A DNA stretch of 64,000 nt from Hysterangium stoloniferum. Lineage: Eukaryota; Basidiomycota; Agaricomycetes; Hysterangiales; Hysterangiaceae. The stretch spans positions 124,001-188,000 of the forward strand of contig WHVD01000036.1 of NCBI GenBank assembly GCA_015178975.1, written 5' to 3'. Position numbers and translations under genes: made by a program. Below the pieces are notes generated by a model that was not told where the DNA came from, ran no database searches, and was given only the letters and a program-made list of their open reading frames with translations. This document shows positions 1 through 64,000 of the stretch, one piece after another (position 1 is the stretch's first letter; each line of letters opens with the position of its first letter).

Positions 1-94
1 TAGCTTCTTTGGGTAGTGTTTACTGTTGTTTGGTTCAGATTTGTAATAATTTCTTTTTTTGGGAAGTGTCATAGTGGGGGGTACCTGTGTTTGC

Positions 95-1531
95 TCACTG
101 ATTGGCCTTGTGCCCTGGTTTCCTACACTTGAAACAAATAATGGGTTTAACAGACTTCCAACCTGAGTCAACCTCCATGGGTACAACCTCAGATTGTTGT
201 TTGACATTCTGGGCTGCTTGACTGGAGGGATTAGCATGGTTATTCTGCTAATGTGGGGCTGGCCTTTGAAGCTTGGAGAATAGGCTAGAATTTTTCTTGC
301 TAGTTTCTCTTTGTCTCCATTGCCCATCTAACATTTTGGCCCAGTCAAACAATCCCTTCAAGGTAGTAGACACTTCTGGGAGTACATATACAGTATCCTG
401 TCTACCAAGGCAGAATTGAGGCCCTGCTCAAATGTTTCAATGAGAGCAGCATCATTGTATAGAGTATCCTCTTTTAATTACCTATACTTGGCAATATAAT
501 CCTCAGCACTCTGTGAACCCTGTTTGAGTTAATTCAACTTATGTCTGGCTGTACTGGCAGGATTAGGATCTCCAAATGTCTGTTTTAACTCCTTTAAGAA
601 TTGTTACGACTGTGTCGCAACCCTATCGGTCCCGAGGTTATCGCCACTTATCAACGATTCAAGTTACTATTCAAGTCACCACATCGGAAACCATCGGCCC
701 CCAAAGCTGATGTATGCTTTCGTGATGATCAAACTCCATTTACACCCACGTCAAAATACTCGTATTGTCTGGTTAAACTTTTGATATGTCCCTTTTATTA
801 TGTTGGTCCGTTCTATCCTATGTTTCACATATGTCTATCTATATTTGTAGTCCTCGAACTATTTCCTTTTACCGTAATTCCGCTCTCGGTTATCATCGGC
901 CTCTGAACTAATCATAAACTTCCCATTCCTAGTCAAGCTTATTGTTAATACCATTTTCCACCTTTCTCCCCGTTAGTATTTTCTAGATGCCTGTTACTTG
1001 TATATGAACCCACTGTAGTTGTAGTTACTAGGCAATCAGAATATCAACTCAGAATACCCTCATACGTCTGTAACAGTCTCATACTAAGAATCCCCTCATC
1101 CGCCTTCGCGTGTGCTCGCCCACTCCCAGCCCTGACCCCTTGGCCCGACACTCGACTTGTCCTTCAGTTCCGATCGGTATCTCGCCGAGAGGAACTCTTT
1201 AGGATTAGTCTTCGCCCGTCCGAAATCTAAGGACACCCTACAGATATTTGCGAGGGTGCAGCACATAAGCTGAAGCCAAGTCCTTCCGATTGGTCCCTGT
1301 CGGCCACCGACATTAGTCAGTTTTCAGTTCTTAACAAGAATTCATCCCAGGTGGAGTCAATCCCTCTGGTGGAATACTCCTTTACTTTGAGTCTGGCCCA
1401 AGGTTCAGCAGTTCCTCCTAAGATAGTGCAAAGATGATCCTGTCAGAGTCATCCTGCATTCTCTTTCCATGAAAGTAGAGGGAGAGTTGAGTGATAGGCC
1501 AGTCATAAAGGAAAAAGAGGGCTATACAAAG
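95..1531 (-). pseudogene. Ty3/gypsy-type gag, degenerate and interrupted
   Basis: Read on the minus strand this is a retrotransposon Gag: a core with DDSDRIIFALS, LGGTAEPWARLK, FGDPNPASTARHK and the segment AEDYIAKYR, then a linker with VVPMEVDSGW, then a CCHC zinc knuckle ICFKCRKPGHKANQ near 95-145. Gag would package element RNA in a cytoplasmic particle. It is dead: TGA at 95-97 falls exactly where the last zinc-binding cysteine belongs, two TAA codons lie in the core, there is a frameshift around 1400-1410, and a solo LTR (602-1336) splits the frame. Removing that LTR and one copy of its AGAAT duplication restores a continuous reading across the junction (STWDEF then LKELKQTFG), which confirms the insertion. 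Pol is not in the window; it would lie beyond base 1. An N-terminal piece probably survives at 2618-2773. Confidence 0.85.
602..1336. mobile_element. Solo LTR, family 1, TSD AGAAT
   Basis: A 735-bp unit starting TGTTACGACTG and ending TTCTTAACA, flanked by perfect 5-bp direct repeats AGAAT (597-601 and 1337-1341). No internal region is present, so it is a solo LTR left by LTR-LTR recombination. A close copy lies at 46707-47447 with a different target duplication. It sits inside the minus-strand gag and breaks it. Confidence 0.93.
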
Positions 1532-1763
1532 TGTTGGAATGTGTACATCATAAACAACAGATCCCAAAGATCAAATCTATTTTTAGGACAACAAAAGAGT
1601 TGTCACTCACCCTTACCTTTGTTCTACTGCTTATTGTTCTTAGTGTTTTACTGTTGTACCAAAGATACATATATATAAGTAGTAGATAGTACTTGACTGT
1701 GCTTTAGTCCATTATACACTAATATGAGACTGAGACATACTACTAGGGTCTTGATTTCCAACA
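1532..1763. mobile_element. Copia-type solo LTR, TSD CAAAG
   Basis: A 232-bp unit beginning TGTTGGAATGTG and ending TTTCCAACA, flanked by CAAAG at 1527-1531 and 1764-1768. The TGTTGGAAT...CCAACA ends are typical of Ty1/copia LTRs. The first 140 bp match 46181-46320, where a Tc1-like element interrupts the other copy at a TA. Confidence 0.85.
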
Positions 1764-1790
1764 CAAAGTACTAGATAGTAAAATAATTAT

Positions 1791-2001
1791 GGGTCAAAAT
1801 ACTGTCCCAATGAGTGGCTGTGTTGTGTTATTTATTATTTAATGGGTTTTGATCCAAATCACATGAACCAAGGCTTATCTTCAAGCCATGATCCTATAGT
1901 ATCTTTTAAGATTTACTTAGATTTTTGGCTTCTGCCAGTGGTCCATACCAACCCAACCTTTCAAAAATGAGAAAACATTGGAACAGTTTTTTGAGCCACT
2001 G
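1791..2001 (-). mobile_element. End of a Tc1-like element (family c)
   Basis: The outer end, read on the minus strand, starts CAGTGGCTCAAAAAACTGTT next to a TA (2002-2003). About 190 bp further in lies an inverted relative of the same motif (1791-1812, GTCAAAATACTGTCCCAATG). A second outer end of this family is at 5660-5706. The partner end and transposase of this copy are not seen, so it is a truncated terminus. Confidence 0.6.
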
Positions 2002-2110
2002 TACCTATGATGATAATATGATATCAGAATGAAATTATCTATGATGTCAAACTTGTCAGCGTATTGATTTTATTTTATTTTATTTTAATATGCACCTACA
2101 TACAGGCAAA

Positions 2111-2601
2111 CACTGGAGACACTCCAATGTTTTTGGAGTTGGAAAACCTTTTAAAAATCCTAATATTTGGCCAAATTTTCTTTGAACTAATAAATCAGCA
2201 AGATATGATCCAAAGCATACATACATCTAAGATGGCACAAAATGGCTTTCTGAAAATCAGCTTCAGATATCAGGCTAGCCAGCAGTCTCCTGATCTTAAT
2301 ACCATAGAACATCTTTGGAATGTTTAAATTTTTTAAGTTTTAGTAGGATTTTCCAAAGTGGGAAATCATATCTGAAAACCTTAAAAATTTGTATCAAGAA
2401 ACTCTGACTAATGATGTTTCCTCAGATTTTCTAATAAAAATATTTAAAGTTTTCAGATATGATTTTCCAGTTTGGAAAATCCTACTAAAACTTAAAAATT
2501 TTAATCAATTTATCAGTTCAAAGAATTCTTAGAAAATTTGGCCAAATAATAGGATTTTCAGGAGGTTTTCCAACTCCAAAAACCTTGGGGTACCTCCAGT
2601 G
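2111..2601. mobile_element. Foldback MITE with captured Tc1 fragment
   Basis: Two arms form a long imperfect inverted repeat: CACTGGAG at 2111 pairs with CTCCAGTG at 2594-2601, followed by GTTTTTGGAGTTGGAAAACC and further matches inward to about 2336-2380 versus 2455-2500. A shorter copy of the family without the insert is at 11134-11443. In this copy the left arm is interrupted at about 2200-2328 by transposase-coding DNA. It lies within the presumed gag leader of the minus-strand retroelement, between 1531 and the N-terminal gag piece. No clean target duplication was found. Confidence 0.7.
2190..2327 (+). pseudogene. Tc1-like transposase fragment inside MITE
   Basis: A plus-strand stretch encodes a Tc1/mariner catalytic-core piece: NQQD followed, after a small frame slip, by DPKHTSK-like codons, then MAQNGF, then SPDLNTIEHLWN. 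It therefore runs from the second catalytic Asp to the Glu of a DD34E transposase and stops there. The frame slip and lack of the remainder make it a relic. It is related to, but not the same as, the element at 3075-4677. Confidence 0.75.
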
Positions 2602-2617
2602 AAAGGCACGAGTGTGA

Positions 2618-2773
2618 TTACATTGGGTTTTCCAGGACTTCTTCAATACCAGCTTCTTCCATGGCATCCAGCTGGTTTGTGAGTATCTGGCTGGTATACA
2701 AAGTAAGTGGGGAATGAAGAGTCAAAGGTCCAGGTAATGATTCCTGTACATGTGCTTTTCTTCTTGGTAGCAT
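2618..2773 (-). pseudogene. Probable N-terminal gag piece
   Basis: A clean 51-codon minus-strand reading starting MLPRRKAHVQESLPG, with LTNQLDAMEEAGIEEVLENP near its end. It lies just inside LTR A (2807-5416) and upstream, in transcription direction, of the gag core at 95-1531, so position and acidic helical content suit the N-terminus of Gag, separated from the core by the MITE, the Tc1-like end and the copia LTR. The assignment rests on position, not on a recognised domain. Confidence 0.45.
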
Positions 2774-2997
2774 ATTGACAATCTGCGAGTCTCAGTCAGA
2801 AAATACTGTTAAGGAGTGTGCAGAGCTTATCAGAGGGTTTCTGGAGAAACCTGTGGGAAAGCTGGTAGGACTCAGCTTATAGGCTGCACCCTCGCGAGAT
2901 TGTGTTGTCCAATTTCAGATGGGTGGATGGGAATCCCGGGGAGTCCAGGAGTGGTTGGTGGGTTGTGAGGTCAGAGGGTCGACTGCAGGAATCCCAT

Positions 2998-3074
2998 GGA
3001 GGTCAAGTAATAGATAGGTTGGAGGTTAAGTGATAGATAGGTCAGATGTTAAGTGATAAATAGGTCAGACATTA
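2998..3074. repeat. 23-bp minisatellite, left part
   Basis: About three tandem copies of a 23-bp unit containing AAGTGATAGATAGGT. The array continues at 4678-4815 and is split by the Tc1-like element. Confidence 0.9.
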
Positions 3075-4677
3075 CAGTGAGGGACAAAACCCTTCCAATG
3101 ATTTTTAGTTGTGCAAAGATTCTTGAATAACTCAAGAACCACTGTAGATACAGACCTGAAATTTGGCTGTTGGTTAGGTCTATATGTTATCTATATGCCA
3201 TTAAAATATTATGACATAAGCACTGGTATTTTCCATGCTATAAATAAAATAATAATAAAATCACATTGGAAGGGTTTTGTCCCTGGTATAAAAAGAACAC
3301 AAATCAAACAATCTAGTACTTGGTATAGCCTCCCTTGGCCTTCAAAACAGCCTCAACTCTTCTAGGTATACTCTCTATCAAATTCTGACAAGTAGAGGCA
3401 AGTATCATCTCCCATTCTGTCTAAACCTCTCCCACAACTCATGAATACTCTTGGGTGCCACTTCATACTCTCCCAGCCTCTTTTTGAGGTAATACCAGAG
3501 GTGTTCAATTGGATAAGGTCAGCAGACTGAGGTAGTCACACCATGACCACAAATCCATTATCTTTAAACCAATTGGTGGCCTTCTTGCTCTTGTGTTTGG
3601 GATCATTATCTTGCTGAAAGACCACATCTTCTGTGTTCTTGCCATAATACTTCATGATTGCTTGAAGTTCATCCTCCAGAATGCTAACATAAAGGTCAGC
3701 ATCCATCCTTCCATCAATTTTGGTGGAATATTCTGGTCCTTCCCACAACATACAGCTTCACAACATCAGATTTCCTCCTCCAAACCTGACTGTACCCTCA
3801 ACCACCCTATCACTGAGCCCCTCTCCTGCCCTTTTCCATACCTACTTCCTCCCATCTGACCCCAAACAATTGATTTTTGTCTCATCTAACCAAACAAACC
3901 TCTTCCAATCATCCACAGTCCAGTCCTTGTGTCCCAGAGCAAAGCCCATCCTTGCCTTCCTATGCCTCTTAGTGAGTAAAGGCCTTTTTCTCTTCACCAC
4001 AGCTCTCATTCCAGCTTTCTTGAGTGCTTTATAAAAAGCCTTCACTGAAATGGACTCTCCAGTCATATTTTGAAGGATTTTGGGGACCTCAGTGGCATGT
4101 TCTGCCTTCTGAGAAGTGATTTGTTAGAGGGAATAATGAATATCTGAGGGAGAAAGCTTGCATGGATGGCCACCAGGTGCTTTGGCAAGTGATGGGCAAT
4201 GGTTAAAGTGAATTCTGGATATAGTAAATTGACCTCTGCCAGTGATTGCAGAGATCTGAGAAGCAGACTTGCCCTTATTGAGCAAAATGAAAATGTGGCT
4301 AACCTGAGGAGGAGTAAGAGCTTTCATGGTGTAGAATGTTGAGTTGTGGGGATGTTGTTGAACTGGAAAGTGAACAGCTATATATATATCTAATTTTGAC
4401 AGGTCACATGATTTTTATTTGCACTTCTTTGCATATAATCAATAATGTTTTGTGCTGATCATGTGACTGGGACAAAACCCTTCCAATGTGATTTTATTAT
4501 TATTTTATTTATAGCAAGGGAAATACTAATACTTATGTCATAATATTTTAAGGGCATATAGATAACATGTAGACCTAACTAACCACCAAATTTCAGGTCT
4601 GTATCTACAGTGGTTCTTGAGTTATTCAAGAATCTTTGCACAACTAAAAATCATTGGAAGGGTTTTGTCCCTCACTG
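3075..4677 (-). mobile_element. Complete Tc1-like element, TA target
   Basis: A 1603-bp element with TA on both sides (3073-3074 and 4678-4679) and inverted termini of about 210 bp starting CAGTGAGGGACAAAACCC. Each terminus contains the same 20-bp motif twice, outer and inner, facing each other (3081-3100 and 3264-3283; 4469-4488 and 4652-4671); these are likely transposase binding sites. The gene it carries is broken, so it could move only in trans. It inserted at a TA within the minisatellite of LTR A. Confidence 0.93.
3310..4327 (-). pseudogene. Tc1/mariner DDE transposase, frameshifted
   Basis: Minus-strand pieces in shifting frames make up a Tc1-like transposase that would cut and paste DNA at TA. 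Piece 1 (4327-4124) is the helix-turn-helix region with QVSHIFILLNKGKSASQISA. Piece 2 (4066-3842) has VVKRKRPLLTKRHRKAR and the first catalytic Asp in FVWLDETKIN. Piece 3 (3751-3536) has the second Asp in VVFQQDNDPKHKSK. The final part is recognisable in another frame as DL-PIEHLWYYLKKRLG-like codons near 3480-3510, and the end resembles AVLKAKGGYTKY near 3320. Frameshifts between the pieces make it non-functional. Confidence 0.88.
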
Positions 4678-4815
4678 TAAGTGATAGATAGGTCGGAGGT
4701 TAAGTGATAGATAGGTTAGAGGTTAAGTGATAGATAGGTTGGAGGTTAAGTGATAGATAGGTTGGAGGTTAAGTGATAGATAGGTCAGAGGTTAAGTGAT
4801 AGATAGGCCAGAGCC
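4678..4815. repeat. 23-bp minisatellite, right part
   Basis: About six copies of the unit AGGTTAAGTGATAGATAGG with few changes. It continues the array at 2998-3074; together they were one array in LTR A before the Tc1-like insertion. LTR B lacks this array and has GTCGTAGGTCAGAGGTTGTT-type repeats at the same place. Confidence 0.92.
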
Positions 4816-5416
4816 TGTGGGCTCTGACAAGGTGAATAGTAGTGTGTTTCAAAGAGAAGATTAGAGCAGAAAATGTACTGAGATTACTGGGGGAATCTAA
4901 GCTGATTTTCTGACTGGATTGTATGTACAACATCTGCCAGACTATATAGACTGTGGAATGTATGTCATACCAAATCCAGTAATAATGAAATCCAAACTAG
5001 TAAGCATGAAATGAGATAAGTAAACACCAAATTTGGTGTTTGGTGTCAGGAATAGGATGGAGCAAAGTGGAGTCCAAATTGTGACAGGTCATTAGACCAT
5101 AATGGGAATGGGGTGTGAGTGGAGTCTGAAATGTGACAGGTCATTTGACCATAACGGGAATGGGGCTCAGTTAGAGAGCTATTGGGTTTTCCAAGAGGAG
5201 TCCAGTGACTCGTGCATGGGACAGGGTCAGAGATAGACAGATGTGGGTCCTGGCAGGTATTCCAGTGACTGATACATGAAGTGACAAAGGTTGAGCACAG
5301 ACAGGTCTGATGCCCAGAGTCCAGTGGGTATTCCAGTAAACCAATAACTGGTGTGTATAGGGTGTGGGTACATATAAGTTAGTGCCTGGAGTCTGCCAGG
5401 TTTTCTGGTTGTAACA

Positions 5417-6169
5417 GGTTAGTTGAATATTGAGTTGAATAATCTCAAAAAAATAGTCAAGTTAGAAAATGAGTTGAAATGTCAAAGAAATGTCAAATTG
5501 AATATTATTGGAATTTGAGCTTGTACATTTGTGACATATCAAATGGAGACAAGTAAAGGTTCATCAAGGATTAAGTCAAATAATGTCAAATGTTAGTTGA
5601 GTTGAAAAGTTGTTGAAGTTAATCTTGTGTGTTTTTGTGATAGTTTGTGACAGTCATGACACCTTTCAAAAATAAGAAAACATTAGGACAGTTTCTTAAG
5701 CCACTGTACACATATCCCATCCCAAAGATTAAATCATAATCCAAATAATATTGTTTAACTGAAACATTTGTGTATATTTTAAAGGAAATATCTCTTAAAG
5801 ATTCAATTTTGGGGTAATAAAATATAAACTCATAAAATATGTAGTCCAGAAGATGTTAAGTTTCATTTCAGAGGCTTATTTTGGAAACTATCAGAAAGCC
5901 ACTGGAGAATTTGAGTACTTCCAGGTAGTATTCAGGACTTGGCTTTAGCTTATGTACTGCACTGCTATGCAAATGCTTGGAGTGTCCTTAATTTCAGAAG
6001 ATAGACTTATACTGAAGATTTTATGGATATTTGGAGTTCCAAAGAGTTCCAAATATTGAGCATACAGAAAGAGAAGAGGAATATGCTAACTAAATTAATT
6101 TCAGATCTGAGTTGTAAGTACAAATCTGCAAAACTAATATCATTTGTCTTGTAATTGTACTACAAACTA
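5417..6169. other. Relic DNA between LTR A and LTR B
   Basis: No gene recognised. It holds an outer Tc1-like end at 5660-5706 (ends AAGCCACTG before TA) and, near 5936-6005, a fragment matching the conserved LTR core (GGACTTGGCTTTAGCTTATG). The first 200 bp are rich in repeated TCAAAT/GTTGAA words. Confidence 0.6.
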
Positions 6170-6460
6170 AAATACTTCTACAATATTATCTTCCTTGAAT
6201 CCTAGTATTTCAGTATCCTTTTCTAACTTTGATTGGGAACTGGTACAATTTACCAGCTCTTCCCAGTCATCTGGTATTTCTTCTAATCCACAACTTTGTT
6301 TCCATTCTAATAACTTCCCCTTGTGATCTCTGAAGTTCAATACCTTTTCTTCCTCCTTATTTGTATGTGTCTTAAGTTTACTGTTTTCGGGTATTTTTCT
6401 AATAGTTATTATTTCTAAACCATGTTTATGACAAAAGCTTTCATGATTCTTCTTATTTTG
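6170..6460 (-). pseudogene. Coding relic interrupted by LTR B
   Basis: The minus strand reads for about 95 codons without a stop: KNHESFCHKHGLEI, then IRKIPENSKL, then LLEWKQSCGLEEIPDDWEEL. The frame is continuous across the LTR B insertion with SKMCQN at 7305-7325. It is lysine and glutamate rich and looks like protein, but I recognise no family. A further open stretch at 7540-7737 may belong to it. Confidence 0.4.
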
Positions 6461-7296
6461 TGTTAGGATACATACAGGGCAGGTTTCCAGAGAAACCCGC
6501 GAAATATCCAGTAGGACTTGGCTTCAGCTTATAGGCTGCACCCTCACTAGATCGTGTTGTCCAATTTCAGACGGATGGATGGGAATCCTGGGGAGTCTGG
6601 GTGGGGGTCGTGGGTCAAGGGTCGTAGGTCAGAGGTTGTTGGTCGTAGGTCAGAGGTTGTTGGTTGTGGGTCGATATTGGTGTGAGAGAGATAGATGTGC
6701 CGGAGCCTGTGGGCTCTGACTAGTGCGAGCGGTGTAAATCAAGTAGGGTTTTAGAGCGGAAATGTATTAGATTACTGGGGGGAATCTAAGCCGATTTTCT
6801 GACTGGATTGTATGTACAACGTCTGCCAGTTTAAATAGACTGTGGAGTGAATGTCATACCGAATCCAGTAATAATGAAATGAAATGAGCAAAACATAAAA
6901 TGGGAATAGTAAACACCAATTTGGTGTTAGGAATGGGACAGAACGGAGTGGAGTCCGAATAGTGACAAATCATAAACCATAATGGGAAATGGAGTGGGAG
7001 CGGAGTCCAAATCGTGACAGGTCATTTGACTAAAATGGGAACGGGGCTCTGTTAGAGAGGTGATGGGTTTTCTGAGTGGGGTCCGGTGACTGACATGCGG
7101 GACGAGGTCAAAAATAGACAGAGATGGAGTCCGGTGGGTTTTCCGGTGACTGAAACACAATGTAACGAAGACGAACGTAGATGAGTCTGACATACGGAGT
7201 CTGGTGGGAATTCCGGTAAACTGATAATAGGTGCGTATAGGGCATGGGTGTGTATAAGTTAGTGCCCAGAGTCCCGCGGGATTTCCGGTCGTAACA
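6461..7296 (-). mobile_element. Solo LTR B, TSD TTTTG
   Basis: An 836-bp unit from TGTTAGGATACA to CCGGTCGTAACA, flanked by TTTTG at 6456-6460 and 7297-7301. It aligns along most of its length with LTR A (without the Tc1 insertion). It has cut a coding-like minus-strand reading (see 6170-6460). Confidence 0.92.
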
Positions 7297-8423
7297 TTTT
7301 GACACATTTTACTCCCATGGCTCTTCCAGCAATGTTGTAGCCATACTAGATGCAAATGAATAGACTAAGTCATCTATTCCAGAATGACTATTTATCATCT
7401 TGTTCTGTATATGTCCTTCCATAAGAAAAGATTGATGTATTCTTAAATGCTAATAACTAGTCTATGGATGTAAGTCTTTTCATTTCACATATGCTTTAAG
7501 ACATGGTGGCTTGGAAACTCCATAGATATCATGTTCTTATCATTTGAAGATATAATAAGTAGTTGGATCATTGAACTGCTTGTGATCTTGACTTTCATGT
7601 AAGAGCAATGCAAATATGCAGATTAATTCATCACTTTTATGCTTTAAATAGTCATCCAAATGTGGCAAACAATGCTGCACACCTGACTGTGTGAACGTTT
7701 TAAATGAACAGGCAATTGCTTCACCACATATGTACATTCATTCATTCTTCCTTTGTTCATACATAATGCATGGTCCACTTTGTTCGCTACCACTCTCTTG
7801 TCAATTCACACTGGAGCGATATCCGTCAACTCCCTAAGTTAACACAAGTTTACAGAAGTCTACAAAACACATTGACACAAATACAAACCTGACACGTGCA
7901 TGTCCTACAGTATCAACAGTGATCGGATCTCAGATGAGTGACTAAAACAGGATTTGGAAGTTGTGCACAGAAGAGCTGTATGACCATCCGATATTTACCT
8001 GTTCGTTTGGCTGACAGAGAATTCAAAGAATGAAGCTTATCAGCGAAATCGTATATACTGTACATTCAGAGCACGGTATAGCTGCCGTGTAGCCAATTTC
8101 CTGAAGCACAGGCCCATTCTTTCGACTCTCGCAAGATATTTGGATGGAACCTGAATGGCGTGAGGTGGATACCGGATGCTCCGTGAGTGTTGGAACTGAC
8201 ATATGCGTATGCATGGTTGATCGACGAAAACAAAAATAATACATACACAGCCATCGACTCAAGACACTTAAAACATTGACTATACATTAGCTGAAGAGAG
8301 CGTGTTGCATAGAGTATTTGTATGAGGTAGCATAATGTAATACAAACGCATATGCAATATGACTTCAGTAATCCACTGAATAGGTTTTGAAGAGAAACGG
8401 AATATAGGCCCTAAGACACCACT
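7297..8423. other. Region between LTR B and eS30
   Basis: 7540-7737 (minus) is an open stretch starting MYICGEAIACSFKTF with LPHLDDYLKHKSDELI; it may be part of the gene split by LTR B. From 7740 to 8423 I see no gene, RNA or repeat that I can support. Confidence 0.4.
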
Positions 8424-8996
8424 TTATTTCTCCGGGTTGGGGTTCCTGTGGACAGACAACAGTCAGCATATGTTCTCGTGTTGGAAGGAGAAAGAACGGA
8501 GGAGATCAGATAGGAGCGAAAGACGTTAGATGTATGTTTGTCAACAGAAAATGGTTCAGTGTGAACTATGCATGCTTTGGAGTTCATCAGGTGGGCATGA
8601 GCAGCTAATAGCAAGTACGCTGTCAAGCTCAAGAAAGAGAAACGGATTACTCACATCCGACGCTTGCCTCCTGGTAGAAGAGTGACGTTAACAAATCTAC
8701 AAGAACGTGGTGAGTCCAGATATCTCCCATCCATTGGAATCCTACATACCGACGGTTGTAGACAAGACGTTTCTTCGCGCGCCCTCTTGGTGTCTTCTTC
8801 TTTTCTTGCTTCTCAACTTTAGGTGTCTGTGACTTTACTTTACCCGCACGAGCGAGTGATCCATGGACTGGATGAAACGAAACAGACGTTAACTATTGTA
8901 TACATAATCGTCTCATGATTTGGTTATACCTAAAGAACAAAAACATCAAAAAAAAGAGCAAATATCACTTAAATGATTTACTGGACCTTTTCCCAT
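8424..8996 (-). CDS. RPS30: Small ribosomal subunit protein eS30
   Basis: Four exons: 8996-8987, 8867-8750, 8696-8655 and 8445-8424, joining to a 63-aa protein. It starts [14 protein letters not shown], contains a lysine-rich middle (KVEKQEKKK), then [14 protein letters not shown] and ends NPNPEK. This is the eS30 family: a basic protein of the 40S head near the decoding site. It is the free form, without the ubiquitin-like leader found in animals. Introns 2 and 3 have GTATGT and GTGAGT donors. Intron 1 would need the unusual donor GTCCAG to give the conserved MGKVHG start, so the exon 1 border is the weakest point. Intron 3 (209 nt) is long for this genome and houses a box C/D snoRNA. Confidence 0.93.
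8501..8594 (-). ncRNA. snR60: Box C/D snoRNA, snR60/SNORD80-like
   Basis: Within eS30 intron 3, in transcript order: box C TGATGA (8589-8584), D' CTGA (8559-8556), C' TGTTGA (8546-8541), D CTGA (8509-8506). The 11 nt before D' (GCATAGTTCAC, 8571-8561) are complementary to the 25S rRNA stretch GUGAACUAUGC. The 15 nt before D (GTCTTTCGCTCCTAT, 8524-8510) pair with 25S AUAGGGGCGAAAGAC, with one G-U pair. By the box+5 rule the targets are an A and a G that correspond to yeast Am817 and Gm908, the two sites of snR60. Both guides matching one known snoRNA makes chance unlikely. The terminal stem is weak. It is presumably released from the debranched or trimmed intron. Confidence 0.88.
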
Positions 8997-9308
8997 ATTG
9001 ACGTGTGAGGAGGGTTGAGGATGCGACACGAGCGGGGTCGCTGGAGATGGTGTTGAGGAGTTGGCTGAGTTTCAAATGAATACAGCTGGAAAACAAGGTT
9101 TTGGCGCTTCCGACCAACTCCTGGGCCTAATCCTCAAAATAGACAAAGAATATTCACAAAGAAAATGACAACAAGTTGTAACGCTTCAGAACTTCTATTC
9201 AACCTTGGTCTGTTAGATTATCTGACCGCTATTACACTGTCCACGTTACTCTCATTTACAGGAGCTTAGTAATAATGACTCGAAACGGTAGTAGTGTATG
9301 TAAGCAAA
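8997..9308. other. eS30 5' leader and upstream DNA
   Basis: The minus-strand leader is pyrimidine rich just before the eS30 ATG (rich in CCTC and CATC words), as usual for ribosomal protein genes. Nothing else recognised. Confidence 0.4.
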
Positions 9309-9326
9309 GGATCACGTGAGATGTAT

Positions 9327-9649
9327 TTTTTTTTTTTTTAATACATTTATATACCGCATCGCATAACGAAGATACATAGCGGTTGGGAGAAAAGTACCCT
9401 AATGGTAGGTGGGGGCGGCAGGATGTGTATGTAGCTGGTTGGTATGGGCAAGAGGGTCGAATGTAGGGCGGGGAAGAGTGGGCCGGTTATGCTTTCCGGA
9501 AAGCATCAGAGGCGGCGATGAACTCAGCTAGGGCTTCAAGGCCCTTGTAGGTGCCGAGGATAATGGGGATGATAGGTCTTGAGAGGCAGTGCGGAAGGTG
9601 TGGCGGTGCTCCTCGTGAAGGGGGCACTCGAAAAGGATGTGGAGGCACT
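9327..9649 (-). mobile_element. 5'-truncated LINE, 18-bp TSD
   Basis: The insertion is flanked by perfect 18-bp repeats GGATCACGTGAGATGTAT (9309-9326 and 9650-9667). On the minus strand it begins inside an ORF2 C-terminus (CLHILFECPLHEEHRHTFR), passes a frameshift, continues LGTYKGLEALAEFIAASDAF, and ends in a poly(A) tail (T run from 9327). Such a C-terminal CPL-H motif and the last helix are typical of Tad/L1-type fungal LINE reverse transcriptases. It is a dead-on-arrival copy made by target-primed reverse transcription. A related 3' end is at 18762-18882. Confidence 0.92.
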
Positions 9650-9667
9650 GGATCACGTGAGATGTAT

Positions 9668-10208
9668 CCTTAGCCTCCTCCTTCTCGCGGGGACTACAGA
9701 TGGACAGAGGGTAACACTCACGTCGCCACAAAACTAAAACGACGTAAAATAGTAGATTGACCAGATTATGATCCCTCATTTACATCTAGTATGGCTAGGG
9801 TTGGTTTCAAACTGAACCTTATTGGTCGGATGCACTCACGGGAGTATTTTTGCTGCCATGGGACTATTTTGTGACAAGTGTGGAAGTATTCCTGAGAAAT
9901 CCGATGCTATCACTTTTTATCGGCATACTGTCCTCACTTCCTCCTATTAATCCTCTAGCCGTATGGTATACCAGATGACTAAAGTACACTCCGATATTTA
10001 CATGTTGCAGCAGCTTCCTCGTTTCCCCATTCCCATTTCCTCCTTGAGCCATTCTCTTATAGTCGGTTGTATCAAACGACAGACATACAACTAAGCGCTA
10101 AAACCAAAACGGGAGAACTTCTGTCACTGAGTGCCCATGCAAGTATTAGTATGCATACATTGCAACCAAATGCACGCAGAACTTTGTCAAATCTACTTAC
10201 ACAATCTG
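9668..10208. other. Intergenic, nothing recognised
   Basis: Short open stretches on both strands overlap one another and show no family signature. No repeat or RNA seen. Confidence 0.4.
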
Positions 10209-10767
10209 CTAATTCGACTTTCCTAACGCCGCAGCGGCAGTCGCTCCCTCAATAATCTCTTCCAATGTATAAATACGAATCCTATCGACGTTTGGCACCA
10301 GGTCACCCCAAGCTTTTGCCCAGGTTGGGACTTCATGGTATTCACCGTTGGATGACGGACCATAACGAAACGTGACATAGACTTTCATAGGCGTCCAAGA
10401 GATCCGTTCGTTCAGGATCCTAGTCGACTGCTTTGATTCTTCAGGCAAGTCGAAGGCATAACTAAATTTACTATAGACCAACTGTCGTGTATTGATATTA
10501 GTACTAACCATTCATTTTGTAGGGAACACAAACCCGCATATCAGGTGTAATTAGTGACATTCGACCAACGACAATGGTCCTTCCGTTGTGTTCCACTAAA
10601 ATCTGAGGCGGTGCAGGACTTGCCTGGATCACAGCCGCCTCGGTTTCCGTTTTCTGGAGAGCTTGGGCAGTCTCTAGTTGTCCCGTCAAGCGATTCAACG
10701 CTACGACAATGCGATCGATGGCCTGTACGATTTCTGACATAGCAGGCAATGTGCTGTCCTGTTCCAT
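10209..10767 (-). CDS. Hypothetical protein, two exons
   Basis: Exon 1 is 10767-10534 and exon 2 is 10481-10209, joined over a 52-nt intron with donor GTTTGT, a near-perfect branch site TACTAAT and acceptor CACGACAG. This keeps the frame and gives about 168 aa: an N-terminal helical part with SEIVQAIDRIVVALNRL and many Gln/Ala, then an acidic-aromatic C-terminal part with WTPMKVYVTFRYG and VPTWAKAWGDLV. I recognise no domain; no signal peptide or membrane segment. It may be lineage specific. The open frames on both sides of the intron and the textbook branch site are the main support. Confidence 0.6.
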
Positions 10768-11133
10768 GCTTGCTCAGTCACATGCCCATTTCTGGCTCAG
10801 ATATGACAGAAGCCGCGGACAGAGGGCGTAACGCGAGAGGTCTCGTGAGACTTGATCTGTTAATGGTACCTGACACAAAAATCTCAGCCACTAAGACGTT
10901 CAATGAAGAATTTCCATGATAGATGCTAGTACACAACAATTTCATATTATTTTAGCCGCCAAAATTGGCGGCAGGCAGCAGAACGCATTTACGTACTAGT
11001 ACACGCTGTCAACTGACTTGGCACTAAGTTTTGAAAATACTATATTTACATTTCAATTACTTTTCTGTGCTAAAGATTGTTTTGAGAGATTTTTGCCATC
11101 TTTCAGCCATTTTTTCGATGGTCCCTGAAGGCA
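10768..11133. other. Intergenic, nothing recognised
   Basis: Contains a small hairpin GCCGCCAAAATTGGCGGC (10961-10978). TAGTACAC words flank it at about 10928 and 10998, which may mark a very small repeat. No gene seen. Confidence 0.35.
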
Positions 11134-11443
11134 CCCCAAGGTTTTTGGAGTTTGCAAACCTTCTTAAAATCTTAATCTTTAGCCGAATTTCCTAAACGGT
11201 TTTTGAACTAATGAACTGTTTGAAAGTTGTTAAGTTTTAGGACAATTTTCCAAAGTGGAAAATCATATCTAAAAACCTTTAAAATTTGTAACAGGAAACT
11301 CTGCCTGATGATGTTTCCTCAGAGTTCTTGATGCAGATCTTTAGGTATGACTTTCCACCTTGAAAAAACCTACTAAAATTTGAAAACTGCCAACACTTTC
11401 CCAGTTGTTTTCAGAAGGTTCTCCAAATCCAAAAACCTTGGGG
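11134..11443. mobile_element. Foldback MITE, empty copy
   Basis: A 310-bp copy of the family at 2111-2601 with ends CCCCAAGGTTTTTGGA and TCCAAAAACCTTGGGG and internal matches such as TTTTCCAAAGTGGAAAATCA and GATGATGTTTCCTCAGA. It lacks the Tc1 fragment present in the other copy. It has no coding capacity, so it must rely on another element's transposase. Confidence 0.75.
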
Positions 11444-13508
11444 CGTCTTTATGACGATAATAAATATTTTAATCACAAAGGGACTATCTGTTATTTCTAC
11501 TAGAAAAGAGCGTTTTTGCAAAACCTTGTCCACGTCTCTTTTTTTGTGTTATAATAATAATTTTAAGCGTCTCCATAAGGGTCTTTCAGCATATCAACCC
11601 AGATTATTCGTATCATCCAGATTGAGGATCTGCAGTGTAGCAGCCACCACCAGCTAAGACTGTTCGTGTGGTGGCCCGAGTTGCATTATGGTGTGAAAAA
11701 AGAATGCTGTATTATATAATTATTTTATTGGAGCTCACGCATGGGACAAAGTTTTGTGAATCTACTGTAACCAGATGATTATACAAAATACGCAAAATGT
11801 ATTATATTAATTTATAAAAATATAATTGCTTACTGGTTTGACCATCATAACAACGCGTCTTATCAACAAGATCGATAACGACATTCCAAAGTGGCTTGAA
11901 GACGAACACACGACCATAGGCCTCCGAGGCAAACAGTCAAGAACTCTATTCCTTCCCACGAACCGTGTCAGGTTTTGGGTACGGCTCCAAGTGCGGAACG
12001 CTCCAGTAGACTACATGAGCTGTATGACGTACACAAAAAAATTAGTGCCTCTTTGTCCGCTGCACACATCATCCGGTTAGCGTTGTTATACCGGGGTCAG
12101 CTTTAATCGCCAATTTCTGCCAACTTGAACGTCCTTGAAACAAGCGTTGACCAGACAACACTTGCCGTCAACATTCTTTCAGACGACTCCGCGTACCTAC
12201 TGGGAAGTCAGCGCCCCCCCAAATTTGTTTGGAGGACATCCAAATGCGTCATATGAAGTATATAGATACCGTCTGTTGTCGCCGGATCAGGCAAACTTCT
12301 GTTTCAGACTGCCCACCCCCCATATTCTTATTTGCAAGGTCGGATATAGTATGCTTCCAATGTTTACTCACCGCCATTCCGTCTCAATCACAGTCCTTCT
12401 GGGTCCTGTTATTCTATAATGTGGAGATAATGGACCCGATTGTAGTTCCAAATGAGGCCGACTACTAGGACGGGGGTTGGGGTTCAACCGCATTATGCGG
12501 AGACAAACTCCCGTGTTCCCACGCGTGAAAGTCTCACACAGCGCTTGGCTCCGAATTTTCGATCTTGGAACTTTGTTGAAGACACTTCGAAGTGTCTTGC
12601 GCCAGTAAAAACTTTTAATCGTGGCATTCATAATATTACAGACATCCATGGTTGAACCATAATAGGTACCTACTATGGTCCACTTGTCGGAGAAGAAAGA
12701 TAGAATTCTGAAAAGAGTTGTTCAGATAGCATCAGGGGAATGAATTCTTGAATTTTGACTCTTATGTCAATGGCAAATATTAATGACTTGGTTTAATATA
12801 TGTTTGTTCCGGCTTGTCTCAGCTATGAGCTTACCGAACTGTGGCCACAGCTGGTATTTGAAAGTTTTCTTAGTAAGACAATGGGTAATATCGGACAAAA
12901 CTGTGAGAAAATGGTACGAAAAATAGTAAGAAAACGGTGGTGTGGAATATCCCTGACTATGCTTGACTAAGCAGATCCCACACCATTTGTCTGATATTAA
13001 ATACTGAGAAAATCTGCGGGATTGCCACCTTTGTCTCTACTTCGGGGAGTACTGATATTTCTATTTTTAGATATGTATAGCATTCTGGTGGAACCACGTG
13101 ACCACATTCTGATTGCATGTGACCACCTCCTGATGCTAATTAGTGTCATTTCAAATTCAAGGCATCTGTCAGACTGCGGACTCTGGTTGAATCCAAGTTT
13201 TCATTCCATGTCCCTCAGGCTTTACCCTGACGCGCTCGACATTTCATAAAGGTACGTGTCCAGCCTATTGACATGTTGGAAAACCCACGCCGCCTTATTC
13301 ATCTCCTATGTTTTCAGCGCTGTCTAGTAGAACCCTCGCACGCGCTGCTTCGACTTCTCGATCACCCCTTATCAAGATCCATTAGTCCGGAGTCACATGC
13401 TGCACCGCTTTACATCAGCCGCCATATGATCATAAAAGGCCATGTCTTGTGCCTTCCAACTCTTCCCATCCCACTCACTTCCAACCTCGAACTCATCCAA
13501 GAATCATC
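11444..13508. other. Long region without a supported gene
   Basis: Open readings here are short, overlap on opposite strands and match no family. A weak hairpin lies near 12933-12985 (GGTGTGGAATATCC versus GATCCCACACC). The last 80 bp are the metallothionein promoter. Nothing else can be supported. Confidence 0.4.
13431..13437 (+). promoter_or_regulatory. TATA-like box of metallothionein gene
   Basis: CATAAAA lies about 75 bp before the metallothionein ATG, followed by a CT-rich leader. Position and composition fit a core promoter; metal-response sites were not identified with confidence. Confidence 0.45.
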
Positions 13509-13709
13509 ATGATCGCTGTGCGTGCTCCTCCACCTGGGTGTGGCATGTATTAATTCTGTAATCTAGACTACTGAGACCCCCGTCAACTACAACTGTGGCA
13601 ACTCCAACTGCACTTGCGGTTCTAGGTACGCGTACTGTGCATTAGTGGTCCACACATGTGACTGATACCGCCCAGCTGCTCATGTGCCGCCGGCAGCTGC
13701 AAGTGCTGA
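13509..13709 (+). CDS. Metallothionein, 33 aa, three exons
   Basis: Exons 13509-13517, 13567-13625 and 13676-13709 are joined over introns of 49 and 50 nt. The protein ends NCGNSNCTCGSSCSCAAGSC plus KC: seven cysteines in C-x4-C-x-C-x3-C-x-C-x4-C-x-C spacing, with no aromatic residue in the cysteine block. This matches small fungal metallothioneins, which bind Cu(I), Cd or Zn in the cytosol through thiolate clusters. Intron 1 has donor GTGCGT and acceptor ATCTAG (an alternative acceptor nine bases later would remove three residues); intron 2 has GTACGC and GCCCAG. It is too short and too split for ORF-based finding. AATAAA lies at 13787-13792. Confidence 0.9.
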
Positions 13710-13786
13710 ACAACAATCCCTTGCTAATTTGTAACCCACATGTTGTTTGTTAGAATGTCGTACCATGTATGAGTTTTTATGCCATG

Positions 13787-13792
13787 AATAAA
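13787..13792 (+). terminator. Poly(A) signal of metallothionein
   Basis: AATAAA about 80 bp after the metallothionein stop. Confidence 0.5.
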
Positions 13793-14509
13793 CCGTGCTA
13801 TATGTGATGTATTCCCGTGTGACGAACACTTGGTACAGACATCCTCGCATCCATCATCACCGCTCTAATAACGGGGTGTCCGATAGTGAGCCAGAACTGA
13901 CGACCAGTGAACCTTCATGCCTGAGATGTCTACCTTAACTTTGCAAGTTTGCTTCTTAGCCATGGAAGTACACGAACCAAACCAAATTGCAGCCCAAATT
14001 ATTGCAGTGAGCCAATCAACAGTCTGTATTAATATCCGCCCCCCGGAGGCCATCGAATACGAGACGATGGTTGTAGTATTCCTGACTTGGCCCACCGCAC
14101 AGTGGTATACCTCAATGAAATATAGGACAGGTGCGGAACAGTTCGAATTGCGGAGGGTGCAGTGGCAGCGTCCGATTGAGTATAGCGTGTGGGTGATGCA
14201 ACCAGCCTGAAGGAGACGAGGCCGCACAGTATCTATATCGTCTATCCTTGAGTGAGAGACCCATACCGACTGCTTATTATAAGCCGTGCACATAACTCTT
14301 CACTGTCTTAGCCGACATAGGACAATGGGATAGTATCCTGCTTATCATAGTCTATGTTTATCCATGACCCACTTAATGACAGTTGGAATATTTACTGACT
14401 GCCAGAAGGGAGCATCGCTGATGTACACGAGGGTGTCGCAGCCGTTGGACAGGCCTATCGGCCTCGCTTGTGTATTTCAGGTTCAAAGATTGTGATACAA
14501 GCTAATAGC
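13793..14509. other. Unresolved region before ORC5 3' end
   Basis: 13865-14293 (minus, 142 codons, ends AHYRTPRY) and 13917-14210 (plus, 97 codons) are both open over the same DNA. Neither matches a family I know, and I cannot decide whether one is real. The rest shows nothing. Confidence 0.3.
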
Positions 14510-16223
14510 TCAGTTCGGATCCCACATAAACTCGGCCAACGTGCCAATACCCAGCTCACGCGCTAATTGAAATGCACGTGTCTGGGATATGCCACATTTG
14601 AAAGTCGGCGGGCCATCTAATCTGTCTGCTGGCGTGGTACGGTGTAGCAAACGCATCGCGACGAGCTCAGAAATCTGTCATGAAATTCGGTTGGCCAAGG
14701 GGAGACCGCAACATGCTCCGAACATACCGTCGCGGAAACATGGATCCGTCCCACGGTCATCTCCGTATCCTTCTCCTCTTCGAAATCCCCGTCGTCGTCG
14801 TTTTCCTCCATTAGAGAACCGAGAATGGCAATCAAGCGATCTAGAGGAAATGCTGCAGGCCCCAGGAGCCGTTGTGATATCTGGAACGGCTGCGTTAGTC
14901 CACTAATCTGTAACGTGGTGGGGAGGAAGCTTGCCTTGATCGTCCCGCCTCCACGTGTCCTCCGTGTACCTCCTCCCCGCTTCTTCTTACGTTCTTCTGG
15001 TGCCCGCCCAATGAGTTTAATATCGGTCTTCGCAGGATTGAAGCTTGCCAAGAATGCAGCGACAAGGATATACTTGGCGATAGACGTCAGCTCCTTACGA
15101 GGGGGATTCTCGTGATGTTTGGGAATATCCGGTGCGCTGCTGGCCAATATCTCGGCCAGACGGAGGTCCGCTGAAGGTGCATTCTCTCGGGACCATTGCA
15201 TCGCGTGCTGATCCCGAGGATAAACCGTTTCCAGTGCCTTGGTGAAGGAAGGCGTGAAATAATGTATGAGACGCATGCGTGCTTCCTCGCTTGGTAATAA
15301 AAACGTCGATGTCGCGTCGTCTTGTGCACTCCACTCGGCTATAATGGGGGAGACAAATCCTGGCCAACACGTCGCAGCAAGGTATGATAGTTCATAGTCA
15401 TCGGCGATGAAATATGAGCAGATGCTGTGCAATGCAGAGGCGAATTGGGCGTAGAGAGGCTTCAGTTGTGGGGAGTATATACTGATAGGCAGAATTGGGC
15501 GGGTGGGATATAATGAGACCAGGAATTGTATTGCATCTGATAGTCATATTAGAGAATAGTTTATTTGATGGCAACGGCGTGTCTCACCATCCTTGTTACG
15601 ATTCATTGCGTTAATCAGATATGGATCAATAGCGAATCCGTTCAGAGGGCGTAATTCAAACCATGAGGCTTGAGAGACAAATATTACAGTCAATTTTATA
15701 CGAGACTGTAATATCTTAATAAGTCAAACAAAAATCAAGGACCTGTAACTGCACTTACAAGTTCCGCCAGACGCGTTAATGGGACAAGAAGTTCGGGTAA
15801 ATTCTCCTTAAATCGATCAGCACGTTCAATGACAATTACCATAGCTCCATCGGCATGGCTACCGCACGAAATAGCTCGCAATCCTTCAATAAATCCGTCC
15901 AAGTTGCCGTTGAACCGTCCGGCGCCGAACGTTTCACAGCTTTGCTCCCAAGACACATTCCATTGTGCCAACGCGTTCAAGACGCGATCAAAAAACAATC
16001 TCGAGCTCAAACATTCTACACCGTGGATTATGGCATGTCTGGCTTGAATAGTATCAAGAATAGTCCGGATAAGTGAAACCGTTGGACGAGGCGAAAACGG
16101 GGCATGTATGTGAATACACGGGGGTGCAGTTGTCGATAGGAGGGTAACAAGGTCTAATATAACGTTGTGGTAACTTGGGTACGATTCAGAAAGATTTGAC
16201 ACGACCTTTTCAATGTTTTCCAT
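14510..16223 (-). CDS. ORC5: Origin recognition complex subunit 5
   Basis: Four exons (16223-15759, 15705-15588, 15536-14728, 14674-14510) give about 518 aa. ORC5 is an AAA+-like subunit of the complex that marks replication origins and loads MCM in the nucleus. The N-terminal part has HAIIHGVECLSSRLFFDRVL and the Walker-B-like VIVIERADRFKENLPEL; the region of Walker A (HAPFSPRPTVSL) lacks GxxGxGK, so it probably does not hydrolyse ATP. The C-terminal part has AKYILVAAFLASFNPAKTD, a basic KKKRGGGTRRTRGGG stretch, and QRLLGPAAFPLDRLIAILG, the signature of the ORC5 C-terminal domain. The last exon (ISELVAMRLLHRTTPADRLD ... EFMWDPN) restores the usual end. Introns are 51-54 nt and GT-AG. Confidence 0.95.
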
Positions 16224-16329
16224 CCTGGAAATTTGGTACTTGCGTCAAATTGGACTATTTTTGAGCGCCTTACGTAAGATTTTTTTGGAAGCGTGCCGTC
16301 TGAGTGAATCGACTAGAAAAATCGATTGT

Positions 16330-16870
16330 GGAAGCATGACCATAATGATAAAGCCGTATTTACGGTTTCAACAGAAGGAGCGACTATTGCAAATATTTCT
16401 GGAATTTATGGAGACAACAACGGGATGTTTTCAAGACTTTCGAGGACTATTCATCATGGGACTGGACTACGTTCAATGCCGCCATTTCGAAAGACGCATT
16501 CCAGGGAGCATTGAAAGAAAAACTATATAATTGTCAGTTGCTCATTCAGTTCGCGCAATCCGCATCACCCATTGCTGCGGACGGTGAGCTTAGAGCCTAA
16601 CAAACTAGGATTTCAAGCAATTTCCCGTTATCTTATTTCTGAACAGCTTATCACTCCTGAGGAGCGCAACTGCTACATCTGGTTCGCATTGCATGAAGAT
16701 ACTAGACATAAACTGGAGCAGCGGCTGTCAACAATGCACCTCATCACCTACGCACAACTCCATATGACTGGCTGGAGGTTTGCAAAGCTGAGAAATATGT
16801 TTTAGACCTCAATGCGATCCCCGAACGTTTCGATGTTCCTGGTTCTGTGTCTATATCTAACCCCCAAGGA
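16330..16870 (+). pseudogene. Second retrotransposon gag relic
   Basis: Plus-strand pieces in changing frames resemble a Gag of another gypsy family: VFKTFEDYSSWDWTTFNAAI, then YLISEQLITPEERNCYIWFA and LHEDTRHKLEQRL, then DWLEVCKAEKYVLDLNAIPE. The last blocks are typical of agaric Ty3/gypsy Gags. Frameshifts and stops separate them, no LTRs are visible, and the relic is short. It lies directly upstream of ORC5 and may overlap its promoter. Confidence 0.6.
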
Positions 16871-17276
16871 ACAACCTGACTTATCCCAAATGATCAACCC
16901 AATTTAAAAGAAAAATACGACAACGGTATTTCTTTGATCATTCCAAGCCATTATCTCTATTATCTTATTATATAATATTGTTGTAGTGCCACAGGAAGAT
17001 ATAATACATAACACAGAAGATGGGATAATATAAATAGCAGTAATCAGACCAAGTAAGCATTTCCAGCCAATAAAATTGCACCTTCGTTGATGAAGCTGCA
17101 TTACCTAAATTTTCACAAACGTTCTAAACAAACAACTGAAGCATTTACTGCAAGACTGGTACAAACTTCTCGTGATGATCCACTCCCTGTCGAGTTACAG
17201 GAGAAGTAGAGAGGATTCACTACACATGATACATATTTTAAGAGAAATCCCTTCTTGAAGGCTAAATATGGGCAGC
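16871..17276. other. Intergenic, AT-rich
   Basis: No gene recognised. The stretch from 16900 to 17100 is AT rich. Confidence 0.35.
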
Positions 17277-18075
17277 CTAAGAAGCTTTGGAAAAGGACTC
17301 GATTCGCGACAACCATTCCCTCGACTGTGAGCCCCGTCCCTCTAATCTAACCCACTTTCTTTCGGAATGGGCGTCGTCGGTTTGCATTTGCCTGCAATAA
17401 AACACCCTCTTAGGAAGGTGGTGAGTCCAAGCCCACCAAAGAACGCTCTCTTCACCCCACGTAAGAAACTTTCTGAAATTCTCGCGGCAGCCTGGACTAC
17501 AAGGCGGGCCCCAACCCAGCGACCGAGAGAAGGTGCGTAATATGAGGCGAGGGAAATAAAGTATGAATGGTGGATCCATCCCTAACCAATGTCAACGATA
17601 TGGTTCTATGCATTGGGAGAAGCCCATACAAACTACAGTTGTCGCTAAAGAGAGGGTGATATCGCCTACTGCGCTTCTATAATTACCGTCTATAACCCAA
17701 TTATCGTTTGTGCTGGTGAACTCCTGTATCTGTTCACGAAACTCGTCCCGTGGAGTCTTACAAAGTTGACCTAGCATCAGAGATCGTGTATTCCAATTGG
17801 ACGCAGAATACCCTACCTCAACCCAATTAGGACGCCAGTGAACTTCATCCAGGTGCACAACGGGGAACTTAAGAATGCTTCCTAGTCGATCGGCCATAGT
17901 AGACTAATGATATACTACGGTCAACTCGAATACCGTCAAGAAGGCCAGATCATGCCTTTCCAGCGCCGCAGTTTCCTACTACGAGTATACGAATATTGCC
18001 TTTGTCGTCGCACTTTACAGGAAGATCCCCTCGACATGTCAACGAGTTGGCACCAACCTGCATCGTATCGACCAT
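17277..18075 (-). CDS. P-loop kinase, FlaR/adenylate-kinase-like
   Basis: Exons 18075-17956, 17903-17817, 17756-17630 and 17581-17277 give 212 aa. Walker A is VVGNCGAGKST (GxxxxGKS), followed by MADRLGSILKFPVVHLDEVHW, then NWVE-TPRDEFREQ, then NDNWVIDGNYRS, then VVWMDPP; this order is that of the small P-loop kinases annotated as DNA topology modulation protein FlaR or adenylate-kinase-related. The substrate is unknown. Intron 1 falls inside Walker A between AAG and TCT and has a GC donor (GCATGA...CATTAG, 52 nt); only this splice restores GKST. Introns 2 and 3 are GTAGGG...GTAAG and GTATGG...GGTTAG. The C-terminal third is basic. Confidence 0.85.
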
Positions 18076-18761
18076 GAATGTTACTTCTGGGGCTGTTTCT
18101 TTGCATATAATACCAATGATGAGTCACCTGAGAGTCAGACTGATGAACAACGGCTCCGAGGATCCGAAAACCTCAAATTCCCAGGCCTGCAGCATGCTCG
18201 TTTCTCAGAAATATTTGAAGTATTATGCGAATATCTGTATGACATACCAGCGTTGAATATGGCGAGAGAAACGTTTTTCTACGTCTACATAACGAATAAC
18301 CATTTACACCACGCTTCAGTTCAGCCGGAATTTGGCAGAATTTCGAAATATCTGCCAAAAATTGTATTCATAGCTTCTAAATTCTGCCACGCGGAAAAAA
18401 ATATTAATGACAACGTTTATGACAATATATACCGTGTGTTGTCCAAGTAGCTTCCCAAAATAATCAGATATTACTAAGTCTGTGTTGTCTTTCGATATTT
18501 ATTATTATTGAGCTTATTGAAGGCGGTAAATACACATGTGTAATGAGAAAAGTATATTGGCACAGAGAGCCGCGAGTTCGTGCTGTGGCATTGCAAAGGA
18601 AAATTATTGACAATAGCTTCGATTTATTGAAGCTTTTGCATACTCGCTCTGTGGGGTAAGTAATTGAAGGCAGCGTAAGAAGACAACTGAGCAAAAACGG
18701 CAATCTATTCGCGCCTTCCCATGTCACTAAAATACTCGTGATCGGACGACATTATTGACCC
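18076..18761. other. Intergenic, nothing recognised
   Basis: Probable promoter of the minus-strand kinase gene at the left edge. No repeat, RNA or coding signature seen in the rest. Confidence 0.4.
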
Positions 18762-18882
18762 GCATACCCACACCTACTCGCCCTAGTACCTACATACCTA
18801 TCCACCTACCATTAGGGTACCTGCTCCCAACCGCTATGTATCTACGTTATGCAATGCGGTATACAAATGTATGAAAAAAAAA
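18762..18882 (+). mobile_element. LINE 3' end with poly(A)
   Basis: Matches the 3' end of the LINE at 9327-9649 in opposite orientation: CACCTACCATTAGGGTAC, CCCAACCGCTATGTATCTAC, TATGCAATGCGGTATACAAA and a terminal A run (18874-18882). Only about 120 bp are present. No target duplication was found. Confidence 0.8.
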
Positions 18883-18894
18883 TAGTTTACAATC

Positions 18895-18913
18895 ACGTGC
18901 CACGATGCACGTG
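18895..18913. promoter_or_regulatory. Paired CACGTG boxes upstream of ERG26
   Basis: Two CACGTG E-boxes (18895-18900 and 18908-18913), 13 bp apart centre to centre, about 95 bp before the ERG26 ATG. CACGTG binds bHLH factors such as Cbf1 or SREBP-type regulators; a role in sterol control is inference. Confidence 0.45.
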
Positions 18914-19006
18914 ACCGGTCTGGATTCATATTGGCGTCAATCCAATTAACTTTCAGGCATTTAATTTTCAATTTATAGCCTTTCAATTTATAGTCTTCCC
19001 TTCCCC

Positions 19007-20251
19007 ATGACCTCTTCCGACTCGGACCCAAGGCCTTTCCTCGTCATTGGGGGAGGTGGGTTTCTCGGAGGACATATACTGCAAGCTCTATTAGCACGCG
19101 GTGACATCGTACACGCCTTCGATATTGTGAAAAAAGAACTCGATCCGAAGGTGACTTTTTTTGTTGGCGATTTAACAAGCGCAGAGTCTCTCGGAAAAGC
19201 CATTCAAGAGGTAATTTTGTGAATGTCTGACGAGGCGTCGTCATCGTAAATTTATTTACTGATTAAACGGACCTATTCCAGAGCAATCCAAAATGTATAA
19301 TTCACACGGCGTCCCCGCGTCCTGAGGGAGAGACACGACAAACCTTAGAGCGCGTCAACATAGATGGCACACGGAACGTCATCGAACAAGCTAAGAAGCA
19401 CGGCGTGCACTGTTTAGTTTATACCAGTAGCGCGAGCGTTATTTTTAACGGCTCAGACCTGAGCAACGGGAACGAGACACTTCCGTATTGTGAGCATCCG
19501 CTGGACGTTTATACAGAAACTAAAGCCAAGGGGGAGGAGTTGGTTTTGCGGGCTAACGAGGATGGTGTGGGTGGGTTGAAAACTGTTGCGATCAGGCCGT
19601 CGGGTATTTATGGGTGGGTGAATTTTGTTTATTTATTCTGAGAAACTTTAATTCAACACCAAATTCGTATGTGCACTTATAGACCCGGCGACCGAGGTAT
19701 GTGCCTCTCAGGCGAACAAGTCATCCTTTCTGGACGTAGCCACATCCAAATCGGCGACAATACCAACCTCTTTGATTTCACCTACGTCGGCAACGTCGTT
19801 GATGCGCACCTGCTAGCAGCCGATAAACTCCTATCGCCCGATAGCCTCGCAGACTCTCCCTCTAGAATCGATGGTCAAGCATTCATAATAACCAATGATG
19901 AACCCTGGCCGTTCTGGGACTTCATGCATCTGATCTGGAAAGAAATGGGCCATGTGTCACAGCGCAAACCATTCATCCTGTCCCGCACAATTGCACTCGT
20001 CCTTGCGTACTTTGCAGAGTGGGCGGCATGGGTTACTGGAAAGCCTGCGGTCTTCACACGGTTTAGGGTGAAGTTTATGTGTGTCAATCGGTGGTTCGAT
20101 ATTGGGAAGGCTAAAAAAGTCCTTGGTTATAAACCGAGGGTCGGGAATGCGGAGGGGATCAAAAGGATGGTAGAGGTACGATTTTTTCAGTGGTAATAGG
20201 AGTTATCATCTAATCTCCCCAAAGTGGTATAAGGAGATTCGACAAGGCTAG
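19007..20251 (+). CDS. ERG26: Sterol-4-alpha-carboxylate 3-dehydrogenase
   Basis: Exons 19007-19210, 19282-19613, 19683-20175 and 20225-20251 give 351 aa. It is an extended SDR with the nucleotide-binding motif VIGGGGFLGG, the TSSASV strand, the catalytic YTETK (YxxxK), and RPSGIYGPGDRGM. The C-terminal half has LFDFTYVGNVVDAHLLAAD and FIITNDEPWPFWDFMH, as in ERG26/NSDHL. The enzyme oxidatively decarboxylates the C4 carboxysterol in ergosterol synthesis at the ER, acting with ERG25 and ERG27. A hydrophobic segment near residue 265 (TIALVLAYFAEWAAWV) suits membrane association. The last nine-codon exon WYKEIRQG is needed for a normal end. All introns are GT-AG, 49-71 nt. Confidence 0.95.
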
Positions 20252-21951
20252 TCACTGCCCGCATTTACATAGGTTCTAGCTCCTTTTCACGACGTATCTT
20301 GGTTTATAATAAGATTGTTTAACCAAGGCAGCAATTTCGAGTTGAAGAAGCTGACGCTCGCCTATTTCTTGAACGCGTCTTTCTTTCTCACGTTTATTTC
20401 ACTAAATATTTGGAACGGGCTTGTCAGAAAAACTATCTAATTGTCGGGTTGACCAATTGTCACTCTGTCAACGTTTAAATGGAGCCTTGCTGAGTATATT
20501 GAATTGAACAGTATTTCGAGACCAAGATCGCCATCCCGGTTTGAGGGTACAAGAGTTAAACATTCATTCGACCTCGATATGAGTTAAATTTGGCACAAGT
20601 ATCCATCTACTCCGATTGGACTATGTGAGCGAGCTTTCATAGACCGACCTCCATGGGCTAAAGTCTGTCATACATATTTTTTTTCAAAATCATAGCATTG
20701 TGTGTACCCCCAAAACGTCTCGGAAGACAAGCAGTCCTGGCAGCCTTTACAAAAGAGATACCCCACCTGAACCACCCTCTTTTAAAACCATATCATCTCG
20801 CTTTCAGCTTGTCACTGTTTGTATATTTACCATGTCTGTCAGGGATACTACTGAAATTCACATGATCTCCATACCACCGACCCGCTATGTGACAGGTCAC
20901 CGTCCTGGTACATGTGGCTGATAACGCCAATGAACATACCCAAAAACAGGAGAGTAGGCCTAAATCTGGATATTAAATCAGGGGGCCGAATCATCTGGTG
21001 GCAACGTATACGCTCGAAGATATCAAATTTCTTCTATTCTTTTCCACTGCCTCTCCGTTTTTGGTATCACCTGCCGGTCATATTGGCTTGTAAATTGCGA
21101 AAATTACACGGCGGATCCTCACATCTTTCATTAGTGTCGCGAAAGTTGCTCTATTCTTGTTCAACTTCATATCACAGCCTGACGATCCACTTGATATCGG
21201 TCTCGCTCCTTCAAAGCCGTTTTTATGACGAATGCTCTCATCCTGCCCAGAACGTTAAGGGGTAATATATCCCAACGACGAGGCTTCGACGGTGTCTGAT
21301 CGCATGTCCTTGGCCGTGCTTCGAATTGTATGCCGACTAACTACAATGGTCAATAACCCCTCCTTACTAGTAGTTTGCGTTGGAATGTCGTGCAGGGAGT
21401 TTCTCTATCATTTTGCGTTTGGTATAAGGTATATTGTCTCCCCGATGCTGATAATTCGCAGAAATTCACGAATTTGTCAGTGGCTCACGGAATAGTACAT
21501 ATTATAACGTTATTTGGCACGCTGCCATTTCTCGCGATTGACTCTCCAATTTGAGAGCTGAGTCTTCTAAGCGGAAGAATCTCCGACCGGTTCCGCCATT
21601 CTAACATGTATGCTAAGGATACACCGTAACCTGCTCTTTACGAAGTGTCAGGAAGGATACGCCATCGGTCTTTCCGTATATCCCCTACTTCCACCGCGGC
21701 TGCACTGCTTCCGCAAAATGAATATTTACTTCTGATAAGAAACTTCCTAGCATATGGACATCGTAGTCGGTCACATATGGCTCTATCACGAAATGAGCTG
21801 AATGGGCGCATGTATACTTGATATTCAGTCCACATAAAGGAAAAACTGATCCTGCGGCTGGAAAGACACCCGTTGGACTCCCTCTTAGACACGTTACTCA
21901 TTGGCTCTCACTTTGCTCGTCGTCCGCTACGCCATCGTTTAAGCTATCACC
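20252..21951. other. Intergenic and transporter promoter
   Basis: Short overlapping open stretches (20700-21265 plus, 21638-21901 minus) show no family signature. I see no repeat. The right end would hold the promoter of the sugar transporter. Confidence 0.4.
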
Positions 21952-24521
21952 ATGGGTGCTGGAGTCGTCCCTATTACCGAAGAATCCCACTACGCGCACT
22001 TAATTGATAAGTCGAGGCCTTGGTACACGAAATCACGTATGTAGACAATGGCTCTAGTTCGCCGCTCGTATAAACTCATCTTGCTTTATTGTCAGGACTG
22101 ATCGCCCTCAATGCATGTATCTTGCTGCTCTTAATCACATCTTCTACAAATGGATACGATGGTAGCTTATTTTACTTGAACCATAATATTTTCTCTGAAT
22201 CATTGTTTTCTGATAGGGAGCATGATGAGTATGTGGAATGTTCTGCGTTGATGGGTAACCTTTTGTAACCATGACCGTTTTTTAGACGGTCTTCAATCTT
22301 TAATTCAATGGAAGTCGGCCTTCAACTTCCCCTCCAACTCAAAAGTGCCGTAACTTGTCCCATCGTTACCAGAATTATTTTACTCACAGCCCATCTAGCT
22401 GGGTTTGTTGAACGTCATTCAAGTATGACTTGAATCATACGTTTCCAAGCTATAGTACCTTATATTCCCCTCAGAATATTGGATCCTTAGCGGGATATCC
22501 ATTTGCTCCATATATGTCTGATGGTGTTGGTAGGAAACGGACTATTCTCCTCGGCGCTGCTATCATGACGGCTGCCACTATCATCCAGACAGCGAGCCAG
22601 AATATCGGGATGTTCATAGGCGCACGCTTTTTGAGTATGTGATTATATCTTCTATTCCTGTAAATCCTCCTAACTAGTCGATTGTAGTTGGTTTTGGTTT
22701 GACTTTCTGTGCCAACGCTGCCCCCCTCCTTGTATCCGAGATTGCGTACCCGCCCCAACGCGCTGCCTTGACTTCATCGTACAACTCTCTTTGGTACTCT
22801 GGATCGATCGTGTAAGTCTTGAGAAGGTATCTAAAACGCATTCCTACTAATCTCGTTTATCAAAATTAGCGCCGCATGGACAGTGAGTATTGGGACAAAT
22901 AGTTTTGTGAATGAGGTCCGATGACCGAAGCGATGTCATAGACCTACGGCACATTCCGCATTGCAAGCAGTTGGTCTTGGAGAATCCCCTCCGCTTTTCA
23001 AGGGTTACCCTCGGTACTCCAGCTTCTGCTTATCTGGTTCGTCCCGGAATCTCCACGTTGGCTCATAAGCAAGGGAAGGTAAGCAAATACAGCGGTGTAC
23101 CTAGTGAAACCTCTGCTAAATATATTTCTTTGAGAGAACAAGAAGCGACAGAAATAATTGCATACTACCATGCCGATGGAAATGAGTGCGTCACTTATTG
23201 ACCAATTGAACTTGAAAGCTCCAACGCTATTTATTATTAGAGAGAATCCTCTTGTGACATATCAAATCGAAGAGATCAAAAATGCCATCTCTGTGGAGAA
23301 CCACGCAACCGAGAACGTAGGATACAAAAGCCTCTTCAAGACGGTTGGAAATCGTCGTCGTCTCAGGGTCATCATCGCTCTCGCGTTCTTTTCCCAGTGG
23401 TCAGGAAACGGCTTGATCAGCTTCTACCAGAACAAAGTGTTTGATGCTCTCGGTATTTCCGGAACCGGGACTCAATTGCTCATCAACGGCATTCTTCAAC
23501 TCTGGAATCTCGGGATTGCGCTTGTGGCCTCCGCCCTCGTTGAAAGTGTAGGAAGGCGCAAGTTATTCATTTGCTCTTGCGTCGGAATGTTGTTGGCTTG
23601 GACTGCGCAGACTGTCTGTTTTGCGGAGTTTTCGGCCAATGGAAGTGCACAAGCTGCTCATGCGTTCATTGCGTTCATCTGTAAGCGACACCCTTGCTTT
23701 TTGTTATGAGGAAATAATTGACTCCAAAACAAATGGTATATAGTCCTCTTCTATGCGGCTTACGATGCGAGTCCCCGTTTAAAAGTCTGTGTTTTTGTAA
23801 TTAACGCACTGGCTGCTAGATTGCTTTCACACCCTTGATTGTATCGTGAGTCACTACTTGAATAGTTTCTCTATGATTGATTCTAAATTCTGGAACAGTT
23901 ACACTATAGAAATTCTTCCCTATGCTGTCCGTGCGAAGGGCTTCAACATTTTCAGCTTTACAATATCACTCTCTTTAATTCTTAACCAGTAAGCTTTTAA
24001 TTACTCATTTCGGTGACTCTGTCAGATTACTACGGCCTGTAGATACGTTAATCCTTTAGCATTAGCAAGAATTGGCTGGAAGTACTATGTCAGTATCCTC
24101 CCTGATATTTTCGGACAAACAGGAATGCCAAATTCGCTCCATTTTCTTTTAGCTCTTCTACCTTGTTTGGCTCGTAATTGAGCTCATCTTTGTCTTGAGA
24201 TACGTTATCGAAGTAAGACACAGAAATCACTTTGTCGTTATGCAAGCTGACGCTGACATGGGCTCTCAGACGAAGAACGTGAGTAGTCATTTCTGACATT
24301 AATCTCACGTATCGGTAACGACATGCATCCCACTAGCGGACTCTGGAAGAAACCGCCGTGTTAGTTTGTCCAGCGCCTTCCACTGTGTTTGTGTTGCTTA
24401 AACCTATCATTTTAGACTTTTCGACGGCGATGACGAGCTAGAACAGGCCGCCCAAATCGTGGAGGCACACGTGCAGAACGCTAAAAGCGATGAGGCTCCA
24501 AGCAACGAAAAGACTCACTAG
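21952..24521 (+). CDS. MFS sugar transporter, 19 exons
   Basis: Splicing 18 short introns gives a sugar-porter-family permease of the plasma membrane with 12 predicted helices. Hallmarks in order: TNGYDGSMMNGLQ in TM1, SDGVGRKRT after TM2, GARFLIGFGLTFCANAAPLL, VSEIAYPPQRAALTSSYNSL, PESPRWLISKGR in the central loop, QWSGNGLISFYQNKV in TM7, VESVGRRK, IEILPYAVRAKGF in TM10 and IETKNRTLEE after TM12, then an acidic tail ending SNEKTH. The set resembles fungal lactose/hexose permeases (proton symport); the substrate is not determined. Intron 12 (23767-23819) has a GC donor. Exon 17 is a 9-nt microexon (24270-24278, TKN). Intron 18 uses donor GTTAGT inside a codon of TAVLFDG. Confidence 0.92.
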
Positions 24522-26154
24522 ACACTTCATTCTTTTCGTCCCCCAACGACAGCTTGCATTATTCGAAATTCTTCATCGGTTCATTGAGAAATAGAATGGT
24601 TCCCACCCGACCTTTTGGGGTATCTTCCTTTTACACTGTAGGGGTATAACCATGAATTGATTCATGTACATTGAAATGCAGAGGTTTTGCCTTGCTGTAT
24701 AGCGCTTTGAGGTGTGATTCATTAAGTAGGGTATTATGTAAGAGTCGTGCACGAAATCTGATAAATGGATCGTATGGCATCCCCTACTCATTTTTACTTT
24801 AAACTTTAGGAGTTAAATGAACTTGAAAATGAAAATTTTGTGGAAGAATCATTACATGATAAATTTGTCAAAATTCATATAACAGGCATATCTTCTTCAT
24901 TCATAAGCCTTCCTAAAACCCCATTGTTTGTGAAATTTCACAGAAATATATTATCCAAAGTGGAAAATTCTAAACCTATTGTAGAACCATCCTTTATCTT
25001 AAGAACAATAGGAGTAAGAATATTCTCTTCAAGTATTTCTGGAGAGGATTACAAATTATATATTTTTTAAAATGCGGCTATAACCTGTGGTTCATGATCT
25101 TTGGTAGTATAAAACCTCGTTTAAATATTTTAGGGTTGATAGTTTACAACGAGTCAATGATAATTGATATAGGTGAATTATTGTAACAAATGTTTATTTT
25201 GGCATCGACATCTGGCTTCTTGCCCTTCTTGAGTACTTATTTTAATTCTTTGAGAGGGAGTCTGGGGGAACAGCTTGGTAAGAGAACCTCTGGTAAGCCT
25301 GTGACGTATGAGATCTGGTGACAGCATGTCGAATCGCAACAATCAACTGTGAACTCTGGTTGTGATACTAAAGGATGGGTGTGTGGGTTAAGATCCATCA
25401 TTGGCGATTGGCACACCTCTTGTGAAGTATTGGAATGAAGGGACTTAAATTTGCCATAGTCATGATTGACAGATGGAATTTCCCACAGAACGGCGAGATG
25501 GGCCATTCCGGATTTGGACATAGAATCATGAGAATTCAGGCGGGAGCTTGAGAAGATTGGTGACGATGAGCGAATCGACACCCTTATTAGCTAGATGTTG
25601 CGAGCTTTCTTTGTGTAGCAATATTACTAATAATGACTATTGAGTTCTTGGCAAAAAGCGGTTTTTTTCAGGTTGGAAGATTGCTTTTCATCAAGATTTC
25701 TTTGGCGCACGTTGTTGGTTTTTTGTTTCACCTAGCTTACAGCTGTCGCCGGCTCAAATTCTAAACTTATATTTGCTCTGACATCATGATGTGTCACCCT
25801 CCCCCTGAACCCCATGCGAACTGCCTGATATTCGCGGAGACTCAATTTCTGCCGCAAAAACCGAATTATGTTGTGTGGCAAGCACTACGTACCCATGCAC
25901 AGAGACGTATAACTCAAGAAATGCTGGGAACACGCGATCCCAAAAGCCAGGTTTTGCAAGAAGCTTAACCTCATAGTCTAACCAGTAATTTATAAGTTTG
26001 TGTCTAAGAAAAACTATAAGCTTAGAAAGCATAGTAAACCATATCGTTGACAATTTAAGTGGAAAATCTGGAGTGTGGAGAAACGATCTGCCGATGAATG
26101 ATTGATGTGTCGTTATATACGTGCAGTTACACCGACGTGAATCATTCTAAATAT
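24522..26154. other. Intergenic with unassigned open stretches
   Basis: 24840-25070 (plus) is an AT-rich 76-codon stretch with ordered composition (SFISLPKTPLFVKFH) that differs from its neighbours; family unknown. 25237-25581 (minus, 114 codons) and 25786-25968 (plus) are open but show no signature. No repeats recognised. Confidence 0.35.
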
Positions 26155-29100
26155 TTATGAAGGCTTGTTTAAATTCAAAGCGAGGGATACATACTCATCT
26201 GCAGCCGTCATCCAGTTTGCGGTCTCAGGGAAGATTGTAACTTCATCAAAAAGTCAAAACATTTCATCAACAGGGAAAAGAGTCGTACTAACCGAGACGA
26301 TGATACAGGAACTCAATCAAACCTCGCCGAACGCCATTTACGACATAATTGACGGGCTTGAAACTTTGAGAGAACTCAACACGTTTACTCACAACATTGT
26401 AGTGTGGGACACTGAATGAAAAATGTCGGTAACAATTGAAGCAGATGAGTAATAAATATGCCTACATATGTGTCGTGCGCTTCGCGGCCTCCCTGATCTC
26501 CTGAATTGCATCTTCCAAGTCATGAGGGTCGCCACCAACTCTAGCACGTTTCTCCAAAGTGCAGATATCTCTTATGATGACGTTGATGTCTACATCGACC
26601 TCCTCCTTAAACCCGCGTTGATATGTGACACCATAGAATCCTACACAGAGCGAGCATGAGAGAAAATAATGAATAAGGCAAAGAGTTACATACCATCGAG
26701 GGAGCGGACTTTGTCTACAATAAACCGCTCGTCAGGATTAACACGTGCGACAGAGAGGACACGAATAGACAAGAAAATCTATCGAAGAATCAGTTTATCG
26801 AGTCTCGGCATGAAAATTTAATAACTCACGACGACACGAGGCAACGCGGGATACTGTCTCAAAAACCCAACAAACGTGTGAGGGATTCCTTTACCGCTAG
26901 CAAACTTGTGGAAGACTGCCAGGATCGGGAGAACAGCGAGTTGTGTAGAGGGCTGACCATTGTCATCGGCGAGGTAAAGCGCCGGCCTAGAACCGACGCT
27001 AGGGACAAGAGACGGTCCGGCATTGTTCTTTTCGATCTCGTGAGAGTCGTCGTTTGTGCTGGCCTTCTCTCCAGCGTCAGCGGGAATTATGAAGTGACGG
27101 AGGTTCTTCCTGTTAGCCCCATCGAATTTTTCCTCCAGGCCCTAAAAGAGGTTTAGAGAATAAACATATAAGTGAAGGTTCAAGCCTACCCTAGCCCACG
27201 TCCAGAATATCATAATAGTCAATCTGGGATGACGTGTCAGACATGTTATAGATGATGAGATTGAACAAGCCTTACAAGATGAGACCGATCATCAGGGGGA
27301 CCCATGCACCAAGAGGAACTTTTTTCAATGCCGCACCGAAGAACAGACCTAGCATCATTTTGTTAACTCAATGATTTTTTATGATTATAGAGGTATATAT
27401 ACCGTCGAAAAATCCGAAGAATATAAACAACGCGATACTTGCAACCAAAGGCCAACGTTTGACGTAGTGAGATTGCAAGGCCATCAGGGTTGTGGTCACG
27501 AACATGACGGTGGCGACAGCGAAACTACAAAGCAGGTGAGAGGAGAGGACGAAGTATATGAAATGTATGTGTATTACCCGTAGGCATTGGTCATATTAGC
27601 CAGATTCTTGAACACGCCAACGAGGATGAGGGTACCAATGGCGACTTAAAGTAACGAAGATGCATCAGGCCAAATGTATAAGATAAATTCATTTGACATA
27701 CGGAGCCAGTTGGCAGCAGGAATGTATATTTGACCTTGAACGCTGTCCGAAGTGTGAATCATGCGTAACCTACGATGATAGTATGAGTATGTGAATTATG
27801 GAGAAAATAATTATCAAGGACATACGGTGGGAAACTCTTCATGTTCATAAGTTGTTGGGCCTATCATACCGTTAGAGGAGTATATAATAGTAAATAAATA
27901 ATTGAAAACAATACCAGTGAAAAAGTTGCAGTGATCATAGCTTGGGAGGCGACAAGCTGCAGAGCATGCTGAATACTATTGAGATTTCAACTAGGATGGG
28001 GCCACGTACCGTAGCCAAGATAGCAAAGACATACATGACCCTATATTAAAACATTGTTTTTATAGTGAAAATACAGAGTGAGTATCAACATACCAGAACA
28101 ATGGTCCATTAACAGGTCCAGGGATAGTGTCGTAAAAAACATTGGAAAGAACATTCTCTTGATCAACGACGAGTCTCGCACCCTGCCCAAGATAGGCAAG
28201 TAGTAAGGCAGGATACGTGACGAAAGCGAAGGACAATTGAATCGACAGCATGTTAAACTGGCCGAGACTGTTGCCCACAAGTAAAACGAGTGGGTGTACT
28301 ATCGAGAAAAACAAATTGCGTGCGCCTTACTTGGCAAATAGTGCTTCAGAACCGGTTACAGCTAGAAGAACACCAGCGAGGAGGTCGAAGTTCTTTGTGC
28401 GGATGAACACTGTTTGAACAAAATGAATTATTGACAAGAAATGGGTACGGGTAGGGAGGGACCATACATGCGACAGCGCGCGAGGGGTCAAATGCACGGA
28501 ATATACCAGGAAACTTGGTTATATTCACAATACCAGTGATAGCAAGTAGGATAAACCATATGGTAGTGACTGGGAAGAAAATCAGATATATAAAGAGAGG
28601 GGCAGCCCTAAACCTACTCGGCGAGAACGCAAATGACAGTTTAGCCGTTCCAAACCTCTGAACCAAAAAAAGCGCGACAAGAAAAGCAATGGAGATGGGA
28701 ATTATGTTTTTCGATACGCTGGGGACAGCGACGGCGATTCCGCCCACGGCGCTGGTCACGGAGACCGCGGGAGTAAAGATACCATCAGCCAACGTCAAGC
28801 TCGTTCCGAAAAGGGCCTTGAAGCGTAAATAAGAACCCCACATGCGCTCACGAGGGAGGAACTACACACCCATGGTAAAAGAACCCATTTGAAGCGCAAC
28901 AAGCTGTTCTTCTTGTTTTGGTTATTGTAGGAATCTCCGGTAAGCATGCGGTCCTCCTCCGCTGTTGCATGGGTGGGAGGAATGAGACCGTGATAGAGTG
29001 CAAAACAACCACCTTCGCCCTCAGACGTGCCGAAACGAAGAGCGACGAAGACCTGCCGCCCGCACACTCTAAGAAAATGATCATGCCATCAAACGAGCGA

Positions 29101-29399
29101 TGACATACGTATTTGAGGAAGGGAAGGATCGTGAGAGCCCATATGATACAACTTATCCCTCCAATGACATCGTCCTTGGACGGCGCAGGCCCAGAAGCAG
29201 GCCATATACCGTTCAGTACATAGAGAGGGGACGTTCCAATGTCACTATATATGATGCCTGGAATGGTATGAGACACACTAACACAATTCTTTGTGGATCA
29301 AAAATGCTAACCAAGTGTCTGAAAGCTCAAGGCGAGGAGCGGTAATCCCCTGAGTTGCGGCGAGTGTCTCGCACCCTCGATATCGACCGTTTTGCTCAT
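26155..29399 (-). CDS. HAK1: High-affinity potassium transporter, HAK/KUP
   Basis: Twenty exons on the minus strand. The N-terminus MSKTVDIEGARHSPQLRGL leads into LSFQTLGIIYSDIGTSPLYV, the HAK/KUP/KT signature, then VIGGISCIIWALTILPFLKY, GTSEGEGGCFALYHGLIPP, LADGIFTPAVSVTSAVGG, GIFRAFDPSRAV, VTGSEALFANLGQFNMLSIQ and SFAFVTYPALLLAYLGQGA. About 12 membrane segments are followed by a cytoplasmic C-terminal domain ending near VPHYNVVSKRVEF ... LNLNKPS. HAK proteins take up K+ against steep gradients, probably with H+ or Na+, at the plasma membrane. Most introns are 47-66 nt with GTATGT-like donors. Individual exon borders were set by phase and family conservation; a few may be off by some codons. 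I see no disabling change. Confidence 0.93.
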
Positions 29400-30467
29400 G
29401 ACAGTGAGGGAGGGCAAAGGTGGAAGTGGGAGAAGGGATATCTGCAAACACAGCTATCTTTCGGGGCTTTTAAGCCAGACCGCCTAAGGTCAGGGCACAT
29501 GCTCCCTGGGGTCCCATGTAATTATTACACGGAAAGACAGGACCGACTAAGACAAGGTCGGATCACAGACGGGCATCAGAACTTGTCAATATCGGTAAAG
29601 TCTCTGCCCAAAGACCACTAGTACAGCCTGGACAATACATAGACAAATAGCCTTGTAACACTCGCGTCCACACCAGCAAATACTTGGTAACCATAAACAG
29701 TATGGGTGGAAATTTTAGAATTATTCTTGGCTCCAACATTTGTGATGGTAACAATTGCGAGAATAATGATAGTATTAGTCTTTGGCGCCCATTTTCAAAG
29801 AAACCAGACAAATGACGTCTCAAATCAAATCCTTCCATCAACGCACTTTCAACATTTTTCTGCCAACTAACAGCAAACCCAGGACAACTTAACATAGCAT
29901 CTCATTTTGGAAAAGGAAAAAATGGACAAATCTGGTCTTAGACACAACACAATGCTACCCGCCTCGGGGAAGTGGTGACCCGAACCAAGTCAAAGAACTC
30001 ACACAGACAAGGAACATACCAAATGCCCAACTCAATTACCATACATCTCATACTATGATTATTCTGTGTATTAAGACTATGTAGCAAAACGGGAAAGCTG
30101 AGGGGCGTGAAAAGAGCATCTGTGAATGTTCGTTGGGTGCGACCGTCCACTGAGGTAACAGAATCAGGGTAAAATCCAACTGCGACGGACGCGCGTCTAA
30201 AGTGGGGGTCGCGTATGAACTGGTCGAGGCATGGCAGGGGGAGTGTACAACAGCACAGCGCGCGACACATAAATTAAAGATGAGACGCGGGGTGGAAAGA
30301 ATGATGCAGGAAAGGAGCGTGGATGCGAGTGGTTGTACGTCTTGAATGCGATGTATGATTAACTGTCCGTGGAGCAGTGGAAAAAAAGAGATTCGTCCAG
30401 AGAAGAAAAGGAAAGAAAAAAAAAAAGAAAAAACATCAATCCGTAAGTCCGATCCGGGGGGTTGAGC
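29400..30467. other. Intergenic between HAK and KRE6 genes
   Basis: Promoter of the HAK gene on the left and 3' flank of KRE6 on the right. 29938-30270 (minus, 110 codons) contains DPHFRRASVAVGFYPDSV, which looks protein-like, but I cannot place it. An A-rich run lies at 30390-30435. Confidence 0.35.
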
Positions 30468-33237
30468 CTAACACCCGTCATACTAGCGAATTATACCCAC
30501 ATCAGCTTACTGGGCCCCACACCGGATAAGGGGACGGAGACCAACCTTTGAATTCCTTGGCCAAGAGTACCCCGCGTGTATGCCCGTACTTGGATCTCCG
30601 CTCCAAAATGTAAGATTTGGATCTGCACATACGTTGTTTCTGTTTGAGACCCCCAAGACATCTCAACAAATAAACACCCACTTGTGTACGCTTCCATATG
30701 ATTGGCAATATAATCGGCAGTTGGATACGCGGGAGGGGAGCAACCAATATTTTTTTTATCTGTACGCTGATAAACTCTAATATAGTCAATGAGAAGATCG
30801 CCAGGGAACGTCATCGCGGTCAGGTCGACGGGTTGAAATGACTCTATAGAAAGATTATGAATATAATAAATGACAATAATAAAAAAGTATAAAAATAAGC
30901 CCACGAGACATGCCCAAATTTAGAACGATTGACTAAGCGTGTGAAACGTGCGTGAGTAACAATGGATAACTATCGATCAGGCGCGTACCATGGGCTCCAC
31001 CGCGATCTGTCGTTGCGAAATTTCTGTGAGAGGATCCGCAGGAATCACTTGCGATGTAACGGCGTAGCTTGGGGTACCGTCGACTTGCCATGTGATATAA
31101 CCCGCGTTATCATCATTGGGATCACCGAAATATTCGAAACCTAGTGCACGTCAGCTAATGAGAGAGAGCCTGAAGACACCATACCGAATGAAATAAACTC
31201 AGCCCCTGTCCCAAAGTATGCTCGTTCGGGGACAGTCGTCAAAGCTGTGACAGCTTGTTGCCTAGATGATATTAACGATTATCAGCATCGACGTCCACAA
31301 GTTCCCATAAGTGCAAATAATCCACGAGCGCTTACAGTGCACTGCCTTGATACGTGTTTTGTGCCGTTATGGCTGGATTGAAAAACGTCGCCTGGCCCGT
31401 TCCATTCGGAGAGATATAATCATGGGAGAAGGGAGCAAACTGGGCAGATTGGGATACTTTCCCGCCATCTCCGAGCTTGTTCTTTTGTGCCTCGAAGACA
31501 TCAATTTCAGGTGCCCCACGGCCTACAGAAGGACTAGGACCTGGATGCTCGCTTCCTGAACATGTGCAGGCTCTAGAGGGAGCATAAGATGGGCTCTCGT
31601 GTCAATTTCAACATGAGCAACGTACGAAACTCTTTGACCGGGTAACCAACTCAGTTCAAAGTTGTACTTGTCCCGACCATAATCGGTGTGCAGCGCTGCG
31701 GCGGGGCCTTGCTTATCCGCGTTCGTTTGGTTGGGGAATGTACCAACATCACAAGCATTGTAGCTGCAAACTCATTCCTAAGTAGCGAAAAGGCGACAAC
31801 AATACACTATACGTACGAATAGGGCCATAGACCGTCTGTGGATGCACCGTAGCCCGGTCGTCCAAGATTTCCCATGAGCCATACACCAGGCCACTGTGGA
31901 GGGGGTTAGAAGGCGATGGCACGAGTGAGAAGCAAACTTACATATCCTGCAACATTGCTACTAGTACCCGGGAATGATACCGACACTGCAAGACAAAGGT
32001 TAGCAATGCAAAGATACAGGTGGTAGCTAAAGTCACTCACCTTCAATATAACCACCTGTGAAACAGAATTTGTTCCAGCTCTGAAGCATCGCTGACTTCC
32101 AACTGAGTCCGTGGTTTGTCGCTGGATCAGCGGCATCCAGACGAAGGCGTAAGCTTCCGTTAACCGTTGTGGCTTGTTCTACAGCGCTGTGAGCCGCAAA
32201 CGCTAAACACTTTGACAGGAATGCTCACCTGGCGAATACCATTCCATGTCCTGGGTAGCGCCGTACCAGATATCTACCGCCTCCCAGAATGGATCATCAC
32301 CCGGCCAAAACGTGCGACCATCAACATTGAACTCGTCCGAAAAGACCAATTCGTAGTCGTGGCCGTCCCAGCCTTTGCGTGCCATGACATCAGCCGGCGT
32401 GTGCACATCGACGAGCGAGGGGAAGTTGGTCAAAACCGGGACTTGGCCAGTGCCATTCACTTGAACATTATTGTCGATGGCCAGATTCCGCTTGTTCGAC
32501 CGTAGGAAGGTGATGATAGGATAAAGAGTGAAAAGACAGACGAGTGCGATGACGAGAAGGATGAGGACGGTGATGTTGAAACACCCTCGGAGATTGAAAG
32601 CCGAAAACCGTTTATCGTGGTCTAATGTCTCCGGATCATGCATAATGTCTTCTGCATCCGGCGGCCCGTTTTGGTCCTGACTGGGATCATACGCGTACGC
32701 AAGAAAGGCACCCTTCCCGCCCGTGCCGAACTTTTCTGTGGGGTATTTAGAGCCAGAAGGGACGCTGTGTAGTGATAGACCTGAATCAGAGCCCATGCTG
32801 AATCGATCCCGTGGATGCCGAGACGGGGACACGCGGGGATCGTCGTCCAAAGGGTCGGAGTCGGAAGCTAGTCGGTACAACAGCATGCTTCCCCGCGAAC
32901 CTACAGACGATTCTCGTGCACCTAGAAAAGGATATCCGCCTGGACCGACACCCAGCGGCGTATAGGAATCATCATGACCCATCCGCGACATGCTCCCGCG
33001 AGATTCTGGCCGACTCGATGAAACATTTGGGTTTAACGGGGAGGAAACATAAGAGGGTTGGCGAGAGGTCGATGCTAGCAGGGGCTCATTTGGACTGTGA
33101 CCTGCCATAGGCGAGATTGGGGTTGCAGGGAGGGGATGTTCTCTATCATTCTGACCTCCACCGCTGCTACTTCCACTATCTTGGGACAGCGGGGTTGGTG
33201 ACCTAGACGCGAATGGATCTGGAACTGGTGAAGACAT
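30468..33237 (-). CDS. KRE6: KRE6/SKN1 beta-1,6-glucan synthesis protein
   Basis: Starts at 33237 ([18 protein letters not shown]) and ends KYDGC-stop at 30468, about ten exons. A long Ser/Gly/Pro-rich cytoplasmic tail is followed by one membrane anchor ([20 protein letters not shown], about 32520-32580), making a type II membrane protein of the ER/Golgi. The luminal domain is GH16-like: [66 protein letters not shown] and the catalytic-type EIDVFE (ExDxxE, about 31491-31508). The C-terminus [20 protein letters not shown] and [12 protein letters not shown] is diagnostic of KRE6/SKN1. These proteins are needed for beta-1,6-glucan in the wall. An upstream ATG is absent in frame, so M at 33237 is the start. 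Confidence 0.94.
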
Positions 33238-35480
33238 CGCCGCCACTCTCAATCGTTCGTATTCTGTGTCGTCTTCGTCGTCGCCGCCGTCGAGAACGTT
33301 GTGGTAGAGTTGTTAGTGTGAGCCTCACACCCTGAGAAAGAGCGCCCGGCCCTATTGACGGAGTTTGAAACGGTTGAAGACCCGTACATGTATACCCACG
33401 CCTAAAAAGCATTGAGTAGTTTTTACCATAGGTTGTATTCAAGTACAATCAGCAGAGATGGCAAACAAAGCAATTTACTTTTCTGGTAGTCATTCTGGAG
33501 GCGGTTCTTGCTTGTGTAGGAGACAATATTTCCGCTTTGAAGAGGTTCCCACGCATATGAATTTTCAATTCCACGCGGGAGTCCGATAATCTACTATGTC
33601 TGTAATATCTGATAATTATTACTCTACCATGTCCTGTAATATCTAATATCCATTTCTCTGATAAAATCAGAGTAGTAGCAACCTCCCCCATACTAACGGC
33701 ACTTATGACTACCGGTTGGTCAATCCCACTATTCGTGGCGATACTGATTAGATATTATTCTCCCGAGCCGGGGCCCTCTGCGTACTTATGGTGCCCATCT
33801 ATCCGTATGAGATTCAAGTCGAGTTACGAAACCGATGCAATAATCACCTAATAATTTAGGAACAATCTTATCGTTCTGCAATCGGTATCGAAAACGCCGG
33901 GTCGTAGTCCCTTGTGGCTGTTCAAGACACTCGATAGATGGGTCTCACGTTTTCACCTTCATTGCTGCAGGCCAAGGGCCTGCAACCACTAAGTCTCTGA
34001 ACGCCAACGCTGTATACAAGGTCAATTTACCAAAGACAAAATACGCAGAACATGGAGGAAAGATCACTGATCAAAAGTGTTCAACCTATGATATCTACCC
34101 CGCCTGTGATCGACTACCCACACTGCAACTCAGGGCTCATCTGCTGATTCAGATCGCGGGCGAGATGATACGATTTCGAGATTAAATTTCAACTAGGATC
34201 ATCAGTTCCCTCCATTTATCGCTGCGCAGTCACGGTAGCATCTTTTCTTCCTTAGCCGTGCTGACATCTTTCAGTGAAAAAGGTTTTGGAAACAGGTTCA
34301 CAGGAGCATATGAGGGTCCAAGTGCCACGCGGCCAACAAGCACGTTGTTTTTAGTAATCTATCCACCCACAATAGGCGCTTAGGATCAGTCTCGGCCCTT
34401 TGTGTGAGAGACGGGCAAGCCAAATATATTGACACTGGTGGGGCGAACTGATTTTAATGCACGGCAAAATCTCCCAAGGAGATGAGAGTCATTTCGTACT
34501 AAAAATAGATATTGCAGGTCACACAAAAGTGGAATTAAAGGAACTTATAGGTTGAATTTGGCAGAGTTTACTCAAAAAATGACCTTTTATCAGTATTTTG
34601 TGACTGCATATAATGTGTCATTATAGAAGTGGACTAGGCAGTACAAAACGTTTTCGAAATTTAAAAATTTGTACATGGGTCTCTGGAGACGAGAGGAGGT
34701 GGCAGAGGTAGGACAATTGAGCCGTTGGGTTGCGAGTCACTCATATTGAAAAGGTGTGAGTGTATACAATTCAATGCCCGGGGTGTGGTTTGGTTTGGAG
34801 AATACTCGGAGAATTCGTTAGAATATATAAAATTCACCCAGAGATCCAGCATTCGAGCCCAGTTTACTAATTCCACCTGATTGGGAGAATTCAGCACTTG
34901 ACTGTTGCTTTAACTCATAAGTAGGAGATACAACAAGTTATCCCTTCGCCCGCGTGATAAGTATCAGCGAGATCTTATCAATTGGCAGTTTGTCATTTGG
35001 TACTATTTATGACGTGCCGGTGAGGTTGAATCAGAACACGTCTCTTAGGGCATAGCTAGCGCGCTCTTTCAAACAGCCTGCTGCCAGAGTATATCCTGTG
35101 TCAGATATATTGATGTTGTTGTTACAGCTAACTACCCCTGGAGAGAAGCAGGCAAGAAGAGAGATTAGAATGTTAATGAAACTAACGGGCGCACAAAGAA
35201 CCAAGACTACGCATTGTGATAACGATACAATATAACCACCAGACGCTCAGACGATATAGAGAGAATGAGGGTGCGCGGATGAATGGGAGGAGAAAGCTGG
35301 TTGAACATTCACCGCCCCATCCGGATGAAATGAATCAGCGCAGCTGCCATTGTAAGATCGTAAATTAATCCGATGTCCGGTAGTCGGCCAAGTGCGTGGC
35401 AATAGTCACTTCATGAGATGTTGAGATTGACAGTGATGTCCTTGAAATGCTACGCTGGCGTTGGTCATGGCTGAATTGCG
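33238..35480. other. Long gene-free region
   Basis: A CGT/CGC-type trinucleotide stretch near 33272-33296 lies in the KRE6 upstream region. A perfect small palindrome TTGCTGCAGGCCAAGGGCCT is at 33962-33981 (stem around GCAGGCC/GGCCTGC). No gene, RNA or transposon that I can support. Confidence 0.45.
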
Positions 35481-35899
35481 CACAGCGCTGAGGCTCTAAT
35501 TGTTAATCTCAAAAGCGTCTCTGAAATGTGTGAAAAATGTAAAGTTTTCCCCAAAAATGGTCAGAACTTTGTAAAGATTTTGACATATTCCAACAATTCT
35601 CCGGCACTGTCCATATATAAAGTTAGGCAGGCATTCTTACAGCAGGAGTATACAGTGTGGATCCCTTTGTCTGCTGCTAGCTAGGAAAATACCAAGAACC
35701 ATGACATGTTTCGTATACATTCTGGCATTGAGAATGCCTGCAGAGCCTTACGAAGTTCAATTTGGAAATGTCCGAAAAATTCTTCAGAGCATGTCAAAGT
35801 CCCCATGCATGTTTTAGAATGTAAACTCACGCGAATATTTTATGCTCTCCACAGAAATTAAGAGATTTTGAGATTAACAATTTGAGCCACAACACTGTG
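35481..35899. mobile_element. MITE-like element, hAT-style ends
   Basis: A 419-bp unit whose ends are inverted repeats of about 40 bp: CACAGCGCTGAGGCTCTAAT at the left and, read on the minus strand, CACAGTGTTGTGGCTCAAAT at the right, both continuing TGTTAATCTCAAAA. A further inverted pair (GCAGGCATTCT near 35626 and AGAATGCCTGC near 35731) lies inside. CAGNG termini are typical of hAT elements, but no clear 8-bp target duplication was seen. No coding capacity. Confidence 0.65.
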
Positions 35900-36070
35900 A
35901 GGAAGACATACATTTTTTTGGTATTCACGCCTTCGACGCGTGACTTGAGCGTGACACCACGAAATCACGTGGCAGCGTGGGACAGTGGTTATACAATCAC
36001 GCAACATTATTTTAGGGAAGTGTGCACGTCCTGAGTGCGGATCTTCCACCTTCAGAGCTCGTGCTTCGAT

Positions 36071-37721
36071 ATGTTGAAAGCAATAGCAATTTTTTTGTCT
36101 TTTTTCCCTGTTACGTCTCTAGCAAGTCCCGCACAAATACCCCTTAAAGAGCCACTAGTGAGCAATCTGTCAATATGGCGAGTTCCTCGTTCTAACTCTG
36201 CCTGGTTTAATTTAGCACGCTGACTGGACACCCAATTTTGGCCTCAAATCTACGTTCCACGAGTCCTATCATACATTAGGAGAGGCTACACAGTTCCTTG
36301 CCGCCCTAAATCTCTCTCATCCTGAAAATATCCGCCTGGAACATATTGGTCAGAGTGCAGAAGGGCGTGCGATCACGGCAGTGGTCATTTCAAGTAGCAA
36401 AGTGCGGAAAAAGAAAAAATACAAGCTAAAGAACAAACCGCAGTTTGTGCTCATGGGGGCACAACATGCCAGAGAAGTGAGTCCTCTATATGAGGCGTTA
36501 GGCCGTGCAATTGATTATCCGCAGTGGATAGCAACTTCCACTGCTCTCTATTTGGCTCATGCTTTAGTTGCCAACAAACACGAATCATGGTCAATGGTGG
36601 ACTTACTAAAGGACTTTGTGAGTCTGATTCGCTACTAATTAGATATGGAACCAGGCTTATCCTGCGGATAGGATTTCTATGTTATCCCAATGCCAAATCC
36701 GGATGGGTACGTGTACACCTGGGGATCAGACCGTTTTTGGTGCGTAGACTTCAATCTCGTTGTGTTCCCCTCGTCATGTAACCTATGAGACAGGTACAAG
36801 AACACCATGAACGTCTCCGATATATCTGGCTGCCATGGAATTGATATGAATAGGTGACTTGGCACATTATCCGCACCTTGTCTCCCTTTCTAAACGCCCT
36901 TTGTCAGGAATTGGGTTCGGTTCTATCATTATTGTACATTGGCCGCTTCCAACGATAAATTTCCAGGGCGTTAGTTGGGAACCTTCCTCCTCCCCAAATG
37001 AAGGACCCTGCGCAGCTTGGTATCCCGGTGAAAGACCCTACCAGGCACCCGAAGTGGACGCTCTCGCCCGCTACTTCCAGAAACTCGATCGCCTAACAGC
37101 ATTTATCGACCTTCGTAGCTACGGTCAAATGAGTATGTCATATCACCTGTTTATACGAGACAGGTCAAGATTCACATATACCAATGTGGAATAGTTTCAG
37201 CGCCTTATTCCTACTCGTGTGATAAGCTTCCCCCAGACGCGGAAGATCTATTAGAAGCAGCTCATGGTGCCGCATCTGCTGTATACCGCGTACACGGAAC
37301 AAAAATGACGGTATGTGCTGATGTTACTTATTATCACCAGTTATTCAATTAACTTCCATTAGGCTGGAATACTTTGCCAAACTCTATACCGGTGAGTGCC
37401 CGGTGAATCTCTCCCTGTTCGAGCGTGCGTTTGATGTGACTTCCAGTGCACCTGGAAATATTGTAGACTGGATGTACGTAAAAAATGATGTGAAATACAG
37501 CTATGCTGTGCATCTGCGTGATACTGGTACAGTAGGTTTTTCTCACATGTTTGCTTCATGTTGTGTAGGCTGAGTGACGATAGTACGGTTACATGCTCCC
37601 CGCTTCGTGGATCCGACCAGTAGGTGAGGAGACGGGAAGCCTAGTATCGTATTTGGCTGGATTCATCCTCAAAAAGGGGGCGAGTCATTATCGAATTATA
37701 TTTGGCATGAGGTATTACTAA
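36071..37721 (+). CDS. ECM14: ECM14-like inactive metallocarboxypeptidase
   Basis: About ten exons. A signal peptide (MLKAIAIFLSFFPVTSLA) is followed by a very short pro-region and an M14 peptidase fold: FHESYHTL, IGQSAEGRAITAVVIS, GAQHAREWIATSTALYLAHA, PMPNPDGYVYTW, CHGIDMNRNWG, WYPGERPYQAPEVDALARYF, DLRSYGQM, APGNIVDWMY, YSYAVHLRDTGTYGYMLPAS and RPVGEETG. HxxE (first zinc ligands) and the RNW substrate motif are kept, but the third zinc ligand His is Arg (DLRSYGQ) and the catalytic Glu before LRDTG is His. Both fit the ECM14 group of secreted pseudo-enzymes linked to cell-wall organisation. One intron (donor GTTCGG, after RNW) is non-consensus. Exons splice cleanly with no stop, so the changes are probably functional, not decay. 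Confidence 0.88.
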
Positions 37722-39626
37722 CAATGACACATACTTATAGGACGCGAATAATAGCAAAAACAAAAATTGAATCTTTTTTTGGTACAAAAAGTGCCTGGTT
37801 GTTCTCTAGTTGTCTTCTCCAGCTCCCCCCGGTTGCATCCGGCTGTATGTCTGTCATTGTGTACTGTACAACATTCCACATCATGTATATTAACAACTTG
37901 AACTACCATTTGTGATTGGGACCACTTTATGACCATCAATAATCAGTAGCAATGACGTGTTGGTTACATACCTCACAGGCAGTTAACAGATGTATCTACA
38001 AACAGAAAGTGCACCATAAGCGCACAAGCGTTAAATCCGCTCTCTATATACTTTTGCTTGTCGCCCTTGCCGTGATGGGAAGAACCAGCCGTAGTTGCTG
38101 TACTCTTTCTCATTGCGCAATATTTGTTGGAACAACAAGCCCTATATGCCTTCCTGACAGTCAATTATACCGGCTGTCTCGTTGTTTGTAGCGTCAAAGT
38201 TGTTTACAGCTTGTCGTTTATTACTAATTTATTATTTCTTTTAGTTTTTGTTCAATCATCGCCACCATCGAATACCGCTTCCGCCCATTATAGCATACCC
38301 GAAAATCCGCATATTGACTCATGAACTGTCGGTTGTAACGAGAAAATAACAGCATGTTTTCATCCCTTGGTATTTATATGTAATTTCAGTATGAAATAAA
38401 TGTATGAAATCATAGAGCTAATAATGAGTCTTCCTTGTGGTCCTAGCTCGAGGTCAGGCTGCCAAGCAGATAGTACTATCTCCACGCGGCGTGTCCTTAT
38501 CAATCTCCATACAGGGTAATGGTGATAAGAGTCGTCGGGGTCTTTTCCACCGTTGATTCTTCCAATAAATGTAATTGGGGGTCTCTTGAGCGGTAAAAGC
38601 ATTCCGGGAGAGCTTTAAAATAAACACCCTATCCGGCGGCTCCTGAACAGAGCTGACCTTCCCCGCGGGAAACCCAAGTTTGGCTCTCTCCGTAACAGGA
38701 AATCCGGATGTTAGAGCCCAAACTCACGAACGAACGCCAGAGAGTACCCAATTCGACTGTTGCGAAGTTGATGGTTTCTCCATCACCAAGCAGCTGTTTT
38801 CTTCTGGAGAAGATGTGCGACATGTGCCGCTGGTCATGTGCCATGCTCCCAGAGAGAGACTTCGCTTTTGGCGGTGAAATAACGACTATTGAAATGGCTG
38901 TCCTTCGAAAATGGGAAGAAATACGTCTGCCGTTATTGGAAGATTAGATTCGACAGCATCTCGTCTTTGTTTGCCAGCGATGGGTCACCGCATCAAGGAT
39001 CTGGGTATGTCTACGCCCTTTACGTAGACTCCCTAGTGCGTGTCTAGGAGAGCTCACTAGCTCGGTACGGCATGCTTACAGATCGTCCCAGTTCCTGATG
39101 CGGGGTCAGAGACCATAACGGCGGCACTGTTGCTTTTTAAATGGAGTGGAGGCAAACACGTCAATGATGAAACATTTCAAAGTTGTCATGGTGGCATTTG
39201 TCAAATGGGTGTGGTTATACCAAGATGCTGTTTTGAATCATTCTAGGACTACTTCTCTCCCAAAACTTGATGCAATCATTGCACCAAGTTTCGGTAATTT
39301 CTTGTCTACAAATGGCCGAGCCAAAACAGTTGGGTTGATTCTTTTGGTCGGGTTTGTTCAGGGCTAAAATCCTAAATTCATGCATATCGTAGCTTGCAGT
39401 GTAAAAAGGGTAGTAAAGATGTACAAACTTTCAGAAACTTGCCCAGACGGCGTTTGAACATTTTTCTGAAAGCACCACAAAGCAATTGATAGTTAATCCA
39501 TACAATTCAAAAGAAAAATGATATTATTGGTTTGCGAGGCTTCAGAAGTCGGACAACTATATTCTTGTCTAAAAGTGGAGCTCACAGCAAATAAGTGACA
39601 GCAACATTTTCGTTATAGTCAGGCAG
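37722..39626. other. Intergenic, nothing recognised
   Basis: Short overlapping open stretches only. 38680-38947 has two overlapping plus-strand readings but no family match. Nothing supported. Confidence 0.4.
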
Positions 39627-39911
39627 TGTAAGCCTGGCGCCCCAGTCTTACGCTTTCACTCATTGTTCCCGTTATGTGTTCGCTCTTTGTTATGCGTTCA
39701 CTCTTTGTTATGTGTTCCCTTTGTTCTTTGTTTCCTTTGTTCCCCTCTTTTGTTCTATTGTCACATTACCATGACTTATATAGCCCAGGATGTTTCCCTT
39801 CTCTCCAGACACCGTAGCTATACTTCCTGTATCCAGTCCTGTTCCAGACTATACACCGTGGTCCTGTCAACTCGTGTGATCGCCAGTGATCCCATTGACA
39901 ACGGGATTCCA
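39627..39911. mobile_element. Solo LTR, family 2, TSD GGCAG
   Basis: A 285-bp unit starting TGTAAGCCTGGCGCCCCAGT and ending ACGGGATTCCA, flanked by GGCAG (39622-39626 and 39912-39916). Near its start is a small hairpin GTAAG...CTTAC. Contains tandem GTTATGTGTTC/CTCTTTGTTATG words. A diverged copy is at 50163-50370. Confidence 0.93.
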
Positions 39912-40038
39912 GGCAGGTAGCAATGGATTTTGACGCGCAATCAAAAACGATTGCCACGGAAAGCATGGATCACAATGATCATGCGAAAATAGTGAAGGGA
40001 AGTTGTGTGGAGACATGTGGCTATGTGTGCACGGATAA

Positions 40039-40967
40039 TTAGGAAGCGGGCAAAGGGATCAATGGCACTTCGGGGGACAGTGGCATTTCGAGAGACAACG
40101 AATGAAGCACATCAAGCGGTGTCTTATCACGCACCATTCGAAGACGATTCAATGCTACTGCTGCCGTGGGTCTGCTGAGCGGGTCTTCATTAGCCATGTC
40201 GAGATAAATTTGCTTTATTTCAGACGGAAGGACAGAAATTTGCTTTTGTTGTGTAGTGTTATATATATCACCAATGAACAAAAAGTCAAATCACAAACGT
40301 TAAAAGTCTCGCAAAGGAGCATCCCCATCTGCCAAACATCACACTTGAACGGGCAGTAGGGTTTCCCCGAGAGCATCTCGGGAGCGGGGATGCGCCCATA
40401 ATGTTCAATAGGCCTCGGATGAATAGGAATGCCAGAGACAAGGCGGTCAGAGGGTGAGGACTCTTGGGTAAAACATACGGCGAACTCGAAGTCATTCAAG
40501 TAGTATCGAACTGGGAAGTGACATCGAAATGGCCCTGTGATGCCCTTTTGCACACGTCGACCATTGACGAAGTTTATCAAAATGTTATCGTCGCCGATAT
40601 CCTGCATCGAAAATTGATCAGTGCGGGCGATGCCGGTAGGAGACGGGAAGACGTTACCCAATGCGCCACCAAACGACTATGCACAAATTCAAGACCCTTT
40701 CTTAAGAATTCCATCCCAGTTTTCAAACGGGAGAAAGCGTAAGCGTACCTCTAGTAATTGAGTAGCGGCGTCGATTGTCTCGTAAAGTTGGTTATACCAC
40801 CCTAGCGTGAACCCAGGGGCCATCAAAGGAAAGACTGCGAAAGTCATATCTTCGAGAGTAATTATCCGTAAAACGGGGACGGTGTGGTTGTCACCGCGAG
40901 ACCCTACACTTCCGATTGCAAGGCGACGTAAGGCTTCTAAATGATTCAAGCCATCATCCCCGGCCAC
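40039..40967 (-). CDS. Protein kinase-like, agaric family
   Basis: Visible exons 40967 (or further upstream)-40749, 40696-40658, 40601-40299 and 40242-40039. The N-lobe part has TLEDMTFAVFPLMAPGF; then GLEFVHSRLVAHWDIGDDNI, where HWD stands for HRD and the Asn of the catalytic loop is kept; then YYLNDFEFA, where DFE replaces DFG; then PEMLSGKPYCPFKCDVWQMG. The C-terminal part is NEDPLSRPTAAVALNRLRMV and a short proline-rich tail. This belongs to the kinases expanded in mushroom-forming fungi; the catalytic Asp residues are present so activity is possible. The target is unknown. The first exon has stops just before it, so an upstream exon with the Gly loop and Lys is probably missing from the model. 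Introns have phase-correct GT-AG borders. Confidence 0.75.
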
Positions 40968-41325
40968 TGTGTCTTTCTGCCTCCCCCTTCATCAAACCCT
41001 GATTCGAAACTAAATTATACAAATTTTGGTGGGCATTCTAAATCCCAGAATATATGTGTATCCACCCTCTTCATTCACAGAGTGTTCAAGTCTCTTACAC
41101 ATATTCAGCCGTCGAGAATGCAGTGTATTTGCAGTGTGTTTATGAACGAGGATGTCCACTATTTGAAAGTAAAACTATTGCCGGGACACTTTATCTGTAC
41201 GATAATTATGGTGGATCCAAAAAGTTAATACATATTATTAATCTCCATTTCACAACGTGCATCCCATCTAATTTCCCACTGAAATAATACCCCTTTTATT
41301 TATTTTCTCTCAACAGCTAGAGGTC
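40968..41325. other. Region between kinase and F-box genes
   Basis: May contain the first exon of the kinase gene, but no glycine-rich loop was recognised. Nothing else seen. Confidence 0.35.
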
Positions 41326-42837
41326 TCATTCCAATACCCTCAACCTTTCACTCCCTGCTTCCCTCGCTGCAACTAAATATGGCAAGTCTTCATCTACCAT
41401 CTCCCAAACCTCACAATTTTTCCATATGGCGTTCTTCCTCTCCCTGGGAATATCATCATAGAGGACAGGATCCCAGGACGGGCCGCTCTGTACATTAACC
41501 TGCAGCCGAAGTTGCTTTGATGGGCCGACAACGAGAGACGACGTGCTGCAGAGCAGGCTAAGGAACAGGGCTGTGGGTTTGGCGGCTTCTCTTGATATCA
41601 GGGAGGTGCCAACATGGATTAACTGGATATTGGAGAGGCAGGGTGTAGGTGTAGAGGGAAAAGGAGCGGTGAGGTCTAGGTAAAGGGTTACATGTGTCAG
41701 TCCAGGACAGTGAGTGGCGAAAGAGACCGGAGCAGAAAGTGTCAGCCGAGGATGAGATTCAATGTACGGGTCAGACGTCAAACTGAGGTGTGTTAAATCA
41801 GGCCATCGTTGTGCGATTTCTTCCAAATTGGCGTCTGTGAAAGGGAGTTGCTCTGGGCACCATAGAAAAAAGCTTCTAACGGATATTCTATTACGACATA
41901 ATCAGCTTTGAGACACTACAACCTATTCTAACCATTCCCACCATCAGAAGTGATCTGTCGGGTTCAGCGAAGTTGATAATATCAACATCGTTGACGTGTT
42001 CTGTCCATATGGCAAAAGGCTCCCAGCCAATTGTCTCCAGGTACAGGAGGTCGGCGACAACAGCCAGCACAGAAGTCGTAATCCAGAATCGCGGAAGTGA
42101 CAGCTTCTTTAAACGCCTAAAACATCGTAGCATACCCAATAATTGGGCTTCTACGTCTGAGACTGAGAAAGAGGCAAGTAGATCTAGCTCGGATAGGTCG
42201 GGTAGCCTCGACGCACATTCGCACAGAAATGTGGCGGCGGCTTCGAATGCATGTGCGTCCATCAGAAACCGGTCGAGAGATATAGTCAACCGCGACAATT
42301 CCGAATGCATGAATAACGTCACATAGCCCAGGTGAGCACTTTGCCATTGTAGGTGTTGCAAACATGGCAGTAAAACAAGGTGGCGGCGTGTTCGAGCTAT
42401 CTCCGCAAAAACAGAGACGTCAAGGATAGCCTGAGAGGCAGTTGTACCGTCTTCTATATAAATGAAGTGCCTCATGCGACGCGCGTAATATTCAAATCGG
42501 GTCCAGGCGGAGGGCAGGACGAGTGCAGAGTACACCCGTCACCAAAAAAAAGACAACATTCAAGGATCACCACGTCAGAACAATTTAAAAGTATAATATA
42601 TGGACATACAATATGGAATGCCCTCCACCGAGTGAGGTGCATTGGGCCGAGCAAACGGAACAATGCCACTGGCTGCTCAATGACCCTCCATAGCTCGTCG
42701 AGAGCAGGCTCGAGCCACGCCTTGCAAACGAGTGCACAGGCACAACATGTTTTGATATCCGCACTGTTAAAAATAATGGCGGTGATGTTGTGGAGTCTGT
42801 GGGGTGTCATCGATGTGATTACGGATATCAATGACAA
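41326..42837 (-). CDS. F-box/LRR-type protein
   Basis: The first exon (from 42837) encodes an F-box: TPHRLHNITAIIFNSADIKT, CALVCKAWLEPALDELWRVI, EQPVALFRLLGPM. The second block (42535-41930) has WTRFEYYARRMRHF and several leucine-rich segments (LPCLQHLQWQSAHLG, RLTISLDRFL, LPDLSELDLLASF). The third (to 41326) has RWPDLTHLSLTSDP and HCPGLTHVTLYLDL. Such proteins recruit substrates to SCF ubiquitin ligases and are numerous in agarics. The second junction can be joined in frame with donor GTTAGA and acceptor CCCAGAG. For the first intron (donor GTATGT after WRAFHI) no AG acceptor in the right phase is visible, so the gene may be damaged there. Confidence 0.72.
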
Positions 42838-43139
42838 GACAAACTCGACCTTTTACCTTTTTCGGAAAAGCCTCCGGACAGAGATATAAGTCGATCTCTG
42901 CAATAGGTATTCCAACAATAAAATTGCGTTGGTGACGACTTTGAGGTAGATGCACAATACATGTGCTTTACTGGATATAGCTTTGAAAAATCTACTTGAA
43001 AACTAATCTAACAATAAGAAATGGTAAAATCTACAAGAACCTGAAGTCTAATGGTTATATCAAGAATTCGATGTCGTATTCACACTTTGGCTCGAATAAA
43101 AAAATAAAAATCAATTTGGCATATGTAATCACTTCCTAA
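42838..43139. other. Intergenic, nothing recognised
   Basis: No feature seen. Confidence 0.4.
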
Positions 43140-43800
43140 ATCTCGTCATTTTCCTCCACCATGACGTCGCCTCCTCCATAGTCTCCGTCTCCTGCGGCGA
43201 TTGTGTCTCCACTTCGCTTCCCTCCTAAACTCCCACAAGTCACCATAACCCTTTGGCAAAGGTTCCCCGACACGGCTTCCCTCGGCACCTGATCCTTTCA
43301 TACCCACTTCTGGGTGTTCTCGGTCGTCTGCCTCATCATAATCCCGCCACACGTCGGTGGAATCCCTTTCTCCCCTTTCCTTTGGACTCGATGTAGGCTG
43401 CTTTGGTGCAAGTGCGGGTTTTGATTTTTGCCGCGGGTTCGATGTGCCCGCGTGTTCAGGGGGAGCTGTGGATAATGGCGTATCGCTGGGTGGTGGTTGT
43501 GATCCGGGTGTAGATTCGCGCGCATGTGTATGTATAGGTGTAGATGTAGTCAATGGCTCAGAAGTTGAAGCGGCTATATGGGATGATTCGGAAAATAGGT
43601 GTGATGACGACGACGATATGTTTGATGGGTTGAGAGTGCCACCCAATACGCGTTCCGCGCCATCTCGACATCATCAGCCCGTGAACCCGAGCCCGACTCA
43701 ACCGCGTCTTGCTTCGAGGAAACACTAAGGTCCCTCCTGTTTTTGGCCGGTAGCATCCCCGACCAACGCGCAACCAGCTGCTCTAGCGGCGCTGCAGAGT
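43140..43800 (-). CDS. Low-complexity protein with basic C-terminus
   Basis: 43646-43140 (minus) is open with a Ser/Thr/Pro-rich part (ISSSSSHLFSESSHIAA, STPGSQPPPSDTPLSTA), an acidic part (DVWRDYDEADDREHPEV) and a very basic end (WRHNRRRRRRLWRRRRHGGG). A preceding exon is likely around 43800-43650 (LVARWSGMLPAKNRRD, ADDVEMARNAYW), but the joining intron was not settled. No domain recognised. The Arg cluster could be a nuclear or nucleic-acid-binding signal, which is inference. It could also be an artefact of composition. Confidence 0.4.
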
Positions 43801-44321
43801 CCTTAGAAGCGTCCTCGATCGTTTAACGGATGCTGTGGCTGTTTTGTGTAGTGACCCGTTTAGATACGTCTAGTGCACAGCAGGCGCGAAAGACGGACAT
43901 AATGCTTCAAAAACCGCGGAACGAACGATACTGGTGCGTAGCTACACACCTGCGGACTCAACCTTAACATCGATGACCTTGACCTCCTTCGGAAAGGGCG
44001 GTATCTCCCGCTTCGCCGCCCGTCATACCGCGCCTTCATGCAAGTAACCCAGCGGGATTTGGGAGGCAGGATCACGTGATCCGATGGGTATGCTGCACAA
44101 AGGCTGTGTTTGATTTATTATAGGACGAGGGGTGGCATTTCGAAATTGATAATCTGGAATCGAGACAGTATGTCTCGGAAAGACCAAATGAAGGTCATTA
44201 TTTAATCTCCGAGCTTTAACCGCTGAGAGTAAGTGATGTGATTATGGCTTCAATCCAAAGTAAAACTTATCTCATGTGTTTAGTATTCAAGTCGTCCACG
44301 ATTCCCCCCTGTTCAATCGTT
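43801..44321. other. Unresolved coding-like DNA
   Basis: On the minus strand 44010-43935 reads AAKREIPPFPKEVKVIDVKV, then a plausible intron (GTGTGT...CCACAG) and ASVKRSRTLLRTLQRR-stop. No in-frame start was found, so I do not call a gene. The rest shows nothing. Confidence 0.3.
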
Positions 44322-45672
44322 TTACTTCAAATCATTTTTATTTCTAGTATTAATAATTACACTAGTACGGTATAAGAACGTTACACGATCAAAACTTAGG
44401 CATGCCTTCCCTCCACTGCTCCATACGCTGAGAGTTCTCTTGTCATGGCGTTCTCTCGCAGCCTGTGAATTTCCCCAAAAGAACAACATCACGTCGTCCT
44501 CATCCCACTTTGGCTGGCCCTTCGAATCCACCAATTCTCCTTCTTCAGTTGCAGCTCCAGCAGTTGAAGGTCCAGCAGCGGCATTCCCAGCACCAGATCT
44601 ACCGGCAGCCCGGGCTGCGTCACGCTTGTTAACTGTAGTCATTCTATCGTGAGTAGTCCTCGATGGTCCCGATGGTGCAGGCACGGGTGGGCGAGGAGGC
44701 TGGGCGAGCTTTCGAAGGCTCTCTGTGCCATTGGCTCACCATTTGACGGCTGCAACACCATAATTATAGTGCAGCAACAAGTCAGATGGTTTTGCTTTCT
44801 TGGTACCTTTCTTGAAAGCGGCGTCTCTATTGTCTGGGAGCAATTCTTGTGTGGCCGGGTCCGGGTTTAGCCATTGCAGCGTATATCGGCTATTTGTCGG
44901 ATATGTGACCTTTGTCGTCATATTGGGTCGTTTGTTGCGAGGGGGAATGTCTTTGGTGCTAAGATAGTGGTTGGGAGTCTTGATTATATCGGGGAGGTTG
45001 AGATGAAACACCGTGGGAGTTGCGAATATCATTAATGTCGTCGAGATCTCCCACATCCTCGCTGTAGGTTGGTCGATTGCCTACGATAAGCTGGAACCAC
45101 TGAAATAGCCGAAGGGAGATGGTCAGATGTTTCTCAAGCAAAAGATTGTAGAACTTACTTCAGAACCTCGACTAAAGGGAATGATATGTAAACCGGCTCC
45201 ATTCTTTGGAGCACCTCCTGTCCACACACAAAAACCATCACGCTCCAACAAATTAGTGCGAAATTCATTGCGACTCTGCGTGGGTTCTGAAGGCACGCTT
45301 GTCCTCATCTTGATGACCTCGAGGTCAACAGCCTGGTAGGAATCTTTGTTGGATAGAGTACAAGTGTTATGTGTACACGCATGACAGTAACAGCATCCGT
45401 AAAAAAACGTACTTGTATCTGTAATATAATAGTAGATCCCCCCACTGTCCAAATCTCCATCAGTACTAATGCTATCACCGTCAGATTCGAGCGCCAGACT
45501 GCCTTCAACACCATGCAAAATAGCAAAGATACTTCCGGGGTTTCAAACATAGAGATGCAATCGTGTCTAATGGTATTTGGAGATAAAATGGTGAGTCTTC
45601 ATCAGCTAGAAGAACCAACCCAACAAAGTCATCTGGAATAGAAAGTGCATTGGATCCAGCAGACGAAGACAT
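44322..45672 (-). pseudogene. HNH-endonuclease-domain gene, decayed
   Basis: Minus-strand start at 45672 (MSSSAGSNALSIPDDFVGLV), then FYLQIPLDTIASLCLKPRKY and, in another frame, VEGSLALESDGDS. The core RNEFRTNLLERDGFCVWTGG, LHIIPFSRGSEW, PTYSEDVGDLDDINDIRN is the HNH_2-type nuclease domain of agaric proteins with the paired His-Ile-Ile-Pro-x-Ser motif. C-terminal parts are KTPNHYLSTKDIPPRNK and a Gly/Ala/Pro-rich tail with WDEDDVMLFFWG. Lesions: a frameshift after KYLCYFAW (about 45515), a frame change after DINDIRN (about 45025), and TGA (44738-44736) where the second Trp of KWW is expected. Two introns splice normally (GTACGT...ACAAAG; GTAAGT...TTTCAG). Three independent lesions argue for a pseudogene. 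Confidence 0.75.
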
Positions 45673-46180
45673 CTACGTAGAAAGTTGTTGACGACGCCGC
45701 GAACAAACAAAATTGTAACGTTTGTATGTCACGTGACACCGGGCGGCGTACAAACGGCACAGTTTTAACCCATACCTCCATATACCCAACGATGGGATTT
45801 TCGTATTGAAGAATTGTACAATACTATCAACAGGCCCGCTTAGGGCCTTATAAGCGCGGGGAGATACGCTGAAATGTAGCAATGGGGTGGCCTTATTTCC
45901 CACATACAAATGCATAGCCGATCAATTCCAGTGATTGCCATTACAATGAAATCTACTGGACAGCTGATCTGATCAATATAAGATAAGATTAATCAAAGGT
46001 TCATATTTCTTGCACTAATACATGGAATAAATTTGAAAAACTCAAACAAAATATATTAACTTTGTTGTTTTGCATGATCTGGCCTATTCAACAATGTGTT
46101 CTGTTGGAGATGCAAAAGTGCTTCCACCACACTCAATGACCTTGTAAGGTTTGAATGGGAAATATTTTTTAGTTGTTCTG
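45673..46180. other. Junction of gene DNA and transposon nest
   Basis: 45690-45920 shows no gene; it contains a hairpin CGCTTAGGGCCTTATAAGCG (45838-45857). From about 45980 base composition becomes AT rich, marking the edge of the transposon nest. Confidence 0.4.
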
Positions 46181-46320
46181 TGTTGGAATTTACATCATGG
46201 ACAACAGATTCTGAAGATCAGATCTATTTTTACAACAACAAAGGAGTTATGTCACTCACCCTTTCCTTTGTTCCACTGCTTATTGTTCTCAGTGTTTTAT
46301 TGTTCTGCCAACGATATATA
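46181..46320. mobile_element. Copia-type LTR fragment
   Basis: Begins TGTTGGAATTTACATC and matches the left part of the LTR at 1532-1763 for 140 bp. It stops at the TA where the Tc1-like element at 46321 is inserted; its right part was not found. Confidence 0.7.
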
Positions 46321-46688
46321 CAGTAGGCAACAAAACCATTCAAATGTTTCTTTGTTTTGAAAAGATCCTTTAGCATTAGCCCAAAATAAATTCTAAAAAT
46401 TCTGAATAAACTATGATAGATGCTCTAATATCACTAAATGTTGATTACATAACCATGATGTCATATGTCCATTTATGGCCATACAATAATACCATGGATG
46501 CAGCCTGTACATTCAAATGGTTTTGTTGCCAAGATTCACAGAGCAAAGAAGTGGTCTAAAAATATTCATGATCACATGACTTTACTTCCACAACCTAAAA
46601 CCTAAACCTTAAACCCAAAGTCACATGATTTGTTCATGTTCAAGTATATATACAAGGCCTTTTAGCATGCTTGTCCCCACAGTTCACC

Positions 46689-48530
46689 ATGCATACTGTT
46701 TCCCCTTGTTACGACCGTGTCACAGCCCCATCGGTCCCCAAGGTTATCACCACCTATCGACAATTCAAGTTACCATTCAAGTCATCACATCGGAAACCAT
46801 CGGCCCACGATGCTGACATACGCTTTCACAGTGATCAAACTCCATTCACACCCATGTCAAAATATACTCGAACTATCTGGTTAAACTCTGATACATCCCT
46901 TTTTATTATGATGATCCACTCTATCCTATGTTTCACATATGTCTATATATATTTGCAACCCTTGAACTATTTCCTTTCCCTGTAATTCTGCTCTCGGTTA
47001 TTTCACGGCCTCTGAACTAATAGTAACCTCCTGTTCCTAGTCAAGTTTATTTGTCAATACCATGTTCCGCTCTTCTCCCAGTTAGTATTTTCTAGACACC
47101 TGTTACTTGTATATGAACCCGCTGTAGTTGTAGTTACTAGGCAATCAGAATATCAACTCAGAATACCCTCTTATGCCTCCAGAAGTCTCATACTAAGAAT
47201 TCTGTCTTCCGCCTTTGTGTGCGCTCGCTCACTCTCGGTCCCTGATCCCTTGGCCCGACACTCGACTTAACCTTCGGTCCCGATCGGTATTATGCCAAAA
47301 GGAACTCGTTAGGATTAGTCTTCACCCGTCTGAAATTTAAGGACACTCAACGGATATTTGCAGGGGTGCAGCACATAAGCTGAAGCCAAGTCCTTCCGAT
47401 CGGTCCCTGTCGGCCAACTGACTTTAGTCAGTTTTCAGTTCTTAACACCCCTACTATTCATGAACACATAATTACTCTGCTCCTCTCTAATGTCTCCGGG
47501 CACTCTATTCATCACACCACTGGTGTTAGCATTGGAACTATCTTAAAAATACACTCTGAATACTGTCCTGAGGCTCCCAAGGCCTTTGGTGGTCATCCAA
47601 CTAAACTTACATCTGCCAATACATACATACATGTACATACATATCAGCTATGCTAAGCATCTCATTTGCAGGCAGAAAGCTGATAATGCAGTGCTAGTTA
47701 CCAAGTCTCTTCAGGATGTCACAAATCAATCCTTCTCCTCCCAAACTGTTTGTTATGTCTTACACAAGGCTGGCCTAAAACCTGTGGTGAAGAAGAAGTG
47801 CCCTCTTCTGAGACAATCTCACAGGAGAGAGAGGCTACAGTGGGCAAAGACATCAGAAGTATACTCTGGAGCACTGGAAGAAATATGGAATGGAATATCT
47901 GATTGACAAAAGGTTAGACCAAAGTAGAAAATAATATATGTAAATGGTAATTGATAGATATTAGGGACACCACTGCAAAGAATGCCATAATCAGAGAGAT
48001 GGATGTCAGGATGCTGGGTGAATATGAGGTGGAGTAATATTTGGAGTGTCCAAAGTGGGACTTAATACAGAGTGAAACAATAAACAAGTGAATGTATACA
48101 AGTCAGGATAAGACAGGGAGAACAATAAGTGGATTACCTGAAGAATCCAATCACAGAATGCAAGGTTGTCCTGATGGGTATATTGACTAAGTGTCAATGT
48201 GTAAGACAACTCTGGAATCAGTAGGATTGGGGATAACATGCATGATTATAACTTTGAGAAATGGCAAGGGTCAATAGAAGTATGATTTCTGATATTGGGT
48301 GAGGGTCCGGTAACATTCTAGGCACACATTTTAACAAAAGCCATCTAAACTGGAAAATTGGGATCAGGTTCCATGCAAACTTACTTCACTTGTGAGGCAG
48401 TAGATTGGAGCCTCAGAGATATCCTTAATAAGAATGTCCCTTTTGGAGGCATTACAGTGGCATGGGGTGGTGACTTCAATAGGCATTGTCTATCATTCCT
48501 AAAGGTTTAAAAGAAGATATTAATGGCACA
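46689..48530 (+). pseudogene. Tc1-like transposase split by solo LTR
   Basis: The reading starts ATGCATACTGTTTCCCCT at 46689 and, after skipping the LTR, resumes at 47453 in the same frame (TIHEHIITLLLSNVSGHSIH), then GVSIGTILKIHSEYCPEAPK and AFGGHPTKL, then QTVCYVLHKAGLKPVVKKKC, then HQKYTLEHWKKY. It then degrades; a later block near 48450-48530 (FGGITVAWGG, PKGLKEDINGT) corresponds to the GGGSVMVWG region between the catalytic Asp residues. The distance between the blocks implies an insertion or strong decay at about 47910-48330. Not functional. Confidence 0.8.
46707..47447. mobile_element. Solo LTR, family 1, TSD CCCCT
   Basis: A 741-bp unit starting TGTTACGACCGTG and ending TTCTTAACA, flanked by CCCCT (46702-46706 and 47448-47452). 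It aligns along its whole length with 602-1336. Removing it with one CCCCT restores the N-terminal frame of the Tc1-like transposase. Confidence 0.94.
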
Positions 48531-50162
48531 TGTAAGAATGTCGAGGGCGAAAAGCCCCTACCAGGCATCAATTGCCGAATTGTTAGATAGAGATGGGTCC
48601 GTGCACGATATTCCCCACATGGCGCCAGCGAATGCACTAACCACTCAGGCGATCCGCCATCATGTTGACATGTGTCAGGATATGGGGCTGCGCGGGCATG
48701 CACAAGGTGCTACACCAACGTGCTTTTGACCACAGCCCAATCCATTTGGCAGCCAGGCGTATGTAATATAACCTCATCTGTACTCTTGCGACTATGGTGG
48801 AGCGTCCATCGCGCTCTAGTTTCTGGAGAAGTTAACTTCTAGCATGTCTGCCCTATACATATGCTATTCTATGTATTGAAACCGCTGAGATGTTCATATT
48901 GACATGTCATAGTTTCTCATCCGCGATGTTTGAAGCTTATGATCAATCGCGTCGCATATAATACGACGAAGTTGAGAGGATTTCCGTCGTCAACAAACGT
49001 GTGACCATTATTGACAGCTGATCACAAGGATGGTCGGCGATGTTTCATTCGTCAGTCCATTGTCATATGCTACAATCCATGCAGCGTATTTTATTTTCGT
49101 TTATTCTTTGGTTCCCCATGCACCGATTGAAAAATAGTTTGTCAGGTTACTTCCGCGTGATACAGGCTATACCGCGCCTAGGTTCAATTCACGATATGTT
49201 ATCACAACGGTTCCCAATTGCTTTCTTGGTCTAGTGACATCATGGGCCCAACACGACGCCTTAAACTTAGATGGTTATCAATCTACATCACCTTCCCATA
49301 TATGCATGAGTGACGGGGATGATCTCGCAGATTCAAAGATCAGATTTCAATTCTTTTGAATCAGCGACCAGTAAATTCGCCAATGTGACACTCGGCTTCT
49401 ATACACCATAATTGGTTCTCATATTTATTGGCTGGTGAATAACTCGTATTTTTTACCTCTTCGGAGTTACAAAGAGGTGAACGTGATTCAGGCATGAAAT
49501 GTCTTGGTTGCAAGGCCCAATACGCCAGGCCAGTAGTTCGACGCGACACAGTGAAGGAAGTGTCCGAAAATCCACAAGGTTCGTTCCCAAAAGTGAGAAA
49601 CATATTTTTATATCAACGGCACCAGACTCAGCATCTTGAGCCTATTTAACTTTCGCACTAGATAAAGTCCTTGCTTCGTTGCTACAGCTGAGATGAAGAC
49701 TGCCTACGGAAACCCTATATCTTTTGTATCTACCCATTATGACAAAGTCATAAGAAAGGCCCCGCGATGCCCTGCAATGCGTTCCGTTATTTTGAGCTTG
49801 ACCCACGTTTCAACATGTTCAGGAGACCACACAAGCAGCCTTCGCTCATTGGCGAAATATACTATTTCCACCTCTGACTTCAAAAAATTTAGGTACACGC
49901 ACATGGACACAAGCAGACTATTTCTTTCAGAAAGCTTGTAAAGGGCAATGATCATATTCAACAAGGATAACGCGGTGACGGTAACACTGGTCTGAAAAAA
50001 TATCCAGCGCCACTGAGACAACGACATCGGGAAGAATTATGCCAGTATCTCATTTAAAATTCAAGTTGGGTTAAGAAACCCGCCTGAGTAACGTGAGGAG
50101 TCAATGCCATCCCAACGAACAGCAATCACTCATTTTGGCGACTCGCAAGGATCTATTACATC
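48531..50162. other. Region right of the transposon nest
   Basis: 48523-48729 (plus, 68 codons, MSRAKSPYQASIAELLDRDG) is unlike its AT-rich left neighbour and has no family match. The minus strand there has a tRNA-A-box-like CCTGAGTGGTTAGTGC (48648-48633), but no B box or cloverleaf. From 48780 to 50162 nothing is recognised. Confidence 0.35.
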
Positions 50163-50370
50163 TGTAAGCCTGGCGTCCCAGTCTTACGCGTTCACCTTTT
50201 GTTTTCCCTTTTAGTTTGCATTAGCACGTGATCACGGCAAATATAGTCCGGGAAGTTTTCCTTCTCTTTCCTTACCGTATGCTGCCCGTCATGTATATCG
50301 TTCGCTAGTTCATCGAGCAATACACCGTGTGTGACCCGGACCAGTGAGCCTATTTGACAACGGGCTTTCA
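50163..50370. mobile_element. Solo LTR, family 2, TSD ACATC
   Basis: A 208-bp unit starting TGTAAGCCTGGCGTCCCAGT and ending ACGGGCTTTCA, flanked by ACATC (50158-50162 and 50371-50375). Diverged, shorter copy of 39627-39911. Confidence 0.92.
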
Positions 50371-50375
50371 ACATC

Positions 50376-50938
50376 ACCCTTTGTCACTGATGCCTAAATT
50401 CACCAATTAAGGAATCCCATAATTTCCAGTTCTCGATGTTTCATACTCATCAAGCATTTGGTTTTGGCAACATTTCAGGGAGAATTCTCCTAAAAGAGCT
50501 TGGAGAACTCGAAAAAGGGTGAATAAATCTTTCAACAAACTATGAGTTGCTGTTAAGACTTCAAGCTGTTCTATTGATATAACCATCTTATACACTTTAA
50601 ATTGTATATGTATACGCTAAAAAATACAAAACAATACAACAACAATTAAATAAATACAAGTCAATATTCAAGCGAACCCACATCTCTACATGGAGTAATA
50701 AAAGTATCTAAGGACATGTACAACCAGTGTGTTTCGGCAGCTCTTACCTCCCATCCCACTCCTTTGATCTCGTGTCATTGGCCTTGATATTTGCCTGTAT
50801 TTAAAACCGAGTCAGACTCGATCGAACCGCGCACCGAGGCCTCAGGAACGGAATGGATAGTAGCCGGCCTAGCTGGCGGGACTAAGAGGGAAAAAGAGGG
50901 AAAAAGAGTCGGAGGTGGCAAGGAAGAAGGTCATGTAT
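50376..50938. other. Intergenic, nothing recognised
   Basis: Contains the imperfect purine repeat AGAGGGAAAAAGAGGGAAAA (50886-50905). 3' flank of the membrane-protein gene. Confidence 0.4.
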
Positions 50939-52296
50939 TCAGAATCGAATGGGCGATGACGCGGTTGGTGACCGGGTATTACTAGGGAAGTGTGACGATC
51001 GAGATGGAACAAGGCTGTTTGTCTGGGACTCGGCTATGTGAGGGTGTAAGCTCCACTGTGACCAGTTCACACTCTGATTTGTTGTGTGACCGCTTCTGTT
51101 CCTGCTTATCGATGGGAAGCGACTAGGCCCTTTGTCCATTTGTGTGGTTACAGGGGAGGTCATTGATCCGTATAGGCTCTCGCCTATTGTTTGACCGCCT
51201 CTTCTACCGTTTCTCGTTAGGAAGGCACCGGACCCTGATTGGGTGTCTATGTTCCTGAGGGATGCGCCTGTCTCACCGACGGATGGCCTGGCGATTGATA
51301 CATTTGTGACGTCGAACGGCGTAATCGCTGCTATTTCATTGAATGCTTCTGGAGAGAAAAAGTAGAGCAACAATTGATGCATTCACATACGGGAGATATG
51401 AAGGACATACCGGGCGATATTTTTGTTTTCTGTGCCAACATAGAAATATTAGAAGAAAGGAAAGGATGACAACCAGGCCTCCGACAACGCCTCCGACTAT
51501 AGCACCAACTGGTGTGTTTGTTTTTTGTAGGGGCTGTGTGCTACTATGGCAACAGTGACCGTTCTACAAGAATGTATGCACAAATGGTGAACCGTGAAAG
51601 TCCTGCTGGCCATAAAGTAGAAAAATTACTCACGCCTCCCCTGTTGTCAAACTACTGATTGCAAGCCTACTGGGTGCAGAACTATTGGTTACCGAATAAC
51701 TTGCGGAAATACTACTCGTCAAACTACTTTCAGAATTCCCGCTCAGGGCCGAACTACTGGCAGGAGGGATGGTGCTGGAAGAACTACTGGTTGTAGCTGT
51801 AGACGATACGTTCCCACTACTCGTCCCCGAATTCGTGTTCGGCACATTGACCGACATCACATAGTCAATCTCATCCAGCTGAAAGTCTGCAGTGGTCCCC
51901 TCGTTTTTTATCACAAGCATGTGTTCGCGATCCCTCGTGATTCCTGAGTCCCAAAAAACCTGATTGAACGCTGTTCTTGGCCCACACTGAAAGGTGACGG
52001 TGGTAGGTGTGCCGTTATCCAGTTGGTATGAGGAAATGGTGCTTCCAGTTCCGATAGGAATTGTTCCAATTATGGTTACTTGGGTACCTGTATATACTAT
52101 AATTTATCAGCATTCCTTACTTAATGCAACAATACACCCCTCGCCAGTTTAGGGTAGCTGTTGCACCGACAGATGACGTATCATGGACTGTTTGCTTCCA
52201 CTGGCGTGAGGACCCCGTGAATGACTGTCAGTTCCCAACATAACTTATGGCAGTTGAGGTGTCATCGACGTGCACGACATTGCCGATTGTTTCCAT
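50939..52296 (-). pseudogene. Single-pass membrane protein gene, damaged
   Basis: Minus strand. From 52296: METIGNVVHVDDTSTAISYV, then VHDTSSVGATATLNW, then TQVTIIGTIPIGTGSTISSY, FQLDEIDYVMSV; this is the beta-sandwich ectodomain found repeatedly in agarics. Next a Ser/Thr-rich stalk (SGTSSGNVSSTATTSSSSST), a membrane helix (IVGGVVGGLVVILSFLLIFL, about 51500-51445) and a cytosolic tail (EAFNEIAAITPFD ... PTASSPIRF) ending at 50939. The architecture suggests a cell-surface sensor or adhesin; the function is not known. TGA at 52230-52228 sits where Trp follows SYVGN in this family, and the first intron junction (52120-52080) is not clean. A signal peptide exon was not found. Likely a recent pseudogene, or a start further down. 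Confidence 0.62.
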
Positions 52297-53387
52297 TGGC
52301 AATGGTTAAAGAGGATGTAATGGTAAGAGCCAAATAAGGGTCTGTGCACGATGATATCAACGATCAGCTGTAACATGTGGTTCGTAAACAGGAACACACT
52401 AGTGTGAGCATGTTATGGTTACAATACAGTGGCATAGAACAAGTGGTGTCAGGCTATAGTAATATATAGAAGATGAGTTCGTCTTCGGTAACGTGCTGGG
52501 ATGTCAAGATATTCATTCATACACAATCTTCTCACCAAGTCTCGGCTTTCCACCTCTGCGAATCTGGAGTTGGGAGGGCTCCGAGCTTCATGACAGCGCC
52601 GCGCACATGATATGAGAAAGTGAAGTCGAATGCCTATTTACCATTCGGCTAATGGACGCAGCAAACGGCTAAAGTGTCAAAATGACTTGCTTACCAAGAA
52701 CACACAAATATAACAGCTAGCGCGGTTGCTCCAAATTCGGATCTGGATCCCACTCGATAGAAATATTTGCAATAATTTTATGATCATTCTGCCGTTTTCG
52801 TTGAAGAAAGACCGATTGGGGCCCTCTTATTTTTTAATGTCCTACCGTTTCGCGAGTCGAGAGGATAACCTGGGGTGAGTTAGTCGCCCATCCAAGCATT
52901 CGCCTTACCTTGTACCGTTGATGGTGTAAATTTAGCATCGTGCCCCATCACTTGGAATAAGGTTTCTTCTAATGAATATCTTGAACAAAACTGTCCAAGT
53001 AGTTGAGACAGATGAACTGATTTGGGTCATATTTGCCCCCATTCAATTGTGAATGGACAATAACATTTCCCACGTTGGCGACGAGCGGAAAATAAACCCA
53101 CTTATATAATAATAATGTCTCCCAATACAACGAATCGGTCCCGGCGACACTGAACTGGTCTTCGTGATAAACCATCGGTAAGCACTTTTATTATCAAGAC
53201 TTCCTCGGCGCATTAGAGAGCTACTATTCACTAGAAAAACCCCCTGCTCAATTCAGTCTTTTAAAGATAATTAGCTTGCGATGCTTTAGAAGGTGAATAG
53301 CTATATTCCTGTCTTAACTTAAAGTCGAAGGATGTCTCAAAGATAAATATGCACAGGAGCATTTTCTAAAAAGATTTCTCGATACAT
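52297..53387. other. Intergenic, nothing recognised
   Basis: Possible missing signal-peptide exon of the membrane-protein gene at the left edge; otherwise nothing seen. Confidence 0.35.
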
Positions 53388-54340
53388 CTACACAAATATT
53401 TCTCCTCTAGCCACAAGAACAGCTCGCCCCTGCAATTGACACGTCGTACCGTCGTTTGCCAAGCTGACACCTACCTCCCCGGACCTAGCGCTAACTTGTC
53501 GTCCCAGCATATTTGGAATACTCTTTCCGTCAGCCTTTACTCTTTCTGCCCAATATTTTGCAATGAAGCTATGGGCACTCCCTGTGACAGGATCTTCAAA
53601 GATACCAAGAGCAGGTGCGAAAACGCGAGATTTAAATGTCTCTTCGACGTCGTCACCACGCTGAGTAACAACTATAACCAAGAATTTGGGGGCAAGTTTC
53701 ATCTGCGGTATCCGATCTTTGTTACAATAGTAGATATCCGAGGAAAACCATGACTTACAAAAATCTCGGTATTTACGACCGCGTTTCGAAGGTCAATGCC
53801 TGGGGCAATTTCGACGACTAGGTAACCGCTATATGAATCCCCGTTCCCTTGTCCCATGAACGTGATTACGGGCTTTTCTTCGGCAGCGAACGCGATGGTA
53901 ATAGAATCCTCGATAATCTGTCTATCTAGTGCTTCATCAATGGCTACCACTTCCCCTACGGGAAATTCGAGCTCTATTCTCCCATCTGGAAGGTGTTTCG
54001 CAATCAGAACACCTGATTTGTTCGTTGTGAACTGGATGGAATTGATGTCCTTCAAAAGATAGCTCTGTGAAGAGAAAAGGGTATATGCTGCTGCTAAGGT
54101 CGCATGTCCACAAAGAGCTACTTCAACTTTTGGCGTGAACCAACGGAGATAAAAGTCGCCCCTTTCTGGAGCGATTGGGAATACGTAGGCGGTCTCCGAT
54201 AGGTTGAACTCGGCGGCAATGTTTTGGAGTATATTATCGGGAGGGGACGTATTGGAATCGAAGACGATCACCGCGGCGCTGTTTCCTTGGAATGGGGTAG
54301 AAGTGAATGCGTCGACGACGGAATATTGCAGGGAAGTCAT
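53388..54340 (-). CDS. PhzF-family isomerase-like protein
   Basis: Exon 1 54340-53759 and exon 2 53702-53388 with a 56-nt intron (GTAAGT...CCGCAG) give 298 aa. The N-terminal half has SLQYSVVDAFTSTPFQGNSA, EFNLSETAYVFP with the conserved catalytic-type Glu, YLRWFTPKVEVALCGHATLA. The C-terminal half repeats the diaminopimelate-epimerase-like fold with SRVFAPALGIFEDPVTGSAH and LLARG-like end (VLVARGEIFV). Family members isomerise or rearrange small metabolites; PhzF itself acts in phenazine synthesis, but the substrate of fungal members is unknown. It stands alone with no visible pathway neighbours. Start Met is followed directly by the conserved motif, so the start is secure. Confidence 0.93.
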
Positions 54341-55016
54341 GAGAGATCACGATAGGAAGAACTGGTGGACAAACGTCTTGTTTGCTGAGTAGAGCCTCGA
54401 GTCATTCACATTTGAACCCCAGCACGGCAGAGACCGCTAGCCGCCCTAACTTGAGAGCTGAAATTGAAATGAATTGGACGGAAGGAGCCATAGGAATACC
54501 AAAGCTCACATGATTACTTTTATTCTTCGTGTGAACGATTGACTAGGCTAGGAAGTTCTCAGTCTTAAGTGCTGACCCCAACGTTTAACCTCCTCCATTC
54601 TACTGACTCCGCAATGTATCATACATCCGCAATACTCTTGCCGTAATAAAGTATATTCCTAAATAATTGCAAAAATCCCACAGTGTGAGACGTTTGCAAA
54701 GTCAATTTCAACATGAGTCGTATTGAATTACTTACTCGTGATGACACTTGTGGGTCCAAGGTTAATTCCTTTATTAGGTTGTATACAGTTGCTTAGTAAT
54801 CTTAACTTTTCTTGCTCCCGTCCACGACCCACTGTGTCAACACAGAGCCCGCAGATGGAGCTATAACCTCTAGCGCAACTCTAATGATGTCCCTAAGTAG
54901 TGGGTGATTGTTACGATAAAAGCCTCATCCAAGTGAGTCGTTGATTTGACTTGTGGAGATATAAAGAAATGACGCAAGTGCAGTTGAGGTATTTCCGTGA
55001 GTGTATGTATCTCTGC
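54341..55016. other. Intergenic, nothing recognised
   Basis: Promoter of the PhzF gene at the left; otherwise nothing seen. Confidence 0.4.
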
Positions 55017-55159
55017 CTAGAGTAGGAAGAGTAATTCAAGAGAACATTGATTAATTGAGGCGAGAACATCTCAGCACCAAGAGAACGCTTTTCTCTTGGT
55101 GCCAAGTTATTCTAACCTCAATAAGTCAACCTTCTCTTGAATTAGTCTTCCCACTCTAG
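55017..55159. repeat. 143-bp near-perfect palindrome
   Basis: Left arm (CTAGAGTAGGAAGAGTAATT at 55017) and right arm (ending CTTCCCACTCTAG at 55159) pair along about 70 bp with a minimal loop at CGCTT (55085-55089), including GCACCAAGAGAA versus TTCTCTTGGTGC. Probably a small foldback MITE; no target duplication or second copy seen in the window. Confidence 0.75.
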
Positions 55160-57447
55160 ACAAGGTTAAAATACTTGCACAGGACCCTACCGGTCTCAAG
55201 ATGATATATCTATTCTTTGCCCATTTACCGCCAATTTTGCCACCAATTTAGCTGTCTTTACGTTCTAGAAGAGCTTCGTTCTAACCCTGTCCAAATAGTA
55301 TCCGGGTCCGATTTGCAACGATGTCCCAAACTCCTGTGTATCCGCTCCAGTCCCCACCATGGCTGAGTTATGGGCCGGGACCGGATGTGGCGTCGGTGGC
55401 CTCCTAGGCATCTTTACAATAGTCAGTGGCTCATGGCAGCAGCTCGTTTCTCTTTGGCACTGAACATATCCTTCATTCTAGGTACACATTCTCAAATGCA
55501 CACCAATCCATTGATCGAAACCTTGTAGTGGTATGTGCTGATCGTCGTCGAGGGTTCGATGACGTAATTGATGACCAGCATTCTTGCAAGGCCATTGTTC
55601 TCGAAGCTTTACTTCCCTCATTCCTTCAACGATCTGACTATGTTGTTGTGAGATCGGCACACCTGAGGCAACCAATGGAGGTAGTTCTTCAACAGCTACG
55701 ATGAAAACCTTGGTGGGTACTTGGATCATCTCGTAACTGCTTTCACTTGTCTCATTGAACTTTGGCCCTGGTTTCCTGGATTTCTGCTCACAGCCTAGGG
55801 GGCGATATCCCGCGACCTTTTTCGGTTCGTGTTCAATCCTGAAACCTCGCTTATTCTTTTCTACCCAACCCGCTCATTCTTTCCTGTCAAACGACGTCCA
55901 TTTACCTCTCGTCATTCGTATAGGCTTCAGGATGCTCTCAAGTTACCTATTCAATTTTCCCACTTCATGATATCGTGTACCGCCAAAAGCATGCATGGCA
56001 GCTAATACTAGTTCAGTGAGCTGTCACCACATACTATTGCAACTCGAAAGTCCTCAAGCACTAGACTTCAGCCAGCTTCTCTATTATGCGAGAAGTTAAC
56101 ATCGCCATGGACTTGGCATCAAGTTATATCCAACATCGCCTCCTGCAGACATAAAGTCTCCGTCCTCAAATCCACAATGCTATCTAAGTGGATTGAAGCA
56201 TATCTATGTTCTCAGTGACATGGACCCACATCATAGATCTTCCTGCTATCGATGTGATACACACAATCCCCATGAACTGCAACGTCGCCTGCGTTGTCCT
56301 GCCAAGTGGCCACTTTGAACATTATACGTTTTTATTACACTACATTCACTTCGACATTACATTCCATATATGTATGTATACCGATCATAGGCGTGGTGTA
56401 TAAACTGTGAAACATGTGTAGAAGGGAGTCATAGTGAATATAGTACCTCCGTGTCCCCTATCTTCGTTGATCATTAGAAGCAAATATTCCGGGCAATATC
56501 TGTGAGGTTCTGATTGATCCACTGAATTATTTTGGAAGTTTTTGACAGGATCAGCTTAATGAACAAGGCAATATTTTACTTGATGTCTGGACCGACGGTC
56601 GACCCATTTGCTACTGAACGTCGACCTCCCGCCCAACACCGGTTTCCCAAACTGGATTTACTCTCATATTACGAGTGCAGCATCATTGTCTCATACTCAC
56701 TTTAATCGTTTTTACATACTCCCATAATCGTTGCTTTTACTATCATACATATTAATATCCTACGAAGTGCTCAATCCAGCCTGAAAGCCGCCATTCTTGC
56801 ATGCTCAGTGTGCTTCTTCGCCGCAGGGTTTCTTATTACCAAAGACGCTCCCGGAACGCATGTACGCGCACACTATGAACGTCCCAAAGATTCACGGTTG
56901 GCCATTTGACTACACGGACTCCCTGAACATCAAAAGAAGGAGCACGATAGATCCATGGCATCAAGTGAAAAATTATAACAAAATAAGCGAAATTTAGTCA
57001 AGAAATTCAGTTATGGAAGATATACAATCTGGAGGCCAAAATGCCAGAAACAGAAGATGTAATTCTGGATTGAAACTCTTCATTCAGACACTTATGCCTA
57101 CCCAAACAGTTTTGAGCAAATTCTCGCCCCGTGTATTGGGACACCTTCATGAACACCATGATAACGAAGAGACCATTGACCTACCTGCTCTCGAACCTAA
57201 ATTAGGCATAGACCCAAGTCAAGGAGCAGCAAAGAACTTTTCGCGAAACAAGCTGTTTGCCCCCACCAGGTATATATTTCTTCGTTCAATCTTGTTTAGG
57301 ATGCTCATTTCAATATTAGGCCTCCCCCAATGGCACCAACAGACTCTTTAGGAAACAGTCGCGGCAGCTCTTTCTCTGAGCATTGAGAAGTTGAAGGACA
57401 TATTCATGAGTTCCCAGATGAGACCACAAAGTCAAAGACCGAAACCA
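55160..57447. other. Long region without a supported gene
   Basis: Small open stretches include a proline-rich 28-codon one at 55321 (MSQTPVYPLQSPPWLSYGP) and 55426-55704. 57013-57290 (plus) looks protein-like (SKFSPRVLGHLHEHHDNEET, LPALEPKLGIDPSQG) and can be spliced (GTATAT...TATTAG) to a Pro/Ser-rich continuation, but a stop follows and no family is recognised. It runs into the repeat at 57448. Confidence 0.35.
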
Positions 57448-57905
57448 GAATGAAATATCGTACATTTTGTCATGTTTCCTATGTCACGAATTAAATTGGT
57501 TCACAATTGTGTAACCTTGCCAATAAAAAAGTATTCTCAGAGTTTGAAGCTGTGTGGGTAACAATTACGCTTTTCCAAGCGTGTGGCAATATCGATGCCG
57601 AGGCTGTCTCGCCTCGAATGGTTCGATGCACATTTCGTACTGTGTTTGGGTCTGACTCTCAACAATTCAGTTGCCGACGCATTCGCATCCGCCCTTTCGC
57701 AGGAAATACTGCTATACTGAAACTATACAGACAGACACGCCTCTGTCGGAATCCAAGATCCAAAGCATTACTATAGAATTCAATATTCAGAAACAACCTT
57801 TATAACTTTATAACTCCTGTTTCTCGTGAAAACGGTCGATTTACTCTAGCCTTGCCCGTATCAAAGCTCGAAATTCAGTCTGCGGTCATAACACTTGCTT
57901 TCGCA
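57448..57905. repeat. Dispersed 0.45-kb repeat, copy 1
   Basis: From GAATGAAATATCGTAC to CACTTGCTTTCGCA; nearly identical to 61823-62259 apart from a central block (57585-57680). The shared right half reads RIRIRPFAGNTAILKLYRQT on the plus strand, but whether this codes is unknown. No terminal repeats or target duplications were found. Confidence 0.85.
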
Positions 57906-58668
57906 GGGTCAGCGACCACTATTTAAAAAAACTGCAAAACTGACAGTTGGTCAAATCTGGTGTGATTTCACTTTGGCGCTTAAATAAACTCATTTAAAAG
58001 AACAGGCCATGCCTTAGAAGAATCTTGACCACGGAACGAGACCTCAATACCAAGATTCTAACTCTTCCTGCAGCCAATAGGATTAGCAATATGGGTTTCC
58101 GGGAATTCACACCAAAGAGTATATAAATGAAAATGTACTTACAGTATAACACAATCATATATCGGTCACTCATCTCTGTTGGTGATCACCCTGACCTTCC
58201 TAGAATATCACAGAATATCACAGAATATATTTTACATAGCTTTAGTAATAGCTCTGCCATCCCGTCAAAACTTTTCTTCCCTGTAAATGCATATCGTCCC
58301 CAGTAGTTCACCCATAGATGCATGTAAAGTTATATATTATAATATCTACTGTGGTCTGCGCAAGTTCCCAATAACGTCACCCTGGCAACGGATGCAATAC
58401 TGTCTCGCCACCTTCAGATAATGGTCCTTGCTATTTGTAATGGTGTTATATGCAATTTCATCTCACAAGGCAAGTCACGCGCCATCTGTGCTTCAAATCT
58501 TAATGGGTGATAATTGGGCGAGGCAGAAGGAAAAACACATATATCTATGAAGTGTTTACAATGAAACAAAAGTTTAGATACACAATGTAAATGAGAGAAT
58601 GCGACTCTAAACAGGATATAATAAAGGCCATAGCCAGTCTGATAGGAAGACCGACGAACTTGTTCATT
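57906..58668. other. Intergenic, nothing recognised
   Basis: A short direct repeat ATCACAGAAT occurs three times at 58206-58230. 3' flank of the APH-like gene at the right. Confidence 0.4.
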
Positions 58669-60022
58669 TTATGGTGCCGTCCTTTGCGTCACTTCCTGTT
58701 CCCACATAAACAAGGCCTTCATGCCCTTTTCAGACACAGTACTACATGACACGAGTTCAAGAAGCTGACGCAATATTGCCCCCTTGTCCAGGGCCCGAAC
58801 AAAGGTGGAAGATAATACGCTAGCAGCCTACATGGTGACACTTTAGGTACATAGAACGTGCGGAAACTCAAACAACTGGGCTTACTTCTCGAAACACATT
58901 TCTCAAGGTAGCAGCTTCATCCTCCAATGGCCAGCACTCTTTAGTCGGCATTAAACGAGGTTGTATTTCGTATTTAGGGTCATAAATGGCATCGTAACGT
59001 ATGAATTCCGGATAGGTTGCCCCTAGACAAGCAGGAAGAGAAGAATGTATCTAGGGTGCGTATAAGGCCAAGATGATATTGCATGAGATCCATCGTTATC
59101 ACGCACCTCCCAGTCAACTATGCCAGACACGGTCGCATCTTTAACCATGATGTTTTTGCTCCTCAAATCCATGTGGACCAAAACAGGAACAAGCATGGTG
59201 TGGTCATCTCGAGGAATCGCACTGATCGCCAAAGTGCGGATTCTGTCAAAAAGGTCAGGAAGAGAAAAATCATATAAAGCCTGGTCGTGAGGCTGCGCAA
59301 AGGCGTGATCCAATTGACGAGTGATATATCTTGGAATATTACATTAGTGGGTAATAATGAAAACAGGCAGGATACAATCACTGTTCTAGCGTAGCACACT
59401 CTATAGGCAACAAAGTCATGTACGGTAAGATAGACCCAATGATGGGGAGACCGCCAGGGGTGAGGGTTTCTACAGAACCTATTGAAGGCAGGCGCACGTT
59501 GAAAATTCCAACGAAGGACGTAGCGAGAGATTTCACAAAGGTGACCTGCCAGTGGAGATGTGAGTTGCCCATTCAAACCAATCAAGGCGGGTATATTTAC
59601 TCTGTCGTCCCCGGAAAGTTTTGGCCAAGCCATCCATTGATCTTCACCATAGAGCCGACTCATAATCATGAATGGCGCACCAACAGTATTTTTGAAGTCG
59701 AAATCGCACGCAAGTACACGTGGTGCTGGAATCTGGGGACTGACACGGTGCAAAAGCTTAAGGACCGCTACTTCGCGTGATATTTTCTCCACAGCCCAAC
59801 AAGATGATATGGCATCAGCCTTGAAGTTCCATTGAATTCTGGCAACTAGAGGAGGGCCTGTTCTCATCTCTAACTCGTACACCTTGGGAAGCGCGGGTAA
59901 GTGGGATTGGTGGTGGAATTAACTCAATCACTCACAACATTGAAAGACCCCCGTCCAAGTAGAATAGCGCGCACCACTTCCCTACCAAGTAAATTGTACA
60001 CTCCTTCGTTAAGAGGTTGCAT
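58669..60022 (-). CDS. APH-like phosphotransferase
   Basis: Six or seven exons ending TAA at 58669. From an in-frame ATG at 60022: MQPLNEGVYNLLGREVVRAI, LLGRGSFNVVYELEMRTGPP; coding may begin further upstream (TDPYQKLPFCIPQSEAP reads in frame up to about 60120). Next REVAVLKLLHRVSPQIPAPR, PFMIMSRLYGEDQ, VTFVKSLATSFVGIFNVRLP, then the catalytic LVHMDLRSKNIMVKDATVSG and IVDWE (HxD-x4-N ... DWE), then LGATYPEFIRYDAIYDPKYE and a helical end VTQRTAP. This is the aminoglycoside-phosphotransferase/choline-kinase-like fold expanded in fungi; the substrate is unknown and drug resistance should not be assumed. The intron after VDWE uses the first CCCTAG acceptor, which alone keeps frame. Introns are 50-58 nt. 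Confidence 0.85.
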
Positions 60023-60419
60023 ATCAATATCCTCCTGTTTGTATCCAGCACGAAATGGGTTGTATGTCGATGGTGCCTCAGACTGCGGTATACAGAAGGG
60101 AAGTTTCTGGTATGGATCAGTATATATCTAAATAAAAAAAATCACATAATTACATTTGTATCCAATGAGGGCATCTTGATGGTGATGTCGAACTTTGCAA
60201 TGCGAGCGTTTGAACGTGTTATGTAAGCTACGTCGTATACACTAAGTGGAGACCACTTCTAAGCAAAACACACCGGGAAAACCCCTCTCTCCAAAAGATT
60301 TTAGGATCGTAGTAGAGCCTTATCTTATATAAAGGTAGGTGAAGGGTGATCAGGTGTACCAGATGCACCGCTGGCGATAGAGTCAGCTCTCTGGAGACGG
60401 CTTCAAGAAAGCTTAGTGG
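60023..60419. other. 5' part of APH-like gene and flank
   Basis: May contain the first exon of the APH-like gene (MPSLDT near 60179 was considered, but the intron it needs would be only 26 nt). Nothing else seen. Confidence 0.35.
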
Positions 60420-61530
60420 CAGCAAGGACCAATAGGGTAGTTTGAGGAGGTCATAGGCATCAGGTTTTGATAGGGATGTTCAATCGAAATGGTGGAGTTT
60501 AACGCTATGATCCATGGGGGTAGATATGGTAGTAGCATTGGTTTGGCCAAACTGCTATATAACTTTGTCTATCAGCATGGTTTGGGATAGGTAAATGGAG
60601 CGATTTGGCCAATCCAGTTCCACAGTGATGCCAATGACAAAATGGACAGACCTGAGGTCAGATATAGTCCAAACATTGCACATCTCCTTTGTAAAGGCCT
60701 CATTTTTGGCATGTGTGCTAGTAATGGAAAGGAAGTCATTGACATATACGGCTGCAATGATTATCCCAGTAGCAGTGCATCTGTAGTAAATGCAAGGGTC
60801 AGAGGGAAGTCTGGTAAATCCCCATGCTATCATCTGCTCATTCAGCATCTTGTTCCAGATCCTACCACTTTGCTTCATGCCGTAAAGGCCTCTTAATACC
60901 ATCCACACAAAGTCTTCTTTCCTGGATTCAACGAAGCCATCTGGTTGTTCCATGTACTGTATTTCATCATCAGGTAGTAAGCCATAAAGAAATGCAGTTT
61001 TAATGTCAATTTACTGTGCATCCCAACTGAGGGAGGTGGCTACATGGAGTAGGATATGCCAGGACTCCATGCATGCAGTAGGTGAGGTTGTCTTATGGTA
61101 ATCTTTACCATATACCTGTTCAAATCCTTTAAAGACTAAATTTACTTTCCAATGGATAGCTTTACCAGCTTCATCCCATTTGATCCAAAAAACAGGGTAT
61201 CCTTTCCTGACTTTACAACTGTTTGGAATATCAGATCAGGGAATAAGTTTATACACACCCATGGCTTTAAGGGAGTTTAATTCATCCTGAAATCCAGCCT
61301 TCCATTGTGACACATCCCTGGATTGAAGAGCTTCTTGCCAAGTCTGTGGTTCGTCTTTATAAGTTAAAGGATCAATTCCAAGTGTGTCGGTGAGAGCTGC
61401 CAGCATGATTTCGCTAGGAGGTGAGTCAGAACTGATGCTAATTGAGGATAAGGCTTGTTGCAGCTCATCATTGCTGATTGTAGAAGGGCCGGGTTCAATG
61501 GAAGCATTGTGCAGAGCATTGATGGTGCAT
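60420..61530 (-). pseudogene. Ty1/copia pol relic, reverse transcriptase
   Basis: Minus-strand reading with stops: MLAALTDTLGIDPLTYKDEP, QEALQSRDVSQWKAGFQDEL, FWIKWDEAGKAIHWKVNLVF, GFEQVYGKDYHKTTSPTA, then IDIKTAFLYGLLPDDEIQYM, EQPDGFVES, LRGLYGMKQSGRIWNKML, and PCIYYRCTATGIIIAAVYVN. This order is the RVT_2 domain of copia polymerases. The active-site YVDD reads YVND, so a catalytic Asp is lost, and several in-frame stops lie upstream. Integrase and RNase H are not evident and no LTRs were found at its sides. Confidence 0.9.
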
Positions 61531-61822
61531 AGGTGATCCTGTTTTTACAACCTGTCAGGGAAATATATATAATATATGGTTGCCATTTATTTTATTTAAG
61601 TTTATTATATTTTTCTATATTTTTCTATATTTTCTTTATATTTTATAAGGTGCATATATGCACCTACACACAGATACAGGTGCGAGTGCAATTACATTAT
61701 CACACCGCCATCGCAAGGCTGAACCACCATCGCAAGGTCACTGCTACTGTCACCGTCATCGCAAGGCTGTAGCTGCCATCATTGCAAGGTTGCCGCAGAC
61801 ACTGTTGTTGCAAGGCGGCCAC
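61531..61822. repeat. Low-complexity DNA with CATCGCAAGG repeats
   Basis: A TTTTCTATAT-rich stretch (61580-61650) is followed by about five imperfect copies of CCATCGCAAGGCTG at 61700-61820. Confidence 0.7.
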
Positions 61823-62259
61823 GAATGAAATATCGTACATTTTGTCATGTTTCCTATGTCACGAATGAAATTGGTTCACAATTGTGTAACCTTGCCAATA
61901 AAAAAGTATTCGCAGAGTTTGAAGCTGTGTGGGTAACAATTACGCTTTTCCAAGCGTGTGGTACATTGATGCCGAGCTGTCTCATCATCACCGTCGATAG
62001 AATCGGGGGTATCTCGCCTCGAATGGTTCGACGCATTCGCATCCGCCCTTTCGCAGGAAATACTGCTATACTGAAACTATACAGACAGACACGCCTCTGT
62101 CGGAATCCAAGATCCAAAGCATTGCTATAGGATTCAATATTCAGAAACAACCTTTATAACTTTATAATTCCAGTTTCTCGTGAAAACGGTCGATTTACTC
62201 TAGCCTTGCCCGTATCAAAGCTCGAAATTCAGTCTGCGGTCATAACACTTGCTTTCGCA
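61823..62259. repeat. Dispersed 0.45-kb repeat, copy 2
   Basis: Nearly identical to 57448-57905 outside a central block. Here the centre contains ATCATCACCGTCGATAGAAT, absent from copy 1, and lacks copy 1's GTACTGTGTTTGGGTCTGAC segment. Confidence 0.85.
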
Positions 62260-62761
62260 TGGGTCTTGTTCATGTTAAATTTGATGATGAAACACACCTT
62301 TTTATAGGAGGAGTCCACCAATTATTGCAACTTTTCATATGAAGATGCTAATTGTGGACCATGCATTTGGAGGTTAATGTGTGTCAGAACCACTATACAC
62401 CTCCCAGAGCATCCAACCTATATTGTCAGGAGGTGCTACACTAACTGACACAAGATATTGAGACACAAAGTACTTTTATTACAAGCTTATTAAACTCTTG
62501 TATATTGTGTATTGCAATAGAGTCAACCCATACTATTTTTAATAGTTCAAAGGTGAGTTACAATACTTGCCGCTGAATGTCGTTTCTAATGGCTCTCTCG
62601 TGTGTGCCAATGATTGTGATATCTGTGGTTTAAAGTTTTATAGTAAATTTACTTAATTATGGTCCAGCTGTGGCCGTGTCAGATATTATGCTCTATCGCG
62701 CGTCTCGTTCGTCATTCATGAAACGATAAGTGAGAAAACCGGCCAGTCCCATCTAACTTTG
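62260..62761. other. Intergenic, nothing recognised
   Basis: Some copia-like words, but no protein signature. The right end would be the promoter of the gene at 62762. Confidence 0.35.
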
Positions 62762-64000
62762 ATGTTTCTCTTACTGACCTTCCTCTACTTCTCAAATATC
62801 TCTGCATCCCCCTCTCCTCTTGCAATCCTTCCAAACGGCGGAAACCCCGACCTGTTATCCGGATGTACATGTCCTGACCAGCGATCAATTTCGGATATAA
62901 TTTGGAGCTGCCTTGTCACCATCTTTGCATGCTCCTGGGTGTCGATCCATCCGAATATGCAAGCATCTAATGCGGCGTGGTGGATTATCATGTTAAGAAG
63001 ATTGGAACTCATGTCATGGGCGATCATCGCCCCCCCCTGAAACGATCATATGTTGGGCAGCTCGACAATGGTTCGGCGCTCGAAATCTAAATAGGAAATA
63101 TCGTTGCACGTTCTCTCATTAATGTCTAGAATATTTCAGCAATTAATTGTGATTGATCAGATTTAGGATGGACGTTGACTCACGCTCATTTCATTCAAAT
63201 GGGGGGCTTTATGCTCTTCGAAGGAAAAGAAGCGAAAGGCACACTTTCTCCTGAATGCTTTGACGAGCTCCTTCGAAAGGGAACTATCGAAGCTCCCACT
63301 ATTACCCAAACGGAAATCCAAGATCGTAGCAAGGGCGACGGCCTATCAAAAGGCCTTGTCGTCGTTCAAACAACTTGGTTTGTCATTCAGTGCATTGCCA
63401 GGAAGGCACAAGGCTTGGATATGACACAGATCGAGCTTCTCACCCTCGCATTATCCACTCTCAATGGTGCAATGTAGTTCATTTGGTGGAACAAACCGGT
63501 AGACGTTCGATGCCCAGTGCCGGTTCATATGCTGGAAACACCCATAGTGCCTATCCAACTTCACGCATCCCTAGATACCGGTAAGCTGTCGACTTCTGGA
63601 TTCACGAGGAGAGGGCATAAATACTAGTTCTCTAGAGCCATCGGTGACAATATTGATAAAGAACGGTTGGGGTCAATTCTGTGAAGCCATGCTCTCCATT
63701 GGTGCAAGATCGGTATCTGCAGCCTCACGACCTTTAAAAACGTTGTCTCAGGAACGTTGGTTCAAAATTCCAATTGTCATCTCATTTTATTGGCCGTGGT
63801 CTGCAGTCATCATCATCTTGCATCGCATTTATGACATGAGGGGGTCAATCCAAAGCATGTTTGTTGAAGAGGGACGGATGCGGGTCCCTTCATTTTACGC
63901 CTTCCAAAGAGGATCGGGCAAAATATCAATGGCTGGAGGAGTCATCGGAACATTATTTGGGGCCATTCATTGCGCTGGTTGGTATTATACGTTCCCAAAT
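62762..64000 (+). pseudogene. Agaric multipass membrane protein, decayed, partial
   Basis: Starts with a signal-like segment MFLLLTFLYFSNISA, then CTCPDQRSISDIIWSCLVTI, FACSWVSIHPNMQA, and after a frame change ETIICWAARQWFGARNL. After an intron (GTTGCA...ATTTAG): WTLTHAHFIQMGGFMLFEGK, GTLSPECFDELLRKGTIEAP, ITQTEIQDRSKGDGLSKGLV and IQCIARKAQGLDMTQIELLT; then FIWWNKPVDVRCPVPV and, near the edge, VPSFYAFQRGSGK and GAIHCAGWYYTFPN. This is a large membrane-protein family of mushrooms with unknown function. An eight-C run (63030-63037) shifts the frame, and TAG (63475-63477) replaces the aromatic codon before the conserved F-WWNKP. The gene runs off the window. Confidence 0.8.

Follow-up and report, generated by a model that had tools for sequence, protein, structure and literature searches.

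The last intron of an eS30 (RPS30) gene in Hysterangium stoloniferum holds what is almost certainly a working box C/D snoRNA of the snR60 type that is processed from the intron, and in this snoRNA one extra base stands between the D' guide and box D'. The gene lies on the minus strand of the window, by which we mean the whole stretch of 64,000 nucleotides that was analysed (Table 1). The family, the host gene, the splice sites, the boxes, the duplexes of both guides with the species' own rRNA and the retention of guides and boxes in three copies can all be read from the DNA. An intronic snoRNA in a ribosomal-protein gene is in itself ordinary, and the point of interest is the D' spacing. That spacing offers a test of whether a 2'-O-methyl mark common to yeast, plants and human can move by one base, and it also tests a rule measured in yeast on a natural variant from elsewhere.

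Table 1. Features of the eS30 gene and its intronic snoRNA, in window coordinates.
Feature	Position	Strand	Remarks
eS30 (RPS30) gene, start to stop	8424..8996	minus	complete; exons 8996-8987, 8867-8750, 8696-8655, 8445-8424
eS30 intron 3 (last), GTGAGT...CACAG	8446..8654	minus	209 nt; snoRNA-bearing
Candidate branch site CTGAC	8462..8466	minus	A 43 nt past box D
snR60-family box C/D snoRNA, full RF00309 match	8498..8599	minus	52.5 bits, gathering score 41, model positions 1-98 of 98
snoRNA core, box C to box D	8506..8589	minus	84 nt; 73/84 bases shared with the copy in the second eS30 gene
Box C TGATGA	8584..8589	minus	
D' guide GCATAGTTCAC	8561..8571	minus	11 pairs with own 25S rRNA
CA separating TTCA from box D'	8560..8561	minus	2 bases; Rfam consensus has 1; C falls in an insert column
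Box D' CTGA	8556..8559	minus	
Box C' TGTTGA	8541..8546	minus	1 base different from TGATGA
D guide GTCTTTCGCTCCTAT	8510..8524	minus	15 pairs, 1 G-U; five-nucleotide rule gives the Gm908 equivalent
Box D CTGA	8506..8509	minus	

The preliminary description of this DNA had proposed an snR60-type box C/D snoRNA with four boxes in order at 8501-8594, an interval that corresponds to the core plus five bases on each side, and had named a covariance-model search as a check. That search bears the proposal out, since the interval matches RF00309 (snosnR60_Z15) above the gathering score, with an E value of 2.1e-7 over 3,001 bases and 4.6e-6 over the whole window. It is the sole Rfam match above gathering score in the 64 kb. 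Boxes C, D', C' and D were all located in intact order, with C' reading TGTTGA. The locus thus shares with RF00309 and yeast snR60 the box order, both guides and a score above the cut-off; it differs in the two bases that part TTCA from box D', where the consensus has one, and in having no terminal stem. No terminal or external stem was found in any of the three copies in the genome, where at most one of the first five flanking positions is pairable and where, out of 300 shuffles, 271, 289 and 135, respectively, gave a flank duplex at least as good as the best real one. A closing terminal stem is common in box C/D snoRNAs and is not required, and we did not treat it as defining.

The placement of the snoRNA in an eS30 intron, as had been claimed, holds too. 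The spliced frame of the host gene runs for 63 residues without an internal stop, and its product matches Pfam Ribosomal_S30 (PF04758) with an E value of 8.1e-31 (106.5 bits against a cut-off of 27). In the last intron, 65 nt precede box C and 60 nt trail box D. The other two copies have a CTGAT motif 44 and 45 nt past box D, close to the distance of the candidate branch site in the window. Expression, processing and methylation of the snoRNA are what we infer from this arrangement. RNA polymerase II would transcribe eS30, and splicing and debranching would release the snoRNA-bearing intron; C/D proteins assembled on the snoRNA would block exonucleases at both of its ends, and the mature RNP would pair with pre-25S rRNA, which fibrillarin would methylate.

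Both guides were compared with the genome's own 25S rRNA, for which a single place was found in the 111 Mb genome. The D' guide forms 11 of 11 pairs with no G-U in the Am817 region, and the D guide forms 15 of 15 pairs including one G-U, just as the preliminary description had it. That description had held that a 25S rRNA of the species lacking the two complementary stretches would speak against the snoRNA, and both stretches are present. Against a 1500-base piece of 25S rRNA, shuffled guides reached the observed length in 1 of 150 cases for D' and in 0 of 150 for D. The D' pairing is therefore not compelling by itself; it is the family match that makes the case for the snoRNA.

Known marks were placed on the species' own 25S rRNA through the offsets between published sites. 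The yeast sites Gm805, Am807, Am817 and Gm908 give offsets of -12, -10, 0 and +91 (PMC5199042), the same offsets occur in every cross-species column that is numbered for all four sites (PMC11542601), and the snR60-type sites are given as 91 apart in Arabidopsis, human and yeast (PMC3511168). Of the two adjacent As in GTGAAC, the second is the Am817 equivalent, because it alone has the expected neighbours (G at -12 and +91, A at -10); the first was considered for this role and ruled out, as it has C at -12. The claim that the guides address the Am817 and Gm908 equivalents stands for one half of the molecule: the D guide sets the Gm908 equivalent exactly at the fifth base from box D, and should direct its methylation, whereas the five-nucleotide rule puts the D' target one base to the 5' side of the Am817 equivalent. 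Complementarity is not targeting, and by the strict rule the Am817 equivalent would be missed because two bases (C and A), not one, precede box D'.

All three copies read TTCA-CA-CTGA, compared with TTCA-a-cUGA in the Rfam consensus, which gives the majority only, and in the Rfam alignments of all three the extra base sits in an insert column. When the five-nucleotide rule is applied to the consensus, the two predicted targets are the second A and the Gm908 equivalent, at a distance of 91; in all three copies they are the first A and the same G, at a distance of 92. The one extra base before box D' accounts for this step, and the D' guide should, if the five-nucleotide rule holds, direct methylation to the first A, the 5' neighbour of the Am817 equivalent. 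There is a precedent in yeast: insertion of a U after the guide and ahead of the D' box displaced methylation from position 1316 to 1315 of 18S rRNA, one base in the direction predicted here (PMC5389607). One possibility, which we put forward tentatively, is that the Am817 mark has moved one base 5' in this fungus, and perhaps in a wider lineage, through a single base inserted in snR60 between the D' guide and box D'.

An alternative with not quite an even chance of being right is that the D' half continues to direct its mark to the Am817 equivalent itself, either through an effective D' box that begins one base earlier (ACUGA) or through a flexible C'/D' fold. Yeast C'/D' motifs include extended D' boxes, with which methylation six nucleotides from the D' box is possible (PMC5389607), and tables for yeast, Arabidopsis and human list the Am817 site as methylated or as a target (PMC3511168, PMC11542601). 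The extended-box cases described, however, involve a missing 5' C, a long non-consensus box or a guide ending in C (PMC5389607), whereas box D' here is a full CTGA preceded by A, and the yeast insertion of U at the corresponding place did move the mark (PMC5389607). Yeast U18, snR13 and snR48 resemble the present snoRNA in that D' geometry picks which of neighbouring bases is methylated, but in their case the explanation given is an extended D' box with two sites in reach (PMC5389607), while here a normal D' box lies one base further from the guide.

A genome-wide search with exact patterns, which a diverged guide would escape, turned up no second C/D guide with canonical spacing for the Am817 site. 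TGATGA occurs 3-20 bases before CATAGTTCA at eight places in the genome, three of which are the known copies, and at the other five no CTGA lies within two bases after CATAGTTCA. CATAGTTCANCTGA occurs at three places (two for a reversed-pattern control), with no box C in the 45 bases before any of them, and CATAGTTCANCAGA has no match in the genome. The eight loci other than the snR60 copies gave no Rfam match at E <=1.

The other copies bear on whether the D' half and the window copy are in use. Scoring of 60 out of 10,879 first-look candidates gave three RF00309 matches in the 111 Mb genome, all above the cut-off. Contig C101 has another eS30 gene, whose corresponding intron holds the second match, and these two genes are what a protein search of the genome for eS30 found. 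None of the boxes and neither guide differs between the three copies. The alignment of the two eS30 introns has 18 gap columns, and 161 of its 209 aligned positions are identical; identity in the core (73/84) exceeds that in the aligned rest of the three introns (202/289; one-sided Fisher P 0.0009). It is improbable that the D' half guides nothing and that the D guide, with its Gm908 target, is the sole functional one: box C' deviates from TGATGA in reading TGTTGA, and the spacing does not follow the family consensus, yet the D' guide and D' box have stayed identical three times over despite the diverged flanking intron. Even less credible is a window copy that is a decaying duplicate, with the snoRNA supplied by the C101 copies. 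It has the lowest score (52.5 bits, against 55 and 59.1), but it retains every base of boxes and guides, and its core is more conserved than the remaining intron.

The coding sequences of the two eS30 genes agree at 174 of 192 bases. Because 18 of 64 codons differ, each synonymously, the duplication does not appear to be recent. When 5-kb stretches were compared as DNA (909500-914500 of C101 and 6500-11500 of the window), gene and flanks aligned over window positions 9119-8288 (656/866 columns), as far as position 912075 of C101. Further matches at the protein level, in longer stretches around the two genes, have the look of repeats. The third copy (C101:912301-912403) lies past that end, downstream of the C101 eS30 stop, inside a predicted intron of 202 bases (GTGAGT...CTATAG; L001:1467-1668), and has the top score of the three, 59.1 bits. 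It may belong to the 3' untranslated part of the C101 eS30 transcript, or to a transcript of its own. Against the window DNA its snoRNA core alone aligns (80/88 columns); since its flanks do not align with the window eS30 intron, the third copy may have moved alone. The genome thus presents a small natural series for snoRNA spread, in which two copies occupy equivalent introns of duplicated genes and the third has nothing but the core in common with them.

One tabulation of snoRNA targets that go back to the last eukaryotic common ancestor includes snR60 (PMC3511168). The preliminary description had set the place in a ribosomal-protein gene against budding yeast, where it gave snR60 as an independent gene, and against vertebrates, where it gave the counterpart as lying in GAS5. 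The location inside an eS30 intron holds, but it is less novel than claimed because the Neurospora homologue and a Pleurotus match are intronic as well (PMC2780460, PMC5040776), and an intronic snR60 is not unusual in filamentous fungi. In Neurospora crassa, 45 of 55 C/D snoRNAs are given as intronic, including the snR60 homologue CD48, listed as 'Intron', with targets 26S-Am797 (D') and 26S-Gm888 (D); those sites are 91 apart, whereas the rule gives 92 here (PMC2780460). In Pleurotus ostreatus, the RF00309 match snosnR60_Z15.1 lies in an intron of an agaric gene, g7941 (PMC5040776), and for another mushroom, Dictyophora, the published list names two snosnR60_Z15 without their places (PMC10411574). 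In sponges, too, the last intron of a gene that encodes eS30, the fusion gene FAU, harbours a snoRNA, but that snoRNA, SNORA62, is of the H/ACA type and has another target (PMC4515611). The guide sequences as strings had no match in the literature searched, from which we do not claim that they are absent from print. No basidiomycete RiboMeth-seq study was among the matches listed, and the literature matches for an Agaricomycetes snoRNA in a ribosomal-protein intron were off topic, judging by their listing. The D-guide pattern had no match in viral_contigs, and its one match in genome_contigs, in a Clostridia MAG, was judged to be chance. The eS30 protein gave 20 pattern-matching stretches in viral_contigs, none of them a relative.

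Some further features of the gene and its surroundings were observed. Intron 1 of the window eS30 gene (8986-8868, minus strand, 119 bases) holds an internal TTCTTTAG followed directly by GTATAACC, split at 8930/8929, and this is the longest exact run (16 bases) that it has in common with intron 1 of the C101 gene. The split divides intron 1 into 57 and 62 bases in the window and into 57 and 58 bases in C101. Intron 2 measures 53 bases, and because the parts of intron 1 are near that size, they suggest recursive splicing or a pair of introns lying end to end. At the 5' splice site of intron 1 (8986-8981, minus strand) stands GTCCAG, a seemingly unusual sequence, where the C101 gene reads GTATAG. 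An open frame of 83 residues lies on the minus strand just upstream of the eS30 gene (9528-9779), and it contains CPLHEEHRH, which we take to resemble the C-terminal end of a non-LTR retroelement polyprotein. Several protein-level matches link 4772-7364 of the window to C101:916786-918206, which also matches sequence of contig C290 just before the window, and these stretches are probably a repeat family.
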